This document shows positions 1-64,000 of a stretch of 64,000 nucleotides of DNA, piece by piece. The position numbers and the translations under genes were made by a program. Where the stretch lies: NCBI RefSeq assembly GCF_030412785.1, contig NZ_CP125297.1:372001-436000 (forward strand). The letters run 5' to 3'. Within the stretch, counting starts at the first letter, position 1. Every line of letters starts with the position of its first letter. The DNA comes from Paraburkholderia sabiae (GTDB lineage: Bacteria > Pseudomonadota > Gammaproteobacteria > Burkholderiales > Burkholderiaceae). Under the pieces are notes generated by a model. The model was not told where the DNA came from and searched no databases. It saw nothing but the letters and a program-made list of their open reading frames with translations.

Positions 1-486
1 GTTGCCTCTGCAATTCCCTATGTCTTTTCGGCGATCGCGAGTGTTCTCATCGGACGTCATTCGGACAAGACGGGCGAGCGCAAGTGGCATATCGCGTTGC
101 CGGCATTCCTCGGTGCCGCTGGCTTCGTCGTGGCGAGCCTCACCGCCAATCCGTGGGGTGCGATGGCCGCACTCTGCGTGGCCGCGACGGGACTCTGGGT
201 TTCCAACACGGTGTTCTGGACGCTGCCGTCCGCCATGCTCTCCGGAACTACAGCGGCCGCAGGCATCGCATTCATCAACGCCTTCGGTAATCTTGGCGGC
301 TTCGTGGGTCCGTATCTGACGGGCTGGATCCGGGAGGCAACGCATTCGTATGTCTGGGCGCTCGCTATGTTGGGTGGCTTCCTGGCGTTGAGCGGCATCA
401 TCGTGCTGATCGTTGGGCGCTCTGAAGCACCGGGCAGCGGTCGAGCCGAGCGCGTGGCGCAGCAGCCGGCGTTCAGGAAATCCTGA
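1..486 (+). CDS. MFS transporter, C-terminal part (5' end outside window)
   Basis: The reading frame is open from base 1 and ends at the TGA at 484-486. It encodes about 161 residues of the C-terminal half of a major facilitator permease. A cytoplasmic-loop motif GRHSDKTGERKWH (residues 20-32) is followed by hydrophobic segments and the conserved FINAFGNLGGFVGP stretch typical of the anion:cation symporter branch used for organic and sugar acids. It lies just upstream of, and on the same strand as, the C4-acid catabolic genes, so it is a plausible importer for their substrate. The substrate is inferred from context only. Confidence 0.85.
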   Translation, partial: VASAIPYVFSAIASVLIGRHSDKTGERKWHIALPAFLGAAGFVVASLTANPWGAMAALCVAATGLWVSNTVFWTLPSAMLSGTTAAAGIAFINAFGNLGGFVGPYLTGWIREATHSYVWALAMLGGFLALSGIIVLIVGRSEAPGSGRAERVAQQPAFRKS

Positions 487-676
487 GCGACTTCGCTTGG
501 CTAGGCCATGGCGGCGGGTCCTTGCATGACGTTAGATGTGGTCCGTAGCCAGCCATGGACAAGACGAGGCGGGAGCGCTAGTGCCGACTCGTCTGTTCTT
601 CTATCGCCTCCAAGCCAATATGTGATGGCAGGCATATGGACGCTAAAGGCTGATTTTGGCCCTAGAACAAACCCTT

Positions 677-708
677 AGATTGTATCATGAGGTAATAGCG
701 TACAATCT
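677..708. promoter_or_regulatory. Candidate operator/promoter AGATTGTA-N16-TACAATCT
   Basis: Perfect 8-bp inverted arms (677-684 and 701-708) are separated by 16 bp, 49 bp before the first gene of the catabolic operon. The same element with the same spacing (one arm base differs) lies between otnC and eno at 14950-14981. TACAAT could also serve as a -10 hexamer, but TTGTAT to TACAAT is only 15 bp, short for a sigma-70 promoter. The remaining 487-756 interval contains no convincing gene. Confidence 0.55.
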
Positions 709-756
709 GTTATCGAATTATTTGGCGCTAGCTGCCTACCCCTACGGAGAATTGAG

Positions 757-1827
757 ATGCGTATTCTGGTTTTGCCCTGCGATGGTATCGGTCCTGAAAT
801 TACCGCCGCCTCTATGGCGGCATTGCAAGCTGCAGACAAGAAATTCGGCCTGAACCTGTCGTTCGACTACGACGACGTCGGCTTCGTGAGTCTCGAGAAG
901 TACGGCACGACGCTGCGCGACGAAGTGCTGGAAAAAGCCAAGACCTATGACGGCATCATCCTCGGCACGCAGTCGCATGCGGACTACCCGGTTCCGGAAA
1001 AGGGCGGTCGTAACGTATCGGCCGGCTTCCGTATCGGCCTGGATCTCTACGCTAACGTCCGTCCGGCGCGTACGCGACCGTTCCTGACCTCGAACATGCG
1101 CGAGGGCAAGACGATGGATCTCGTGATCATGCGCGAAGCGACGGAAGGTTTCTATCCGGACCGCAACATGACCAAGGGATGGGCAGAGCTGATGCCGAGT
1201 CCCGACATGGCCATCTCGCTGCGCAAGATCACGCGGCATTGCAGCGAGCGCATTGCGCGTCGCGCATTCGAGCTGGCGATGAAGCGCAAGAAGAAGGTGA
1301 CGGCGATTCACAAGGCGAACAGCTTCCACATGACGGATGGCCTGTTCCTGGAATGCGTGCGCGATGTCGCCAGGGATTTCCCGGAAGTGCAGGTCGACGA
1401 CCTGCTCGTCGATGCATCGACGGCGCACCTGGTGCGCTCGCCCGAACGTTTCGACGTGCTGGTGGCTACGAACTTCTACGGCGACATCATCAGCGATCTG
1501 GCGAGCGAACTGTCGGGCAGCCTGGGACTGGCTGGTTCGATGATGGCGAGCGACACGCATTGCTGCGCCCAGGCACAGCATGGCTCGGCGCCTGACATCG
1601 CCGGTCAGGACAAGGCGAATCCGGTATCGATGATCCTCTCCGTTGCGATGCTGATCCAGTGGATGGGTGAGCACCACAACAACCCGGCGTACGTCGAGGC
1701 TGGCAACGCAATGGAAGCCGCTGTCGACAAGGTTCTCGAGAACCCGGCAACGCGCACGCCGGACCTGGGCGGCACGTTTGGATGCAAGGCGTTCGGCGAC
1801 GAAGTCGCACGCGTGATCGCGGGCTGA
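757..1827 (+). CDS. Isocitrate/isopropylmalate dehydrogenase family protein (tartrate-dehydrogenase-like)
   Basis: 356 residues, full length for the NAD(P)- and divalent-metal-dependent beta-decarboxylating dehydrogenase family. Visible family motifs are DGIGPEIT (residues 9-16), the substrate-binding arginines of NVRPAR near residue 105, NFYGDIISD near 239 (metal-binding aspartates) and HGSAPDIAG near 275 (nucleotide site). Enzymes of this family oxidise 2-hydroxy acids such as isopropylmalate, malate or tartrate. Beside otnK and a lactonase-like gene it probably oxidises a C4 sugar acid, giving the 3-oxo acid used by the kinase. It is not a leucine-biosynthesis locus: no leuCD is present. 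The start ATG follows a GGAG ribosome-binding site. Confidence 0.8.
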   Translation: MRILVLPCDGIGPEITAASMAALQAADKKFGLNLSFDYDDVGFVSLEKYGTTLRDEVLEKAKTYDGIILGTQSHADYPVPEKGGRNVSAGFRIGLDLYANVRPARTRPFLTSNMREGKTMDLVIMREATEGFYPDRNMTKGWAELMPSPDMAISLRKITRHCSERIARRAFELAMKRKKKVTAIHKANSFHMTDGLFLECVRDVARDFPEVQVDDLLVDASTAHLVRSPERFDVLVATNFYGDIISDLASELSGSLGLAGSMMASDTHCCAQAQHGSAPDIAGQDKANPVSMILSVAMLIQWMGEHHNNPAYVEAGNAMEAAVDKVLENPATRTPDLGGTFGCKAFGDEVARVIAG

Positions 1828-1905
1828 TGAGTTGCTTCGTGGGCGCTTCGTGCGCCCACGCTCGTTTTGGCGGATACACCGATAAGAATCAGAGGGAGAC
1901 AGCAA

Positions 1906-2895
1906 ATGGTCAATCGCCGGCAGATGCTGGTTGCAACGGGTGCAGCACTCGGGGCAACGTCATTCATCGGTTTTGGGAAAGTCATGGGAAAGGAACTAGG
2001 GCACATGTCCCCCATCGGTTTCAATGTGCCTTCAGGCGTCGTGGATTCGCACTGCCATATCTTCAATCCTGCGAAGTTCCCCTATTCGCCGAAGCGCAAG
2101 TACACCCCGCCGCCGGCGACTGTGCAGGATCTTCAGCGCTTCCATGCTGCTATCCACGTGCACCGTACCGTGCTCGTCCAGCCGAGCGTGTACGGAACGG
2201 ACAACTCGTGTCTGATCGATGCACTTGGCCAGCTCGGAAAGGACGCCCGTGGTGTCGCGGTAATCGACTCGACGTTCTCCGGCCAGCAACTGGACGACCT
2301 GGCAGGTGCAGGCGTGGTGGGCGTGCGAATCAATCTGGAGGTTGGTAAGGACCGGAACTTCAACTCGGCCATCACACGGCTTGAACAGACAGTGGACACC
2401 CTGCGCGGGAAGCCGTTGATCATTCAGGTCTATGCAGCCTTGCCGATCCTTGATGAACTGGCAAAGCGCATCCAGGTTCAACCGCATCCCGTCGTCATCG
2501 ATCACTTTGGATTGGCGAAGGCGGCAGATGGTCCGGAGCAGTTCGGCATGTCCGCGCTGATCGGCATGATGCAGTCGAAAAAGGTCTTCGTGAAGCTGTC
2601 CGGGCCGTATCAGATTTCGCTTCTGAAGCCTGGTTACGCCGATACCGCGCGAATCGGCCAGACGCTGGTCGAGGCCGCACCGGATCAGGTGATCTGGGGA
2701 AGCGACTGGCCGCACACGGGAGGCAGTGAGCGTCCCGCCGATGCCAAACCCACGGATATCGAACCGTTTCGCAGCGAAGACGAAGGCCGTAACTTTACGC
2801 TGGTGAAAAGCTGGGCACCGGAGCCCGCGCAACGACACAAACTGCTCGTGGAAAACGCGACGAAGCTGTTCGGCTTCGGCTCGCACGCAGCATGA
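1906..2895 (+). CDS. Tat-exported amidohydrolase family protein (2-pyrone-4,6-dicarboxylate-lactonase-like)
   Basis: The ATG at 1906 is preferred over an upstream in-frame ATG at 1867 because AGGGAGA lies 6 bp before it and the protein then starts with a twin-arginine-like leader (NRRQMLVATGAALGA). The mature part is a metal-dependent TIM-barrel hydrolase: HxH in DSHCHIF (His49, His51) and a late metal or base aspartate in GSDWPHT (Asp267). Family members hydrolyse lactones or decarboxylate. Beside C4-acid genes a role in opening an aldono- or tetronolactone in the periplasm is plausible. It is the second gene of the operon, 78 bp after the dehydrogenase. Confidence 0.75.
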   Translation: MVNRRQMLVATGAALGATSFIGFGKVMGKELGHMSPIGFNVPSGVVDSHCHIFNPAKFPYSPKRKYTPPPATVQDLQRFHAAIHVHRTVLVQPSVYGTDNSCLIDALGQLGKDARGVAVIDSTFSGQQLDDLAGAGVVGVRINLEVGKDRNFNSAITRLEQTVDTLRGKPLIIQVYAALPILDELAKRIQVQPHPVVIDHFGLAKAADGPEQFGMSALIGMMQSKKVFVKLSGPYQISLLKPGYADTARIGQTLVEAAPDQVIWGSDWPHTGGSERPADAKPTDIEPFRSEDEGRNFTLVKSWAPEPAQRHKLLVENATKLFGFGSHAA

Positions 2896-2914
2896 TTCAT
2901 ATCGGGAGTTTCCT

Positions 2915-4189
2915 TTGAGCAAGCCCTTACTTGGTTGCATCGCCGACGATTTCACAGGTGGTACAGACCTCGCCAGTACTTTGGTCCGCGGGGGAATGCG
3001 AACTGTCCAGATCATTGGTGTGCCCATGCAGGAGGAGGTGCCGGACGCCGACGCTATTGTCATCGCGTTGAAGTCCCGCACTTGCGATCCGGAGGAGGCC
3101 GTGCGCGAGTCGCTCGCCGCGCTTGAATGGCTCCGCAAGGCTGGCTGTGAGCAGTTTTTCTTCAAGTACTGTTCTACGTTCGATTCGACAGCAAAGGGCA
3201 ACATTGGACCGGTCGCCGATGCGCTGGCCGAGGCGCTAGGCGTCGACTTTGCGATCGCCTGTCCGGCGTTTCCCGAGAACGGCAGAACCATATACAAAGG
3301 CTATCTGTTCGTCGGCGACGTGCTGCTGAACGAGTCGGGCATGCGGAATCACCCGCTGACGCCGATGACCGACGCAAACCTGGCCCGTGTGCTGCGGAGC
3401 CAGACGCATGCAAAGGTCGGATCAGTGATGCTTGATGCGGTATCGAAGGGGCCGGCTGCGATCACTGCGAAGTTCGATGCGCTGCGAGCGGATGGCGTGA
3501 AATACGCCATCGTCGATGCCGTGACCGATCAGGACCTGCTCAGCATCGGCGCCGCCCTGTCTGGCCATCCGCTTGTGACAGGCGGTTCGGGCGTCGCAAT
3601 GGGACTTCCGGAAAACTTTCGTTCTGCTGGCAAGTTGAGCGCCGCGGCGTCGACGGCATCAACTCTGCCTGAAATCACGGGACATGGTGCTGTCCTGTCA
3701 GGAAGCTGTTCTGTCGCGACGAACGGACAGGTCGAGCATTGGAAGGCATCGCGTCAGGCATTCCAGCTTGATGCGCTCGAGCTTGCGAACGGCGACCGTC
3801 AGATCGACGAAGCGATCGCATGGGCCGCGCAGCGCGTTTCGGCTGAACCCGTGTTGATCTACGGAAGCGCGACGCCGGAAATCGTCAAGCGCGCCCAGGA
3901 GAAGCTGGGCGTCGAGAAGGCAGGTGCGCTGATGGAGCGCGCACTGGCGACCATCGCACGTGCGCTGGTAGAACAGCACGGTGTGCGCAAACTGGTCGTC
4001 GCAGGCGGTGAGACTTCGGGCGCTGTGGTCAAGGCGCTGCACGTGTCCGCGTTGCGAATCGGCGCACCGATTGACCCCGGCGTTCCCTGGACGATCGGCA
4101 ATGGAAAGGAACAGCTTGCGCTCGCGCTGAAGTCAGGAAACTTCGGGACGAAGGATTTCTTCGAGAAAGCACTGGCATTGGCGCCGTAA
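2915..4189 (+). CDS. otnK: Four-carbon acid sugar kinase, probable 3-oxo-tetronate kinase OtnK
   Basis: 424 residues with the two-domain DUF1537 architecture of OtnK/DtnK kinases. The N-terminal substrate domain starts with IADDFTGGTD, and the C-terminal nucleotide domain carries VVAGGETSGAV and IDPGVPWT. These enzymes phosphorylate 3-oxo-tetronates at O4 with ATP; the product is decarboxylated by OtnC, encoded at 14250-14888. The start is TTG at 2915, supported by GGGAG 6 bp upstream; the preceding gene ends 19 bp earlier. It is the last gene of the operon and is followed by a strong terminator. Family assignment is secure; the exact tetronate (erythro or threo) cannot be read from sequence. 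Confidence 0.88.
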   Translation: MSKPLLGCIADDFTGGTDLASTLVRGGMRTVQIIGVPMQEEVPDADAIVIALKSRTCDPEEAVRESLAALEWLRKAGCEQFFFKYCSTFDSTAKGNIGPVADALAEALGVDFAIACPAFPENGRTIYKGYLFVGDVLLNESGMRNHPLTPMTDANLARVLRSQTHAKVGSVMLDAVSKGPAAITAKFDALRADGVKYAIVDAVTDQDLLSIGAALSGHPLVTGGSGVAMGLPENFRSAGKLSAAASTASTLPEITGHGAVLSGSCSVATNGQVEHWKASRQAFQLDALELANGDRQIDEAIAWAAQRVSAEPVLIYGSATPEIVKRAQEKLGVEKAGALMERALATIARALVEQHGVRKLVVAGGETSGAVVKALHVSALRIGAPIDPGVPWTIGNGKEQLALALKSGNFGTKDFFEKALALAP

Positions 4190-4246
4190 CCCTGTCTGGC
4201 AGGGAAGGCAACTACGTCTCCTCCATATCTCCACGATATGGATTTG

Positions 4247-4273
4247 GCCCGCTAGCTTTAGCGGGCTTTTTTT
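4247..4273 (+). terminator. Rho-independent terminator after otnK
   Basis: A perfect 8-bp stem GCCCGCTA/TAGCGGGC (4247-4254 with 4259-4266), a GCTT tetraloop and a run of seven T. It closes the dehydrogenase-lactonase-otnK operon just before the insertion-sequence stack. Confidence 0.92.
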
Positions 4274-4323
4274 GTTCTTCGCAGAAATCCGGGGGCCGGC
4301 CTGCGGACAGGCTGTAGTCGGCC

Positions 4324-5856
4324 TATTTCGTTGAAAAACTCTGTTTTGGGCGAATGCGGTCATGTTTTGGCATACGATCGACGCGCTCAACGTTCTTTCC
4401 GATGACATTGCATCCGCGGATGCATGCCGCGATTCCTTTCAAGCGGATGCATTTTTCACCTCCTCCTGCTTTGGCATCAACCACTTCGCCATTCGCCTCA
4501 AATTCTGTGCGGTTGCAGCCAGCAAGAACTCGTCGTGTGCGCCTGAAGGTCCTCTCAACCGAAGACGATCCAGCTTCATGACACGTTTGAGGTGGGCAAA
4601 CAGGATCTCAACTTTCTTGCGATCTTTGCGTGACTGCCGATATGCCGGTGTCTTCGCAATAGCCCTTACCTTATCACGTGCTGATTCGTAGACACTTCGG
4701 GCAATCTTTCGTATCGGTGTGTTTGGGCAGCATTGATTCTTCAGTACACGTCCAGTGCAGTCCAACTGGTTTGATCGATAGACGACAGTGTTGGCCTTGG
4801 TGATGTGCGTGCGCGGACTCTTGAATGGACGCCGTTCGCTGCGCAGTGCGTGTCCAGCGGGGCAGCGATATTTGTTGCTTTGCTCAAGCCATTGAAACTC
4901 GCTATTCGAGAAGGTCTCGTCGCTCCGTGCCCCTTTCTCCCATACCGGAACTTGCGGCTCGATAGCCTTGTCATTGATCATCCAGGCAAGCATCGACGCG
5001 GTGGTCGAGTTCACCTCCTGTGTGCGGTATGCGGGTGTGGCCTCAACATCTACGATGATTCCTGCGTGCAGATCAATCAGGTAGTTGGTCGAGTAGGCGT
5101 AGAACGCCGGGCCACCAGGCGCTGCGGTCCAACGTGCAGCCGGATCGGTCAGCAAAATGTTCTTAGGCTGCGTGGCAGGTTCCTGCGATGCGTCCACGGC
5201 ATGGGCATCATCGTCGTTCTCATCGAGCGTCGCCAGATACTCGCGCACCGCGCGGCTGGGTCCTTCACCGCGACTCCTGTCGATTGTTTCAGTCCCCGCG
5301 ATGCCTCGGGTGCGATTTGCGTCGGCCTTGATCACACTCGCATCGATCGCGAACCCTTCGCCTCCTACGAGTCCCTCTTTCATGCAGCGACGCAAAACTG
5401 ATTCGAATACATGGCGGAGCATATCGCTGTCGCGAAACCGGCCATGGCGATTCTTTGAGAAGGTCGAGTGATCCGGAACCGCATCGTCAAGGCCGAGACG
5501 GCAAAACCAGCGATACGCCAGATTGGGATGGACTTCTTCACACAGACGCCGTTCGGAGCGAATTCCAAAGCAGTATCCGATGATCAGCATGCGGATCATC
5601 AACTCTGGATCAATAGATGGGCGCCCCGTATGACTGTAAAACGGCGCCATGTGCTTTCGGAGGTCGCCGGCATCGAAGAAGTGATTTATACCGCGTAACA
5701 GATGGTCTTTCGGAATGTGATCATCCAGGTTGAACGTGTAAAAAAGCCGGTCCTGATCGCCGCTCCGCTGACCCATCATGACGCTGCACTCCCGTCGATC
5801 GATGGATTCCAGGATACCCGAGAACTCGACTCCTAGGCGAGTTTTTCAACGGAATA
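4324..5856 (-). mobile_element. IS1182-family insertion sequence (copy 1)
   Basis: 1533 bp bounded by 18-bp terminal inverted repeats that differ at one base (TATTTCGTTGAAAAACTC at the left; reverse complement of the right end TATTCCGTTGAAAAACTC). Both ends are flanked by GGCC (4320-4323 and 5857-5860), read here as a 4-bp palindromic target duplication. The right GGCC plus AGAAG and the downstream CGGTCATTCGAC at 10112 reconstitute one copy of the dispersed repeat found across 34-50 kb, so the element inserted into that repeat. Confidence 0.85.
4439..5779 (-). CDS. IS1182-family transposase
   Basis: 446 residues, intact. The N-terminal domain has the FYTFNLDDHIPKDHLLR and GRPSIDPELMIRMLIIGY motifs of IS1182-type DDE transposases, followed by the HSTFSKNRHGRF segment; the C-terminal helix RKKVEILFAHLKRVMKLDRLRLRG carries the catalytic glutamate. 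It fills most of the element between the inverted repeats at 4324 and 5856. It appears potentially active, since no frameshift or stop was found. Confidence 0.93.
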   Translation of the reverse strand: MMGQRSGDQDRLFYTFNLDDHIPKDHLLRGINHFFDAGDLRKHMAPFYSHTGRPSIDPELMIRMLIIGYCFGIRSERRLCEEVHPNLAYRWFCRLGLDDAVPDHSTFSKNRHGRFRDSDMLRHVFESVLRRCMKEGLVGGEGFAIDASVIKADANRTRGIAGTETIDRSRGEGPSRAVREYLATLDENDDDAHAVDASQEPATQPKNILLTDPAARWTAAPGGPAFYAYSTNYLIDLHAGIIVDVEATPAYRTQEVNSTTASMLAWMINDKAIEPQVPVWEKGARSDETFSNSEFQWLEQSNKYRCPAGHALRSERRPFKSPRTHITKANTVVYRSNQLDCTGRVLKNQCCPNTPIRKIARSVYESARDKVRAIAKTPAYRQSRKDRKKVEILFAHLKRVMKLDRLRLRGPSGAHDEFLLAATAQNLRRMAKWLMPKQEEVKNASA

Positions 5857-6774
5857 GGCCAGAAGCAATGGGATGGACTCCTCCTCACCCGGCTGGCTCG
5901 CGGCGCACGGCGCATGATTGTCGTCGCGTTCGACCAGTCAACGAGGAGGAACCTGAAATGGACATGATTCGTGTTGGGATTGATCTCGCCAAAAACGTTT
6001 TCCAGATGCATGGCGTCGATCGAAGCGAGAAAGCAATATGGCGCCGCAAGCTTACCCGTCTGGAATGGCTGGATGTCGTGCAACGGACCGTTCCTCTGCA
6101 TGCCGTGATAGGCATGGAAGCCTGCGGCAGTGCGCATCACTGGGCGCGACGTCTTCAGGCGATCGGATATACCGTGAAGCTGATAGCCCCGCAGTTTGTG
6201 AAGCCATACGTCAAGAGTCACAAAAACGACGCAAACGACGCCGAAGCTATCTGTGAAGCGATGAGCCGGCCTGGAATGCGCTTTGTTGCCGTCAAGACCG
6301 TCGAGCAGCAGGACGTGCAGGCGGTTCACCGCGTCCGCGCCGGATTAATGGAGCAACGTAACGCAAAGGCAAACCAGATTCGCGGCCTGACCTCCGAATA
6401 TGGCATTGTGGCGCCCCGAGAGATTCTCCAGTTGCGCCGCGCTGTTCCTGTCTGGCTAGAAGACGTAAACAGCGGTCTGAGCGACCGATTCCGGCGTCTG
6501 CTCACGGGGCTGTGGGAGGACCTGCGCTCCCTGGACGACCGGATTCGCGAACTCGATCGTGAAATTGCTGCGATTGCCGCATCCGATCCCGTCGCCAGAC
6601 GTTTGCAGCAATTACGCGGCGTTGGGCCAATGGTTGCAACGGCGTTGATCGCAACCGTGGGCAATGCCCGACAGTTTTCCAATGGCCGGCAGATGGCGGC
6701 GTCGCTCGGACTGACACCCAGACAAAACAGCTCCGGTGGCAAAGAGCGGCTTCTAGGGATTAGCAAGAGAGGTG

Positions 6775-8286
6775 CTTGCAATTACCCACTTCTTTTTAGC
6801 GCGAGTTCATAGCCGATCTGGATGTCAGTCAGACGTCGCATCCCACGCCACATCACGGTATTGCCCGGCGGAGGGTCACTGGCACGCGCAAGGTAACCAC
6901 CGAGCTGGGCGAGCCTGATGACGTTGCGCACGAGCGGTGGTGCCTGTGCGTTATGAGACGTGTCCTGAACGACGTGTTCAAGCAGGTCGATTTCGGTGCG
7001 TGTGAACGCGAGTTCGGCTGCGGCCCGTGGCGCCGAGCGGCCGAGCATGGTGATCCAGAATATGCGCCAGCTCAGGATGCAGAAGACTGCGATCAGGTTC
7101 GTTAGCCGGTCGGCTGTACGAAGTCGGGACTCTTCGGCCTTGCAGCCCGACTTCAGGATTTTGTGGAAGGTTTCGATTTTCCAGCGCATTGCATACCAGT
7201 CAAGTTTCTCGATTGCCTCGGCACGAGAGCGGACCGGCAGGTTGGTGATGAGTTTCCATTCTATAGGGGCACGCCCGGGCGGCGGATCTCGCTCCTGCGC
7301 GTGAAGTACTGTTAGCTGTAACGCGGGGTAGCGGCTCTGCTTGCCGATGGGCGGCAGAACAGTCATTGGCGCATAGCGCAGTTCGAGCGTCGCGGTCATC
7401 GGACGGCCCTTCGCATCGCGAAGCTCGACGCGATGGAGTCCCTTTACCTGAACCTGCCGCATGGCTTTGGAGATCGTGTGCTGACCATCTCCCGCGAGCC
7501 TGTCGACACAGGTACGCACGAGGAAGTAGGTGGAAAGATCATATGCGGTGCAAAACAGCTCGTAGATGTCGCTTTCCCGGTCACCGATGTGAATGCAACG
7601 CACAGGATCGTCGAGAAGTTCAGTCGACTGGCGCATATTTTCCAGCCAGCGCCAGCTTTCCTTTTCCTCAATCGGTACGCGCGTGGGATTGATATGACGC
7701 TTGAGTTCAGAAGCCCCCTTGAACTGCTTTCTTGTCCAGAATTTCACTGCAGCCAGACCAAGTGGCAATCCATCGGCAGTAACAGCAAGACTCGAATGCA
7801 TCAGGATGCCGCATTGCGTGAGCGGTCGTCGCGGGCCCCTGCCGTTCTTCCCCGTGCGCAGGGTCGTCTTGCCCGTGTAGCCGATGAGTTCGGGACGCTC
7901 GCGCTGGTACGAGAATGCGGTCGTGTCCTGCAGGATAAGCACCGGCCCATCGGTGGCCTTCACACGCTCGGCGCTCGCCTGGAAATGTCCGCTCAGGATA
8001 TCGTGTTCGCTGACGCGGTCATTGGACAGAAACCGGTACGCAGCCTTGGTCGAAGCCCAGTCCTGACAGGCGAACGGGATCGTCTGCCCCATGCCGTCCC
8101 ACAGCTTCTCGAGCAGGCTTGCGAAGCGGCGGCGCAGCCTGGTGTCCTGGAATTCGCTTCCCTGGACTTCCAGATCGAACCACGAACGATCATCCGCGTG
8201 TCGCTTACCGGCCATCCCGCGTGCGTATGGAATGTGACGTATGCCAGGTTACCAGGTTTCGCGCTGGAGATGTGGGTAATTGCAAG
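6775..8286 (-). mobile_element. IS4-family insertion sequence (Tn5/IS50-like group) with 9-bp target duplication
   Basis: 1512 bp. Terminal repeats CTTGCAATTACCCAC (left, 6775-6789) and its exact complement (right, 8272-8286) flank the transposase gene. The direct repeat AGAGAGGTG on both sides (6766-6774 and 8287-8295) is the target duplication within the IS110-family transposase of element A. The 9-bp duplication fits the IS4 family. Confidence 0.93.
6782..8215 (-). CDS. IS4-family transposase
   Basis: 477 residues, full length and intact. An N-terminal DNA-binding region (FQDTRLRRRFASLLEKL, QDWASTKAAYRFLSNDRV) is followed by the RNase H-fold domain. LQDTTAFSY holds the first catalytic Asp, IHIGDRESDIYELF the second, and WYAMRWKIETFHKILKSGC the Y-R-E-K signature with the catalytic Glu. 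The ATG at 8215 lies about 70 bp inside the right terminal repeat. The gene ends so close to the left terminus that its last codons nearly reach the repeat. Confidence 0.94.
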   Translation of the reverse strand: MAGKRHADDRSWFDLEVQGSEFQDTRLRRRFASLLEKLWDGMGQTIPFACQDWASTKAAYRFLSNDRVSEHDILSGHFQASAERVKATDGPVLILQDTTAFSYQRERPELIGYTGKTTLRTGKNGRGPRRPLTQCGILMHSSLAVTADGLPLGLAAVKFWTRKQFKGASELKRHINPTRVPIEEKESWRWLENMRQSTELLDDPVRCIHIGDRESDIYELFCTAYDLSTYFLVRTCVDRLAGDGQHTISKAMRQVQVKGLHRVELRDAKGRPMTATLELRYAPMTVLPPIGKQSRYPALQLTVLHAQERDPPPGRAPIEWKLITNLPVRSRAEAIEKLDWYAMRWKIETFHKILKSGCKAEESRLRTADRLTNLIAVFCILSWRIFWITMLGRSAPRAAAELAFTRTEIDLLEHVVQDTSHNAQAPPLVRNVIRLAQLGGYLARASDPPPGNTVMWRGMRRLTDIQIGYELALKRSG

Positions 8287-8510
8287 AGAGAGGTGACGCT
8301 TACGTGCGTTGCCTGTTAATCCACGGCGCACGCGCGATGATCCAGATGGCCCGTCGACGGACTGATGCGCTAAGTCTGTGGGTCATGCGCATAGCGGGCA
8401 GCCGGCATCCGAACATTGCAGCCGTAGCGCTAGCAAACAAAACCGCACGCATAGCCTGGGCGATGATTACACGGGAAACCGATTACCAGCCGGAACTTGC
8501 CGCACATTGA

Positions 8511-8697
8511 AACAGTAACTACCAGCAGTACCTTCATCCACGATTGCAAAACAAGTCGCACGATGGCCAACAGGTCGAACCGGCGCTGATCAAACCCGTG
8601 ACTGACCGAGGCCTTGAGCCCGTAGGAGCGATTGGGAGTCAGCGCGCGAATAGCCCATCAGGGTCCGTTGCCTCACAGAGGCACAGTTGTACGAGAC
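8511..8697 (+). ncRNA. Candidate bridge/seekRNA region of element A (5' part; continues at 10041)
   Basis: The non-coding stretch after the element A transposase is where IS1111-group elements encode their target-guiding RNA. Its core from 8535 (CATCCACGATTGC) aligns with the region after the element B transposase starting at 9809. Aligned positions 67-74 (8601-8608, ACTGACCG) are complementary to CGGTCAGT, which matches the right target flank CGGTCATT at 10112 in 7 of 8 bases. A second segment AGGAGCG at 8624-8630 resembles the repeat consensus left of the junction. Element B has inserted at 8698, separating the 3' part (10041-10094). Expression is inferred. Confidence 0.5.
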
Positions 8698-8762
8698 TGA
8701 TGGTATGGACTCCCGCCCCCTTCGGGGCGACACTGATCTCACCAATTTCCGGGAGAACATCT

Positions 8763-9776
8763 ATGCCTGCGCTCACCATTGGTCTCGATATTGCGAAGAA
8801 CGTATTCCAGGTTTATTGCGTCGATCGTGGTGGCAGACCTGTCATACAGCGGAAGCTCCGTCGAGCAGATGTGTTGAAGTTCTTCTCGAAACTGGAACGA
8901 AGCCTGATCGGCATCGAAGCGTGTCATGGTTCGCACTTCTGGGCCCGTGAACTGAGCTCGCAAGGGCATACGGTGCGCCTTCTGCCAACGCAATATGTGA
9001 AACCCTTTCTGGTCGGTGGCAAGAACGATGCGAATGACGCTTCGGCCATCTGCGCGGCGGTGTCACGACCTGGCATTCATCCGGTACCGATCAAAAGCGC
9101 TGAACAGCAGTCACTGCAGTCGGTTCATCGTATGCGTGAGCGGCTCGTTCACGAGCGAACAGCGAAATCAAACCAGATACGAAGCATGTTTGCCGAAGAG
9201 GGGTTCATCTTTCCAATGGGTATCGTTCATTTAAGACAGGGTGTCGTGGCACTCGTGAATGATGCTGATGCCCGCATCACGATCCTGCTTCGACGGCTTG
9301 GCTCAATGTACATCGAACAGTTGGCAGCGTTACAGCGATGGATCGACGAACTCGCTTCCGAGATTGCCGAGATATTCAAACGCAATGAAAGCTGCCAGCG
9401 TCTCGCTACGGTACCCGGGATTGGACCGCTCGTAGCAACCGCATTGTTCAGCGGCGTCGGAGATCCACAGCAGTTCAGGAACGGGCGGCAGTTCGCAGCG
9501 TGGTTGGGTCTGACGCCCAGGCAGCGATCAAGCGGTGGCAAGTCAAAGCTGGGCAGCATCACAAAGCATGGCGACACCTATCTCCGCACCCTGCTGGTCC
9601 AGGGCGCGCGCGCTGTAATGCGCTTTGTAGACCGTCGTGACGACCGACATAGTCGCTGGATCAAAGCTGTGATGCAGCGCCGCCACGTGAGCATCGCTGC
9701 AATCGCGCTCGCGAACAAGACGGCGCGAATTGCGTGGGCAATACTGACGAGCAATGACAGCTTCAGGCTGGCGTAG
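8763..9776 (+). CDS. IS110-family transposase of element B
   Basis: 337 residues, intact. The start ATG at 8763 follows CCGGGAG. The DEDD RuvC-like domain shows Asp8 (GLDIAKN), Glu in GIEACHG and Asp pair in KNDANDASA. The C-terminal transposase_20 domain has VPGIGPLVATALF, NGRQFAAWLGLTPRQ and RSSGGKSKLGSITKHGD with the serine used in the IS110 mechanism. It is related to, but clearly different from, the interrupted transposase of element A. It is probably functional and accompanied by its own guide RNA region. Confidence 0.94.
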   Translation: MPALTIGLDIAKNVFQVYCVDRGGRPVIQRKLRRADVLKFFSKLERSLIGIEACHGSHFWARELSSQGHTVRLLPTQYVKPFLVGGKNDANDASAICAAVSRPGIHPVPIKSAEQQSLQSVHRMRERLVHERTAKSNQIRSMFAEEGFIFPMGIVHLRQGVVALVNDADARITILLRRLGSMYIEQLAALQRWIDELASEIAEIFKRNESCQRLATVPGIGPLVATALFSGVGDPQQFRNGRQFAAWLGLTPRQRSSGGKSKLGSITKHGDTYLRTLLVQGARAVMRFVDRRDDRHSRWIKAVMQRRHVSIAAIALANKTARIAWAILTSNDSFRLA

Positions 9777-10024
9777 CTCGCTTGTAACGCATCGAAGTAA
9801 TTTCACTCCATCCACGATTGCGCAAGAAGCGGCAAGCATGGCGAACCGGTCGGACCGGCGCTTGTAGATCCTGATATATCCGGCGGCTGCATCAAGAAGC
9901 CAGGAGGCCGATGAGGGACAAGCGCGCAAACGTCCATGATGGCTCGTGCCGATGGCCGGCACATAAAAAGCCGAATGTACGGACGCAGTCGAGACCTTCA
10001 AAATGCACACCGATCTTGCTCATA
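9777..10024 (+). ncRNA. Candidate bridge/seekRNA of element B
   Basis: This non-coding region lies between the transposase stop and the right subterminal repeat. From 9809 it aligns with the element A counterpart (CATCCACGATTGC and the GGTCG-ACCGGCGCT block). At aligned positions 67-74 (9875-9882) TATATCCG is the exact complement of CGGATATA, the 8 bases directly right of the element B insertion (10041-10048). This is what a target-binding loop of an IS1111 guide RNA should look like. The RNA itself has not been shown. Confidence 0.55.
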
Positions 10025-10111
10025 GGCGGGAGTCCATGTACGGATATACGTGAGCAATCGACACCGAGGCTTGACAAGCGACGTGTTTGCAAACGAGGAG
10101 GAGTCCATATA

Positions 10112-10150
10112 CGGTCATTCGACATGCGACGACGGATAGTTGACAATTGC
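10112..10150 (+). repeat. Dispersed repeat copy, right part, split by the IS stack (left part GGCCAGAAG at 5857-5865)
   Basis: CGGTCATTCGAC...GATAGTTGACAAT matches the 45-bp degenerate repeat found repeatedly at 34-50 kb. Its left part lies immediately after the IS1182-family element. As with most other copies it lies a short distance (about 20 bp) upstream of a co-directional gene. Confidence 0.7.
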
Positions 10151-10171
10151 GCTCGCTAACACAGAAACTTC

Positions 10172-11086
10172 ATGCTGCCTACAAATATGCGCGCCAACGT
10201 GTCAGTCTCCAATCCTTCCGCCCAATATCAAACAATCGCTCTCGTAGTCGTTTCGATGTTTTGTTTCGCGGTCGTCGATGCGTTGGGGAAAGCGGTCGCA
10301 CTGAACTATCCAGCGAACGAGGTAACTTTCTTCCGCATGTTGTTTGGCGTGATCCCAGCGTTGTTGGTGAGTCTTCGTGGCGGCCCGTTAGGCAAGCGTA
10401 TTCAAAATGTCGATCTGCGCGGACAAATGGCGCGTGCCATCACTCTTCTCGGTGCCTCTGCACTGTTTTTCGCGGGCTTGCCGTATTTGCCTCTAAGTGA
10501 GGCGGTGGCGATCGTCTACTCAGAGGCGATCTTTGTCGTCCTTCTCGCGCCCATTTTGCTCGGGGAGCGCTTACTCGCGCGAAATGCCGTCGCCGCGTTC
10601 GCAGGCTTTCTCGGAGTCCTTCTCGTGGTCCGACCTCAAGGCAGCGTGTCGAATCTCATGGGCCCTTGTTTGCTTCTTGCTAGCGCGTTGTGTGGTGCTC
10701 TCTCAATGATTCAGATTCGCAAGCTCAAGGTTAGCGACGACTCAACCATCACAGTGCTCTTCTTTACAGCTTTCGGAACCGTAGTTACTGCCTTCTCTCT
10801 TTTCTTTTCCTGGCGTACGCCGACGCACAAGGACCTGCTAACCATGGCACTGCTGGCGTCATTCGCAACGGCCGGTCAACTCCTCTTTACGGTTGCAGTA
10901 AGGCGTGACAGTGCTGCAAAACTGGCTCCCTACACTTACACAAGTATCATTTGGGCAACGCTTTTCGGGTTTTTCGTGTGGGGCGAAACACTGGGCGTCG
11001 TTCCAGTCATCGGAATATTCGCGATCGTCGGGAGCTCGATCGCTGTTGCGATTCGGGAAGAGCCACCAGAGGGGCCAGCCGTCTAG
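10172..11086 (+). CDS. DMT-superfamily (EamA) transporter
   Basis: 304 residues with ten predicted transmembrane segments in two EamA repeats. The motifs FFRMLFGVIPALL and AVAIVYSEAIFVVLLAPILLGERL lie in repeat one, YTYTSIIWATLFGFFVWGE in repeat two. These inner-membrane carriers move amino acids, nucleosides or other small metabolites; the substrate is not evident. Its native upstream region has been replaced by the IS stack, ending in a dispersed-repeat half 22 bp away. It may therefore have lost its promoter or be driven from IS sequence. A second ATG at 10187 is possible. It converges on the otnC-cobS/T-like operon. Confidence 0.82.
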   Translation: MLPTNMRANVSVSNPSAQYQTIALVVVSMFCFAVVDALGKAVALNYPANEVTFFRMLFGVIPALLVSLRGGPLGKRIQNVDLRGQMARAITLLGASALFFAGLPYLPLSEAVAIVYSEAIFVVLLAPILLGERLLARNAVAAFAGFLGVLLVVRPQGSVSNLMGPCLLLASALCGALSMIQIRKLKVSDDSTITVLFFTAFGTVVTAFSLFFSWRTPTHKDLLTMALLASFATAGQLLFTVAVRRDSAAKLAPYTYTSIIWATLFGFFVWGETLGVVPVIGIFAIVGSSIAVAIREEPPEGPAV

Positions 11087-11257
11087 CTCTGGCCAACAGT
11101 ATCGCTACTCAATGGCTGATGCAAGGCGACCGAAGAGCGCTGGACTGCATCGACTGAATGACCGCAGTTCGGAAAGTTGAGCGTCTCCTGTGGCTCGAAC
11201 AGAGCCCTTCCGCAGAAATCTGCGAAGAAACTACCTGCTCAAGTCTTCGGTGCGCCG

Positions 11258-13000
11258 TCAGACGCGTGGCTTCTCCAGCATCCAATCCCTGTGATTCAGA
11301 AGCGTACGACCCAGCACATCGAACGCGGCCTCAGGCAAGTCCTGCAGATGCTCTACGACGCTGCAGGTCGGATAGAACGCTTCGACCGCGTCGTCGAGTA
11401 TGCCCACGCCGATCAGCTCGACTCCACACGAGTGGAGCTCCTCGACACGCGCCCGCAAATCGGTCTGAAGGATGGCCGGGTTCCCGTCGCCCGTCGCGGG
11501 GTAGCCGTCCGACAACACCATCAGAATATGGCGGTGCGAGCGGCGCTCAAGCAACCGCGTCGCAGCCCAGGACAATGCTTCACCGTCGGGGTTCTCGTGG
11601 CCGCATTCAATGCATGCCAGCCCGTTGAGGTTGTCTGAATCAAAGCGTTTGTAGACCTGCAGGTCCAGGCGCTCGACAAACCGGTTGAAGCCTCGGGGCG
11701 AGTTTCCTGCGGCGAACCAGTCTTCGTGATACTTGCGCATGCGCGCATCCTCGATGGAGCTATAGCCCAAAACCTCGCATGCGAAGCCGAGCTGAGTCAA
11801 CGCGTCAGCAAGCGCTGCCGCGCAAAGCCTCGCGAGTTCGATTTTGCGACCCGCCATCGAGCCGCTACGGTCAATCAGAACACTGACAGCTGCGTCGCGC
11901 CCTGGCCTGACGCGCCGAGTCCGGAAGGGCGTGCGGTAGCCTGGCGACGTGGCGAGCTTGACTAGGGAAGGGCGGTCCAGTTCACCGCGCTCCTGCTCGC
12001 GTTTCCAGTGTGTCTGTTCGTCGGCCTTCAGCGCCCGTTCGAGCCGCACCTTGAGCGGTTCAGTTTGTGCTCGGGCGGCGCTACGCAGTTTTCTCCAGTC
12101 GACGGCGTCTCCTTTGCCTGTCAGATCTGCGACTTCGTCGAACTGCGTCGTGATGGGCACCGAGAAAATCGGGCGATTCTGCGGCGACATTCGCTGCGCG
12201 CTGGACACGCCGTCGCCAGATGGCTCGGCCGTTGCATCAGCTTGTGTCTGTGCAACGGAACCGTCGTTAATAGACGAAGGATCGAATGACGAGGAGGCCT
12301 CTGTGCCCACCGGCTCATCGGTTTTGAATTCATTCTTGACGCTCGCCGGGTCGAGGGTGCCGTCAGCATCGGCGGTGAACATCATGTTGTTAACATCGCC
12401 GGCGGCCAGAGCGCGGATCCGTTTGACGAAATCAATTGAGACGCGGACGCTGTCGCTCGTTGAGGTCGCCATACGGGCTTGTGCGAGCACGTCTGCGCTT
12501 GCGTCGAGTGCGGCCGTCAACGAGGGGCTGGACTCGATTGCGCCCGGCTGTTCGTCCCAGAGGAACCGCTCGACGCGCCAAACAAGCTTTTCTTTCCAGT
12601 CGAGTTGCGGCCAGCGCTCTACCGCGTCACGGGCCAGTTCCATGCGCATCGCTGCGAAGAACGACGCACTACCAGGATGGCCTGCCACGAGTTGTGCACA
12701 CGCCCGACGGTCGTCAATTACCTGCGCGATCCGACGCGTAACGGGTGAACGCAGTCGGGCGAAAATATCCGGAGCCGAGAAACGGGCGCGTGCGGCAAGT
12801 TGATCAACATAGCCGGTCAGTACCGCGACCGATCCGTCCGATCGGATGAGTTTCGAGGGCAGGACGATGCAGTTGCCTCGTAGTTGTGGGCCGTCGTCCG
12901 CCATGACGACTTCCATCTCATCGTTCCCGGTCAGCGTTCGTGCCAGCCGGGACAGGTGAGCAAGCAGTTCGTCGTCAGGCCGTATCGGCGCGTCGGTCAT
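11258..13000 (-). CDS. CobT-like VWA-domain protein
   Basis: 580 residues. The C-terminal third is a von Willebrand A domain with an intact MIDAS (DRSGSMAGRKIELARLC) and the CobT-type block DGEALSWAATRLLERRS-HRHILMVLSDG. The middle is acidic and low in complexity, as in cobaltochelatase subunit CobT. It starts 2 bp after the stop of the CobS-like AAA+ gene, so the two are co-transcribed and presumably form an AAA+/VWA remodelling complex. No CobN or other cobalamin gene is present, so a role in vitamin B12 synthesis is not supported. Activation or metal loading of another enzyme is possible but unproven. Confidence 0.75.
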   Translation of the reverse strand: MTDAPIRPDDELLAHLSRLARTLTGNDEMEVVMADDGPQLRGNCIVLPSKLIRSDGSVAVLTGYVDQLAARARFSAPDIFARLRSPVTRRIAQVIDDRRACAQLVAGHPGSASFFAAMRMELARDAVERWPQLDWKEKLVWRVERFLWDEQPGAIESSPSLTAALDASADVLAQARMATSTSDSVRVSIDFVKRIRALAAGDVNNMMFTADADGTLDPASVKNEFKTDEPVGTEASSSFDPSSINDGSVAQTQADATAEPSGDGVSSAQRMSPQNRPIFSVPITTQFDEVADLTGKGDAVDWRKLRSAARAQTEPLKVRLERALKADEQTHWKREQERGELDRPSLVKLATSPGYRTPFRTRRVRPGRDAAVSVLIDRSGSMAGRKIELARLCAAALADALTQLGFACEVLGYSSIEDARMRKYHEDWFAAGNSPRGFNRFVERLDLQVYKRFDSDNLNGLACIECGHENPDGEALSWAATRLLERRSHRHILMVLSDGYPATGDGNPAILQTDLRARVEELHSCGVELIGVGILDDAVEAFYPTCSVVEHLQDLPEAAFDVLGRTLLNHRDWMLEKPRV

Positions 13001-13002
13001 AC

Positions 13003-14208
13003 TCAGTCGTCAAGCGCAATGTGATGCTGGATGATGCTGCGGACCAACGCTGCATCTTCTGCGCTAATCTTCGAATAGATGGTCGGGCCAGCCGCAGTCT
13101 CGGGGTTGCCAGTGCGCAGCATCAGTTCGGTCCAGTCGAGCAGTCTCCGGGTCGAAAATGCACTCGCCAGATCTTCGCGGATGAAAGCCTCGCGACACTC
13201 CGCTGCGATCGACGCCAGCGTCTGTGCCATTTCGGGCGAGATGCGTCCAGAGAAAGTGCGCTCCAGCACGCGCGCTTCGTCTTCCCGCGACAGATAGTCG
13301 ATGTGATAAACGCGCCACCGGTCCAGAAAAGCCTCGTTCATCAGGTTCGCGCCCTGATAGAGATGGCGGTACTGGCCCATCGAGCCCACCGCATTCGCGG
13401 TAGCGAACAGACGAAAGGACGGATGGGGCGCGACGATCTCGTTACCTTTTTCCTTCAGCAGTAGACGTCCACCCGGCTCAAGTACGGCCGTGAGGACCGC
13501 GAGAATGGCCGGCTCGGCAAAATCGACTTCATCGACGATGAGCCACAGACCTTCGCGCATTGCGGTCGGCAAAACGCCGTCAACCCAGATCGTCTCTCCA
13601 CCCTTTACCGTCCAGAAGCCGACAAAGTCGCCTACCGTCGTCTGGCCGTTCATGTTGGAACGAAGCACGCCCTGGTTCGTGTGCGCGGCAACCTGTTCGA
13701 TGAGGCTGGTTTTTCCTGTGCCGGTATGGCCGATCAGCATGATCCGGCGATTTTCGAGAATGTCGAACAGCACATTTTCTGAACGCGCAGCGAACAGGTA
13801 AGCCGGATTCACAGGTGGCACCAGTGGACCGGACGCGCCGAGCGGCATCGGTACTCCACCAACAATTGCCGTCCCAGCAGATAAAGGGGCGGTCGCGCGA
13901 TCAGAGGGCGTCGATGCTCGCAGGTCCTTCATGAAGGTCGCGCGATGAGCGGGCTCCTTCTTGGGCATGTCCGTCTCGTGCCGCACGAAGCCTTCGCGGC
14001 GCCACTTCTGCAATTTGGATTCAAGGTTGTCAAGGTCGACCACCGTATCAATATGCATTTCGCCGCTGGAGCGACGATGCGCAATGCGATACATGTGTGG
14101 TCGATCGGAGCGGCTTACGCTCCACTGGCCGGCGGTGACATCTGTCGGATGATCATAGATGCCGAGCAGCGACTGGTCGTGAACCTGTTTTTCCGTGGGT
14201 TCGTTCAT
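13003..14208 (-). CDS. CobS/MoxR-like AAA+ ATPase
   Basis: 401 residues. A ~130-residue N-terminal region of unknown role precedes an AAA+ module with Walker A GHTGTGKTS, Walker B WLIVDEVDF, and sensor region FRLFATANAVG. The GVLRSNMNGQTTVGDFVGFW segment and the order of motifs match cobaltochelatase CobS and MoxR ATPases. It lies between otnC (41 bp upstream) and the CobT-like gene (2 bp downstream) in one operon. The ATPase probably powers conformational change in a partner through the VWA protein. The partner is unknown. Confidence 0.78.
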   Translation of the reverse strand: MNEPTEKQVHDQSLLGIYDHPTDVTAGQWSVSRSDRPHMYRIAHRRSSGEMHIDTVVDLDNLESKLQKWRREGFVRHETDMPKKEPAHRATFMKDLRASTPSDRATAPLSAGTAIVGGVPMPLGASGPLVPPVNPAYLFAARSENVLFDILENRRIMLIGHTGTGKTSLIEQVAAHTNQGVLRSNMNGQTTVGDFVGFWTVKGGETIWVDGVLPTAMREGLWLIVDEVDFAEPAILAVLTAVLEPGGRLLLKEKGNEIVAPHPSFRLFATANAVGSMGQYRHLYQGANLMNEAFLDRWRVYHIDYLSREDEARVLERTFSGRISPEMAQTLASIAAECREAFIREDLASAFSTRRLLDWTELMLRTGNPETAAGPTIYSKISAEDAALVRSIIQHHIALDD

Positions 14209-14249
14209 GGCTTCGTACGAATGCTAGGCGGAAAGCTGCCGCGTCGAAC

Positions 14250-14888
14250 TTACCAACGCGCGCCAAAAGTGTTTCGGAGCTCTTCGATGGCTTCATCGGG
14301 CAGCGCTTCTGACGATCGACCAAGCGACATCCAGAGTGCTGCCGTCTCCTCGAGTTCCTCGAGTGCGAATGATGCCTGCGATACCGACTTTTCCCATACT
14401 ACCGGACCGAGCCGCTCCAGCAGGACAGCCCGTACTTTCGGGGCCCAACCCGCCACCTCTGCTGCGACCTCAGGCGCACCCGGACGTCGATACCGGATGA
14501 GCGGCACGTGACCGACTTTCATCACATAGTAAGGCGTAATCGGAGGGAGTACGTCGTCCGTGCGCCATACCCCTGCCAACGTAAGCGCAACCAGATTTGT
14601 TGAGTGCGTATGAACGACGCCTCGTGTTTCGGGTGAACCTTCGTAGATCTTGCGGTGGAGTGCGAGTGTCTTCGATGGGCGACCGCCCGACACGTGCTGT
14701 CCGTCAACGCTAACTTTTGCAATGTCGTTCGGGTCAAGCCTCCCCAGGCACGCGTCGGTGGGCGTGATAAGCCATCCGTCATCCAGGCGCGCACTGATGT
14801 TCCCCGCGCTGCCGACGGTGTACCTGCGGTCATAAAGGCTGGCGCCTACCGTGCAGATTTCCTCGCGAATTCGCGATTCGAGTTCCAT
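14250..14888 (-). CDS. otnC: Class II aldolase, probable 3-oxo-tetronate 4-phosphate decarboxylase OtnC
   Basis: 212 residues, full length for the OtnC/fuculose-aldolase family. GSAGNISAR (substrate phosphate site) is followed by TPTDACLGRL, the metal-binding pair in VVHTHSTNLVAL, a later histidine in KVGHVPLIRY, and the acidic AGWAPKVRAVLLERLGPVVW region. OtnC decarboxylates 3-oxo-tetronate 4-phosphate to dihydroxyacetone phosphate with a divalent metal. The kinase making its substrate lies at 2915-4189, across the IS stack. AGGAGA precedes the ATG. It is first in an operon with the CobS/T-like pair and divergent from eno. Confidence 0.85.
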   Translation of the reverse strand: MELESRIREEICTVGASLYDRRYTVGSAGNISARLDDGWLITPTDACLGRLDPNDIAKVSVDGQHVSGGRPSKTLALHRKIYEGSPETRGVVHTHSTNLVALTLAGVWRTDDVLPPITPYYVMKVGHVPLIRYRRPGAPEVAAEVAGWAPKVRAVLLERLGPVVWEKSVSQASFALEELEETAALWMSLGRSSEALPDEAIEELRNTFGARW

Positions 14889-14949
14889 CTAACTTCTCCT
14901 CAGGCGGTTGTGTACCCAGGCCGTCGCGACCCGGGCCAGTTCTGATTAG

Positions 14950-14981
14950 AGATTGTACTACGTTGCAAATAAATACAATAT
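14950..14981. promoter_or_regulatory. Candidate operator/promoter AGATTGTA-N16-TACAATAT between otnC and eno
   Basis: Same arms and same 16-bp spacing as the element at 677-708. It lies in the divergent intergenic region 61 bp before otnC and 51 bp before eno, so one regulator could control both directions and the distant otnK operon. TACAAT may double as a -10 box for eno. Confidence 0.55.
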
Positions 14982-15001
14982 GGGCCAAAATCCTCCTGTG
15001 A

Positions 15002-16318
<1,317 letters not shown>

Positions 16319-16397
16319 GACCGGGCGGAGTATTTGCGTCGCCAGTATCAGCGTCATGCGGCATGACGGCGATTGACGATCAGGATGAGGTAACAGG

Positions 16398-17171
16398 ATG
16401 AGAAAGCAGATTGTATTGGGCAACTGGAAGATGAACGGGACACTCGCGTTCAATGACCGTTTGCTCAATGAGCTAACGGGCGGCGTGAGCGCTAGTGGCG
16501 AACATTGCGAAGTTGCGGTGTGCGTACCGTTCCTCTACGTTCCGCAAGTTCGCAATGCCCTTGCGGGATCAACAGTGCGGTGGGGCGTCCAGGATATCTC
16601 CGCGCACGCTGAGGGCGCGTACACCGGCGAGATCTCATCGAGGATGGCATCCGAGTTTAATGCCGCCTATGCGCTGGTGGGCCACTCTGAAAGGCGCACC
16701 TACCATCGCGAAACATCGGAGGCTGTCGGAACAAAAGCTCTGCGGTGTATCGAGACAGGGATCACCCCTGTCGTATGCGTCGGCGAAACGCTGACCGAGC
16801 GGGAGCTTGGCGAAACCAACAGCATCGTCGAGCGTCAGTTGTCGGCGGTGCTGAACAGCCTTACGGAAGAGCAGGCTTCACGCATCGTCGTGGCTTATGA
16901 ACCGGTGTGGGCCATCGGTACCGGGCGCAGCGCGAGCGCAGATCAGGCACAGGAGGTTCATTCGTTCCTTCGTCAGGTGCTCGACACGTCGTCGTCGACA
17001 CTATCTGAGGTCTCGATTCTCTATGGCGGCAGCGTGAAGGCATCGACCGCGCGCGAACTTTTCAACCAACCCGATATTGACGGGGTATTGGTTGGTGGAG
17101 CTTCGCTCGATGCTACGGAGTTCGTGAAGATCGTTGCCTCTGTGCCTCAGCGACTGACGAATATGCATTGA
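16398..17171 (+). CDS. tpiA: Triose-phosphate isomerase
   Basis: 257 residues, complete. It converts dihydroxyacetone phosphate to glyceraldehyde 3-phosphate. Catalytic residues are all visible: Lys in NWKMNG (residues 11-16), His in VGHSERR, Glu in YEPVWAIGTGRSAS; the phosphate loop is LYGGSVKA. GAGG lies 7 bp before the ATG. As the DHAP-consuming step it fits directly with OtnC. The housekeeping copy in this group normally lies beside secG and nuo genes, so this is likely a catabolic paralogue co-expressed with eno. Confidence 0.95.
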   Translation: MRKQIVLGNWKMNGTLAFNDRLLNELTGGVSASGEHCEVAVCVPFLYVPQVRNALAGSTVRWGVQDISAHAEGAYTGEISSRMASEFNAAYALVGHSERRTYHRETSEAVGTKALRCIETGITPVVCVGETLTERELGETNSIVERQLSAVLNSLTEEQASRIVVAYEPVWAIGTGRSASADQAQEVHSFLRQVLDTSSSTLSEVSILYGGSVKASTARELFNQPDIDGVLVGGASLDATEFVKIVASVPQRLTNMH

Positions 17172-17253
17172 GCGTGTGGTCTCGATGCGCACACAACGGA
17201 CGTGCCGGAAGCACTGCCATCGGGTCGGGCCATGAAGCAGAGCGTTTTAAAAA

Positions 17254-17715
17254 ATGCCTCGAAGCAAGCGTAAAGCGCGGTCCCCAAAGCAACCGCGACG
17301 TGTCGCGGTACCCAAGCAGATGCTGTTACCCCTGCCAGGCGACTACGTTCGTGAGCTGTCGTTGGCTGGTCATCTGACGCTTGCCGCATGTTGCAACGGG
17401 GACGGGACGCGCCACCTGTTATATGAAATGGTGCGCGTCACCTACATGTCGTTTTTCATGTGGAAGGCCGGCTATGGAGCTGCCGATTATCGGTTCTACT
17501 GTGATGCAGAGAAAGCCCTGGATCAGCTCGCTTGCCGTGCAGAGCAAGGACCCGGATGGGAACCCGATGACGAGGCTGTCGGAACCCTTGAGCGCGTCAT
17601 GCAGATCTACGATGACCAGATCGGATCGGTTTCGTGTAGGGCCTTTACTGAGTGCAAGTCAAAGCTTGACCGGCTGATTCGCGTGCGCATACCGGAAAAA
17701 TATCCGGATGAGTAG
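17254..17715 (+). CDS. Conserved hypothetical protein, Burkholderia type
   Basis: 153 residues with a very basic N-terminus (PRSKRKARSPKQPRR) followed by LSLAGHLTLAACCNGDGTRHLLYEMVRVTYMSF. Similar small proteins are common in Burkholderiaceae and are sometimes labelled Fis-family regulators, but no helix-turn-helix is evident. It is 82 bp after tpiA on the same strand. Function unknown. Confidence 0.6.
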   Translation: MPRSKRKARSPKQPRRVAVPKQMLLPLPGDYVRELSLAGHLTLAACCNGDGTRHLLYEMVRVTYMSFFMWKAGYGAADYRFYCDAEKALDQLACRAEQGPGWEPDDEAVGTLERVMQIYDDQIGSVSCRAFTECKSKLDRLIRVRIPEKYPDE

Positions 17716-18213
17716 GCCATCTGAAATTGAATGAGGTCAGGTCGCAGGCGCACGCGAATTCCATTGCGCCGTTCCGGGAAAGCCGGGAAACCGCATTGAG
17801 CCGATTATCGATGATTAAGGGGATCGCAAAGTGAAGAGTGAACATCTCAAGCCGACAGAATCCATGCAGGGCAAGTCCGGGAGCGAAAAAAGGGCATGCG
17901 CGGACCGCACCATGACTTCGCCTTACGCGCAATTGCTTGTGGTTCCGACGCTCACCCTCGTCTCGGACGTTTATGATCGGCCCGACATCCGATCTGTCGC
18001 AATCCTTGGCTATAACTAGTCATGGCCTCTATCGATTCGACGGAGTGCGAATCAGTTTTATATAGACGACACCGCGAGTGCTGATTTCTTGAAGACTGAC
18101 CTATAATAAGGGTATTCCCTGATTTGTGATTCAGGGTGTCGCCGAAGGATCCGTGCACGCTATGTATGGGTTCGTGAGCGACGGCGTTTTTTAATTCCCA
18201 TGGGCGGTCCAAA
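17716..18213 (+). other. Intergenic region with a promoter-like TATAAT
   Basis: No convincing gene; a 62-codon frame from a GTG at 17831 has no recognisable features. TATAAT at 18102-18107, followed by a G/C-rich leader, is a plausible -10 box for the DUF4148 gene at 18214. Confidence 0.4.
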
Positions 18214-18468
18214 ATGAACACACTGCGCTGTAGCCTTATTGTCATTTCATGCTTCGCCTCGGCGACCGCGTTTGCGCAGTCTGTAACACGCGCCCAGGTT
18301 CAGGAAGAATTGCGGCAGGTTGAGGAGGCAGGCTTCAGTCCGACTGATGGCTCCAACTATCCCGCGAACTTGCGCAAGGCGGAACGCAAGGTGGCTGAAG
18401 CTAACAGGACAAGAACGTCCGTCGGCGGCAGCAATCCGGGATCCTCGGACGCTGGTGTCTCGAAATAG
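18214..18468 (+). CDS. DUF4148 domain protein
   Basis: 84 residues. A Sec signal peptide (MNTLRCSLIVISCFASATAFA) is followed by SVTRAQVQEELRQVEEAGFSPTDGSNYPANLRKAE, the core of DUF4148. These small periplasmic proteins are abundant and specific to Burkholderiaceae. Function unknown. It stands alone, with its own promoter-like TATAAT about 110 bp upstream. Confidence 0.85.
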   Translation: MNTLRCSLIVISCFASATAFAQSVTRAQVQEELRQVEEAGFSPTDGSNYPANLRKAERKVAEANRTRTSVGGSNPGSSDAGVSK

Positions 18469-18582
18469 AACCGACCGGCGCCAATCCGGCGCGCTGGCTC
18501 CCGCCACACGAATGACCGTAAGCGCGCGATTTCGCACACCGAGGTTGGAAGCGTGCGCGAAGGTAGATGTGTCTGGCAGATC

Positions 18583-19020
18583 AAGCTCGAGGAGCGAGGG
18601 TGAGCTTTGCGAAGTTGAACGGCAAGAGATCAGTCACGTCGGCGTCCGATGCGCGCTTCGGCAATTCGCTAAGGACGTGCACGAGATAGGCGCAGGGTTC
18701 GACGTTGCAGCGTGTATGAGAACGCTTTGCCCAGCAGAGTTTCTGGCAGGACCTGCGGCGCCTGTTCGTCCAGCCACTCTCTGAGCGCTTCAAGTAGTGG
18801 CACGCTGTACTGACGCAGCCAGTGCGTATATTCACGCGCGAGGCGCCTTCGAGCAGATCAGCTTTGGCGAACGCCTCGACCCGCTACAGCGCCTTGAAGT
18901 ATTCCAGCGCCTGCGCAGCACGGCCGCCCGGTTTCATCACGCCCTTGAGCGCGTCGACGAAGCCTCGGCGCGCATGAGCCAGGCAACCCAGATGGGTGGG
19001 ACCTTTGAGCGTGCTAGACA
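18583..19020 (-). pseudogene. IS66-family transposase (TnpC) remnant
   Basis: Reading the minus strand from about 19020 gives STLKGPTHLGCLAHARRG and FVDALKGVMKPGGRAAQALE, the IS66 TnpC catalytic region. A TAG then replaces the expected tyrosine (YFKAL-stop), and at least two frameshifts follow before the C-terminal AYLVHVLSELPKRASDAD and DLLPFNFAKL block ending at 18583. Only the 3' third of the gene remains and no IS66 end was identified. An old insertion remnant. Confidence 0.8.
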
Positions 19021-19312
19021 CGCCAAGCCTCTAGCGAGCGTTCTGAGCGAAATCCTGCTTCCTTAATTCCCTGGTCGAGTCCATAACCATCAATGCTGTG
19101 TTCGTGCCGAATTGAAGATGAGCGCGTCCTCGGCACCAAATGGCCTGTCGGCCTCTGTCAAAACCGCCAACCGCCGTGCGCCGCACGGTACACAATCGAA
19201 GCGGGTCACTGTTGGGCCTCATTATCGGCTTTCTAATGACGCAAACATTGCTCACAAAAAACACGTGGAATTGTATTGTATGCGCGCTTCACCTTTCAGT
19301 TTGCACCTGTTT

Positions 19313-20494
19313 TCAGAACTTGTGTCGAATCCCGAGTTGAACGAAAGTCTGCCGGTTCGTCGATGATGCCGTCAACGCGTTGAGCGTGGCGCGCGCCGCG
19401 TAGCCCGATGAGTCCGTGCCGCCTGCAAACTGCGTGCTGCTGATGACATACACGTCCGTACGCTTCGAGAGGTAATAGTCGAGCGACAGCGAGATCGTGT
19501 TGTATTCGGAACTGCCGATCGTGCCTGCTCCAGAGCCGTGTGTGTAACTGTAGACGAGTTCGCTCGCCAGAGTCGGCGTCCAGAACCAGGTGAAATTGAA
19601 TTCGCCCGTATTGAATCGGGCAGTGCCTGTCAGTCTGAGCGGATTCGCGCCAGACGACGTATCGCCAAGATCCTTGAATTGCACGTTGCTGTACACGAGA
19701 CCGAAGGTCGCCGGACCGAGCTTGTAGTTGCCAGCCGCGGCGACGGCCTGGTAGGAGTGCGCCGATGCATACCCGCTGTAGACCGGGCTTGCCGCCATAT
19801 TGTTCAGATTGGCGCCGGCGACGTTCGTGGGCGTCGACGTAAAGTACGACTGGTTCGGGTTGCGCACGTTCATGAAGGCGGCCCCTGCCGAAAAATTGCC
19901 ATAGTCGTAGCCCGCGCCGACGGACCAGATCTGATTGCGTGCGAAATCGCCCGCCTGCCCGCCAAAGCCGTAGACACCGCCTACGGTGAAGCCGCCGAAG
20001 CTGGGACTCGTATACTTCACCGAGTTGTTCACGCGCTTGCTGTTGTTGAGGTTGTCGAGATCGCCCGGATGCGCGGTGGTGCCGCCGCCATAGTTCGCCG
20101 AATTCATGCGGGATTCGACGAAAGTCACGAGCGAATCGTATTGACGTCCCACGCTCAATGTGCCGTATTTGTCGCTCGACAGTCCCATATATGCCTGGCG
20201 CCCGAACAGGAGGCCGCCCTGCAGCGCGGAGCCTTTACCGAGGTCGAAGCCGTTCTCGAGCTGGAAGATGGCCGACAGTCCGCCGCCCAGATCCTGGACG
20301 CCCCTGAAGCCCCACCGCGAACCTTGCATGATGCCGCTCGAACCACCGAATACGCGCCCTCCGCCAGCATTGCTCTGATAGTTCACGCCATAGTCGATGA
20401 GTCCGTAAAGCGTGACGGAGCTGTTATTCGCGTGCGCGACGCCGCAAGCGGCGAGAAATGCGACTGCCGATATTGTCTTGATCTTCATTGGCAT
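19313..20494 (-). CDS. Gram-negative porin (Burkholderia OmpC/Opc type)
   Basis: 393 residues from the ATG at 20494 (20488 is an equally possible start). A signal peptide (KIKTISAVAFLAACGVAHA) is followed by the diagnostic NNSSVTLYGLIDYGVNYQ strand, RWGFRGVQDLGGGLSAIFQLENGF, loop-3 features, and a C-terminal phenylalanine (QLGIRHKF) needed for outer-membrane assembly. Trimeric diffusion porin. Its upstream region carries a 33-bp sequence also found before the M20 peptidase operon at 25.9 kb, suggesting co-regulation by the LysR protein there. Confidence 0.92.
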   Translation of the reverse strand: MPMKIKTISAVAFLAACGVAHANNSSVTLYGLIDYGVNYQSNAGGGRVFGGSSGIMQGSRWGFRGVQDLGGGLSAIFQLENGFDLGKGSALQGGLLFGRQAYMGLSSDKYGTLSVGRQYDSLVTFVESRMNSANYGGGTTAHPGDLDNLNNSKRVNNSVKYTSPSFGGFTVGGVYGFGGQAGDFARNQIWSVGAGYDYGNFSAGAAFMNVRNPNQSYFTSTPTNVAGANLNNMAASPVYSGYASAHSYQAVAAAGNYKLGPATFGLVYSNVQFKDLGDTSSGANPLRLTGTARFNTGEFNFTWFWTPTLASELVYSYTHGSGAGTIGSSEYNTISLSLDYYLSKRTDVYVISSTQFAGGTDSSGYAARATLNALTASSTNRQTFVQLGIRHKF

Positions 20495-20583
20495 GACGAA
20501 ATAATGGTTTGATGGGAAATCTTTCGTGGACGGAGCGCACGGATCGTCGACTCCTCTGGTCAGATTACCCACACGAAAAAGCG

Positions 20584-20616
20584 CTTGTATTCGCAATCTA
20601 TCAAGCTGGGTTTGCG
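20584..20616 (-). promoter_or_regulatory. Candidate LysR-regulator site upstream of the porin
   Basis: TGTATTCGCAATC, then TCAAG and TTTGCG. It matches 25 of 33 bases of 25906-25938, in the same orientation relative to its target gene, and lies 90 bp upstream of the porin start. A second looser match (TCGTTCGCAAACAGACAAAT) follows at about 20637-20656. Confidence 0.55.
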
Positions 20617-20751
20617 AGAAACGCAAGGCTTCTTTTGTCGTTCGCAAACAGACAAATGCGCGATGCCTGAACGGGCATCGCGCTTTGTCAAATCAGCGGC
20701 GACGTGCTGCCCGTAAAGAGCAAGACGGCAGCTTCCGTCATTAGTGGAGGA

Positions 20752-21876
20752 TCATGAAAGTGAGAAGTTGGCGGGCAAGGTCACTTCGAGCAATTCCAGA
20801 TCCGCGCTGCAATGCTTGAACGCGTAGGGAAGCATGCCCGGGATCGCGATGCTGTCATCTGTTGAAAGACGCCATTGCTGATCGCCTTGCAGGACTTCGA
20901 GACTTCCCGCGAGCACGAAGAAGAAGCAGAACTCGGTGTCGTGAATACGCAAAGCTTCGTGTCCGTCACCCTGTGGGCGAACCACGCGCACGCCCGCAAG
21001 TCCGTTCGTCGCCGCGCCGATGCCCGTGTCCGTCGCAATGAAACCCGGCGATTTCCACGCTTTCCACTGCGCATGTTTTGTGACATGCCGAACGAAGCGC
21101 TGACCGTTGAAGTCGTGGTCGGGATCATAGACAGGCGAAGGCAGCGCCATGTCGTGATCGGCCATCGTGATGTGCTCGGCCGGACTACCGAGTTCGATCA
21201 CCTCCGCGCCTGCCGAACTTTCCAGCACGCGATGACGGATCTCGGGCGGCTGAAGCACGCAATCGCCCGCTTCCAGAATGAACGGGTCGCCTTGCCCCTC
21301 GTAGACAAGACGCACCCAGCCTTTGCGGCAGAAGATGGTCTGAAAGCGGATCTTGTGAAAGTGCACGTAATCGGGTACAGGACCGCCTTCGAGAATGCGG
21401 ATATGCGATGCGATGAACGCACCGCCGTGCCGCTCGGGCAGCAGATCGCGATAACGCATGCCCGCGCGTCCGACGCTCCAGTGCGTGTCGTCGTTTGCGC
21501 GTGCGAGCACGAACTGCTGGCACGTCGGCGGAAGCACCATCGGTGGATTGGCATGAACGAGCCGAACGACGACGCCGTTCGGCGCGATCAGCTCGCGCGT
21601 GTCGCCGGACAATTGCGAGGGATCGTCGCAGATGATGTCCAGCGTCTTGATGCCGTCACGTATGTCGAGTCCGAGCCGCAGCTTCAAACCGTCGCGGGAA
21701 AGGATCGCGGTGCGTGGGCTGTCCGCAGGGAAGATTGCATCGAGCCGGAACGCCAGGCGCGCGATGAAGAACTGCATCGTGGCGGGAAGGTCGGTGCAGG
21801 GCATGGACACGAGTATGCCTTGCACGCCTTCGATCGCTGCGTCAACGGGAGTGGAAGTATCGGAAGTGGAGTTCAT
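20752..21876 (-). CDS. Cupin-domain protein with N-terminal VOC-like segment
   Basis: 374 residues. The first ~115 residues resemble a glyoxalase/VOC half (GILVSMPCTDLPATMQFFIARLAFRLDAIFPADS). They are followed by a bicupin: PDYVHFHKIRFQTIFCRKGWVRLVYEGQG with candidate metal His residues, and a second weaker cupin near ALRIHDTEFCFFFVLAGSLEVLQG. Last gene of the operon with the class V enzyme, MFS transporter and M20 peptidase. Possibly a dioxygenase or isomerase acting on the operon's substrate; specific reaction unknown. Confidence 0.65.
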   Translation of the reverse strand: MNSTSDTSTPVDAAIEGVQGILVSMPCTDLPATMQFFIARLAFRLDAIFPADSPRTAILSRDGLKLRLGLDIRDGIKTLDIICDDPSQLSGDTRELIAPNGVVVRLVHANPPMVLPPTCQQFVLARANDDTHWSVGRAGMRYRDLLPERHGGAFIASHIRILEGGPVPDYVHFHKIRFQTIFCRKGWVRLVYEGQGDPFILEAGDCVLQPPEIRHRVLESSAGAEVIELGSPAEHITMADHDMALPSPVYDPDHDFNGQRFVRHVTKHAQWKAWKSPGFIATDTGIGAATNGLAGVRVVRPQGDGHEALRIHDTEFCFFFVLAGSLEVLQGDQQWRLSTDDSIAIPGMLPYAFKHCSADLELLEVTLPANFSLS

Positions 21877-21999
21877 GGGGATTCGTATCGGTGATGAAAG
21901 GGCGGCGATGGCGCGGCATGGTCGCGCGAACCGGCGGCCCCGTCAGCACGCAGGCGATTCCCATGCGCCGTGGCGCGCGCGAGAAGATAGCGGCGGCGA

Positions 22000-23133
22000 T
22001 CATCGCGGCAGACATTGCGCGAGTCTGTCGAGTCCGGCATGCGTCGTGCAAATACCCGGCGACAGGCGCAGCGTGCGGCCGCGCGAATCGACGAAGATGC
22101 CTGCGTCCTTCAGTTGCACGACAATCTTCGCGGCGTCGAGATGGGCGGGGACTTCGGCCATGATGCTCGCTCCGCGTTCATCGTCGGCGCGTGGGGAGAG
22201 GAGGCGATAGCCTTTGTCGTCGACGAGTGCGACGAGTTCGTGACACAGCGCGAGGTTGTGCGCCCGCACGCTGCCCGCTGGCTGCCCTCGCATCCACGTC
22301 ATGCCCGGTTGCGACGCGACGAAAGGCAGCACGGAAGGTGTGCCCGTGTCGAAGCGGCGCGCATCGGACGCATACGTGAAGGCATCGATGTTCCAGTTGA
22401 ACGGATCCTCCTGACTGAACCAGCCGCGCACGGCAGGCGTCGCGCCCGCTTCGAGCGCATGCGGTGCGAGATAGCCCAGGCCCGTGCCCGGGGCGCCGCA
22501 CAGCCATTTGAGGGTAGAGCCGCAGACGAAGTCGAAGGGCGTGTCGTTCAGGTCGAACGGCAGGATGCCGATGCCTTGCGTCACATCGAGCGCGGCAAGG
22601 CTGCCGCGACGGCGCGCCTGTTCGCACATCGCGGCAAGATTCACGCGCTTCGACGTCAGCGACGACACCCACGTCACGAGGGCCAGCGCGACATCGCCGG
22701 TCCATGCCTCGATGAAGTCTTCGTCGCGCACGTAGCTTTCACCCGTGCGCACGGGCACGGTGCGCAGCGTGAAGCCGCGTCGCTGCGCGAGGCCCGACAG
22801 CAGGAAATGCAGGCTCGGGAAGCAATCGGCGGCGACCAGCACGGTGCGATTGCGCAGCACATCGTCAGCGAGGCCGTCGAGGTAACGGGCGAACGCATCG
22901 GTCACGTTTTGCGCGCCAAACACGTTCGCGGTAGGCGCGCCGATCAGCGCCGCCCAGTCCGAGAGCAGTTGGGTGCGCGCGGCAAGCGCTGCGTCCCAGC
23001 GCGTGTCGTCGGGCGCGCACCACGTGGCGGCGAATTTCGCGAGCGCGTGCGACATTGCTTCGCGGTGGCCGGGATACACGCCGACCGAGTGATACATCAG
23101 CCAGCCGCTGAAATCATTGGTGAGATCGTTCAT
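22000..23133 (-). CDS. Class V PLP-dependent enzyme (kynureninase-like)
   Basis: 377 residues of the fold-type I, class V aminotransferase/kynureninase group. Visible are a PLP aspartate in AALDVTQGIGILPFDL and the Schiff-base lysine in FVCGSTLKWLCGAPGTG, followed by GLGYL. The N-terminal HSVGVYPG and QNVTDAF segments fit kynureninase-like proteins. It probably cleaves or transaminates an amino-acid substrate. It starts 3 bp after the MFS transporter stop, so they are translationally close, and 123 bp separate it from the cupin gene. Confidence 0.78.
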   Translation of the reverse strand: MNDLTNDFSGWLMYHSVGVYPGHREAMSHALAKFAATWCAPDDTRWDAALAARTQLLSDWAALIGAPTANVFGAQNVTDAFARYLDGLADDVLRNRTVLVAADCFPSLHFLLSGLAQRRGFTLRTVPVRTGESYVRDEDFIEAWTGDVALALVTWVSSLTSKRVNLAAMCEQARRRGSLAALDVTQGIGILPFDLNDTPFDFVCGSTLKWLCGAPGTGLGYLAPHALEAGATPAVRGWFSQEDPFNWNIDAFTYASDARRFDTGTPSVLPFVASQPGMTWMRGQPAGSVRAHNLALCHELVALVDDKGYRLLSPRADDERGASIMAEVPAHLDAAKIVVQLKDAGIFVDSRGRTLRLSPGICTTHAGLDRLAQCLPR

Positions 23134-23136
23134 GGG

Positions 23137-24429
23137 TCAGATGTGCTTGACGAGCCTGTAGTGATAGATCGCGACGCATGCGAGGCTCAGCGCCGCGCAC
23201 GCCATCAGATAGAAAGCGGGCGACAGCGGATTGTGAGTCGCGCCGATCATCGCGGTCACGAGCCACGGCGTGAATCCGCCGAACACCATGACGCCGATGT
23301 TGTAGCTGAATCCGAGACCCGTGCTGCGCACGCTGGTCGGAAAGAGCGACGAAAGCACGGCGGCAAGCGGACCGAAGTAGATCGCTTTGAGCGCACCGGC
23401 GAGCACCATGATCGCCATGAGCACGGAGAACGACGGGCTCGAAAGCAGCCATGCGAAACACGGATAGATCGTGACGAGCGTCACGACGGCCGAGATCACC
23501 ATCATGCGGCTGCGTCCAAAGCGATCCGCGAGATGGCCCATCAGCGGCGTGAAAATCATCAGGATCGCGCCGGTTACGACCGTCGCGGCGAAACCCGTCG
23601 ATGCCGGCAGGTGCAGTTGCCTGACTGCGTACGTCGGCATGTAGAGGATCATCAGGTAGCTCGCGGCTGTCGACACCGCCATGACGCCTGCCGCCAGCAG
23701 AATGCGGCCCTTGTTGTGTGCGAGGAGTTCGCGCACGGGGGCGTTACGCTTTGCGCTGTGGGCGGAATCGGGCAACGTGTCGTCGATGTGCCTGCGGATA
23801 TAAAGCCCGACGGGCGCGACCAGCAGACCGAAAACAAAAGGCGCGCGCCATCCCCACGATTCGATCTGTTCCGGCGACAACTGCGTGCTGAGCGCGAGCC
23901 CCGCAAACGACGCGAGAACGGTGCTCAGGCCCTGGCTGGAGAATTGCCAGCTCGCGAGAAAGGCCTTGCGTTTGCTCTTCTGTTCGATCATGAGCGCGGT
24001 GCCGCTGCCAAATTCGCCGCCCGTTGAGAAGGAGATGAGAATGCGCGCCGCCATCAGGCTGACAGGCGCAGCAAGTCCGATCTGCGCATAAGTGGGAATG
24101 ACCGCGCAGACGAGCGTGCCGATCGTCGTCAACGCAAGCGACGCGAGCAGCGCCGCTTTGCGGCCGCTGCGGTCCGCATATCGTCCCAGCAACAGCGCGC
24201 CCAGCGGCCGGAACACGTAAGAGAGGCCAAAGGTGCCGAACGTCATCAGCAAGGAGACGGTTTCGTCATGCGCGGGAAAAAACAGTTTCGACAGCGTGAC
24301 GGCGAAAAATCCATACGCCGCGAAGTCGAACCATTCGAGCGCGTTGCCGATGCTCGTCGCGACGATCAGGCGCCGCATGGGTTTCGCGTCGGGGCGGCGC
24401 ACGTCATCGTCGATTACAGTCGAATTCAT
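23137..24429 (-). CDS. MFS transporter, metabolite:H+ symporter type
   Basis: 430 residues from the ATG at 24429, chosen because GGAG lies 8 bp upstream and an earlier ATG (24447) would read through it. Twelve transmembrane segments. The N-terminal ATSIGNALEWFDFAAYGFFA and the loop motif GRYADRSGRKAAL are typical of the ProP/KgtP-like MHS branch that imports organic acids and amino acids. It is embedded between the peptidase and PLP enzyme genes and probably imports the shared substrate. Confidence 0.85.
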   Translation of the reverse strand: MNSTVIDDDVRRPDAKPMRRLIVATSIGNALEWFDFAAYGFFAVTLSKLFFPAHDETVSLLMTFGTFGLSYVFRPLGALLLGRYADRSGRKAALLASLALTTIGTLVCAVIPTYAQIGLAAPVSLMAARILISFSTGGEFGSGTALMIEQKSKRKAFLASWQFSSQGLSTVLASFAGLALSTQLSPEQIESWGWRAPFVFGLLVAPVGLYIRRHIDDTLPDSAHSAKRNAPVRELLAHNKGRILLAAGVMAVSTAASYLMILYMPTYAVRQLHLPASTGFAATVVTGAILMIFTPLMGHLADRFGRSRMMVISAVVTLVTIYPCFAWLLSSPSFSVLMAIMVLAGALKAIYFGPLAAVLSSLFPTSVRSTGLGFSYNIGVMVFGGFTPWLVTAMIGATHNPLSPAFYLMACAALSLACVAIYHYRLVKHI

Positions 24430-24462
24430 GGTGTGTGCTCCGTGCAATGAGTCGGGAAGGAT

Positions 24463-25881
24463 TCAGCTGTTGTGCGGCGCGCCTGGCTCGCCCAGGTCCC
24501 AGAAGACACCCGTCATCAGTTGCAGCGCTTCGCGGATGACGGGTGCGAGCACGTGCTCGTCGGGCGCATGCTGACGGCAGCCGGGATAGGAATGCGGAAT
24601 CCAGATCGTCGGCAGGCTGAGCGTGTCGGCGAAACATTCGTTCGGAATCGTGCCGCCCAGGTTCGGTAGCAGCGTCACGGGCTTGCCCGTCGATGCCTCG
24701 ATCGAACGCTCGGTGAAGGCGACCCAGGGGTTGTCGGGATCGAGCCTCGTAGCGGCGCCCGACGCCTCGATGGTCACTTCGATTCCGTCGAAGCCTTCGC
24801 GTGCGAGATGCGCTTCGATCAGCTCTTTCGCGCGATGCCAGTCGGTGCCCACGACGAAACGCAACTGGCATACGGCTTCCGCCGCGCGCGGAATCGCGCT
24901 GACGGGATTGGCTACGTTACCCGATTGCATCGCAAGCACTTCGAGTGTGTTCCATGCGAACACGCGTTCGGCGGGCGTGAGACCCGGTTCGCCCCAGTTC
25001 GGCGACAAAGGCGGATCACCCTCATCCGCGCCGATTGGCAGATGCGCGACGCGCTCGCGCACTTGCGGCGGAATCGCGGGGGGAAGGAGACCGTTGATAC
25101 GGATACGCCCGTGGCCGTCGACGAGACTCGCCAGCGCGTTCGCGAGCACCGTCGCCGGATTGGCGAGCACGCCGCCCCAGTTGCCTGAATGACGTGCGCC
25201 GAATGCATTGGCGAGCGTCAGACGGAAATGCAGCGCGCCGCGCGAGCCGAGAAATACCGTCGGCGAGGCCGCGCGCTGGCGCGGACCATCGGAGGCGATC
25301 AGCAGGTCGGCTCGCAGGCGTTCGCGCAGCATCGAGCAAACGGCGTCGAGTCCCGGCGATCCGACTTCCTCGCCCATCTCGAAGATGATCTTCGCGTTGA
25401 AGCCGAGTTCGCCGCGTTGCGCGAAGACAGTTGCGAGCGCCGCGAGATTGATCGAATGCTGCGCCTTGTTGTCCGCGATGCCGCGGCCATACCAGTGTTC
25501 GCCCTCGACTTTCACCTGCCACGGCGAGCGCGCGTTTGACCAGTTGGAAGCGTCGCCGCCGATGACATCGCCGTGTCCGTACAGGAGCACAGTCGGCAAG
25601 TCCGTTGACTCGATGCGCTCTCCGATCAGAAACGGGGGCATGCCCTTCACAGGGTTTTCCACTATCTCGCACGTGAAGCCGAGCGATGTCAGCTGGCTGT
25701 CTATTTCTTCCGACAGGTAGCGGCGCAAGAGCGGTGCGGCGTCTGCGCGCTGACTTTCAGTCGCGAGCGCGACTCGGCGGCTCAAGGTTTCAAGGAAGGC
25801 GCCGCTGTCGAAGTGCGCGAGAACCTGGGCGATTGCGCTTTGTCGGGTCATATAGGTTGCGTAATGGTCGATCGGTTGCAA
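24463..25881 (-). CDS. M20-family metallopeptidase (ArgE/DapE-like)
   Basis: 472 residues. Metal-site motifs of the M20 family are visible: LLYGHGDVIGG (His, Asp), WYGRGIADNKAQ (bridging Asp), EMGEEVGSPG (catalytic Glu-Glu) and a C-terminal HAPDEHV. These enzymes hydrolyse N-acyl amino acids or dipeptides using two zinc ions. First gene of the four-gene operon, divergent from the LysR gene, with a candidate operator 25 bp upstream. The ATG at 25851 is an alternative start. Confidence 0.85.
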   Translation of the reverse strand: MQPIDHYATYMTRQSAIAQVLAHFDSGAFLETLSRRVALATESQRADAAPLLRRYLSEEIDSQLTSLGFTCEIVENPVKGMPPFLIGERIESTDLPTVLLYGHGDVIGGDASNWSNARSPWQVKVEGEHWYGRGIADNKAQHSINLAALATVFAQRGELGFNAKIIFEMGEEVGSPGLDAVCSMLRERLRADLLIASDGPRQRAASPTVFLGSRGALHFRLTLANAFGARHSGNWGGVLANPATVLANALASLVDGHGRIRINGLLPPAIPPQVRERVAHLPIGADEGDPPLSPNWGEPGLTPAERVFAWNTLEVLAMQSGNVANPVSAIPRAAEAVCQLRFVVGTDWHRAKELIEAHLAREGFDGIEVTIEASGAATRLDPDNPWVAFTERSIEASTGKPVTLLPNLGGTIPNECFADTLSLPTIWIPHSYPGCRQHAPDEHVLAPVIREALQLMTGVFWDLGEPGAPHNS

Positions 25882-25905
25882 TCAGATTAACCGCGTGAAC
25901 GCTTG

Positions 25906-25938
25906 TTGGTATTCGCAATCAAACAAGGTACATTTGCG
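25906..25938 (-). promoter_or_regulatory. Candidate LysR-regulator site in the divergent intergenic region
   Basis: TGGTATTCGCAATC, then ACAAG and TTTGCG. It lies between the M20 peptidase and LysR starts, where LysR proteins normally bind to control both genes. It is repeated upstream of the porin at 20584-20616. Confidence 0.6.
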
Positions 25939-25973
25939 TATAAATCAAACCTCGGTTGTTCCCAGAGTCGAAG

Positions 25974-26897
25974 ATGCGCAAACTGCTCGAGCCGTCTCTC
26001 TACTATTTCTCGGTTGTCGCGCAGGCCGGCTCGTTGTCGTCGGCGACGGAAAAGCTGGGCCTCACCGTTTCGGCGTTGAGCCGCCATATCGCGAAGCTGG
26101 AAGGCGACATCGGCGTGCCGCTCTTCGAGCGTCACGCGCGCGGGATGGTGCTCTCGCATGCGGGGCGTTTGTTGCTGCGTCATGCGCAACGCACGCAATC
26201 TGACGCACAGGCTGTCGTAGATGAAATCCAGGGCGAGGAGCGCAGGCGCGCGCGAACCATCACGATCGCATGCACGGAAGGATTTGCGTTCGACTTCCTG
26301 CCCGTGTCGCTGAGCACTTTCTGTCGCGACCATCCGGATATCGCGATTGAACTGGAGGTGGTGTCGTCGGAACGCGCGAGCCAACTGTTGCTGTCGGGGC
26401 AAGCGTCAATCGCGCTTGCGTTCAGCTTTAAGCCGGAGCCGGGTGTCGTCGTGCAGTTCACGCAAAGAGCCCCAGTCATGGCGTTGATGCATCTCGATCA
26501 TCCGCTCGCGGGCAAGACGCAGATTTCACTCCGGGATCTTGGCGGATACCCCGTCGTGCTACAGGACAAAGGCACGACCAACCGGCAGTTGTTCGATATC
26601 GCATGCAATGTCGAAGGCATCGATATCGTGCCGATGATGACGAGCCGCTACGTCGCATCGCTGTATCGTTTCGCTCAGGCAGTGCCTCAGGCGATCATGC
26701 CCTCGGGCTACGTGTCCGTTGCGAAGCGGATGGGCATCGACGGCCTCACGGCGATCCCGTTCGACAACCCGCTGCTGACGCAGCGCCGGCTTCAGGTGAT
26801 TACGCTGGCTGGACGTCAGCTGGATGAACTGGCACAGAGTTGCCTTAGCTGGATCGTTGCAGATCTGGAGGAAACCTCGCGCGGTTCGGCGGTTTGA
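25974..26897 (+). CDS. LysR-family transcriptional regulator
   Basis: 307 residues from the ATG at 25974; a TTG at 25956 is in frame. An N-terminal winged helix (YYFSVVAQAGSLSSATEKL, VSALSRHIAKLEGDIGVPLF) is followed by a type 2 periplasmic-binding-like effector domain (ITIACTEGFAFDFLPVSLSTF). Divergent from the peptidase-MFS-PLP-cupin operon, which it most likely controls in response to an intermediate. The shared upstream sequence suggests the porin at 19.3 kb also belongs to its regulon. Confidence 0.9.
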   Translation: MRKLLEPSLYYFSVVAQAGSLSSATEKLGLTVSALSRHIAKLEGDIGVPLFERHARGMVLSHAGRLLLRHAQRTQSDAQAVVDEIQGEERRRARTITIACTEGFAFDFLPVSLSTFCRDHPDIAIELEVVSSERASQLLLSGQASIALAFSFKPEPGVVVQFTQRAPVMALMHLDHPLAGKTQISLRDLGGYPVVLQDKGTTNRQLFDIACNVEGIDIVPMMTSRYVASLYRFAQAVPQAIMPSGYVSVAKRMGIDGLTAIPFDNPLLTQRRLQVITLAGRQLDELAQSCLSWIVADLEETSRGSAV

Positions 26898-27274
26898 CGT
26901 TTCCTCACTTTAGAGATGAACGAGTGCAGCCATTCATTTCAATTTGACATAAAGCGAATTAGCAACGTCGCGCGATTATGATAAGTAGTACGTAGCATAT
27001 TATAGGTTATCCGAAAGCGATTTAAGACGGCAGATTCCATACAACAGTCATCGCGGCAGCCTGTCCCGACAAAATGAGGCGGCAGAGCATGACGCCTTCC
27101 ATGACCGACACGGTCCAGGTCGGGACGATGGCAATCGAACTCAACGCACCGAGCGCGGCCGCGTCGTCCTTGGCAACGATTACACGGAAGCCACGTCTTC
27201 AACGAGCCATTCGGGATGGTCCGTTGGCGCTGACTTCTGTCGCTGCGCGTTCGCGCGCCGTCGCAACTCCTGCG
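26898..27274. other. Intergenic region without a supported gene
   Basis: AT-rich between 26930 and 27020. A short minus-strand frame at about 27030-27190 (GFRVIVAKDDAAALGALSSIA) has coding-like composition but no start and an upstream stop; it could be the end of a decayed gene. No repeat or RNA recognised. Confidence 0.3.
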
Positions 27275-27583
27275 TCACTGGCGTCGGAGGGCAGCTTCAT
27301 CGCACACCAGGCGCGGATGTCTCGGATCAGACAGGTCAATCTGGTTCCACGAGATCCGCTGACGGTGTGAGCGAGCCCTGCGCTCCATTGCTTCGCGCAA
27401 CAGGCCCGGTAGCAGACCTATGGCGAGGCGCTCAAGCAATGCGCCCGGCCCGATGTGAAATTCACTGACCAGCCAGGCGTCGCGGTCGCGCACGATCTTG
27501 ATTGCCTCTATGCGGCCGAGTGTTACGCCCTCTCGAGTCAGCACTCGCTGGCCGACGAGGAGATCGATATTGATCTGCGTCAT
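27275..27583 (-). CDS. Small PRC-barrel-like protein
   Basis: 102 residues from the ATG at 27583, which overlaps the stop of the preceding broken gene (TGATG). The pattern DLLVGQRVLTREGVTLGRIEAIKI...WLVSEFHIGPGALLERL resembles PRC-barrel proteins. Third gene of an Nramp-type operon whose other two members are disrupted. It probably binds metal or the transporter, as proposed for Nramp-linked PRC proteins, but this is inference. Confidence 0.55.
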   Translation of the reverse strand: MTQINIDLLVGQRVLTREGVTLGRIEAIKIVRDRDAWLVSEFHIGPGALLERLAIGLLPGLLREAMERRARSHRQRISWNQIDLSDPRHPRLVCDEAALRRQ

Positions 27584-27945
27584 CAACGCGATCCAGGAAT
27601 GCGCTCGACGACATGCTCACGCAGCCAGCGCTGGCAGCTGCCAAGCGGTGTATCACGCGCGTCCACATCCACCTCGATGTCGATCTCCATGCGGCCGATC
27701 CGGCTCCAGGCAATCCGGTACGGTTCGGCGCAATGTGTGCCGCCCATCCTGCCGGCGAGCCGGGCGATCCAACGTCCCGCTTTCTATCCAATCCGCCGCG
27801 CCATTGCTACCGAACCCGTCTCAACCGCAATCAATTCCGGTGGGCGTCCCGGTCGCAACTCGGCGACGATGCCGTCGACCCGTCCCATCTTCGCACCATG
27901 TCGATCGACCAGCTGTTTGTCCAGCACATCCCGAACGAGATCCAT
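27583..27945 (-). pseudogene. PRC-barrel-like protein gene with in-frame amber stop
   Basis: The ATG at 27945 overlaps the transporter stop (TAATG). The frame reads DLVRDVLDKQLVDRHGAKMG, then RVDGIVAELRPGRPPELIA, and reaches TAG after MARRIG. The same frame then continues with AGRWIARLAGRMGG, YRIAWSRIGRMEIDIEVDVD and LREHVVERIPG to the TGA at 27583. A single nonsense change has therefore split an otherwise intact ~120-codon gene. Confidence 0.75.
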
Positions 27946-29158
27946 TACGTGCCTCCGAAAATCTGAAGTGGCACTGTGACGATCGCCAGCACGAAGCTGA
28001 GCACGACGATGGCGACGACCGCAGCATTGGAAAACGCACCGTTGCGGCGATGCCCGACATAGCGCTCATCGTTCATCAACGACAGGAACGGGATCACGGT
28101 GAGCGGCAGGCTCATGGCCGTGAGCGCCATGGACAATACGGTGAGCTTGAGCGGATCGATGCCCGCCGCGATCGGTATCGCGCTGATCGCGAGTGCGCAC
28201 GTGTAGACGAGGCTGAATGCGGGATCGTCGCGCGGCTTGCGGTTTTCGCCCCAGTTCCAGCCGAAGCCCTGAGCAAAGAAATACGCCTGCTCAAGCGCGA
28301 TCTCCAGCGTGGCGCCGAAGCATGCGAAGGCGAGCGAGGCGATGAACAGTACAAACCCCCAGGAACCGAGGACGACGACGAGCATCAGCGGCAACCGGTG
28401 ATAGTTGTCGACGTGCGTGATGCCATGAGCGGGAAACACGCATCCACCGACAACGAGGACGGCCGCCGAAATGGTGCCGCCAAACGCCATACCGAGGCTG
28501 GCGATCGCGCGATTCGCGCCGAGGTATCCCCGGTCCCAGTGATCCTCTATGGCACCGGACGAATAGAAGAGGAACAGGTGATCGAGGCGCCGAGGATGCT
28601 CACCACCGTGAACCAGTAGTTTGCCGGATCTTTATGCGGCAAGCTGGGCAGGGCGCTCAACGCGACCTGGTGCCAGTCGGGCCTGAGCATGACTGCTGCG
28701 GCGACAAAGCTCAACGTGACGAGGCCGAGCAATGACATGCCTTTTTCGATCAGCCCAAAAGTGCCGCGCCACAGTACGAGCCATGCAAGCACCGCAACGG
28801 GCAATGCCCACCACTGGTGCTTTACCCCGCTGGCCAGTTCAAGGGCAACACTGACGCCTCCGATCTCCGAAGACAGGACCAGTGCATTGACGATGACCGT
28901 CACTACGAAGGGGAAAAGGAAGAACTTGATACCGAACCGGTCCCTGATGCCGTCGGCGATCGTGTGGCCGCTCACTGCGGCGAATCGTCCTGACATCTCA
29001 GTCAGAAAGACGATGCATAGCGTCCCAAGGACGATTGGCCAGATGAGCTGGAAACGGAACGCGGCGCCTGCCTGAGCGGCCGTTGAGAGCGACCCCATCT
29101 CAAGGAAGCCACCGACGCTTGTGACGACGCCAAGGGAGATCTCGAGCAGCTTTTTCAT
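27945..29158 (-). pseudogene. Nramp-family metal-ion transporter, frameshifted
   Basis: The minus-strand ATG at 29158 follows GGTGGGAA. The first frame gives LLEISLGVVTSVGGFLEMGS and hydrophobic segments up to VVSILGASI, where a small deletion near 28575 shifts the frame. The other frame resumes with LFLFYSSGAIEDHWDRGYLG and continues through helices to IFGGT at 27945. The parts together form a Nramp/DUF1646-like divalent-metal permease of normal length. Translationally coupled to the two PRC genes. Loss of both first genes suggests the operon is decaying. Confidence 0.8.
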
Positions 29159-29818
29159 CTGTTCCCACCGTGGACAGCAAAGGCCCAGCATCGATTGTGC
29201 CCGCGACGCATCTGTTCGACCGCCCGCTCATCCGTCGAGGTGGATTGTCCTGTGCGAGCATTCGCCCGGACTAAAGGCTACGCCTGACGGAACGGGCGAC
29301 GTTGCTGATCATGAACAACCGACCACCCTGCACAACGGACACGCAGTTGGACGCGACTTCTACCGCGCGGGTCATGCCGGGCAAGGCACAGTCGCATGAA
29401 CGATGTACCGCGCTGGTCACGCTCTGGCGGATCGCGAACTGCTCGTACGGAAAAACGACTGCAAGAACAATCATTCGATCGTCTGCTGGTGGGTTGCGTG
29501 TCACGCGGTCCGGGCTGACAGGCGCACGTGCTCGACGATCGCTCGGGCGCGCGACCATGGCGAACATCTCGAAATTACAGTGCTGGGACTGGAGTGGTCG
29601 CCAGGCCGTACCAGGTAGGGCCAAAGCTCTTGCGCGTAGCAGGCCATTTCCGCCACTTTGGCGGGCAGCCCGCCTGTAGCGGCTCATTCCAAAAGGGGTA
29701 CGGGGGTGCGGTGAACGCAAAAAAACCCTGCGGGACGGCATGGCGCATGCTTCCAATTTCCGTAAAGCGCCGCCGCCGCTGATGCGGGACCGCGTCAGCG
29801 CCGTCGCAAAGAGACACA
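29159..29818. other. 660-bp stretch with no supported gene
   Basis: Frames on both strands are rich in Arg/Ser and lack family motifs. A poly-A run at 29719-29725 follows a GC-rich segment, but no clear stem was found. It probably contains the promoter of the hydrolase operon beginning at 29819. Confidence 0.35.
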
Positions 29819-30739
29819 ATGAAACTTTTTGCCCTGATTCTGGCCGTCAGTTTGGGATTGGGTTGCACCGCGTCGTGGCTGGCGATCACATGGCGCCGGC
29901 TCAAGACAACACCCGCATTGACAGATGCCAGCCGCGCGGCAGCCATCGACGGCACCTATACGGACGTCGGCGACTGCCGCATGTTTCATCGGGTCCATGC
30001 GGGACCAGCGATCGCGCAGCAGAACCTACCGGTCGTGCTGGTGCACGGTCTGGTGATTTCGAGCCGCTACATGGAGCCGCTTGCAAGCGCGCTCGGCCGG
30101 CAATTTCGGGTGCTCGCGCCGGACCTGCCGGGCTTCGGCGAAAGCCGCTTTATCGGCGGCGATAAAGCACGCACGCTGACGCTCGCGCAGCTCGCCGATG
30201 CGCTGCATGACTGGCTCGCGGCGCTCGGCATCGACAGGGCGGCGTTCGTCGGCAATTCGTTCGGTTGTGAGATTCTCGCCCTGCTCGCGTGCCGCCACCC
30301 GGAAGTCGTCGACCGGCTTGTGCTGCAAGGGCCAACCACCGATCCGGCAGCGCGCACGCTCGTCGCGCAGGCCTGGCGTGATCTCGTCAACGGCCGGCGC
30401 GAGCGGGCGCGGTCGCCCGCCGCCACAGGGCGCATCGACTACGCTAAAGCAGGCCTGGGCCGCGCGTTTGCGACGATGCAGATATTGATCCGCGACAGGA
30501 TTGAAGAGCGGCTGCCGCACGTCATGGCGCCGACGCTGGTTGTAGGAGGCACGCGTGACCCCGTCGCACCCCCTGAATGGGCGGCGCGGGTCGCGCGGCT
30601 TCTGCCACATGGGTCATTGGCCATGATCGATAGAGGCACGCACACATTGAACTACGTCTATCCGTACACATTCGCGCAGGCAATCGCTCCGTTTCTCGCG
30701 GCGGCCGCGCGCACATCTGAAGTCGTCGCTACACCATGA
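29819..30739 (+). CDS. Alpha/beta-hydrolase
   Basis: 306 residues. An N-terminal hydrophobic segment (LFALILAVSLGLGCTASWLAI) with a Gly-Cys could be a signal anchor or lipobox. The hydrolase core shows the oxyanion VLVHGLVIS, the nucleophile elbow FVGNSFGCE, the acid GGTRDPVAP and the base DRGTHTLNY. Esterase, lipase or hydratase chemistry is possible. Its stop overlaps the next start (ATGA), so it forms a coupled three-gene unit. Confidence 0.82.
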   Translation: MKLFALILAVSLGLGCTASWLAITWRRLKTTPALTDASRAAAIDGTYTDVGDCRMFHRVHAGPAIAQQNLPVVLVHGLVISSRYMEPLASALGRQFRVLAPDLPGFGESRFIGGDKARTLTLAQLADALHDWLAALGIDRAAFVGNSFGCEILALLACRHPEVVDRLVLQGPTTDPAARTLVAQAWRDLVNGRRERARSPAATGRIDYAKAGLGRAFATMQILIRDRIEERLPHVMAPTLVVGGTRDPVAPPEWAARVARLLPHGSLAMIDRGTHTLNYVYPYTFAQAIAPFLAAAARTSEVVATP

Positions 30740-32151
30740 GCAAGGCGCCGCCCGGCATTGCACGTTTTGACTCGGCGGCCGGCATGGCGCAGGCGCTGGC
30801 CGCGACGCTGCACGGTGAGCCATTCGTCAGCCCCAGCCAGTCGCAGTGGCAGGACGGGTTGATGACGACCGTCAACTGGTTGCCCCGTCGTACAAGGGAG
30901 CGGTGCTACACCATAGGCGGGATGCTTGAGGGCATCAGCGCACGCCAGGCACGCACCCTGAACATTGAGTGCATCGCCGAATGGCTGGCGGGTCTTTATC
31001 CCCAACGGCAGTACGATGCGGCGATGATCGGCTCATCGAATGGCGCACTCGTTCATCTCGCAGCCGCGATGCGGATTCCCTGGCTGCCGCAGACATTCCT
31101 GTGTCCTGTGCGCGCGCCGTTCAGTGATCCCGACGACGCCAGCCGTGGTTTCGACGAAGGCCGCCCGATCATCGATGGGTTTCTCGCGGCCGACGAGCGC
31201 ATTGCCGTCCATCAGATGCAGGACCCGAACCAGGACAGGTTGATGTTGCATTCGATGCGTTATTTCCGCCTGAAGCTTCTCTCTCTGACGCTTGCCTATC
31301 GCGAATTTCTGCTGCGCAACCTGCGGCCCGGCGGGACGCTGTACGTGAACGTCTGCACGCGATCCTGGCCTGTCACCCGCATCGGCCCGCGCGCCGTCTA
31401 TCAGTTCGGCGCGACAGGCGGTGCGACGGAAGACGAGTATTTGCGCGGCGGCCCGTCGGTGCGGGCATACCTCGCACGGTACGGCATTGCGCGCACACGC
31501 TGGGATCCGCCCGAACCCAATGACATCGCGCCCGAAGCAGAGTGGGGCTTCGAAGAAACACTGACGCGCGACCTCGAATCGCTGGCGGTGCAAATGCAAT
31601 GGCGAATCGTCGAGCTCCGCTATACGGAACCCGAGTGTCTGAGCTTCGTGACGGCGGCAGTGTATCGCGACTGGTATCGCGACGCGGGCATCATTGCGCG
31701 CAGGCTCGTGGTCGATTCGTTCCTGCTGATGGAGCCACTGACGACCATGCGTTTGCATGCGCTGCCTTTCTGGCTGCTGTTCTGCGTCGAACCTTCTGCG
31801 CGGGCGCTCGAACGCTATCTGCAGATGCAGCAGCACGCATTTGATGAAATCGACCTGATGCTTTTCTCGCACGGCGTGGAAAGCATCGGCCTTGCGCCCA
31901 TCGCGCACTGGCGTGCGCTGCTCGACAAGGCGCAACGGGCGGGCCGCTTCGTCGGCGTCGATATAACCCGTTATCCGCGCGACTTCGCGACCTTTGCGCG
32001 TTTCGGGCGCGAGCTTACGCGGCGCGAACCGCAGTTCGCCATCCCGCCGCCGTTGACGTGCGCGCGCCTGGAAACGCTTTTGCGGCAGCATGGCGCGGCC
32101 TGGCAGGTGAGTTGCACCGAGCACGTGCCGACGCAAGGCGCAACAGCATGA
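30736..32151 (+). CDS. Hypothetical protein in hydrolase operon
   Basis: 471 residues, not recognised. A segment MIGSSNGALVHLAAAM resembles a hydrolase nucleophile elbow (GxSxG), and YREFLLRNLRPGGTLYVNV resembles a post-I methyltransferase motif; neither full fold is evident. No signal peptide or membrane segment. It overlaps both neighbouring alpha/beta-hydrolase genes by 4 bp and is surely co-translated with them, suggesting a joint function in lipid or ester metabolism. Confidence 0.65.
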   Translation: MSKAPPGIARFDSAAGMAQALAATLHGEPFVSPSQSQWQDGLMTTVNWLPRRTRERCYTIGGMLEGISARQARTLNIECIAEWLAGLYPQRQYDAAMIGSSNGALVHLAAAMRIPWLPQTFLCPVRAPFSDPDDASRGFDEGRPIIDGFLAADERIAVHQMQDPNQDRLMLHSMRYFRLKLLSLTLAYREFLLRNLRPGGTLYVNVCTRSWPVTRIGPRAVYQFGATGGATEDEYLRGGPSVRAYLARYGIARTRWDPPEPNDIAPEAEWGFEETLTRDLESLAVQMQWRIVELRYTEPECLSFVTAAVYRDWYRDAGIIARRLVVDSFLLMEPLTTMRLHALPFWLLFCVEPSARALERYLQMQQHAFDEIDLMLFSHGVESIGLAPIAHWRALLDKAQRAGRFVGVDITRYPRDFATFARFGRELTRREPQFAIPPPLTCARLETLLRQHGAAWQVSCTEHVPTQGATA

Positions 32152-33050
32152 GCACAGCGGTGTGGGTCGTTTTGCTGTCGCTGCTCGTCGTCGGTCTTAT
32201 CGGCTATGCGTCAGTCGTCGCGCTGCTGTTCTGGCTACAGGGGCGCCTCGTCTATCCCCTTGAACGGGTGCGAGGCCTGCCGCGCAACAGTGCAGCCGAT
32301 CGGTTCGAGCCCGTCACGGTGCGCACCGCGGACGGTCTCGTGCTGACGGGTCGATACGCGCCCGCAAGCCAGACGGATGCATACACCGTCGTGCTGTTCC
32401 ATGGCAATGGAGAAGATCTGTCGCAACGCGCGCGGATTGCACACGACCTGCTCGCGGCCGGTCACGGCGTGTATCTTGCCGAATATCGCGGCTATGGCGG
32501 TGCGCCCGGACGGCCGTCCGAAGCGGGCCTGTACGCGGACGGCCGCGCGGCGCTCAATTTTGTCACAGCGCGCACGCACCGAGTCGCCGTACATGGTTTT
32601 TCGCTGGGAACAGGTGTCGCGGTCCGTATGGCTTCCGAGTACCAAACGCTCGCCGCGCTGATTCTGGAGGCGCCGTTCACAAGCATCGCCGACATTGCGA
32701 GAGCGCGCTTTCCGTTGTTTGCGTTTCGCTGCATGGTACGGGACCGATATGACAACCTCTCGACAATAGGCCACGTACGCGCGCCGGTGCTGGTATGCGG
32801 CGGCCTTCGGGACCCGGTCATTCCGCCTGAGCATTTCACGCGGCTTTATTCGGCTGTGCGCTCGGCGCGCCGGCTCGCCCTGTTTGAAGGCGCAGGGCAC
32901 GTTGACGTCTGGGAAATGGGCGCCCGCGAGCACGTATTGCGTTTCCTCGAGGAACTTCGCAGGACAGGCGCACTTGCTGGAAGCGAAGTCGGCTGCCCCG
33001 CATGGTCGGTGGATGAACACGTTCAGCGCTCGTGCCGTAGTCTTGATTGA
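32148..33050 (+). CDS. Alpha/beta-hydrolase, membrane-anchored (BEM46/YfhR-like)
   Basis: 300 residues from the ATG at 32148, which overlaps the previous stop. One N-terminal membrane segment (VWVVLLSLLVVGLIGYASVV) precedes the hydrolase fold: VVLFHGNGEDL, YLAEYRGYGG, nucleophile in HGFSLGTGVA, acid in CGGLRDPVIPPEH, base in GAGHVDVWE. This matches the BEM46/YfhR group of anchored serine hydrolases of unclear substrate. Last gene of the three-gene unit. Confidence 0.82.
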   Translation: MSTAVWVVLLSLLVVGLIGYASVVALLFWLQGRLVYPLERVRGLPRNSAADRFEPVTVRTADGLVLTGRYAPASQTDAYTVVLFHGNGEDLSQRARIAHDLLAAGHGVYLAEYRGYGGAPGRPSEAGLYADGRAALNFVTARTHRVAVHGFSLGTGVAVRMASEYQTLAALILEAPFTSIADIARARFPLFAFRCMVRDRYDNLSTIGHVRAPVLVCGGLRDPVIPPEHFTRLYSAVRSARRLALFEGAGHVDVWEMGAREHVLRFLEELRRTGALAGSEVGCPAWSVDEHVQRSCRSLD

Positions 33051-33139
33051 CCATTGACGATTGGATCAAACCCGTTGAAGCCGTAGAAGCGGAACGGGGC
33101 GTCGAGGCGCTTTTGCGGCGTTGCGGGGCGGTCAACCGC

Positions 33140-33799
33140 TCAGGCGACACGCAGGGATACACTGGAAGCTGGCAGAGGCACAGCCGTCGGAGCCGACATG
33201 GTGGTCTTGCGATCCATCAGCATCGCAACCGTTCTGTCGATATCGCCGATTGCCTCAAGCAATGCGTGGAGGACAAGTGGTTTGGCGACGACCCGATCTA
33301 CTTTCCCGCTGAAGTTGTCTGCTTCTGGGTGCACCAGCGCGATAATGTGGGGCTTGTCGGAAGAGCCGTCGAAGCTCTCAACAAACCACCGCGCCGCGGT
33401 GTCCGAATGCCACGGCACATCCACAATGACAAGCTGTCCGCCGGATGCATCCGCGAAGTCGAAAGCATCAAAACCCGATGCCTTCGGTCTGCCATATCCT
33501 TTCACGGCTAAAAGAACCGCGAGAGATTCACGGATGGCCTTGTCCGGTCCAACAACTAACAGCTGGCCAACGCGCAGAGGCGATGGTTCGAGCGCGTGGA
33601 CGGCCGCGGCCCTGAATTGCCATTCAAACTGCAACCACCGCGTCCTGGAGAGATCGTAATGGCGCTGCGCCTTTGATAGCGCAGCGAGGGTGGCAGTGGG
33701 ATCGTCCGTGAGTCTCTGCAGATCACGGGTTGCGCTTTCCAATGCGGCGCACGCAACGTCGAACCCCAGCGTGTCCGTTGCAACCGGCATCGAATCCAT
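33140..33799 (-). CDS. Receiver-like domain protein
   Basis: 219 residues. From about residue 78, LLVVGPDKAIRESLAVLLAVKGY, LVIVDVPWHS and RVVAKPLVLHALLEAI follow the order of a response-regulator receiver domain. An aspartate is present at the phospho-site position (IVDVPW) and a Lys-Pro near the end, but the acidic pair at the start is degenerate. No output domain. A single-domain or pseudo-receiver is likely; partner unknown. Confidence 0.55.
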   Translation of the reverse strand: MDSMPVATDTLGFDVACAALESATRDLQRLTDDPTATLAALSKAQRHYDLSRTRWLQFEWQFRAAAVHALEPSPLRVGQLLVVGPDKAIRESLAVLLAVKGYGRPKASGFDAFDFADASGGQLVIVDVPWHSDTAARWFVESFDGSSDKPHIIALVHPEADNFSGKVDRVVAKPLVLHALLEAIGDIDRTVAMLMDRKTTMSAPTAVPLPASSVSLRVA

Positions 33800-34127
33800 G
33801 CTGACACTCCCGAGTCGTTTGGACGTCGATCGGTAAGAATATCCGGCATCAAATAATGCTCCCCGGATGGGAAGCTGTATATAGCGGGCTATTACTCACT
33901 CGAACCTAGCCGCATGGCGACAGGCTACATGGCTGACGAGACGGCCCCGTGTCGTGCCGGGAATTCCCCACCGTGACAAAATGGCCATGCCGCTGCGTGC
34001 GCGGATGGACAATGCCGCCACAGTAGTTACTCATCGGCCGTTGCGCAGTTAGTCCGAAAGAGCAACGCTCGCCGTTCTACGGAACTTCCGCATCGGGCCG
34101 ACCGTCCGACGCCGTCGGGCCGGGTGC
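33800..34127. other. Intergenic region at the left edge of the T6SS cargo island
   Basis: No gene supported. The last ~100 bp (34020-34127) precede a dispersed repeat copy. They are GC-rich and resemble, loosely, the sequence before the repeats at 50.4 and 51.8 kb. Confidence 0.3.
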
Positions 34128-34171
34128 GGCCAGTTCCGGTCACTCGACACCCCGGGTACATCGTTCACAAT
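34128..34171 (+). repeat. Dispersed ~45-bp repeat
   Basis: GGCCAGTTCCGGTCACTCGAC starts the copy and ATCGTTCACAAT ends it. It lies 61 bp before a small co-directional gene. Confidence 0.65.
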
Positions 34172-34232
34172 CCGCAGGACTCACCCACCTCCGAGTTGCC
34201 GGGAGGCGGGCTCACTTCGCAGGAAATGCAGA

Positions 34233-34541
34233 ATGTCACTCCAGTTGACGGACCGATTGCGGGAAAACCTCGAATGGCTCGCTTCGAATTGGGAAGCACA
34301 ACAGCTTCAAAATATTTCCACTTTCAATAGCGAATTCCATGCTGCTCTGCGTTCAGTGCTTGCCGGTAACGTAAGCCACCCTGAGCTTGAGCTTTTGATC
34401 GACGGAACCCGAGGCAAAGCGGCCGACGGCTATGCCCATCTGCTTGTTGTCGATTCGGAACGCGTCGCGGAGGAGCCATTCATTGCCTTTCGCATTCTTG
34501 GTGAAATCTCGACAGACCTCGCTTGTGCTATCCGCGCTTGA
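34233..34541 (+). CDS. Small hypothetical, immunity-like protein
   Basis: 102 residues, soluble, not recognised. It begins SLQLTDRLRENLEWLASNWEA and has an acidic middle. AGGAA lies a few bases before the ATG. Size, strand and position after a dispersed repeat match the other orphan genes here, which look like immunity genes of polymorphic or T6SS toxins. Confidence 0.45.
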   Translation: MSLQLTDRLRENLEWLASNWEAQQLQNISTFNSEFHAALRSVLAGNVSHPELELLIDGTRGKAADGYAHLLVVDSERVAEEPFIAFRILGEISTDLACAIRA

Positions 34542-34567
34542 GCTTATTACAAACGCGGAGACTTCCG

Positions 34568-34870
34568 ATGATTGAACCATTTGGTCTCAGGCTCATGTTC
34601 GAGTGGGGCGGTGGTTGTATTTGGGCGGGAGACGACACAACTCGCAGCACATACGGAGTTGGTCCGATTGAGGACTCGCTGCCGCTAGCTGACGAGACGC
34701 GTAGAAAGCTTGCGGAAATGACTGCGTGGCATGACCTATCACTTAACTGGGAATACCCTCCAGACCCGGGACCATGGGACGCGCATGAGTACGAGCGCTT
34801 TGAAGCGTCGGCGGCGGCGATGCGTGATGATCTTCAACAGGAGCTCGGCGACCGCTTCGCTATCGTCTAG
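34568..34870 (+). CDS. Small hypothetical, immunity-like protein
   Basis: 100 residues from the ATG at 34568, acidic and aromatic-rich (GLRLMFEWGGGCIWAG, DLSLNWEYPPDPGPW). No signal peptide. It follows the previous small gene by 26 bp and may be co-transcribed. The WEYPPDPG segment occurs in proteins of contact-dependent toxin loci, but no family can be named with confidence. Confidence 0.5.
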   Translation: MIEPFGLRLMFEWGGGCIWAGDDTTRSTYGVGPIEDSLPLADETRRKLAEMTAWHDLSLNWEYPPDPGPWDAHEYERFEASAAAMRDDLQQELGDRFAIV

Positions 34871-35060
34871 GAGAGATTGGGAGTTTATGAGGGAAGCGCC
34901 GAGAATCAATAGCCCGGCGGCCTCGGTCAACGGAAGGCCCGCCTCCCCGCGAATGGCCGCTTCTGGAAGCACCACGGTCCCTTGTGGGGGTCGCCTATGC
35001 CCTTTGCATGAAAGGCCTCGCCTGCGACGATCACCATGCTTGGTCGTCGGGCGCTAGCCG

Positions 35061-35107
35061 GGTCAGGAGCCGTCGGTCGACGCCGACGCCTAGATCGTGG
35101 ACAATTT
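35061..35107 (+). repeat. Dispersed ~45-bp repeat
   Basis: GGTCAGGAGCCGTCGGTCGAC followed by ATCGTGGACAAT. It lies 46 bp before the broken small gene at 35154. No gene is supported between 34871 and 35153. Confidence 0.6.
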
Positions 35108-35153
35108 CCGTATTCGTCTCTTGATGAGCGAGTGGTGAGGTAAGGGAAAGCCC

Positions 35154-35447
35154 ATGGGATACAAGTTGGCCGATGATGAACTGGAACTGCACCGGCGAGT
35201 GGACGAAGTTCTGTTTTATGTTTGGGACCCGATTGGCGTCGCAAACAGCCCGGCGGCACGCGACGAATATTACGGGTACCTGCCTATCGTTTTCTCAATG
35301 CTGTAGGGTGAGGGAGCGAATGCGTCGATAATCGCGGTATACCTCGACAGCATCGCGAGCGAGCAAATGGGTCTGCGTGCGAATCCTGAACATTCCAGCC
35401 GCGTCGCCCAATTACTGTTCGACTGGAAAACCGAAGTCCGAACATGA
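35154..35447 (+). pseudogene. Small orphan gene (immunity-like) with in-frame amber stop
   Basis: AAGGGAAAG precedes the ATG. The frame reads YKLADDELELHRRVDEVLFY, then VWDPIGVANSPAARDEYYG, and YLPIVFSML, then TAG at 35304-35306. It continues in frame with ASIIAVYLDSIASEQMGL and VAQLLFDWKTEVRT to the TGA at 35445. About 97 codons in total. This resembles a widespread small family seen in toxin-immunity clusters. The nonsense codon suggests recent loss. Confidence 0.65.
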
Positions 35448-35478
35448 CTTTACTGACTCATTCTGACTGGACACACCG

Positions 35479-35870
35479 ATGAGCCGTGACGAAATGAACC
35501 ACGCGTTGAAAGTGCGCTTTGTTCCCGCGCTCCGTCAGCTAGGGTTCAAAGGTTCGCTGCCTCACTTTCGACGGCAGCGAGAAAGTCGAATCGATCTGTT
35601 GACGGTGCAGTTCGACCGACACGGGGGAGGTTTCGTCGTGGAGCTATCTCAATGCGGTATAGAGGGAATCACCACCTATTGGGGCAAATTCATATCGGCG
35701 GGCAAGGTCACGGCGCACGATTTGCATCCAGTCAGCGTCATAGACTTGGGTCGCCGGGACCGGATGCTGACAACTGGTTTAGATTCGACGACGGCACTTC
35801 GCCGATGGCAGTTGCGGACTCGCTATGCGCTCACATCGACGAGGCTGAGCGTTGGTGGGCTACTCGCTAA
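35479..35870 (+). pseudogene. DUF4304-family protein gene, frameshifted
   Basis: The ATG at 35479 opens SRDEMNHALKVRFVPALRQL, GFKGSLPHFRR and LLTVQFDRHGGGFVVELSQC, the DUF4304 core. Near 35730 (HDLHP) one base appears lost. The +1 frame then carries the expected end QRHRLGSPGPDADNW, FRFDDGTSP and DEAERWWATR to a TAA at 35870. DUF4304 proteins are common beside Rhs and contact toxins and are thought to act as immunity proteins. Confidence 0.7.
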
Positions 35871-35933
35871 AGTCGCCTTTTCGGCGTAAGCGACTGCTAG
35901 GTCGGCTGCTGTCAAGGGCCTGCGACGATCTTC

Positions 35934-35979
35934 GGCCAGGAGCGGCCAGTCGACGGCGTCGCCAGGATAGCTGACAATC
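35934..35979 (+). repeat. Dispersed ~45-bp repeat
   Basis: GGCCAGGAGCGGCCAGTCGAC followed by ATAGCTGACAAT, 31 bp before the next small gene. Confidence 0.7.
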
Positions 35980-36010
35980 GGAGCAACTGAATTCATGTCG
36001 ACGGTGAAAG

Positions 36011-36292
36011 ATGAGAGGCACCCAAAAAGGAGAGGATCCCAGCGGCTTGCGCGAGGCGTTAGCTCGGGTGGTCGATGAACGGTCCTTTGTTGATTTTCTG
36101 CATGCGCTTGCATGCGACTGGTCCGTCGCGCCTAGCCCGTCAGACTGGGAAAATGGATCGATTGGTGCGTTCCTCGATGCTGCTGCTGCGTGGGCCGAAG
36201 CGTCCAAGAATGGACTCCGGTTTTACGATGTCCCAACGAATCCCTGGCGCCGTGTCGCCGACATGCTCATCGCCGGCAAGGAATACGAGTAG
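36011..36292 (+). CDS. DUF7660-like small protein
   Basis: 93 residues. The pattern ARVVDERSFVDFLHALACDW, then WENGSIGAFLDAAAAWAEA and NPWRRVADMLIAGKEYE matches the DUF7660 family. Cytosolic, acidic. Such genes are frequent in polymorphic-toxin immunity arrays. Lies between two dispersed repeats. Confidence 0.65.
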   Translation: MRGTQKGEDPSGLREALARVVDERSFVDFLHALACDWSVAPSPSDWENGSIGAFLDAAAAWAEASKNGLRFYDVPTNPWRRVADMLIAGKEYE

Positions 36293-36314
36293 GCAACACG
36301 GAGCTGCCGTTCGC

Positions 36315-36910
36315 GGCCAGGAGCGGTCGTTCGACATACCTGCGCGAATCATCCACAATCAGGTGAAAAACCTTCGTTGCGACGGAAAACAGGCGGATGG
36401 AACCTTGCAGGATCCAATATACGGTTGGTAACCTTTGCCATTGGGCAGGCATGGGCGACTATGTGTTGATGCCGCCCGATCGCAGCTATGAGATCACACT
36501 GCAACATGAAGGCGAACCTCCGCATGGAGATTCATTTCACGTTGTTGAGATCGCGGGGCGCCCGTTTCCCGGATATGCATGGGGCAGCATGTTCGCAATA
36601 TCCGAATGCTCGAACTTCATTGCCTTCAGTTGGATGGAACAGAAATTCGAAAGGCTGACGACGGTTGTCGACGTGAGGCATTCCAGATACTTCGTTTTGC
36701 CGCGATATATCTACCATCCGCGTATCGAATGGCCCTCAATTCTAGATGCAACGCACGAACAAGAAGGGTGCGCGTTCGAAGGCACGGAGATTTGGACAAA
36801 ATATTGACGATGCAAAGCATGATCACCTGTCCAAGCGCTCGTTCGTGAGACCGCCAAACGAACCTCGCGACTGTCCGTTAACGAGAGAGCTGGAGGTTTC
36901 TTATGGGTCG
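36315..36910 (+). repeat. Inverted duplication copy A (partner 45930-46525)
   Basis: About 596 bp, matching 45930-46525 in inverted orientation with 8 substitutions (three of them in the last 20 bases) and no indel. It begins at GGCC of a dispersed repeat (36315-36361) and ends at TTATGGGTCG. It contains one 136-codon gene. The two copies enclose 9 kb with the VgrG/Tle1 module. Confidence 0.92.
36397..36807 (+). CDS. Hypothetical protein, copy A of a duplicated pair
   Basis: 136 residues, aromatic and acidic (CHWAGMGDYVLMPPDRSYEI, GYAWGSMFAISECSNFIAFS). No signal peptide, no family recognised. It differs from the inverted copy at 46033-46443 in only three residues (Gly11/Asp, His37/Tyr, Arg93/Thr, approximate numbering). 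It is 36 bp downstream of a dispersed repeat. Likely an immunity-type orphan. Keeping both copies intact suggests selection or very recent duplication. Confidence 0.6.
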   Translation: MEPCRIQYTVGNLCHWAGMGDYVLMPPDRSYEITLQHEGEPPHGDSFHVVEIAGRPFPGYAWGSMFAISECSNFIAFSWMEQKFERLTTVVDVRHSRYFVLPRYIYHPRIEWPSILDATHEQEGCAFEGTEIWTKY

Positions 36911-36964
36911 ACGGTTGCCCAGCGCATCGTCGAGCACCGACACGATCGGCGTCGGGCACGACGC

Positions 36965-37009
36965 GGCCAAGAACGGCCACTCGACGGCTCGCGTGAAATC
37001 GTCAACAAT
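36965..37009 (+). repeat. Dispersed ~45-bp repeat
   Basis: GGCCAAGAACGGCCACTCGAC followed by ATCGTCAACAAT, 38 bp before the small gene at 37048. Confidence 0.75.
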
Positions 37010-37047
37010 TCGTGTAACGAAAGAAATGGCCGGAAGGACGGAATTGG

Positions 37048-37338
37048 ATGACGAGGGAGTTAGGCTACCTTCATGAGGTTTGGTATTGCCCGGACGGGCG
37101 TGGCAACTATCTTCCTGCATGCATCCCGCATGGGCCGGACGGAGACGCCGCTCGGAGCCTCAACGAGCCAGGCAGTGAATGGGTATGGACGTTCTGGGCA
37201 TCGTCACATATTGAGGCGATGAACATTTACTACGAGTTCGTCGGCTACGGAAAATACAGCGCCGGTTACGACGACGATCTGCTTCCCTATTCGCAAGCTA
37301 TGTATGAACGCCAAGCCACGTGCGGAAAGCACGAGTGA
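37048..37338 (+). CDS. Small hypothetical, immunity-like protein
   Basis: 96 residues, cytosolic, Trp/Tyr-rich (YLHEVWYCPDGRGNYLPACI, WVWTFWASSHIEAMNIYYEF). Not recognised. Preceded and followed by dispersed repeats like the other units in this array. Confidence 0.5.
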   Translation: MTRELGYLHEVWYCPDGRGNYLPACIPHGPDGDAARSLNEPGSEWVWTFWASSHIEAMNIYYEFVGYGKYSAGYDDDLLPYSQAMYERQATCGKHE

Positions 37339-37367
37339 CCATTGTCCTCGGTCGTGCGCCGCAGTGC

Positions 37368-37412
37368 GGCCAATAGGAGCCATTCGACGCGATGACATGA
37401 ATCGCTGGCAAT
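37368..37412 (+). repeat. Dispersed ~45-bp repeat
   Basis: GGCCAATAGGAGCCATTCGAC followed by ATCGCTGGCAAT. The next ~150 bp contain only a short frame from an ATG at 37447 that ends early, perhaps a gene remnant. Confidence 0.6.
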
Positions 37413-37790
37413 ACCTCCATTCGTCTTTACCGAAGGAAGTCTCGTGATGTTCGACGAAGCGGTTCTGTCAGCGTCGCGCCGAGCTACCGGTTGTATCCCA
37501 TCACGACCGAGTCGCAGCAGATCGATTCGGCTATGAGCGCTTACGGTGTGCGGGCGGCTTGATTCGCCGCGATGCATCCGTTAGCCGCTGACCCTACGCG
37601 AAAGCACCCGGTATGCATTACCGGATATACGGAATCATACGTAGAATTTTCGCGCCATTTAAAATGCCCGGCGCATATTTAACCTTTCTCGATTCCCATT
37701 TAAAGATTTTTTAAAATCTGGCCAATGGTTTATTCGTCTTATTCTTGTAGAATCGCGCGGGTTAAGTAGTAACGGACAAAAAGAGGCGTT
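37413..37790 (+). promoter_or_regulatory. AT-rich promoter region of vgrG
   Basis: After a GC-rich remnant, bases 37610-37780 are markedly AT-rich (TTTAAA twice, TTTTTTAAAA once). TAGAAT at 37748-37753 is a plausible -10 box. AAAAAGAGG precedes the vgrG ATG. No gene supported. Confidence 0.5.
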
Positions 37791-40343
37791 ATGGGGGCGC
37801 AGGACGTTATCGCGGCCATTACTGGTCGTCTTGCACAGGGCGACCGGCTGTTGAAACTGGATACGCCGCTCGGCAGCGATGTACTTGTACCGCAACGAGT
37901 GGTCGGCAAATCGCCCATCGGGCGGCACTTCGAGTTCACGCTGGACGTCGTTTCGACGTCGTCGAACATCGAACTCAAGAAACTGATCGCGCAGCCCGTT
38001 ACGCTCTGGATCCAGCAGTCCGATAAGTCCTATTTGCCGCATAACGGCTTTGTCCATACCGCACGCCGGCTCGGTTCGGATAGCACGCTAACGAGCTATC
38101 AGATCGGCTTCGCGTCGTGGATGCACTTCCTCAAGTTCAGGCGCGATCAGCGTATCTGGCAGGACGTGAGCGTCGAAGAAATCGTCAGTGATGTTTTCAA
38201 TGCTCATCCCCAGGCGCAAGGACGATTCCGGTTTGCACTCTCCCGGCAGTTGCCTACGCGTTCGTATTGCCGGCAGGACGAATACGACTGGAACTTCGTG
38301 CATCGATTGCTGGAATCGGAAGGTCTTTATGGTTTCTGGCAGCAGGCAGAGGACGGCAAGTCACATATGCTGCTGATCACAGACAATCTGTCGTCATTCA
38401 AGCCCACGTCGCCGAAAACGGTGAGCTTCTACCGTGCTGGAACGAACAGCGAAACGGATGCGCTCACACAATGGTCGGGTACGCGCACGTTGCAAAGCGC
38501 GCTGTTGACGACGCGTACGTTCGACTATAAAAGCCCCGCCGGTGTTTATAACCCCAAGGGTACCAGCACGCCGACGATGCCATCACAGGGCGCATTGCCG
38601 GCGCAGGCAGAGGTGTACGAATATACCGGTGCTTATACCTACGGCGAGCAGGATCGCGGCGATCAGCTGTCGCGCATCCGTATGGAAGAGTGGGAGTCGC
38701 GAGCGAAGCGCTTTCATGGTGTCGGCGGTATGCGCGGTATCGATGCCGGACAGCGCTTCACATTGAGCGGCCATCCCGATCACGATCGCGATGCGGCCGA
38801 TCAGCGGGAATTCGCCGTGATCGAAACCGTCTGGACAATCGAGAACAACCTGCCTGTCAGCAGCGATGCGCCCGTCTTTCCGCATAGCATTCAGGCAACG
38901 GTGGCGGCAGTGCGTGCACGACATGAGGGTGCATCTGCGCCGAGCACGCTGATCAGCGATGGATCGGAAGGCTTCTATCGCGTCGATATCGAGGCGCAGC
39001 GGACAACTGTGCCTTATCGGAGTCCATTCGAGCACGCGAAGCCGGATGTGCAGCTTGAATCGGCGATAGTCGTCGGCCCGCAGAACGAAGCGGTCTATAC
39101 CGACGAACTGAATCGCATCAAGGTACGTTTCGTTTGGGACCGGCTCAATAGCGGCGACGAGCGGGCGTCCTGCTGGCTGCGCGTCGTGCAGTCGGATGCG
39201 GGCGGTGCTTATGGTGGCGTGCATCTGCCGCGTGTTGGCGAGGAAGTCCTGGTCGATTACGTCGATGGCGATTGTGACCGTCCGATTGTGGTGGCAAGGG
39301 TCTACAACGGCGCGGCGAAACCGCAGTGGCATTCGAATGGTTTGCTGTCTGGCTATCGTTCGAAGGAATTCGGAGGTAGTGGATACAACCAGATGGTGAT
39401 GGACGACGCGACGGGCCAAAACCGCTTGCACCTCTACAGTACGACGGCAAATTCTGGTCTGCACCTGGGCTATCTGGTCGCGCAGAATGGCAACACGCGC
39501 GGTGCGTATCTCGGCAGCGGGTTCGATCTCGCCACAGACAACTACGGCGCGGTACGGGCTGCCGAAGGTCTCCTCATGACGACGTACGCGAAGAGCGTGG
39601 GCAGCCAGCAACTGGATGTGAGCGAGACGCGGCAGCAAATCACGAATTCACAGGGTGTGATCGATGCGATGTCCGCGGCTGGCGAGATGCATCAAGCGGA
39701 GAACCTCAAAGGCGGTTCCGACGCGTTGAAGTCGTTTGCCGATGCGATGCAAGACAGCGTCGAGGGTTCAGCCTCGGGTGGTCGAACAGCGGGCGGCGGC
39801 ACGGGCAGTGCGAATGCGTTCGCGCAACCCGTAATCGCGCTCGCGAGTCCGGCGGGTATCGGCATGTCGACGCACGATTCGACGCATGTGTCGGCGGCAC
39901 AGCAGATCAATCTGGTCAGTGGGCAAAGCACGCATATCGCAGCGGGTAAGTCGCTGATCGCAAGCGTGGGGGAGAAGCTCAGCCTGTTTGTCCAGAGCGC
40001 AGGGATGAAACTCTTCGCGGCCAAGGGCAAACTCGAGATTCAGGCCCATGCCGATAACATCGAACTGACTGCGCAGAAGACCTTCAAGGTACTGTCCGCG
40101 ACGGAAAACATCGAAGCGGCGGCGAAGCAGGAGATCCTGCTTACATCGGGGGGCGCGTACCTTCGGATCAAAGGCGGAAACATCGAGATTCACGCGCCAG
40201 GGAAGATTGACATCAAGGGAAGTCAACATTCGTTTGCGGGGCCGACGGGCGATGTGTATCCGCTGCCGTCGATGCCGAAATCCATCTGCATTCCTTGCCT
40301 GCTCGCTGAATACTCGCAGGGCGCGCTGCTGGGTACGAAATGA
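37791..40343 (+). CDS. vgrG: Type VI secretion spike protein VgrG (with DUF2345)
   Basis: 850 residues. The gp27-like base (GRHFEFTLDVVSTSSNIELK) is followed by the late-control region with SYCRQDEYDWNFVHRLLESE, then the gp5-like OB fold (IKVRFVWDRLNSGDERASCW, GEEVLVDYVDGDCDRPIVV). A long C-terminal part carries the DUF2345 beta-helix repeats (INLVSGQSTHIAAGKSL, LEIQAHADNIELTAQK). VgrG trimers tip the T6SS tube and carry effectors. It overlaps the DUF4123 chaperone by 4 bp and heads the effector operon. No T6SS core genes are in the window, so this is an orphan vgrG island. Confidence 0.95.
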   Translation: MGAQDVIAAITGRLAQGDRLLKLDTPLGSDVLVPQRVVGKSPIGRHFEFTLDVVSTSSNIELKKLIAQPVTLWIQQSDKSYLPHNGFVHTARRLGSDSTLTSYQIGFASWMHFLKFRRDQRIWQDVSVEEIVSDVFNAHPQAQGRFRFALSRQLPTRSYCRQDEYDWNFVHRLLESEGLYGFWQQAEDGKSHMLLITDNLSSFKPTSPKTVSFYRAGTNSETDALTQWSGTRTLQSALLTTRTFDYKSPAGVYNPKGTSTPTMPSQGALPAQAEVYEYTGAYTYGEQDRGDQLSRIRMEEWESRAKRFHGVGGMRGIDAGQRFTLSGHPDHDRDAADQREFAVIETVWTIENNLPVSSDAPVFPHSIQATVAAVRARHEGASAPSTLISDGSEGFYRVDIEAQRTTVPYRSPFEHAKPDVQLESAIVVGPQNEAVYTDELNRIKVRFVWDRLNSGDERASCWLRVVQSDAGGAYGGVHLPRVGEEVLVDYVDGDCDRPIVVARVYNGAAKPQWHSNGLLSGYRSKEFGGSGYNQMVMDDATGQNRLHLYSTTANSGLHLGYLVAQNGNTRGAYLGSGFDLATDNYGAVRAAEGLLMTTYAKSVGSQQLDVSETRQQITNSQGVIDAMSAAGEMHQAENLKGGSDALKSFADAMQDSVEGSASGGRTAGGGTGSANAFAQPVIALASPAGIGMSTHDSTHVSAAQQINLVSGQSTHIAAGKSLIASVGEKLSLFVQSAGMKLFAAKGKLEIQAHADNIELTAQKTFKVLSATENIEAAAKQEILLTSGGAYLRIKGGNIEIHAPGKIDIKGSQHSFAGPTGDVYPLPSMPKSICIPCLLAEYSQGALLGTK

Positions 40344-41155
40344 GTTCAAACGTGTCCGTCAACGAGTCGATGGCGCCCGGAGCGCTGGAGCAGGAAATCG
40401 CCGGATTCCATGCACACGCCGCTGGACGGGCGCTTTATGCCCTGGTATATGGCGTCGCCTATCCAACGCTTTTCTCTGTGTTATCGGGGAAAGCGCTCGA
40501 TTTTCCGGCGACCCCTAACATCGAACTGGTGTTCGACGCGCCGGATGACATCGGCGAACGGCAATTCGGGCCATTCGTCATCGCAATCCACTCGCCGCAG
40601 TCCGATGTAGTGCGCCTGCTTTGCGAGAAATGTGTCGAGGATCCACGCGGGTTATCGTTCATCGTGTCACCGCTTTCGCTTCTACGCCTGACCGACGCGC
40701 TCCGGATTAGACTGGATGCCAGATGCGACGACGGAACGGAATGGCAGGTCAAACTGTTCGACACACGCGTGATTCCCGTATTGGTAAAAGCATTGACTGA
40801 ATACCAATTGAAGTCGTATCTCGCGATGTTGGACGAATGGTGGTATCTGGATCGCAAGGGTTCGCTTCAGAAAGTGATCCACGAGTTTCAGGCCGATGCG
40901 CCATATCTCGCGCCACTGAAGTTGAACGATCGACAGGTAAGCGTCTTCACCGACGCGGGAGTCGTCGATTCAATCTTATACATGTTGGCGCAGACGGACG
41001 ACGATTTGCTGGCAATGATCGATGAATCGATGCGCTACGACCTCGTAGCCGACGCGCTGAATGGGTCGAGCGACCAGGAAAGGAACAGTTCTTTGCTGCT
41101 CGCCGACCGTGCACGTCGCGCGCTGATCGCATTTTGTGAGGACAAACTCGAGTGA
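40340..41155 (+). CDS. DUF4123 T6SS effector chaperone (Tap/TEC)
   Basis: 271 residues. DUF4123 features: ALYALVYGVAYPTLFSVL near residue 31, then the GPFVIAIHS and SFIVSPLSLLRLTDALR blocks. DUF4123 proteins load a specific effector onto their cognate VgrG. Overlaps vgrG and the lipoprotein gene by 4 bp each, so the order is spike, chaperone, lipoprotein, toxin. Its client is most likely the Tle1-like lipase at 41660. Confidence 0.88.
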   Translation: MSSNVSVNESMAPGALEQEIAGFHAHAAGRALYALVYGVAYPTLFSVLSGKALDFPATPNIELVFDAPDDIGERQFGPFVIAIHSPQSDVVRLLCEKCVEDPRGLSFIVSPLSLLRLTDALRIRLDARCDDGTEWQVKLFDTRVIPVLVKALTEYQLKSYLAMLDEWWYLDRKGSLQKVIHEFQADAPYLAPLKLNDRQVSVFTDAGVVDSILYMLAQTDDDLLAMIDESMRYDLVADALNGSSDQERNSSLLLADRARRALIAFCEDKLE

Positions 41156-41649
41156 TGCGTTTGAGAAATCTGCTCAAGGTCGGAATTCTTGTCGGAGTCG
41201 GTATGGTGGGATCTTCAAGTTTGACGGGTTGCGCGAAAGAGCCGTATGAGCTCGAACTGGTCGGTTACGACTACACGGATCGGGCATTGCTGGACTTCGC
41301 GGTCAACGGCATATCGGGTGGCAACGTCTTTTTGAGTACAAAGACATCGGGTGGCGGTAAATACGCCTGCTGTGTGCTGCTCGATCGTTCGACGAAAACG
41401 CCGTTCACGATCGACGTCGACTACATGCGCGAAGCACTCGTGGCCTATCCGTCGGACAAGATTGTCGAACCCGCCGACAAGGATCATCTGAAGGCGCATG
41501 TCGAAGTCAAAGGGCCTATTCCGGAGAAGCCTGCATATCTCGAAGTGCACTTCTATCCGGATGGACATATCGAAGGCGCGATTTCAGGTGACGACGGCCC
41601 TTCGCCACCGCGTTTGAAGCTCGAACGCCGTTTGCCTTACGTTCGCTGA
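41152..41649 (+). CDS. DUF3304-type lipoprotein, probable immunity to the Tle1-like lipase
   Basis: 165 residues. A lipoprotein signal with lipobox LTGC (Cys near residue 28) places it in the periplasm. The mature part (AVNGISGGNVFLSTKTSGGG, YACCVLLDR) matches DUF3304 proteins that accompany Tle effectors. As Tle1 lipases act on membrane phospholipids from the periplasm, a periplasmic lipoprotein encoded directly before the toxin is the expected immunity protein. The role is inferred from family context. Confidence 0.75.
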   Translation: MMRLRNLLKVGILVGVGMVGSSSLTGCAKEPYELELVGYDYTDRALLDFAVNGISGGNVFLSTKTSGGGKYACCVLLDRSTKTPFTIDVDYMREALVAYPSDKIVEPADKDHLKAHVEVKGPIPEKPAYLEVHFYPDGHIEGAISGDDGPSPPRLKLERRLPYVR

Positions 41650-41659
41650 CGGGGCAGAC

Positions 41660-43252
41660 ATGCTCGACGATACCCAGCTTCCGCCATTGGCAGGATTACG
41701 CCCGTTGTCGCTCGAAGAGCGCCGGCAACGGGCGGCCGCAATCGCTTGCCTTGACCCGTCGAAAAAGCCCGGAACGCCTGACTGTTCCCAGACGGTATGG
41801 GTCTCGGTGTTCTTTGATGGAACGGGCAACAACCGCTTCAACGACACACCGAAGCTCAAGCACAGCAACGTCGCGCGGCTCTTCCTGACACATCCGGAAA
41901 GCGATGACGAGTTGGGCAAGTACGCCATCTATGTTCCCGGACTCGGTACGCCGTATCCGGAAATCGGCGAGCATGACTACAGCACGATGGGGCTTGGCGT
42001 GGCATCGGGCGGCGACGCGCGGCTTGTGAAAGCGTGCGCTGATTTCGACAAACTGGTGGCGAAAGCCAAAGCACGCGCAAAAAATCCGTCACAGCCGATA
42101 CGCATGATCAATCTGGCGCTGTTCGGCTTTTCGCGCGGTGCGGCACTTGCACGGGCTTTCGCGATTCGAATTGCGAAAGACTGTCGCCAGGGTGCCGGCG
42201 GCTGGACGTATCAAGGGCATCCCATTCGCCTCTATTTCATGGGACTGTTCGACACCGTCGCTTCGGCCGGCGTGCCCGCAAGCGCCAAAACGTATGATCA
42301 CAGTCCTCTCGTCAGGATTGGCACCTATGTCATTTCGCCGTTGGCAGGCATCGGATTGTCCGTCACGAGCAAGGACGGCCACTACGAGTGGGCGAAGGAT
42401 CTGCGCATACCGGCGATGGTGGAGCAGTGCGTTCACTACATCGCCGCACATGAAGTCAGAGACTCGTTTCCGCTCGATTCCGTGCGTGACGGAAAGCACT
42501 ATCCTGCCAATGTTCACGAAGTCATCTATCCGGGTGTGCATTCGGACGTCGGCGGCGGATACGCGCCGGGCGAGCAGACGCGCGCCTTGAAGGACGAAGA
42601 CAAACTCAGCCAGGTGCCGCTGCTTCATATGTATCGCGCGGCAAGAGCGGCGGGCGTACCGCTGTCCGCGCTTGACATTCTGGGTCCGGGTATCAAGGGG
42701 GCGTTCGACGTTTCGTCAAAGACAGCCGCGCTCTTCGACTCGTACATGAGCCGCGCGAAGGCAAGCGGCCCCGTTGAGAAAGCGACGTCGGATCATCTCT
42801 TTCAGATGTATATCGCGCGCAGCTATCTGTCGAAGCTCACGAACGACGAGAAAGCCCAGGCGCGGGTTGCGGCAGCCGAACAGGTACTGACCGAGACCCA
42901 CAATAACGACCTCGTGCCGAACGTCAGGAAGGAACTCGCCATTATCACGGCGGATGGCAACGCTGTGAATGAGGCGACTGCTTCCGCCGAGACCAAACGG
43001 CTTGACGGCGGCAAACTCAGCTTGCGGGAAGAGACGCTTGCAAGAGCATATGAGGATGTCTCGCTGATTGTCGGCGAGGCGGAACAGCGCGACCGTTTGC
43101 TCGACTTCTTCGACTATCTGGTCCACGATTCCGTCGCGGGTTTCGCGAAAGATTTTTCCAAGTTGCAGAATTGGCGGATGGTGTATTTCGGTCAGGTTGC
43201 GTACGAGCCGGCAAACGATTGGAGTCTGTCGGGACCTGCATCGCCGCTTTGA
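41660..43252 (+). CDS. Tle1-family (DUF2235) T6SS phospholipase effector
   Basis: 530 residues. DUF2235 alpha/beta-hydrolase: FFDGTGNN near residue 51, nucleophile elbow LFGFSRGAALARAF (Ser158), acid region FMGLFDTVASAG, and catalytic His in YPGVHSDVGGGYAPG. This is the motif set of Tle1 antibacterial phospholipases. The C-terminal ~180 residues are less typical and may bind VgrG or the chaperone. Encoded 10 bp after the lipoprotein. All catalytic residues appear intact. Confidence 0.9.
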   Translation: MLDDTQLPPLAGLRPLSLEERRQRAAAIACLDPSKKPGTPDCSQTVWVSVFFDGTGNNRFNDTPKLKHSNVARLFLTHPESDDELGKYAIYVPGLGTPYPEIGEHDYSTMGLGVASGGDARLVKACADFDKLVAKAKARAKNPSQPIRMINLALFGFSRGAALARAFAIRIAKDCRQGAGGWTYQGHPIRLYFMGLFDTVASAGVPASAKTYDHSPLVRIGTYVISPLAGIGLSVTSKDGHYEWAKDLRIPAMVEQCVHYIAAHEVRDSFPLDSVRDGKHYPANVHEVIYPGVHSDVGGGYAPGEQTRALKDEDKLSQVPLLHMYRAARAAGVPLSALDILGPGIKGAFDVSSKTAALFDSYMSRAKASGPVEKATSDHLFQMYIARSYLSKLTNDEKAQARVAAAEQVLTETHNNDLVPNVRKELAIITADGNAVNEATASAETKRLDGGKLSLREETLARAYEDVSLIVGEAEQRDRLLDFFDYLVHDSVAGFAKDFSKLQNWRMVYFGQVAYEPANDWSLSGPASPL

Positions 43253-43451
43253 AGCCATGTAGCACAGGCCTCGTCGCCGCCTGCAGAACAAATCATGAAA
43301 TGACTGTTCTTCGCCGCAGTAGCAGCGACTGGTCTGCTGACGTTCCTAGCCTGTGACAGCGGCTTGCACTTCTGCCAGTTGTTGAATGAGTCGTTCCGGG
43401 ACACTTCCGGTCACTCGGCAGCAGCCCCTTTATTGTCAATGTGAAAGGAAC

Positions 43452-43877
43452 ATGATTGTGCAGAGAACCGGAATTGCGCTTTGTGTGGCAATTGTGCTTA
43501 CTGGCAATGCGTCAGCGGCAGTCGCAGACCCGAACAGTCTCGAATGCTCTGTTGACCAGAAAGAGGTGTCTCACGATCTTGAGGTGAAGCAGTCCAATGG
43601 TGTCATCGTCAGCTTTTCGTATCTGTCCAGCGTTCCCATGCAGGGTCTCGCGACGAATTGCACCATAGATTCCAGCTTGGTCAAGGGTACACCCATCGTC
43701 TCCGGTACTACGACTACATACCCGATGCTGGACGGTGATGTTTTGACGGTCACAAAGACGGCGCGTGGCTTCCTGTTCGATATGTCGAAGTTGGACCAGG
43801 TGAAATACTGCAGCGGTACTATCGCGACGAAAATTCTCCTTCAGCCTGGGAAAAAGAAGTGTGTGCTCATGCCTTGA
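43452..43877 (+). CDS. Exported hypothetical protein
   Basis: 141 residues from the ATG at 43452, with AAAGGA just upstream. Signal peptide RTGIALCVAIVLTGNASAAVA, then a small, cysteine-containing beta-rich domain ending KKCVLMP. No family recognised. It follows the Tle1 gene by 200 bp on the same strand and could be a second periplasmic immunity or accessory protein. Confidence 0.6.
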   Translation: MIVQRTGIALCVAIVLTGNASAAVADPNSLECSVDQKEVSHDLEVKQSNGVIVSFSYLSSVPMQGLATNCTIDSSLVKGTPIVSGTTTTYPMLDGDVLTVTKTARGFLFDMSKLDQVKYCSGTIATKILLQPGKKKCVLMP

Positions 43878-44176
43878 ACGGTGTACTGAAATAGTTCGCG
43901 ATTTTGTGAGGTGGCATCGAAGGTTCTCTCGCGACGCGAGCGTCTCGGGTAACCGCGCAGTGGTCATTGCAGGGCCGTCTGAACTGCCCTGCCGATGTGC
44001 TAGATGAAACTTCGATGCCGAAACTTCTGCGTGGTCTGTAACTTTCCCGGCTCGAACAGAGGAACTGCGACCATCCGCTAACGAGAATGCCGAAGGTCCG
44101 CTCCGGGTCGGCTTCAGAAATTTGTCACCGCAACCGGGAGAGCGAATCGCGGGTAGGCGACGATCTTCCGGGTTCC
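43878..44176. other. Intergenic region without a supported gene
   Basis: Contains a stretch at 44070-44110 (CCGCTAACGAGA) resembling the end of the inverted duplication (CCGTTAACGAGA at 36874). It seems built from remnants of the same repeated DNA that surrounds the orphan genes. Confidence 0.35.
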
Positions 44177-44221
44177 GGCCACTAACAGTCGTTCGACACT
44201 GGCGCGAGAATCGTCAACAAT
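44177..44221 (+). repeat. Dispersed ~45-bp repeat
   Basis: GGCCACTAACAGTCGTTCGAC followed by ATCGTCAACAAT, 88 bp before the DUF6678-like gene. Confidence 0.75.
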
Positions 44222-44308
44222 GCAGCCAGGAGGGACGGCCCGATTTTGGGGCTGCATGATTCTCTACATCGGCTTTTCGATAGGCGGGCTCAACCCATGA
44301 TTCCTGTT

Positions 44309-44611
44309 ATGAACGATACAAAATGGTCCGAATTACGGATGGGTATGCATGGGCTTGGGGAATTGTCGCCTCGATTCCGCGTTCGCAGCCTTCGTAGCGG
44401 TGGAATCAGCGCGTGGGATCGGGAATGGTTCTATCACTTCTTCGGTCGTCATGAAGAGGATGAATGGGTCGAGGTTGAGGTGACGTCAACTGCACAGCAC
44501 GACGCTGTACTGCGTCTACTCCAGTCGGTGCATGTCCCTGGTGTAACGACAGAGAACGGCTTCAAAATTTTCGGCTACGTTGCTAGAGGAGCACAGGTTG
44601 ACTACCTTTAG
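44309..44611 (+). CDS. DUF6678-like small protein
   Basis: 100 residues from the ATG at 44309 (44297 also possible; family members start near NDTKW). Pattern NDTKWSELRMGMHGLGEL, then WDREWFYHFFGRHEEDEWVE and VHVPGVTTENGFKIFGYV. Found in other genomes near Rhs/T6SS genes, so probably an immunity-type orphan. Confidence 0.65.
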   Translation: MNDTKWSELRMGMHGLGELSPRFRVRSLRSGGISAWDREWFYHFFGRHEEDEWVEVEVTSTAQHDAVLRLLQSVHVPGVTTENGFKIFGYVARGAQVDYL

Positions 44612-44636
44612 CTGGAGCAGCCCGAGGACGAATTGC

Positions 44637-44682
44637 GGCCACAAGCGGTCCGTCGAAGCTTAGTCCGAAATTGTTGACGATC
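44637..44682 (+). repeat. Dispersed repeat, diverged copy
   Basis: GGCCACAAGCGGTCCGTCGAA followed by GAAATTGTTGACGATCAC. The left half matches well; the right half is diverged. It is 106 bp before the exported protein at 44789. Confidence 0.5.
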
Positions 44683-44788
44683 ACTGCGCTGAGAACTCTT
44701 TCAGCCAAACGATTCCCGCGCGTTGCCAAGCCTGACCGATTGGCACGGCGTGTCACAATTGCGCCACCTCCAATCCCGACCACACTCC

Positions 44789-45733
44789 ATGTTCCGTCCC
44801 GCCCTGCAATTCGCCGCGCTGCTTCTGTTTTGGATGACCGCCAACACGGCGCTAGCCGACTCTCAGTACTTCCACAAGACCTTTGCGGGTCGCATCGGCG
44901 ATCGCTATGCGTTCACGATGGATCTTAAGAATGTCGACGGCAGGCTGTCAGGAAGCTATCGCTACGACGGCAAGCGCAATGATATCTCTCTGAGCGGCAA
45001 GATCGACCCGTCAGGTACCTTTACGATGGACGAGATCGGCAGCGCCGGCCAACGCACCGGCACCTTCACCGGCAAGGTGGCCAGCGACACCCTCGGTGGC
45101 AGTTGGGTTTCCGCCCGTGGCGACCGGCATTTGCCCGTTGACGCGCATCAGACCTCGGAAATTGTCATCGGTTCGAAGCGCGAGATTCTCACGCAGGCGA
45201 TCGGCACTTATACGCTCGATGGCATCAGCGGCTCGGGCGGCGCCAACGGCATGTGGGAGTCATGGAGGGACAAAGGCCGATGGCAATCGAACGTATCGTC
45301 CATCGAGATGGCGCGCCGCGAGTTCTCGGACGTGAGCCTGACGCACGAAGACCTGCACCGTCTCAACAGCATGACGGTCACGGTAGACACCTCGCTCGCC
45401 ATGCGCCTGAGCGTCGATGGCAAGGTGGTGCTGTCGATCCCTTACCGCGACGCCGGCATGCAGTACGAGATCAGCCAGCCCCACGACAGCGTCGTGGAGG
45501 AAGACCTGAAGACGCTGTCGCCCGCCAGCACCGTCCATGATGAGCATCTCTACCTGCTCGTCCGCGACACGATTGATTTCGTGCCGGCGATGTCGGGCAC
45601 CTATCTGCCCGACGACGCCGTGGACGTCGTGACGGTCAGCTACGCCGTCGTCGGCAAGACCTTCGACGTCTACCTGCGGGACGGCAGCTGCTGCGGCGGT
45701 ACCGTGTTCACCTTCCGGCGCAAGGGCCGATGA
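44789..45733 (+). CDS. Exported hypothetical protein
   Basis: 314 residues from the ATG at 44789 (an upstream in-frame ATG at 44723 would put residues before a clear signal peptide FRPALQFAALLLFWMTANTALA). The mature part begins with a repeat-like beta region (FTMDLKNVDGRLSGSYRYDG) as in small secreted beta-barrel-like proteins. It ends with YLRDGSCCGGTVFTFRRK. Function unknown. Last gene inside the segment bounded by the inverted duplication. Confidence 0.65.
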   Translation: MFRPALQFAALLLFWMTANTALADSQYFHKTFAGRIGDRYAFTMDLKNVDGRLSGSYRYDGKRNDISLSGKIDPSGTFTMDEIGSAGQRTGTFTGKVASDTLGGSWVSARGDRHLPVDAHQTSEIVIGSKREILTQAIGTYTLDGISGSGGANGMWESWRDKGRWQSNVSSIEMARREFSDVSLTHEDLHRLNSMTVTVDTSLAMRLSVDGKVVLSIPYRDAGMQYEISQPHDSVVEEDLKTLSPASTVHDEHLYLLVRDTIDFVPAMSGTYLPDDAVDVVTVSYAVVGKTFDVYLRDGSCCGGTVFTFRRKGR

Positions 45734-45929
45734 CGGCGCCACATCATGCGCCTCCAGGTAAGACCCCAAGTGCAGCGTCGGCGTCTGTGCTCGCCTGAAT
45801 GGCCGTTGACGAGAAATGTGTACGACCGTAAAGGGTCGTGAGTACGCACTGCCGACTGGCAGCTTCCGGGAAGCGGAATTCCACTGGCCGCTTTCCGGCG
45901 ATGAATTTGAAGAGCGGGCTGACGCAGCC

Positions 45930-46525
45930 CGACCCATAAGGGACTTCCAGCTCTCTCGTTAACGGACAGTCGCGAGGTTCGTTTGGCGGTCTCACGAACG
46001 AGCGCTTGGACAGGTGATCATGCTTTGCATCGTCAATATTTTGTCCAAATCTCCGTGCCTTCGAACGCGCACCCTTCTTGTTCGTGCGTTGCATCTAGAA
46101 TTGAGGGCCATTCGATGCGCGGATGGTAGATATATCGCGGCAAAACGAAGTATCTGGAATGCGTCACGTCGACAACCGTCGTCAGCCTTTCGAATTTCTG
46201 TTCCATCCAACTGAAGGCAATGAAGTTCGAGCATTCGGATATTGCGAACATGCTGCCCCATGCATATCCGGGAAACGGGCGCCCCGCGATCTCAACAACG
46301 TGAAATGAATCTCCATGCGGAGGTTCGCCTTCATATTGCAGTGTGATCTCATAGCTGCGATCGGGCGGCATCAACACATAGTCGCCCATGCCTGCCCAAT
46401 GGCAAAGGTTATCAACCGTATATTGGATCCTGCAAGGTTCCATCCGCCTGTTTTCCGTCGCAACGAAGGTTTTTCACCTGATTGTCGATGATTCGCGCAG
46501 GTATGTCGAACGACCGCTCCTGGCC
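45930..46525 (-). repeat. Inverted duplication copy B (partner 36315-36910)
   Basis: Reverse complement of copy A with 8 substitutions and no indel. Its outer end is exactly the GGCC at which the second IS1182-family element is inserted (46526). It includes a dispersed repeat in minus orientation at about 46479-46525. Confidence 0.92.
46033..46443 (-). CDS. Hypothetical protein, copy B of the duplicated pair
   Basis: 136 residues, intact, nearly identical to the product of 36397-36807. The same start and stop context is present because the whole 597-bp unit is duplicated. Its natural upstream side is now an IS1182-family element, 82 bp away, so its transcription may differ from copy A. Confidence 0.6.
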   Translation of the reverse strand: MEPCRIQYTVDNLCHWAGMGDYVLMPPDRSYEITLQYEGEPPHGDSFHVVEIAGRPFPGYAWGSMFAISECSNFIAFSWMEQKFERLTTVVDVTHSRYFVLPRYIYHPRIEWPSILDATHEQEGCAFEGTEIWTKY

Positions 46526-48152
46526 GAGGTTGTGTGGAAACGACTTTTTTCGCGTTAAGGCGAGTTTGCCTGCCGTGCTGGAGCGCGTTTTGTAGACCCG
46601 GCGATCTTCTCGACATCGCCGGTCGCAAGAAGGCCCTCAGGGCCTCAGCTTCCAGCCATCCTCATCGCCTTCATCGTCCTCGCAACCCCAAGTATATTCA
46701 TGACTCGCTTTAGGTTGTAGGCCAGTACCTGGAGACTCATTTCGGTACTCACCCGCCCAAGCGTGCGGGTCAGGAAGTGTGTGGAACCCATCCAGTGCTT
46801 GAGCGTTCCGAAGACATGCTCGACAGTACTTCTGCGTACGGTCATTGCCTCAGGACTTCGGTCCAACCGGCGCTGCATCGCTTCCAGTACATGTTCGTGC
46901 TCCCATCGTCGGATGCGGCGATAGTCGCTGGGCGAACAGCGCGCCTTGAGAGGGCAGCGCGGGCAAGCGCTGGGCCAGTACATCCGCAGATTCATTTCAT
47001 TTTCGACGGTGTTGAATCGATGAATGGCGCGTTCGCCGGCCGGGCATCGGTACACGTCGTCTTTTGCAACGTAGACGAAGTCGCGCTTTGTAAAGAGGCC
47101 CTTCTTCCTGGACGCCGAGGTCAGTGGTTTGGGGACATACGCCGTGATGCCGGCCAGATCGCACGAGCGGATCTCAGGACCGCTGTAGTAGCCTCGATCA
47201 GCCAGCACCTTCAGTCCTGGTTTGTCCATCGCCTCCTTCGCTGAGACGGCCATCTTGCTGAGTTGACCACGATCGTTTCTGACGTTGGTCACCTCGTGCT
47301 CGACAATCAGATGATGCTTCGTGTCCACAACAGTCTGAACGTTGTAGCCGACCGTTCCGGTTCGCCTGCCGTCACTGGTCATGGAACGGGAGTCCGGATC
47401 CGTGAGCGACAACTGTTTGTCGGGCTGGTTTTTCAACTGCGCTCTGATCTGCTCGAGTTCACGCATCTGCTGGCGCAAACGGGCGATCTTCTCGTAAAGC
47501 CGCACAGTCTTCACATCGAAACCAATCGGGCTGGTTCGGTCTGCGGTTTCAATCGCGTCGAGGTATCGCTGAACGCTTTCCTCAATCTGCTGCTGACGCT
47601 TGTCGATTTTGCCCGCCGTGTAATTCCTGTCCCGGCTGTTCACAGCCTTGAACTTGCTGCCGTCGATGGCCACCGTATCGGCAGATAGCAGTTTCAGACC
47701 GCGGCATAGTTCGACGAAACGCCGGCATACGTTCCGTATTGCCGCGCCGTTGTCGCGGCGAAAGTCTGCGATCGTCTTGAAGTCTGGTGTCAGACGTCCT
47801 GTCAGCCACATCATTTCGATATTGCGCTGGCATTCGCGCTCAAGACGCCGACTGGAAGGTACCCGGTTCAGGTAGCCATAAATGTAGACCTTGAGCATCA
47901 TGCCCGGGTGGTAGGACGGACGCCCTGTGACTGCAGGCTTAGCGCCGTTGAAGCCAAGTTCCGCAAGGTCCAGTTCGTCGACGAAGACATCTATGATTCT
48001 GACCGGATTGTCCTGTCCTATGTAGTCGTCGACGCATTCGGGAAGTAGTGCGACCTGCTTGCGGTCATCGCCTTCAACGAATCGCTTCATGAGTCACCCG
48101 CTCTCAATGAGTTGATTCAGTTTAGGCGATCGATGCGTTTTCACACACCCTC
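46526..48152 (-). mobile_element. IS1182-family insertion sequence (copy 2)
   Basis: 1627 bp with inverted ends GAGGTTGTGTGGAAACG (left) and, as reverse complement of the right end, GAGGGTGTGTGAAAACG. GGCC occurs on both sides (46522-46525 and 48153-48156), read as the target duplication. It is not a copy of the element at 4324-5856: transposase and ends differ. Both chose GGCC at the left edge of a dispersed repeat. Confidence 0.87.
46645..48090 (-). CDS. IS1182-family transposase
   Basis: 481 residues, intact. RFVEGDDRKQVALLPECVDD, then GRPSYHPGMMLKVYIYGYLN, VAIDGSKFKAVNSRDRNYT (first catalytic Asp), GLKVLADRGYYSG (second Asp) and RRSTVEHVFGTLKHWMG (Glu). A Cys-rich insertion with CPRCPLKARCS is present. 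Clearly distinct from the 446-residue enzyme of copy 1. Confidence 0.94.
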   Translation of the reverse strand: MKRFVEGDDRKQVALLPECVDDYIGQDNPVRIIDVFVDELDLAELGFNGAKPAVTGRPSYHPGMMLKVYIYGYLNRVPSSRRLERECQRNIEMMWLTGRLTPDFKTIADFRRDNGAAIRNVCRRFVELCRGLKLLSADTVAIDGSKFKAVNSRDRNYTAGKIDKRQQQIEESVQRYLDAIETADRTSPIGFDVKTVRLYEKIARLRQQMRELEQIRAQLKNQPDKQLSLTDPDSRSMTSDGRRTGTVGYNVQTVVDTKHHLIVEHEVTNVRNDRGQLSKMAVSAKEAMDKPGLKVLADRGYYSGPEIRSCDLAGITAYVPKPLTSASRKKGLFTKRDFVYVAKDDVYRCPAGERAIHRFNTVENEMNLRMYWPSACPRCPLKARCSPSDYRRIRRWEHEHVLEAMQRRLDRSPEAMTVRRSTVEHVFGTLKHWMGSTHFLTRTLGRVSTEMSLQVLAYNLKRVMNILGVARTMKAMRMAGS

Positions 48153-48346
48153 GGCCGTTTGCGTAGGTCTTACCTGTGTAACAACCTTTCTCGTTCAAAG
48201 TCAGAAGGTAGACGGCCTTGCTTTGAATCTGAAGTTCTGCGGATGGCTCCGAGTCCTTGGGGAAAATACTGATGGCCTACGGTGCTGCATCCGGCAAGAA
48301 GAGCGAGCGCATATGCGGCGAGTACTGTCTTCGGCGTGTTATGCAT
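48153..48346 (-). pseudogene. Lipoprotein gene truncated by the IS1182-family element
   Basis: The minus-strand ATG at 48346 opens HNTPKTVLAAYALALLAGCS, a lipoprotein signal with lipobox LAGC. After CSTVG the frame shifts; the next frame reads DSEPSAELQIQSKAVYLL and TLNEKGCYTGKTYANG up to the GGCC target duplication, where the IS begins. Without the IS the frame would run straight into the dispersed repeat of copy B (QERSFDIPARIIDNQ) and stop at DPIYG. It begins 2 bp after the immunity-like gene, as in toxin-immunity-lipoprotein operons. Confidence 0.65.
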
Positions 48347-48348
48347 CT

Positions 48349-48669
48349 CTATTCGTATTTGAATTCAAGCGAGTATCTACCGGCCTCGACATCGACAGTA
48401 AATTTGCATCTTTTCCATCGTGGCTGATTCTTTGCAACAAAGAAGCGTCGATGCTCGACAAGCAGCTCGAGTAACTGACGATTCACGTTAACGCCGCCGG
48501 TAAACCACGAGTCGTTACCGATACCGTCTATTAAGTCGAAAGCAAATTGCGCGTGATCATCTTCGTCACTCAGGTCCGCTTGCATCATGATGATTTTTGC
48601 TTCGTCTGGTGCTGCCGAACAAAGCAACTGCCCGATCTCGTTGCAAATCTGAACGTCCCTGCTGTCCAT
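48349..48669 (-). CDS. Immunity-like protein (YezG/DUF600-like)
   Basis: 106 residues from the ATG at 48669, overlapping the stop of a toxin-like remnant (TGATG). DSRDVQICNEIGQLLCSAAPDEAK is followed by an acidic middle and WKRCKFTVDVEAGRYSLEFKYE. Length and helix-strand pattern resemble YezG-type immunity proteins of polymorphic toxins. The direct overlap with a toxin C-terminus supports an immunity role. Confidence 0.55.
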   Translation of the reverse strand: MDSRDVQICNEIGQLLCSAAPDEAKIIMMQADLSDEDDHAQFAFDLIDGIGNDSWFTGGVNVNRQLLELLVEHRRFFVAKNQPRWKRCKFTVDVEAGRYSLEFKYE

Positions 48670-48788
48670 CACTTACCTCCCGGTGCGTTCTTAAAATACT
48701 GTCCCACAAGCCGTCCATTGTCGAGCTGTAGGTAATATTGAACCCATCTGGCCGCTTGCTCGCCTCCGTATACAAGACCTCTATGGAC
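48669..48788 (-). pseudogene. C-terminal remnant of a toxin-like protein
   Basis: The minus-strand frame gives LVYGGEQAARWVQYYLQLDN and GRLVGQYFKNAPGGK, ending in a TGA that overlaps the ATG of the immunity-like gene. Upstream the frame is closed by a TGA and no start exists; an adjacent frame (RNGQDVEASIE) may be the preceding part. It looks like the tip of an Rhs or other polymorphic toxin left behind after deletion. Confidence 0.55.
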
Positions 48789-48963
48789 GCTTCAACGTCT
48801 TGGCCGTTTCGAACGGCTTTCCCTTACGTCACCACTCGCTCATCGAGAGACGAACCTCGGCTGCGGCGACGTCAGCGTTCACTGCAAGCGAATGCGTACT
48901 TGCGACCCTGAACGGCCCTTCACCGTTGTCCAAACCGGTCGTTCATTCTCAATTTCGGCGGAT

Positions 48964-49305
48964 TCAGGGAGCCAGCCGAGTGTTATCTGACACCGTGAAA
49001 GCCACACACTGAAGATGACGACAAAGTTCACCGAGACACTCGATGAATTGGTCGCGAGATGATGTTGACCACGTCAGACCAGAGCGCAGAGCGAGGTGCG
49101 CGGAACCCACGGGGTCATTCGCCAGAGTGACTTCCAGACTGTATTCCTCGGCATTCACAAACACGCCCGTTGCAGCTCCCGGGAACGTGGCATCAAAGAT
49201 TCGCCGCACGGACTCGGCGTCACCCAAAGCGCTTACTTCGCGAACATCGTTCAGACTTTCTGCATCACGATTCGCCGGTTTAAGGACGATGATGTCAAAA
49301 CTCAT
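48964..49305 (-). CDS. Small hypothetical, immunity-like protein
   Basis: 113 residues; AAGGA lies 8 bp before the ATG. It begins SFDIIVLKPANRDAESLNDV, continues VSALGDAESVRRIFDATFPG and ends CVAFTVSDNTR. This small family occurs repeatedly in Burkholderia near Rhs and contact-dependent toxins. Cytosolic. Exact toxin partner unknown. Confidence 0.65.
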   Translation of the reverse strand: MSFDIIVLKPANRDAESLNDVREVSALGDAESVRRIFDATFPGAATGVFVNAEEYSLEVTLANDPVGSAHLALRSGLTWSTSSRDQFIECLGELCRHLQCVAFTVSDNTRLAP

Positions 49306-49360
49306 TGCCAGTCCTTTTGTACTAGGTTGAATATGCGGGCGTGTCCGAGGTTCTCCGGCG

Positions 49361-49406
49361 AATTGACGACGATCTATGTGCCGATGTCGAACGCCCCTTC
49401 CTGGCC
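49361..49406 (-). repeat. Dispersed ~45-bp repeat, minus orientation
   Basis: Read on the minus strand: GGCCAGGAAGGGGCGTTCGAC followed by ATCGTCGTCAATT. It lies between the minus-strand small genes at 49426 and 48964, again upstream of the next co-directional gene. Confidence 0.65.
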
Positions 49407-49425
49407 GGACACGGTATTTCGCTGA

Positions 49426-49680
49426 TCAGCCTGATTGAAGGTTGGTGACGCAGTCGCCGATTGCCTGCGCGAACAGCGGACCGGATAAATCGATACCTAC
49501 CCGCGCGAGCGAAAGCAACAATTGGTCGACGCCTTCAACGACGCCGACAATGCGGCCGTTTTTAACGGGATCGCTAAAGACAGGTAGTGCGTCGGGCAAG
49601 TGGGATTCGATACTTGCGATTCCGTCCTCAACTTGAAGGTCGATTCCGAACGGCAGCGAAAATTCTCGATTCTTAACCAT
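49426..49680 (-). CDS. Small hypothetical protein
   Basis: 84 residues from the ATG at 49680, chosen because AGGAAAT directly precedes it; an ATG at 49719 is in frame upstream. Reads VKNREFSLPFGIDLQVEDGI and VDQLLLSLARVGIDLSG. Not recognised. Part of the orphan array. Confidence 0.45.
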   Translation of the reverse strand: MVKNREFSLPFGIDLQVEDGIASIESHLPDALPVFSDPVKNGRIVGVVEGVDQLLLSLARVGIDLSGPLFAQAIGDCVTNLQSG

Positions 49681-49780
49681 ATTTCCTGTCTCGAGGACTT
49701 CAGCAGCCGCATTGTCCACGAACTGGCGGCCCAGGTCAGACCGAAATTGGCCCGCTGCGCGACGCTATCAACTCACTCAC

Positions 49781-50176
49781 TTACCACCAGCGTTCGAAGT
49801 CCGCGAACTTGCGCGCTACCACAGCGAACTCTTCGCGATGAAGCGGTGCAAGAATGGCCATCTTCCCGATAACTCCGTTGGAATGCGTCCTTCTACCCTC
49901 GAAGGACACCTGGAAACCAGCAGTAGACTTCAAAACACGCAAAACTAATCGGCGTTCAATGTCGAACAGTTCGGGATTCGTGCAATCGTCGACAGTCAAC
50001 CCTTTCACGAAGGAATCCCACGTCGAACACGATATCCAAGCACGGTCACGGAAGTGCAAGCGCTGAAGGAATTGGTTGGCCTCTATCGTTACGTTGCAGC
50101 ACATCGACGGAAGACGGTCGTCCGTTTCCACGACATCTATGTCGATGCGAGACGGCACTTGAAGTGCAATTCTCAT
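49781..50176 (-). CDS. Small hypothetical, immunity-like protein
   Basis: 131 residues; AAAAGG precedes the ATG. Begins RIALQVPSRIDIDVVETDDR and contains AWISCSTWDSFVKGL and GFQVSFEGRR. No signal peptide. It lies 46 bp downstream (minus strand) of a dispersed repeat, like the other array members. Confidence 0.5.
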   Translation of the reverse strand: MRIALQVPSRIDIDVVETDDRLPSMCCNVTIEANQFLQRLHFRDRAWISCSTWDSFVKGLTVDDCTNPELFDIERRLVLRVLKSTAGFQVSFEGRRTHSNGVIGKMAILAPLHREEFAVVARKFADFERWW

Positions 50177-50221
50177 AGACGCAACCTTTTCGGCGGCTCC
50201 TCAAACTTGGCGGCGAGGGAA

Positions 50222-50266
50222 ATTGTTGACGATTTTACTTCGTTCGTCGAGTGACCGTTTGTGGCC
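50222..50266 (-). repeat. Dispersed ~45-bp repeat, minus orientation
   Basis: Read on the minus strand: GGCCACAAACGGTCACTCGAC followed by ATCGTCAACAAT. It is upstream of the minus-strand gene starting at 50176. Confidence 0.75.
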
Positions 50267-50427
50267 GATTATGTGAGGTCGCCAACGGCCGCTTTATGGC
50301 ACTCCAGTTCGCGAAAACCTTGATTCGACTGACTGACCGCTTTGGAGACGGCCGTCTGACCGGAGAGGGTCGGTTTTGTGCGTTCGCGGTCGGTCGGGGA
50401 TCGCGAGGGCGACGAGTGGGTGCTGTT

Positions 50428-50471
50428 GGCAGGAGCAGTCATTCGACACGGGCGGCTGGATCGTCAACAAT
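50428..50471 (+). repeat. Dispersed ~45-bp repeat
   Basis: GGCAGGAGCAGTCATTCGAC followed by ATCGTCAACAAT, 28 bp before the GNAT gene. The ~80 bp before it (from GGGTCGGTTT at 50368) are also similar to the sequence before the half copy at 51775. Confidence 0.75.
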
Positions 50472-50499
50472 ACGAGACCTGAATCCCTCTCCAGCCCGT

Positions 50500-50934
50500 A
50501 TGCTTATTGAATTGACCGACAGTCCCGAGGCGGACGATGAAGCGTTCGTGATCGCCCAGACCAGAGCGTTCAACGCTGCATTTACGAAGGATGATCTGCG
50601 CCCGCTGTGTGTTTTCGTCCGAGACGGTAACGGGAGCATCGTCGGCGGCTTGACCGCGAAGACATGCTGGGATTACCTCGAGATTCAGTTCCTGTGGGTA
50701 GATGAGAGCCACCGCGCCAATGGCTTAGCCTCGGACTTGATGAAGACTGCTGAACGGGAAGCTGCGAACCGGGGGTGTAAGCATGTATTCCTAGATACGC
50801 TTAGCTTCCAGGCTCCCGGTTTTTACGAAAAGCTTGGTTATTCCGAGTTCGGTCGCCTGGAAGGATTTAACGGGCGGCATCTCCGTCACTTTCTACACAA
50901 GTCATTGGCCCCATCGGCATACGTGCAAAGGTAA
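50500..50934 (+). CDS. GNAT-family N-acetyltransferase
   Basis: 144 residues from the ATG at 50500; the frame is open further upstream but that part overlaps the dispersed repeat. GNAT core: LEIQFLWVDESHRANGLASD (motif A, acetyl-CoA pyrophosphate loop) and FLDTLSFQAPGFYEKLGYSEFG (motif B). Acceptor unknown; small GNATs next to repeats in this island may be resistance or toxin-related enzymes. Confidence 0.82.
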   Translation: MLIELTDSPEADDEAFVIAQTRAFNAAFTKDDLRPLCVFVRDGNGSIVGGLTAKTCWDYLEIQFLWVDESHRANGLASDLMKTAEREAANRGCKHVFLDTLSFQAPGFYEKLGYSEFGRLEGFNGRHLRHFLHKSLAPSAYVQR

Positions 50935-51030
50935 TGGCAGCGATATGTCCGAGATTTTCCAGGCTGTCGTTTGAATATCAACAGAAGGTCTCTAAGACTG
51001 CCTGTTCACGGCACTCCAACGAGGGAATAA

Positions 51031-51648
51031 ATGATCGATTCGTCTGCTGTTGCGTCGGTTTTTTCTATCTATGCGGCGGGTGTGGTCATACCCGGTCCGA
51101 ACTTCGTCGCAGTCGCTCACAAGGCGGTTTCCGGAAGACGTTCCGATACGCTCGCGCTTGTAGCTGGAATCGTAACGGTCAATCTGTTCTGGGCGACCTG
51201 CGCGATCTTCGGTATCGGAATGGTGTTTGCCATTTTCCCGTGGCTTGCTGTGGCGATTAAGCTTGCTGGTGCTGCATATCTGATCTGGTTCGGGCTGCGG
51301 CTCGTTGTGTCGGCTCGTGCAGGCGATGCGGCGGTCCATCACGTTTCGAAGTCGCCTATTTTTCGTGGGGCATTCCTACAAGGAATCGCGACAAATATCG
51401 CGAACCCGAAGTCCATCGCCTTCTATGCTGCCGTGTTTTCGTCGGCCACGCCCGCCCACGTATCCACACCGACCTTCTTTGCAATGCTTGTCACCGTCTG
51501 TGTGACTGCGACCTGCTGGTATGGCGCAGTTGCACTTGTCCTATCGCACTCGGCAATTGCAACGGCGTATCGTCGCATGAAGGCCTGGATCGACCGCGCA
51601 TGTGGATGCGTCATTGTCGCCTTGGGTATCCGGCAGGCTTTTCGCTAG
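51031..51648 (+). CDS. LysE/RhtB-family amino-acid exporter
   Basis: 205 residues; GAGGGA precedes the ATG. Six hydrophobic segments; N-terminal VVIPGPNFVAVAHKAVSGRR is the RhtB/LysE signature, and GIATNIANPKSIAFYAAVF the second family block. Inner-membrane efflux of amino acids such as homoserine, threonine or lysine. Confidence 0.9.
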   Translation: MIDSSAVASVFSIYAAGVVIPGPNFVAVAHKAVSGRRSDTLALVAGIVTVNLFWATCAIFGIGMVFAIFPWLAVAIKLAGAAYLIWFGLRLVVSARAGDAAVHHVSKSPIFRGAFLQGIATNIANPKSIAFYAAVFSSATPAHVSTPTFFAMLVTVCVTATCWYGAVALVLSHSAIATAYRRMKAWIDRACGCVIVALGIRQAFR

Positions 51649-51836
51649 CAATGCGTCCTATCGAACGATTGCATCCACTGGTTGAATCCGCACAAACACC
51701 ACTGTCGCTTGCGGGTCGGTTTGGTGCGTTTGCCTTCGGCGCGCGATCGGCGAAGACGACGAATGCGTACAGTCGGCCAGAAGCGGTCCGCGGACCGAGG
51801 TCTGATGCGATGTCGCCGGGGTGTGTGCTTTTCTCC

Positions 51837-52220
51837 CTACCCACCACGAAAAACAGCCTCAATGTTGTTCCCGTCCGGATCGAGCACGAAAGCGGCGTAG
51901 TAACAAGGCGGATAGCCATGCCGGGTGTCACGGTAGCCGGGTGCGCCGTTATCGGTGCCACCAGCTTTCAGGGCTGCCGCGTAGAATGCGTCTACCTCGG
52001 CGCAACTCATCGCTACAAAGGCAGTGTGCTGTTTCACGCCATGCGGGTGAAAGCGGTCAATCCAGAAAACCGGGTATTCGAGGCCGTAGCCGATGCCATC
52101 GGTCCCGCTGTTGTCCGGCATTTGCATTATGCGACGCATGCCAAGCGCACCCAAAGCGGCGTCGTAAAACGTCGCGGAACGATGGACATCCGCGACTCCA
52201 ATTCCGGTGTGATCGATCAT
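51837..52220 (-). CDS. Glyoxalase/VOC-family protein
   Basis: 127 residues from the ATG at 52220, with AAGG 7 bp upstream. IDHTGIGVADVHRSATFYDA at the start and YYAAFVLDPDGNNIEAVF at the end are the two VOC metal-ligand blocks (His3, Glu near the C-terminus). Small-molecule lyase or dioxygenase-like; substrate unknown. Confidence 0.85.
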   Translation of the reverse strand: MIDHTGIGVADVHRSATFYDAALGALGMRRIMQMPDNSGTDGIGYGLEYPVFWIDRFHPHGVKQHTAFVAMSCAEVDAFYAAALKAGGTDNGAPGYRDTRHGYPPCYYAAFVLDPDGNNIEAVFRGG

Positions 52221-52369
52221 CGCAGTACCTTGAGTGTTCATCGATCCATGACGGACCTAGAAGGCCGCCACAATGCGGTCATTCAAAGGTGGTCACCTGT
52301 CTACCAGATTCAGCGTCGAGTTGATGACCTGCAAACTAGCGACCGGTTGCGAACTCAGCGCAGGGAAAA

Positions 52370-52795
52370 CTACTCGCGTCTGAAACGGAGAATCCCCCTT
52401 CCTATTGGATTTCCTGCTACTAGCGGATTCGGCATCCATGCCGTGCTGACGTCGAGCGTGTCTCCATCAAGCTTGTAGAATCGTTCCTGCTCAGTGCCGT
52501 TCCAGGCTTCATTCCAGGATGAATCAACCTTTGTGATGAATCTATCCCCATCTATCCGATACCGTCCTGTATAGGCCATCATAGTACGGAAAAGTGCCAC
52601 CAGTTTCTCGTCTGTATTCCCTGCCTGCCTCACTGTTGCCGTTACTAGTACCATCATTCGCCCATCAGGGTGGAAAATAAGGTACCCATTGGGGGCGGCG
52701 CCCCACGGTTGGGTGCGCTCCTTTGAATCCTGAAGCTCAGTATCAAAAGACACCAGCCGCCAGCAACCGTGCAGCCTGCTGTTGCGCTCAGACAT
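52370..52795 (-). CDS. Lipocalin-like domain protein
   Basis: 141 residues. HGCWRLVSFDTELQDSKE, GYLIFHPDGRMMVLVT, YTGRYRIDGDRFI and ERFYKLDGDTL follow the lipocalin_5-type beta-barrel pattern. No signal peptide. Function unknown. Confidence 0.8.
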   Translation of the reverse strand: MSERNSRLHGCWRLVSFDTELQDSKERTQPWGAAPNGYLIFHPDGRMMVLVTATVRQAGNTDEKLVALFRTMMAYTGRYRIDGDRFITKVDSSWNEAWNGTEQERFYKLDGDTLDVSTAWMPNPLVAGNPIGRGILRFRRE

Positions 52796-53169
52796 ATTCC
52801 CTCCCGGAGTATTTCAACGGAATCTACCTATCTGTTGAGTTTAGGGTATCCGTCGTGCAACGCTGGACGCGGGCCCAGGCTACGCTCTCGGCGCGGCCTC
52901 CCTGGCTTGCGGAGACACGTGACGATGGTGGAAAATCGCCCGCAGGTTGCGTCTTCCATTCGTGGTGACACATTGCTCCTACGTCGGATTTTCGCGCCAA
53001 CGTGGCGCGTTGCACTGCAGTCAGAAGACAATCGGCCGTCCCAACGACCGATCGCCAACGCGAGCAAAAGACCGTACATGGCGGAGCAGGGTAGTTCGTC
53101 GTCAGCGGGCAATGTCCTATGCTCATTCCAGATCTCCGCTCTGGCTGCAACCGGCGAGCTGCGGTCCGC
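52796..53169. other. Intergenic region without a supported gene
   Basis: Frames on both strands are Arg/Ser-rich and show no family motif. It presumably holds the promoter of the lipocalin-like gene (reading left). Confidence 0.3.
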
Positions 53170-53823
53170 TCAATCGAACTTTGTCGGCGCTATGCATTTG
53201 AACGCGTCAGCGGGCAAGTTCAGGTGCTTGATGACGTCGCCTGCATTTGCTTCGTTCATATGCGTCGTATTCGCGACTGTCGTCAGGCTCAGCGACGCCC
53301 GAGGTGCAAAGCAAAACGATCGATTCAAGGCATCGTAAGCGAGCACACGCCATGTCGTTGTCTTACGCTTGCTTCCGTAGATTGTCGGATAGACCACCAG
53401 CGGGGACGCGGCCTGGTCGAGCCTGATAACGAGCGGATGTTTGACGCCGACACACTGATCCTCGCGCGTCTCACCAAACGGCACGTGAGAGAACTGCACC
53501 AGGGTCAGGTAGTCGGTATCAGCCTTGTAAATCAGCACATCGCACTGGCCCGACTGCAGCGGATGCGTGTCCGCATTACCGTTGAGAACGGGCAATAGCC
53601 ACGCCGTATCCGCGCCGGACCTGAAGGAAACGATGTCGCCCGTGGCGATGTCGAACGCTTGATTACCGCCGCGATTGGTGTACAGGACGCTAATCGACTG
53701 TTCGATCAGGACTGTGATCTCCAGCTTGTCGTGTTTGACAACTGGTCCTTCGGCCCAGGCGGACGAGACGGTTGTCGCAAGAAACGCGGCGGCAAGCAAC
53801 GCAAGTCGAAAGCGCATACGCAA
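53170..53823 (-). CDS. Exported hypothetical protein
   Basis: 217 residues. Signal peptide FRLALLAAAFLATTVSSAWA, then a beta-rich domain (LEITVLIEQSISVLYTNRGG, IVSFRSGADTAWLLPVLNG). A loose resemblance to VirB9/TrbG was considered and not upheld. Starts 6 bp after the end of the small gene at 53830, so the two are likely one operon. Confidence 0.55.
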   Translation of the reverse strand: MRMRFRLALLAAAFLATTVSSAWAEGPVVKHDKLEITVLIEQSISVLYTNRGGNQAFDIATGDIVSFRSGADTAWLLPVLNGNADTHPLQSGQCDVLIYKADTDYLTLVQFSHVPFGETREDQCVGVKHPLVIRLDQAASPLVVYPTIYGSKRKTTTWRVLAYDALNRSFCFAPRASLSLTTVANTTHMNEANAGDVIKHLNLPADAFKCIAPTKFD

Positions 53824-53829
53824 ATTTGG

Positions 53830-54141
53830 TTAAGGGCGTTGAAGTGTGTAGTTCACGGTGATGGCAGTCGTTACGCTACTGTAATGCGGATTGAACGTCG
53901 CGGTTTGCGCATTGTCCACGTCTTCGCCGAAGAAACCCCTGCGCACGCGAAAGATGGTCGCGATGAAAGCCGTCGCCGAGGTAATCGGGTTCATACGCGT
54001 CGCCTGTTCGACCAGGATCGACAGCCCGTTGATGCCCATGCGAAAGATGATCCCGCAAGTGAGAAAGAGTGGAGGTGCGGACGGCGACGAATGAACCGAT
54101 CTCGTGATGGATATTGGAATGAGGAAGGCAGCACTACTCAT
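53830..54141 (-). CDS. Hypothetical protein
   Basis: Up to 103 residues; a start at the ATG at 54039 would give 69. The C-terminal part GINGLSILVEQATRMNPITS and RRGFFGEDVDNAQTATFNPH looks coding, the N-terminal part less so. Not recognised; it may be the end of a truncated gene. Confidence 0.4.
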   Translation of the reverse strand: MSSAAFLIPISITRSVHSSPSAPPLFLTCGIIFRMGINGLSILVEQATRMNPITSATAFIATIFRVRRGFFGEDVDNAQTATFNPHYSSVTTAITVNYTLQRP

Positions 54142-54282
54142 CTTGCGCGTTTTCGCATCGCTGGCCTCACGGCAAGCATCCTGTGTGCAGGATCGGCCTG
54201 CGATGGGGATCGAAACTCTGTTATCGGTCTCTGGCTTGAATGTCCGTTGTCGAGCAATTTCACTGTCCGCTCAGGGGTGAGT

Positions 54283-54750
54283 TCAGGCATCCGAAAAGTC
54301 GCATCCGGAATCCGCTGCGGCCGCGAGCATCGACCGACGGCAGCCCGGAGCACCGCAACGACACGCATAGTCGGCGCGGATCTCGTCGGTGATCTCGCCA
54401 TCGACGCACAGTCCATAGTCGATGAATAACTCGTCGCCCGGATGAATGTCGACGAGCGCATGAATGAAGACGCGCTGACCGGTCTCGATCGCCTCGCAGT
54501 TGGGGGCGCATGCGTGATTGATGAAGCGTGCGCTGTTGCCACCACGGCTGCCGTCGATCACGTGCCCATCCGACAGACCAAAGACAAACGTGTGGCCATC
54601 GTCGGCTCGCTGACGGGCAGCCGCGCGTCGCCAGCTGGTCACCTCGCCCGTGTACTCGATGAGCCGCTCGCCTGCCGCGACCGGCAGCAGGGCAAACACG
54701 CCCTTGCCGTGTACCGGTGAGCGTCGTGAGGTGATACGCCGTCGTTGCAT
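54283..54750 (-). CDS. SET-domain protein-lysine methyltransferase
   Basis: 155 residues from the ATG at 54750 (an ATG at 54780 is in frame). SET core: GKGVFALLPVAAGERLIEYTGE, the SAM/catalytic RFINHACAPNCEA, and ELFIDYG with the catalytic tyrosine, followed by a post-SET cysteine cluster CRCGAPGC that can bind zinc. Such SET proteins are recurrent in Burkholderiaceae; one idea is methylation of HU-like proteins, and an HU gene lies 300 bp away. Confidence 0.88.
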   Translation of the reverse strand: MQRRRITSRRSPVHGKGVFALLPVAAGERLIEYTGEVTSWRRAAARQRADDGHTFVFGLSDGHVIDGSRGGNSARFINHACAPNCEAIETGQRVFIHALVDIHPGDELFIDYGLCVDGEITDEIRADYACRCGAPGCRRSMLAAAADSGCDFSDA

Positions 54751-55050
54751 TGAACCGTTCCCGTGCGTCGCCGCGTGCAATCGGGCGATTGCGCGAGCTG
54801 CGAAGCTTAGCGCTGCAGGCGGACGCTTTCAACCCGCGTCGTGAATCTAAACGCAACTAACCGGCTGGCGCCGGTACGTCATTCACCAGCTTCACCAGCA
54901 ACCCTGTCTTCAGGCGGGGCGGTCAGCCGGAAGGTACGAAGCGAAGCCATGGATGACGCAGAGATGACAGGTTGCATCGCTCCCGTCTGTCCGTTAGGGT
55001 GACCGCTCGTCCCGCAATGCGCGGGGCCTCACACGGAGAAAGCTTCTCAC

Positions 55051-55329
55051 ATGAACAGACAGGAACTCATTGACGCCATCGCCGCCAGCACGGGCGAAAG
55101 CAAGTCCAGGACGGGCGAAGCCCTTGATGCCATCCTCGAGACCGTGACGGCTGCCGTCACGCGCGGCGAGACGGTGCAACTGGTGGGCTTCGGCTCGTTT
55201 TCCACGGGCGCGCGTGCCGAGCGTGCCGGCCGCAATCCGTCGACGGGCGAAACCATCACGATCCCTGCTGCCAAAACCGTCAAGTTCACCGCGGGCAAGG
55301 CGTTCAAAGACGCTGTCAATGCCGCGTAA
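55051..55329 (+). CDS. HU-family DNA-binding protein
   Basis: 92 residues, full length. [20 protein letters not shown], then [26 protein letters not shown] (DNA-binding arm with the Arg-Asn-Pro motif) and [14 protein letters not shown]. Dimeric nucleoid protein. A GGAGAAAG site precedes the ATG. Confidence 0.93.
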
Positions 55330-55445
55330 GACGCCGGCCAACCAGCGCTAGGGTTGGGCGGTGCGCGAGCACGCGCGCCGTCAGGGCGACGGGCGCCGGG
55401 AACGGCGAAAGTCGGCGGTGTGTTCCGTTCGCGCGAAGGGCTGCG

Positions 55446-55715
55446 TTACGGACGGACGAAGTCATCCAGGGTAAGTTCAAGCCTCGTTGCTGGATGCGCC
55501 AGCAACCTTCGTTCGGCGATCGCGCGGATGCGGCGATCGCCATCATTGAACCGTTTCAGGATCCGCGCATCATCCGCGCGTGGCTCCAGCCAGAAGCAGG
55601 CTTCGAGCGCAGCGAGGGTGATCACGCACTCGACGGTGGTACCCCGGTGCACAACAGAGAAGGCCACGCCGCGACGGTTCGCGAGGATCTGCGGTTCGAG
55701 TTCGATGATTTCCAT
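55446..55715 (-). CDS. DUF1488-family protein
   Basis: 89 residues. ANRRGVAFSVVHRGTTVECV and a helical C-terminus (ILKRFNDGDRRIRAIAERRL) fit DUF1488 (small beta-sheet plus helix protein). Function unknown. Confidence 0.7.
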   Translation of the reverse strand: MEIIELEPQILANRRGVAFSVVHRGTTVECVITLAALEACFWLEPRADDARILKRFNDGDRRIRAIAERRLLAHPATRLELTLDDFVRP

Positions 55716-55842
55716 GGTCTGACGTTGCTGCGTTCTGACAGGTCTTCAGGGTGCCAGGACTGATGATGCACGATGGATCCCCGGCTGTCATGCGGCAGCG
55801 GTGGCCTCGCGCCGTATCGGGCGACGGCGCGCCAGCCCCCAC

Positions 55843-57111
55843 TTACCACTCGATGCGATGCTTTTCGTCGGTGTCCCGATGCCGGCGATCGTCGTCGACG
55901 TGCAGGTAGATACTGGTCGTCGTCAGTGACGCATGGCCGAAGTTGTCCCGTACATGCCGCAGATCGACCTGCCGGTCGGCCATGTGCGAGCCGGCACTGT
56001 GCCGCAGCCAGTGGGCCGAGGCCTGCTCAAGCAGCCCGGCGCGTGCGGCGTCCTCTCCGCCGCGATCGCGCAGCCGTTGCGCGGCCTGCGTGAACACCGA
56101 CTTGATGATCGTATGCAGGGCGGCGCGGGTCAAGGGGCGGGACGTGTCACCCGCCGTCCCGCCCGCCGGATGTTCCGCCGTGCTGCCCGCCGTCTTCCCG
56201 ATCGGCAGCACGAGCGGCGTGTCCTCATGCGGCGAGGGCAGGGCCGTCATCCCCAGCGACTGCCGGTAGCGGGACAGTTCCGTCATCAGTTCGCGCGTGG
56301 CCGGCACCAGCCGTTCCTTGTCTCCCTTGCCGTGCACCGCCAGCCACCAGCGCATCACGCCGTCGGCGTCGCGCCGCACGAAGAACTGGCCCATCGTATT
56401 GCCACCGACTTCGGCGATGCGCAGGCCGCCCAGATACAGCAGCGTAAAGAGCCATCGCACGCGGTGATAGTGCGCGCGGGCACGCGGGCTGTCCTGCGGC
56501 ATCGCCGCGATGCTGTCCTTCACTTCCTGCCAGAGGCCGGGCTCGAGATAGCGGGTGATGCGCGGGGCGACCCTGCGGGTGCGCTGGCGCGAGAGCGCGA
56601 GCGGATTGCCCGCCAGATAGCCGGCCTGCACCAGCCACGAGAACAGCACGTTGAGGATTACCGTCGCCTGCCGGATGCTGGCGGGCGACAGCGGGCCGTA
56701 GAACGGGCGCCAGCGCGCATCGCCGCGCGGGTGCTTACGGCCGCGGCTTGAGCCGGCATGGGCGTCCCCGCCGGTCACCCAGACAACAGCTGGTTGCGGA
56801 TCGGCAAGGAAGTGCTGGTAGCGCAGGCAGTCCTCGTGGGTGAGCGACGAGAGCGGCTTGCCCAGTGCCACCAGCGACCAGAGCAGCAGCCGTTCGGCTT
56901 CCTTGCGGTAGCTGTCGAAGGTGGCCGGTTTGTCGGCAAAGCGCGCGAGCCACGCACGGATCGCGTCGAGATCGTTGGCGGCAGCGATCTGCGCGACGCC
57001 GCCTGTCGCGCGGTTCGCGCCCGAGCGGCCGTCGAGCGCCGCCGGCACCACGAGGGTCTCGATCGGGGCGGGGTGCAGCGTGACGGCGGTATTCGACGGG
57101 GGCGTTGGCAT
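55843..57111 (-). CDS. Tyrosine recombinase/integrase
   Basis: 422 residues from the ATG at 57111; a TTG at 57183 is in frame but sits 8 bp from a palindrome. SAM-like N-terminal core-binding domain (IRAWLARFADKPATFDSYRK), then a catalytic domain with Arg in YLGGLRIAEVGG, Lys in HGKGDKERLVP, His-x-x-Arg in HWLRHSAGSHM, His in NFGHASL and the nucleophile Tyr in TTTSIYLH. Divergent from the KfrA-like gene; this pair is a recurrent Burkholderia unit. No attachment site was identified. Confidence 0.9.
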   Translation of the reverse strand: MPTPPSNTAVTLHPAPIETLVVPAALDGRSGANRATGGVAQIAAANDLDAIRAWLARFADKPATFDSYRKEAERLLLWSLVALGKPLSSLTHEDCLRYQHFLADPQPAVVWVTGGDAHAGSSRGRKHPRGDARWRPFYGPLSPASIRQATVILNVLFSWLVQAGYLAGNPLALSRQRTRRVAPRITRYLEPGLWQEVKDSIAAMPQDSPRARAHYHRVRWLFTLLYLGGLRIAEVGGNTMGQFFVRRDADGVMRWWLAVHGKGDKERLVPATRELMTELSRYRQSLGMTALPSPHEDTPLVLPIGKTAGSTAEHPAGGTAGDTSRPLTRAALHTIIKSVFTQAAQRLRDRGGEDAARAGLLEQASAHWLRHSAGSHMADRQVDLRHVRDNFGHASLTTTSIYLHVDDDRRHRDTDEKHRIEW

Positions 57112-57190
57112 CAAGGTGAGTGTTTTCGGGAGCGCAGGCGGGTGATCTGGCCCCGTCAAAGTGGGCAGCAGGCGGCTACCCAATTATTTC

Positions 57191-57210
57191 GACATTATCG
57201 GCGTAATGTC
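57191..57210. promoter_or_regulatory. Palindromic operator between integrase and KfrA-like genes
   Basis: GACATTA-N6-TAATGTC, perfect 7-bp arms. The surrounding 57180-57287 is the only AT-rich stretch of this locus and must hold the divergent promoters. KfrA proteins autoregulate by binding such inverted repeats, so this is the likely site. Confidence 0.6.
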
Positions 57211-57287
57211 AAATTATAGCCTACAAGTCGTTGGTTTTATTGCGTTTTACGTTATATTATTTATCAGTTAAACGCTATTCCTGATCC

Positions 57288-58376
57288 ATGTCCGACGTAC
57301 TTTCCGACCTCCCGTCCGACGACGCCCGGCTCGCGGCCGAGATCGACCGCCTGAAGGCCGCCTTCCCGAAGACCCGCGAGCTGTACCGCGAGGTCTGCGC
57401 GCTGCTGTTCTTCCGTTTCGGCCAGACGCCCACCGCGAACCGCCTGTATCAGCTCGTGAAGCGCGGCAGCATGGGCACGCCCGCGGCGGTGCTGGGCGAG
57501 TTCTGGGCCGAACTGCGGGAGAAGAGCCGCGTGCGCATCGAGCATCCGGACCTGCCGGTTGACCTCGGCGCGGCGGCGGGGGAACTGGTGGCCACGCTGT
57601 GGACGCGCGCGACGGCTTCGGCGCAGGCGGAACTCGACGGGCTGCGCGCGGAAGTGGAAGACCATCGGGCTGAAGCGGATCGACGCGTCGCCGCGGCGCG
57701 CGACGAACTGGGCCGCACCGAAACGGCGCTCGAGCAGCGCACCGCCGCGCTGCTGGCCGCCCAGGTCGAGGTCCGCGAACTGGAGAAGGCGCAGGCCGAA
57801 CAGCAGGCGGCGCGGCAGGCGCTCGAAGCCGAGATCAGCCGCCTGAAAACCGAGGCGGCGGCGCGCGACCGGGAACTGGAAAAAGTGAGGGAGGGGTTTT
57901 CGCGCGACCTCGACAAGCTGCGCGAGACCGCCGAACGGGCCGAGGAGCGCCTGCGCGCCACGGAAAAGCGCGCGCTGCTCGAGATCGACCGCGAGCGCGG
58001 CGCCGTCGCGAAGCTGCAGAAGGAACTCGACGAGACCACAAAGCGTGCCGACAAACGCGAGGCGGACCATCGCCGCGCCATCGAGACGCTGCAGGCGCAG
58101 CTCGGTGATGCGCGCCATCAGGCGGGCGTGCTGCAGGGGCGCCTGGATGCCGTGCAGGCAACGAATGTGACCCTGCAGGAGGAGCTGGCGGCCCTGCGTC
58201 AGGCGGACGTCCGGCATGCCGGGCCGGCCCGGCCGGGCCGTGCGAAGGGTGCCCCTGCAGGGACCAGCGCGGCGCGTCCGGCGCCGACCCGGCCCGCGCG
58301 TGCGCCGCGCGTCGCGTCCGCGCCCGCCAACAAGACGGCGGCGCGCCGCAAGCGGGGCAGGACCGATGACAGGTAG
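57288..58376 (+). CDS. KfrA-like DNA-binding protein
   Basis: 362 residues. The N-terminal ~100 residues match the plasmid-replication-region DNA-binding domain of KfrA (LFFRFGQTPTANRLYQLVKR). Residues ~110-300 form a continuous Ala/Glu/Arg-rich coiled coil, and the C-terminus is Pro/Lys/Arg-rich and basic. KfrA is a filament-forming repressor on plasmids; chromosomal homologues occur beside integrases. Confidence 0.85.
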   Translation: MSDVLSDLPSDDARLAAEIDRLKAAFPKTRELYREVCALLFFRFGQTPTANRLYQLVKRGSMGTPAAVLGEFWAELREKSRVRIEHPDLPVDLGAAAGELVATLWTRATASAQAELDGLRAEVEDHRAEADRRVAAARDELGRTETALEQRTAALLAAQVEVRELEKAQAEQQAARQALEAEISRLKTEAAARDRELEKVREGFSRDLDKLRETAERAEERLRATEKRALLEIDRERGAVAKLQKELDETTKRADKREADHRRAIETLQAQLGDARHQAGVLQGRLDAVQATNVTLQEELAALRQADVRHAGPARPGRAKGAPAGTSAARPAPTRPARAPRVASAPANKTAARRKRGRTDDR

Positions 58377-58578
58377 CCCCCGCCCACGCAGGAGACGGAA
58401 AACCCCGGCCTGTCCGCCGATCGGTGCGCTGATGCGCTACGGCGAGCGGACCGTGCGCGTGATCGCCGAAGCGAGCGGCCAGCGCGTGATCATCGAGTCG
58501 GTCGACGAGGACGGCCGCACCTTCCGCAGCACCGTGAAGTGGGCTAGTCTGGCCGCTCTTGACGGGCAGCTTTTCTGA
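58366..58578 (+). CDS. Small conserved protein after KfrA-like gene
   Basis: 70 residues. Its ATG at 58366 overlaps the end of the KfrA-like gene, giving translational coupling. A basic N-terminus is followed by RYGERTVRVIAEASGQRVII and STVKWASLAALDGQLF, a small beta-rich domain. Conserved in this locus type; function unknown. Confidence 0.6.
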   Translation: MTGSPRPRRRRKTPACPPIGALMRYGERTVRVIAEASGQRVIIESVDEDGRTFRSTVKWASLAALDGQLF

Positions 58579-58601
58579 CGACGATGACGATACCGCCGAC
58601 C

Positions 58602-59510
58602 ATGCAGCAGCTCGATATCTTCGCTGATAGCCGCGACGTGATGTTGCGCGACGACGTGCTGGAACAGTTGCAGCGTCGCGATGCGGTGCCGGCCCGACTG
58701 GCACTGGAACGGCTCGTCAGCGACTACCCGGTCGATGGTTCGCTGCCTGCGATGAGGGTGCTGGTTCGTGAGCTTGAAGACGGATCGACTGCGCCCTTTG
58801 TGGATCACGCGGCGCTGGCCAACGCCCGCCAGCACCTCGAGGATGACGTGGTGCCGGCCGCGCGGCGCGTGCTGCCCGCGCAGGCTGTCCAGCCGTGGCT
58901 CGCGCCATGCTGGCGGGCGCTCGCCGCGCGGGCTGCGAGCCTGGCGTTTCGCGCGACCGAAGCTGACGGTCATACCGGGATCACGCCGCGCCGCTGTAGC
59001 TGCTGGCGGGCGACGGCGTGGCCGCGATCGATGCGGTTGAGGGCATCGAATCGTGGTGGCGCGTCCCGGCACCGCTCGCATGGATGACCGAGGCGCGCTA
59101 CCGGAGGGGCGGGCTGGCTGGATGCCGCGTGGCCGCCGCTCGCGGAACTGGCGTGGCTGGCGCCGGTACGGTTCGCGGCATTGCTGCCTCGACTGGGCGA
59201 CGCCTTGCTTGATGTATTGCGCCGGCGCTTCGATGCCGGGTTTTCCGGCGCCGGGCGAAGTCGACGATTATGCGTGGTACCGCGTGGCTGCTGGTGGTCA
59301 AGCCGGCGCTCGCAGGGCGCCTGCCTCAGGGAGGCGCGGGTCCAGCGTGACCAGGCGGCGTCGCGCGCGACGGCCCTGCTGGACGAAATCCTGCGCCGGG
59401 AGCAGGAAGGCGACCAGCACGAACTGATCGGCCTGCGTCAGGAGTTCAGCCGGCTGCATGCGCCTCTGTTCGAGGTGTACATGGCGACGCGGAAAGTGCG
59501 GCACCGGTGA
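58602..59510 (+). pseudogene. Conserved hypothetical gene of the integrase/KfrA locus, multiply frameshifted
   Basis: The ATG at 58602 opens QQLDIFADSRDVMLRDDVLE. After ATEADGHT near 58980 a frameshift and an in-frame TAG (in PL-stop-LLAGDG) occur. Further frames carry VAAIDAVEGIESWWRVPAPL, LPRLGDALLDVLRRRFDAGF, GEVDDYAWY and ALLDEILRREQEGDQHELIG to the end. At least four lesions show long-standing decay, while its neighbours are intact. Confidence 0.75.
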
Positions 59511-59587
59511 GCACGACGATCGGGGACCCGGGATCATCGCTGACGCCGTTGTCGCACGGATGAGCCGGGCACAGGCACGGAGGCGAG

Positions 59588-59977
59588 ATGACATTGAAGG
59601 CCCAGTGGTACCGCGACAGGCTTGCGAAAAAAGCGCGCAGGGGTTTTTGTGGCTACCCGGTCGCAACCGTTGCCTTCTATGGGCCCGACGACAGGCGGGC
59701 GACAAAGGTGTCGGTTGGCATCGTCGCGCACGACGGTGCGGATGCCGATCCTGTTGAGCGATGGTTCGGTGAAACTTCCGATGCGAGGACCGATCCGGCA
59801 ACCATCGGAGCGGTCGTCCGGTTCATTGACCAGCAGGGTGCCCGATCGGTCGCAACCGTCGATCGCATCATCGGTTGTCCGCATGAGGAAGGCATCGACT
59901 ATCCCGAAGGCGAAGCCTGTCAGCTGTGTCCGTTCTGGCGCAACCGTGACCGGTGGAGCGGCGAGATCATCGGGTAG
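59588..59977 (+). CDS. Conserved hypothetical protein (Burkholderia type)
   Basis: 129 residues. KAQWYRDRLAKKARRGFCGY, VATVAFYGPDDRRATKVSVG, and the C-terminal CPHEEGIDYPEGEACQLCPF with a Cys-His-Cys-x2-Cys arrangement that may bind zinc. A group-specific family found with the integrase/KfrA unit. Function unknown. Confidence 0.7.
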   Translation: MTLKAQWYRDRLAKKARRGFCGYPVATVAFYGPDDRRATKVSVGIVAHDGADADPVERWFGETSDARTDPATIGAVVRFIDQQGARSVATVDRIIGCPHEEGIDYPEGEACQLCPFWRNRDRWSGEIIG

Positions 59978-60536
59978 GTGCAGCCTGCAGTTTCCGCGAC
60001 CACAAGATTCACACGCGGCTACCTGTCCTCATCATGGAGATCTTGGCAAGCGGGGTTTCATCACCCCGCGCGTGACTGGACAGCCCGCCCCGCTATCGTG
60101 TGGTGACCTGACATGAACGACAGGCGGCGAAAGATCATCCATGCGCAGAGGCAACGCCTCTAAGCGCTGAAAGTCAAAGTCGTTGAGCATATCCCTTCTC
60201 ACGGAACTGACGGACGGGCGCTTTGCGTCGCCGCCCGCGGCACAGGACGATCTGGGTCCGGCAGGCATGCCTCGACGCTGCCGGGTGCGCAGTCCGGTTC
60301 ATCGACGAGCGCATAGGCGATCCGGCCTTCCATCGTAAGCGCGGCCGCCACCATCGTTGCAAAAGGACGACGCGTCTTATGCACTGGCACTGACCATTGC
60401 GAGGCGATTAGCGGCGTTATGATGCTTCCGTCCGTGCTACCTCAGGGTCTCCAAGCAACGTCCTAGGAAATATTCGATAAAATTGCGTTACAATTTGATA
60501 CACAGATAAGCGACTTTCAAACCTTGAGTGCATGCG
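59978..60536. other. Junction between the integrase locus and the lower-GC defence module
   Basis: Contains a possible 63-codon minus-strand gene (60199-60390; MPVHKTRRPFATMVAAALTM, ALVDEPDCAPGS) of unknown function. GC content falls from about 60460 onwards, where promoters of the defence genes probably lie (TACAATTTGATAC near 60490). Confidence 0.4.
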
Positions 60537-61967
60537 ATGAGCTTACAGTTAACGCGGTTTTCAATTATCGGTCTTCACGGCAAATATAATATTGACATCC
60601 CGATCACTGATAACAAACTTATTCTTGTTGGAGTAAATGGCCTCGGTAAAACGACGGTCATCAACTTCATGTACTTCGTACTCAGCGATCAGTGGACGAA
60701 GCTATCCGATTTTGAATTCTCCGCCATCGAGTTATGCATTAACGGAAGCGAGGTCACGATCACGAGATCTGACGTCGAGTCGAAAGTTAACTCGATTGAT
60801 AGGTATCAGAAGATCGTGGCGCGGTATGTAAATCGGAATATGGTGCCCCGCGCGCTGCTTTCTAAGATGTTATCGCACCCACTTTTTCAGCAGATACGCC
60901 ACACGCCCGACTCGGAGCGCGATAAGCTCTTCGCTGTAATCTCCCGCGATCTCAATATGCCTTCGATGTATCTGCGCCGAATGATAGGAGATCTGCCGAG
61001 TTCACTACAAGCAGACCTCTTTGAGTCGCTTGCCGATCCACAGTCGATAATTGCGCTTAATTCGATCATTAGCGAAGCTGGCGGTCACCAAGTCATTTAC
61101 TTGCCCACATACAGGCGCATAGAGCAGGATCTGAAGGCAATCTTCCCGCACGCCGACAACGAAGACCTGCAAAAATTAACAATGTCCGTTGACGACACGG
61201 TTCGAGCACGTTCTAAGGGTTACGTCGAACTGGTGCAATTCGGCATGCAGGACGTAGAAAAAAAGCTCTCAGAGGAACTCGAAACTATACAAAAGCGAAC
61301 TCGTGAGCAGCTTACGACTCTAACGGCGAGTTACCTTCAAGATATCATCAGGAGCCGCGCGGATAAAGTCAGGCCGGAACTTATAGAGATAATGAGTGAC
61401 GCCGTTGTCGAGACGGTGTTGAGTCGTGTTGAAGAGAACACCTTGAGCGCCGACGATAAGCGTGAGGTCCAGAGTGCTATCCGGAGAATAAGAACCGGTG
61501 CAAATCCTCCAGAGGCGCGAGATCGTTATTTGGCTTATTTCTTCTCTCGATTGTTAGACATTTATACGGATTTACACAGCAGTGAGGCCGCGATAAGAAC
61601 GCTGGTCAAAACTTGCAACAAGTATCTAGTAGGGAAGAAGCTCGTTTATAACGATGCAAATTTCACATCGTCAGTCATCGACCGCGACGGAAGCCCTCTC
61701 GATTGGCGAATGCTCTCATCAGGCGAAAAACAGGTCGCGTCGTTGTTCACACATCTTTATCTTTCAAAGGAAAAATCTCAGATTGTGTTGATTGACGAGC
61801 CGGAGTTGTCGCTATCTGTGCCTTGGCAGAAACTCCTATTACCGGACATAATCGAGTCGGAGAACTGTAAGCTACTCGTTGCCGTCACGCATTCTCCCTT
61901 CATTTATTCGAATGCCTTAGATCCGTATGCTGTTGATCTTTCAAAATTAATAAAATTAGAGCACTGA
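60537..61967 (+). CDS. ABC-type (AAA) ATPase, PARIS AriA-like
   Basis: 476 residues from the ATG at 60537 (a GTG at 60528 is in frame). Walker A GVNGLGKT at residues 32-39, signature LSSGEKQV near 390, Walker B VLIDEPELSL near 412 and a switch histidine in VAVTHSPF. A helical insertion between them is typical of SMC/Rad50-like and OLD-like ATPases. Encoded 13 bp before a DUF4435 gene. ATPase plus DUF4435 is the composition of PARIS, where AriA sequesters the toxic AriB until a phage anti-restriction protein is sensed. Codon use and GC are lower than in the flanking genes. Confidence 0.8.
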   Translation: MSLQLTRFSIIGLHGKYNIDIPITDNKLILVGVNGLGKTTVINFMYFVLSDQWTKLSDFEFSAIELCINGSEVTITRSDVESKVNSIDRYQKIVARYVNRNMVPRALLSKMLSHPLFQQIRHTPDSERDKLFAVISRDLNMPSMYLRRMIGDLPSSLQADLFESLADPQSIIALNSIISEAGGHQVIYLPTYRRIEQDLKAIFPHADNEDLQKLTMSVDDTVRARSKGYVELVQFGMQDVEKKLSEELETIQKRTREQLTTLTASYLQDIIRSRADKVRPELIEIMSDAVVETVLSRVEENTLSADDKREVQSAIRRIRTGANPPEARDRYLAYFFSRLLDIYTDLHSSEAAIRTLVKTCNKYLVGKKLVYNDANFTSSVIDRDGSPLDWRMLSSGEKQVASLFTHLYLSKEKSQIVLIDEPELSLSVPWQKLLLPDIIESENCKLLVAVTHSPFIYSNALDPYAVDLSKLIKLEH

Positions 61968-61980
61968 GACTGATCGATCT

Positions 61981-62955
61981 ATGAGCTATGCAGACGAATT
62001 GCGCGCAGAGTCGCGTCGGGGACATTCGGTATTTCACGAATTTATATTAGCGCTTGCTGAGGTTCCTGCAGACGCTCACTTTGCTTTTTATGAGGGCGAC
62101 GAGGACGCGTCGTTTTATGCGCCGCATATCTTACGTCGATTGGGGGCACGCCAGTTGCATTCGTTCATCTGCAATGGAAGGACGGAAGTGTTGAAGGCAA
62201 ACGAACTTACGTTGCGGGATGGGCGATGTTCTGATAGAGCGCTGTTCTTCATCGATAAAGACCACAGCGACATCGTCGGAACGGCAAAAGAGCAAATAGC
62301 GGAGTCGAACCTGTTTCAAACGCGTTGCTACGCGATCGAGAACTATCTGGTGAGCGAAGACGTTCTTCGCGAATTTTGGGTTCAACGCCTCCATCTGTCC
62401 AGCAGGGACCCGCGTTTGCGGGAATCGCTCGAAAAGCTGCGAAAACTGCGGCGCGGGTTCCAAAATAGAAGTCGAATTCTCATGGCGATCGTGCTTTTCG
62501 GCCGTGGTATAGATAGCCGGCCAGTCGTTAAGCTAAACCTTAACAACGTCCAACTGGATAGAATTTTCGATATTGACCTCGAATCGCAGAGTTGCGTCTA
62601 CGCAATCGGAGCGGGCCAACATTTCCTTGGCTCAACTAACATGCTGAATAGCGGAGCCAAGCCGACGTCTCTAGAGCTGAGGACAATCTACCGGCGATAT
62701 CTCAAAGAACGCGAACCACAAAGTTATATCCGTGGAAAGTACGAGCTATGGTTTTTTTGGAAGATTCTCACATTCTTCACCCGTGATTTTAGCGATCGTG
62801 AGAAGGTAAAACTGTCGGGAATGAAACGAGCGACTCCAACGTGGACGTTATCGCTTGCCGGGTGCGTTGAATCGTTGGCGAGCCTTCTCCCGTGCCCGCG
62901 AGAGTTGTCAGACTTCCTGGACAGGAGGATCGTTCCAACGAGCGGGACGGCGTGA
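61981..62955 (+). CDS. DUF4435 protein, PARIS AriB-like TOPRIM effector
   Basis: 324 residues. The TOPRIM-like metal site is visible as HFAFYEGDEDASFYAP (Glu) and RALFFIDKDHSD (Asp-x-Asp), followed by the DUF4435 hallmark CYAIENYLVSEDVL. In PARIS the DUF4435 subunit is the effector nuclease released upon activation. Directly after the ATPase gene and surely co-transcribed. The assignment is by domain composition; similarity to characterised AriB was not measured. Confidence 0.8.
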   Translation: MSYADELRAESRRGHSVFHEFILALAEVPADAHFAFYEGDEDASFYAPHILRRLGARQLHSFICNGRTEVLKANELTLRDGRCSDRALFFIDKDHSDIVGTAKEQIAESNLFQTRCYAIENYLVSEDVLREFWVQRLHLSSRDPRLRESLEKLRKLRRGFQNRSRILMAIVLFGRGIDSRPVVKLNLNNVQLDRIFDIDLESQSCVYAIGAGQHFLGSTNMLNSGAKPTSLELRTIYRRYLKEREPQSYIRGKYELWFFWKILTFFTRDFSDREKVKLSGMKRATPTWTLSLAGCVESLASLLPCPRELSDFLDRRIVPTSGTA

Positions 62956-63090
62956 CTCCAATAATGTGGGAATGACGTTGCACGGCGAGACAGAGTCGAA
63001 TGGCCGGTGTCGAACAGGTTTGGTAATGGGAATTGGTTTGAAGCCCCAGAGTTTCCCTTGCCGATGCGAAATAGCAAAGAGGAAATACGG

Positions 63091-64000
63091 ATGCAATCGC
63101 GCACATTCGTTCTGCCGAAAACCGGTATGGCGTTTGACCAAAACAATGAATGGCCTGCCGATAAGTGCACGGCCCTGGATGTACAGAAGTCGATAGTGAT
63201 AGTTGGCGCGAACGGCAGCGGGAAGACCCGTTTGGGCACGTGGATTGATCTATATTCGCCGCAGAAGGAATCAACGCTTCGTGTGTCTGCACAAAAATCG
63301 TTGACTATGCCCGATAGCTCGCAGCTTATTTCGCTCACGATTGCAGAGTCCGACCTGATCTATGGCTTTGGCAAGGCGACGGAGAACCAGAATCCCGCAG
63401 GATACAAATTGGTCAACCGCTGGGGCAGCAGTGGGCCGGTACACATGCTCAACGACTTCCCTAAATTGATGGTTTACCTGTTTTCCGAGCAGGCCGATGT
63501 GAGCGCAAAGTATTTAGCTGATTCACGGCTGTCTGAAAAGCGAGTTCCCCCGCCGGTCACGAAGCTTGAACAGATCAAAAATTTGTGGGAGACGCTTTTA
63601 CCCCACCGCGAACTGGTGCTCGGCGGAGCAGAACTACATACCAAGGTCGCAAAATCTGACGGCACGTCCTACAAAGCTTCGCAGATGAGCGACGGCGAAC
63701 GTGCTCTTTTCTATTTGGTTGGTCAATGTCTGGCAGCTCCAAAGAACGGAATCATCGTCGTAGACGAGCCGGAAGTTCATTTGCACAAATCGCTGCAATC
63801 GCCCTTATGGAATGCCATTGAAAACTTGCGGGCGGACTGCCTTTTCGTTTATATAACACACGACGTCGACTTTGCTGCTTCGCAGGTTGCGGCAACGAAG
63901 CTCTGGCTGAAAGGCTTCGACGGCGCGTCTTGGGACTGGGCCACAATCGACGGCGTTGACGGCATGCCGGAAGACCTGCTACTTGAGATTCTGGGAAGTC
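63091..64000 (+). CDS. AAA ATPase of a DUF4435-associated type, 3' end outside window
   Basis: The ATG at 63091 follows AAAGAGGAAA and the frame stays open to the window end (303 residues). Walker A VGANGSGKTR near residue 43, signature ASQMSDGERALF, Walker B IIVVDEPEVHLHK and switch VYITHDVDF, so a complete but small ABC-type ATPase. The QMSDGERALFYL pattern is typical of ATPases fused or paired with DUF4435. It is the third gene of this module and suggests either a second PARIS-like system or an expanded one. Confidence 0.8.
   Translation, partial: MQSRTFVLPKTGMAFDQNNEWPADKCTALDVQKSIVIVGANGSGKTRLGTWIDLYSPQKESTLRVSAQKSLTMPDSSQLISLTIAESDLIYGFGKATENQNPAGYKLVNRWGSSGPVHMLNDFPKLMVYLFSEQADVSAKYLADSRLSEKRVPPPVTKLEQIKNLWETLLPHRELVLGGAELHTKVAKSDGTSYKASQMSDGERALFYLVGQCLAAPKNGIIVVDEPEVHLHKSLQSPLWNAIENLRADCLFVYITHDVDFAASQVAATKLWLKGFDGASWDWATIDGVDGMPEDLLLEILGS

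Follow-up and report, generated by a model that had tools for sequence, protein, structure and literature searches.

Programmable recombination by the guide RNAs of IS110 and IS1111 insertion sequences (ISs) was described only recently. That IS1111 elements choose targets through a guide RNA is already known (PMC11187229), and the available part of that report gives a family motif, GL-P----S(t)G, located in the C-terminal domain, and describes subterminal inverted repeats (sTIRs) with a 7-bp left extension. In the literature, as far as its text was available, the donor-binding loop of IS1111 RNAs is predicted and not solved. Here we analyse a locus of Paraburkholderia sabiae in which one IS1111-type element, B, is inserted into the guide-RNA region of another, A. 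The window, that is the whole stretch of 64,000 nucleotides under analysis, is part of a 9.9-Mb genome; coordinates are window positions, and features lie on the forward strand unless stated otherwise.

Results

Element A (5866-10111) contains two insertions, an IS4-like element and B. It is delimited by its sTIRs (ATGGACTCCTCCTC, 5873-5886, and GAGGAGGAGTCCAT, 10095-10108, with extensions of 7 bp on the left and 3 bp on the right) and by ends that are identical in the uninterrupted copies L167, L175, L168 and L169. The first part of its transposase (5958-6774) runs up to the IS4-like insertion and carries the DEDD_Tnp_IS110 and Transposase_20 domains; the last part (8287-8510) is a profile match to transposase positions 261-327. 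The IS4/Tn5-like element between them (6775-8286, reverse strand) was recognised by Pfam matches (PF14706, PF02281, PF01609), its inverted repeats and its junctions, and is flanked by 9-bp repeats, AGAGAGGTG. Since this insertion and its 9-bp duplication come in addition to B, A is broken twice. The guide-RNA region of A is likewise divided, into a portion upstream of B (8511-8697) and a remainder that includes the right end of A (10041-10111), the two being contiguous in uninterrupted relatives. These uninterrupted A-type copies align with the window to 8697 (the best is 98% identical) and then continue directly with CGGATATACG, which fixes the limits of both elements and upholds the nesting proposed by an earlier, sequence-only reading of this DNA. 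A DUF772/DDE_Tnp_1_6 transposase gene (4439-5779) starts about 90 bp from the left end of A.

Element B (8698-10040) is a complete IS1111-type IS of 1343 bp, defined by its sTIRs (ATGGACTCCCGCC, 8705-8717, and GGCGGGAGTCCAT, 10025-10037) and present in five copies in its own genome. It looks intact, judging by its subterminal inverted repeats, its transposase of 337 residues (8763-9776; Pfam PF01548 and PF02371) and the 264-nt non-coding region downstream of the gene (9777-10040), in which a guide RNA is predicted from the consensus fold of 17 B-clade sequences.

Both A and B are IS1111-type elements. The DEDD_Tnp_IS110 and Transposase_20 domains are present in each, and the family motif reads GLTPRQRSSG in B and GLTPRQNSSG in A. 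A right terminal extension of 3 bp is usual in IS1111 elements, and here too subterminal inverted repeats with terminal extensions are found, with no bases added at the target. A long non-coding stretch (264 nt in B) follows the transposase gene, two segments facing each other across one loop match opposite strands of the target, the top-strand match (TATATCCGG) preceding AGGCCG, and there is a donor-binding loop with a guide that copies the element's own end, as in the bridge-RNA architecture. A search of the non-coding regions of L134, L135, L136, L005 and L077 with Rfam models (E up to 0.1) gave no match there, the one group II intron returned being in L135 only, and a scan of viral contigs with the B protein found no relative.

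In the non-coding region of B, the segment TATATCCG (9875-9882) is the exact complement of the right flank CGGATATA (10041-10048), an 8-mer match of which about 0.004 would be expected by chance anywhere in the RNA of about 230 nt. All five copies of B in the genome (96.7-100% identical to one another) share the guide and the right flank CGGATATA and match at 8/8. The aligned segment of A, ACTGACCG (8601-8608), is complementary to its right flank CGGTCATT (10112-10119) at 7/8 positions, with a chance expectation of about 0.09 anywhere in the RNA and about 0.0004 at the one aligned position. Both matches stand at the positions at which the sequence-only reading had placed them. The 7/8 match of A is weak by itself; the weight of the guide interpretation comes from other copies, namely the five of B at 8/8 and nine of the A family.

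Across the B clade, 37 copies could be compared. The guide matched the right flank at 8/8 positions in 22, at least 7 in 28 and at least 6 in 36; nine matched at 6/8 or fewer, four of them at CGTTTATA hosts. Loci lacking the guide region or the right end were omitted from this count (L052-L055, L060, L061/L110, L067, L068, L072, L074, L098, L102 and L109); the right flanks of L052, L053, L054, L055 and L060 are CGGATAAA, TGGATATA, CGTTTATA, CGGCTATA and CGTTTATA, respectively. The guide itself is nearly invariant, reading TATATCCG in 33/37 copies, and the four copies with other guides match their flanks at 8/8 (L177), 7/8 (L066 and L079) and 6/8 (L065). Guide tracking within the B clade is thus limited. 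In the B-clade copy L078, and likewise in L041 and L132, a 13-bp piece of the right end, GGGAGTCCATGTA, is doubled before the target (at approximately 4536-4564 in L078).

The consensus fold of the B clade, built from 17 of 18 stretches (L115 excluded), sets the guide between two helices: one of 8 pairs, 6 of which show double changes, and an apical one of 4 pairs, 2 of which do. Within the guide, short pairings to the opposite guide strand are drawn for three of the eight columns, and these pairings show no double changes. The right-target guide, TATATCCGG (9875-9883), faces a second segment in the same loop, AGGCCG (9905-9910), which we assign as the left-target guide: in 3/5 own-genome copies its letters are those of the left flank followed by the core (AGGC|CG). 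A location between covarying helices, together with pairing to the right flank in other copies, bears out the assignment of the aligned segment as a right-target guide, and for B it places the segment outside a conserved stem. A fold of ten IS884-like empty hosts gave weak structure with part of the target paired, and the B-clade fold was relied on instead.

In the A family, nine copies (L173 and L174 excluded) were compared over the positions corresponding to 8598-8608. The guide pairs with its own right flank at 81/99 positions, and 158/20000 shuffles were as good. Where the guides differ, the flanks tend to differ accordingly, and one change is compensatory: L168 pairs at 11/11 positions, L170, in which an altered guide accompanies a matching altered flank, at 9/11, and A of the window at 8/11. 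The earlier claim that variable guides have tracked different targets is qualified by the near-invariance of the guide within the B clade. Of the two outcomes which that reading had held would count against a guide, copies with mismatching flanks and a position in a conserved stem, neither applies to B; L167 and L175, with the same guide as A of the window, pair at only 8/11 and 7/11 positions. The site of A resembles a dispersed motif like GGCCAGGAGCGGTCGTTC, with six hits in the window at three mismatches or fewer against 0.10 expected. In agreement with the earlier suggestion, A seems to target this motif. The hits lie at 34951, 35934, 36315, 44637, 46508 and 50249.

The sequence-only reading had not recognised what B targets, namely guide-RNA genes belonging to other IS1111 elements. 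Each of the five own-genome copies of B has the profile match of a different IS1111 transposase 218-247 nt upstream, and all occupy one homologous position; their left flanks are recognisably homologous because every copy sits behind an IS1111 transposase. A scan of one genome per species yielded 58 related loci, those close to B being in Paraburkholderia, Burkholderia, Caballeronia, Cupriavidus, Xenorhabdus, Photorhabdus and a Kiloniellaceae bacterium. Among 26 B-clade copies with a left flank, the own five included (L070, L074, L075, L078, L098 and L104, with no left end found, do not enter this count), 18 are preceded on the same strand by an IS110-family transposase that ends 178-269 nt from the site. 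A further six (L062, L068, L071, L073, L110 and L128) have similar flanking loop sequence, as judged by eye, and no transposase at that spacing; L062 has just 77 nt of upstream sequence, and transposase matches 582 nt (L128) and 1537 nt (L071) upstream were not taken as hosts. The remaining two, L069 and L083, lie outside IS1111 genes; the site of L069 is an exact CGGATATA. With distances taken from the transposase start, a host-type neighbour is found upstream of 18/30 B-clade copies, a set that includes L070, L074, L075, L098 and L104 (all without a host transposase there), versus 0/25 more distant control relatives with enough upstream sequence. The sources of the loci overlap, and each was counted once as far as could be told. 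In E. coli MSI001, a gap of 282 nt separates two IS110 transposase genes, of which the first carries a frameshift according to the annotation. A B-clade copy on a Xenorhabdus plasmid sits in sequence resembling that of host RNAs; the annotation shows no IS110 gene upstream of it.

In 59 genomes, the 12-mer AGGCCGGATATA has 23 exact occurrences. Fifteen of them are in IS1111 loops (12 behind an IS110 transposase and three in loop-like sequence with a right end) and eight are elsewhere; within the genus, 13/15 sites are in IS1111 loops. Elsewhere in the P. sabiae genome (C3:155276-160425), an IS1111 host, B, a second IS1111 host and B form an array of about 5 kb on one strand. Five non-B elements of this genome were flagged for a neighbouring IS1111 match, of which L027-L029 (gaps of 2-5 nt) were taken to adjoin their own broken N-terminus. 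The two left are L014 (C3:221724-222698) and L015 (C4:365290-366294), whose genes start 412 and 348 nt, respectively, behind another IS1111 transposase match; since they too adjoin IS1111 transposases, the habit may not be exclusive to the B clade.

Within the host gene, B is inserted in the donor-binding loop, where a segment repeats the sequence of the host's right end. In A, the left half of the target (8690-8697) was placed within this loop by the homologous left flanks of other B copies and by uninterrupted A relatives, and the right half is the A donor guide itself, CGGATATA (10041-10048), which copies the right end ..CATATA. The donor guide of B, CGAATGTA (9972-9979), copies in turn the right end of B, ..ATGTA. 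Over five bases the donor guide is identical to the right end in 29/30 IS1111 elements, with 0/20000 shuffles as good, where pentamers were assigned by hand, a script confirmed their occurrence in their loci, and the shuffles ignore relatedness; where the right end is not ATATA, guide and end are equal in 14/15 elements. In E. coli MSI001 the guide is TGTATCCG, the target CGGATACA and the host end CATACA, with host end, host donor guide and B-like guide all differing in concert. The donor guide of B differs from the B target at only 2/8 bases. In the B clade the target guide matches the element's own donor guide at a mean of 5.9/8 positions and real targets at 7.3/8, the real target fitting better in 28 of 37 copies, equally in eight and worse in one. 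Immunity through a mismatched own site was considered; some real targets, such as that of L080, are as mismatched as the own donor guide, and we therefore make no claim of immunity.

The B copies are independent insertions. While the five copies are 96.7-100% identical, the transposases of their five hosts are 37-67% identical (some compared over 120-266 residues, with A represented by L167). In a quick tree of 57 rows, a single clade (SH-aLRT 99) holds the 15 rows of B-clade transposases; the seven host rows are divided between two clades, and the uninterrupted relative of A belongs to a third. Empty sites are widespread: the joined flanks of L071 were covered over at least 80% in 441 plasmid records and in 520/5426 E. 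coli genomes (60-90% identity), many of these records being near-duplicates, and each of the best 40 plasmid and best 10 E. coli matches listed is in one piece. The CGTTTATA-type empty site was found in 12 plasmid records, two of them over at least 80%, and the A-type in two (73-74% identity). Four empty regions, L134-L137, representing each of three host types once or twice, all have an IS110-family transposase upstream. IS884, an IS110-like element of Cupriavidus necator H16 pHG1, is an uninterrupted host-type element with GGCCGAATATA at the site. In the P. sabiae genome, GGCCGGATATA occurs once uninterrupted, in sequence unlike an IS, and variants such as CGGATGCA, CGGATACA, CGTTTATA and CGCATATA are found in those unoccupied IS1111 elements that were examined.

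Discussion

The insertion site, its boundaries, the guide match, the identity of the hosts and the covariation are direct observations on DNA. From them we propose that the B clade very probably consists of IS1111-type ISs with a guide RNA directed at the genes that encode the guide RNAs of other IS1111 elements. In its target-binding loop, TATATCCGG (right) and AGGCCG (left) would jointly specify ..AGGC|CGGATATA, a sequence that lies in the donor-binding loop of other IS1111 guide RNAs, in the segment copying the last bases of the right end. The B transposase, led by the B RNA, probably recognises the host donor-binding loop and inserts B just 5' of the host's end-matching guide, in a single orientation. 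This leaves the host its target loop and separates its donor guide from the rest of the RNA by 1.3 kb, a displacement that probably leaves it unable to pair with its own ends. The B RNA is presumably made and bound by the transposase, insertion in these elements is presumably RNA-guided, the host's mobility would be lost and B might benefit from the insertion. Since the B guide is antisense to the host donor guide, interference with the host at the RNA level is also possible. Several observations count against the proposal: nine of 37 B-clade copies fit their site at six or fewer positions, two of 26 copies lie outside IS1111 genes, eight of 23 exact 12-mer sites are elsewhere than in IS1111 loops, L014 and L015 also adjoin IS1111 transposases, the donor guide of B is only two bases removed from its target, which makes avoidance of its own site hard to account for, and three of eight guide columns are drawn as paired in the consensus fold.

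Several other explanations bear on this proposal. Complementarity between short segments could arise by chance, and the 7/8 match of A alone is unremarkable; given 8/8 matches in 22/37 B-clade copies and the tracking of flanks by guides both in E. coli MSI001 and in the A family (where 158/20000 shuffles did as well), the probability that chance accounts for the pattern is negligible. Were the arrangement inherited from a single ancestral composite of host and B that moved as a unit, it would be the same wherever the host is found, as it is; near-identical B copies (96.7-100%) in hosts of only 37-67% identity and uninterrupted elements of all three host types make such an origin extremely improbable. 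Homologous recombination between related guide-RNA genes might have put B-type ends at these sites, and by eye the RNA layout is alike in B and its hosts. As the junctions in A are exact at the IS ends, the sTIRs complete and the uninterrupted relatives lack nothing, we consider recombination very unlikely.

A further alternative concerns meaning and not mechanism, and is compatible with RNA-programmed targeting. Other IS1111 elements may serve B as a safe haven, being abundant, dispensable DNA with a conserved sequence, so that harm to the host would be a by-product without selective meaning. Repeated targets are described for other IS1111 elements in the available part of PMC11187229 (REP for ISPa11, attC for ISKpn4), and element A too seems aimed at a dispersed motif. 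Against this, the sequence that B occupies is under constraint in the rival's RNA, an indirect argument given that a conserved safe site would be constrained as well; we see this alternative as evenly poised. RNA-programmed targeting of guide-RNA genes, our preferred mechanism, also admits a stronger interpretation that we advance only tentatively: B could represent an old IS lineage, spread over alpha-, beta- and gammaproteobacteria, that lives by RNA-guided sabotage of related ISs. It would be aimed at the one RNA segment that a host cannot change without changing its own end, the host's end and donor guide would coevolve with the attacker's guide, and the antisense guide could inhibit the host RNA directly.

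In a literature search that left subscription papers and bioRxiv largely, and ISfinder entirely, outside its scope, we found no description of an IS that targets guide-RNA genes belonging to other ISs, and the available part of a large-scale IS survey (PMC9208149) contains nothing on such elements. The B clade offers natural sequence evidence for the use of IS110/IS1111 guide RNAs by one element against another. The three-way relation, in which the host's end and donor guide correspond to the attacker's guide, speaks for a donor-binding loop in the RNAs of IS1111 elements. Moreover, conflict between ISs by RNA guidance becomes directly testable, and natural guide-target pairs with known mismatches are supplied.

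Among known elements, IS884 is of the host type and, unlike B, not an attacker. The IS1111-family elements IS4321 and IS5075 reportedly lie in the terminal repeats of Tn21-family transposons (attributed to Partridge and Hall, 2003). Like B, they are IS1111 elements targeting a functional sequence of another mobile element; their host sequence is a transposon end, whereas that of B is a guide-RNA gene of the same superfamily. With the seekRNA elements ISEc11, ISPa11, ISKpn4 and ISPst6, as described in the available part of PMC11187229, B shares a DEDD transposase, sTIRs with a 7-bp left extension, a guide RNA 3' of the transposase gene and a top-strand followed by a bottom-strand target match; it differs in that its target is the guide-RNA gene of another IS1111 element and its RNA is predicted from DNA. 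As in the IS110/IS621 bridge RNA, according to the available parts of PMC11208160 and PMC11208158, the predicted B RNA has target- and donor-binding loops, with donor guides that correspond to the core and the ends of the element itself. In contrast to that system, the B RNA is encoded downstream and not upstream of the gene, and its target is the donor-binding loop of another element.
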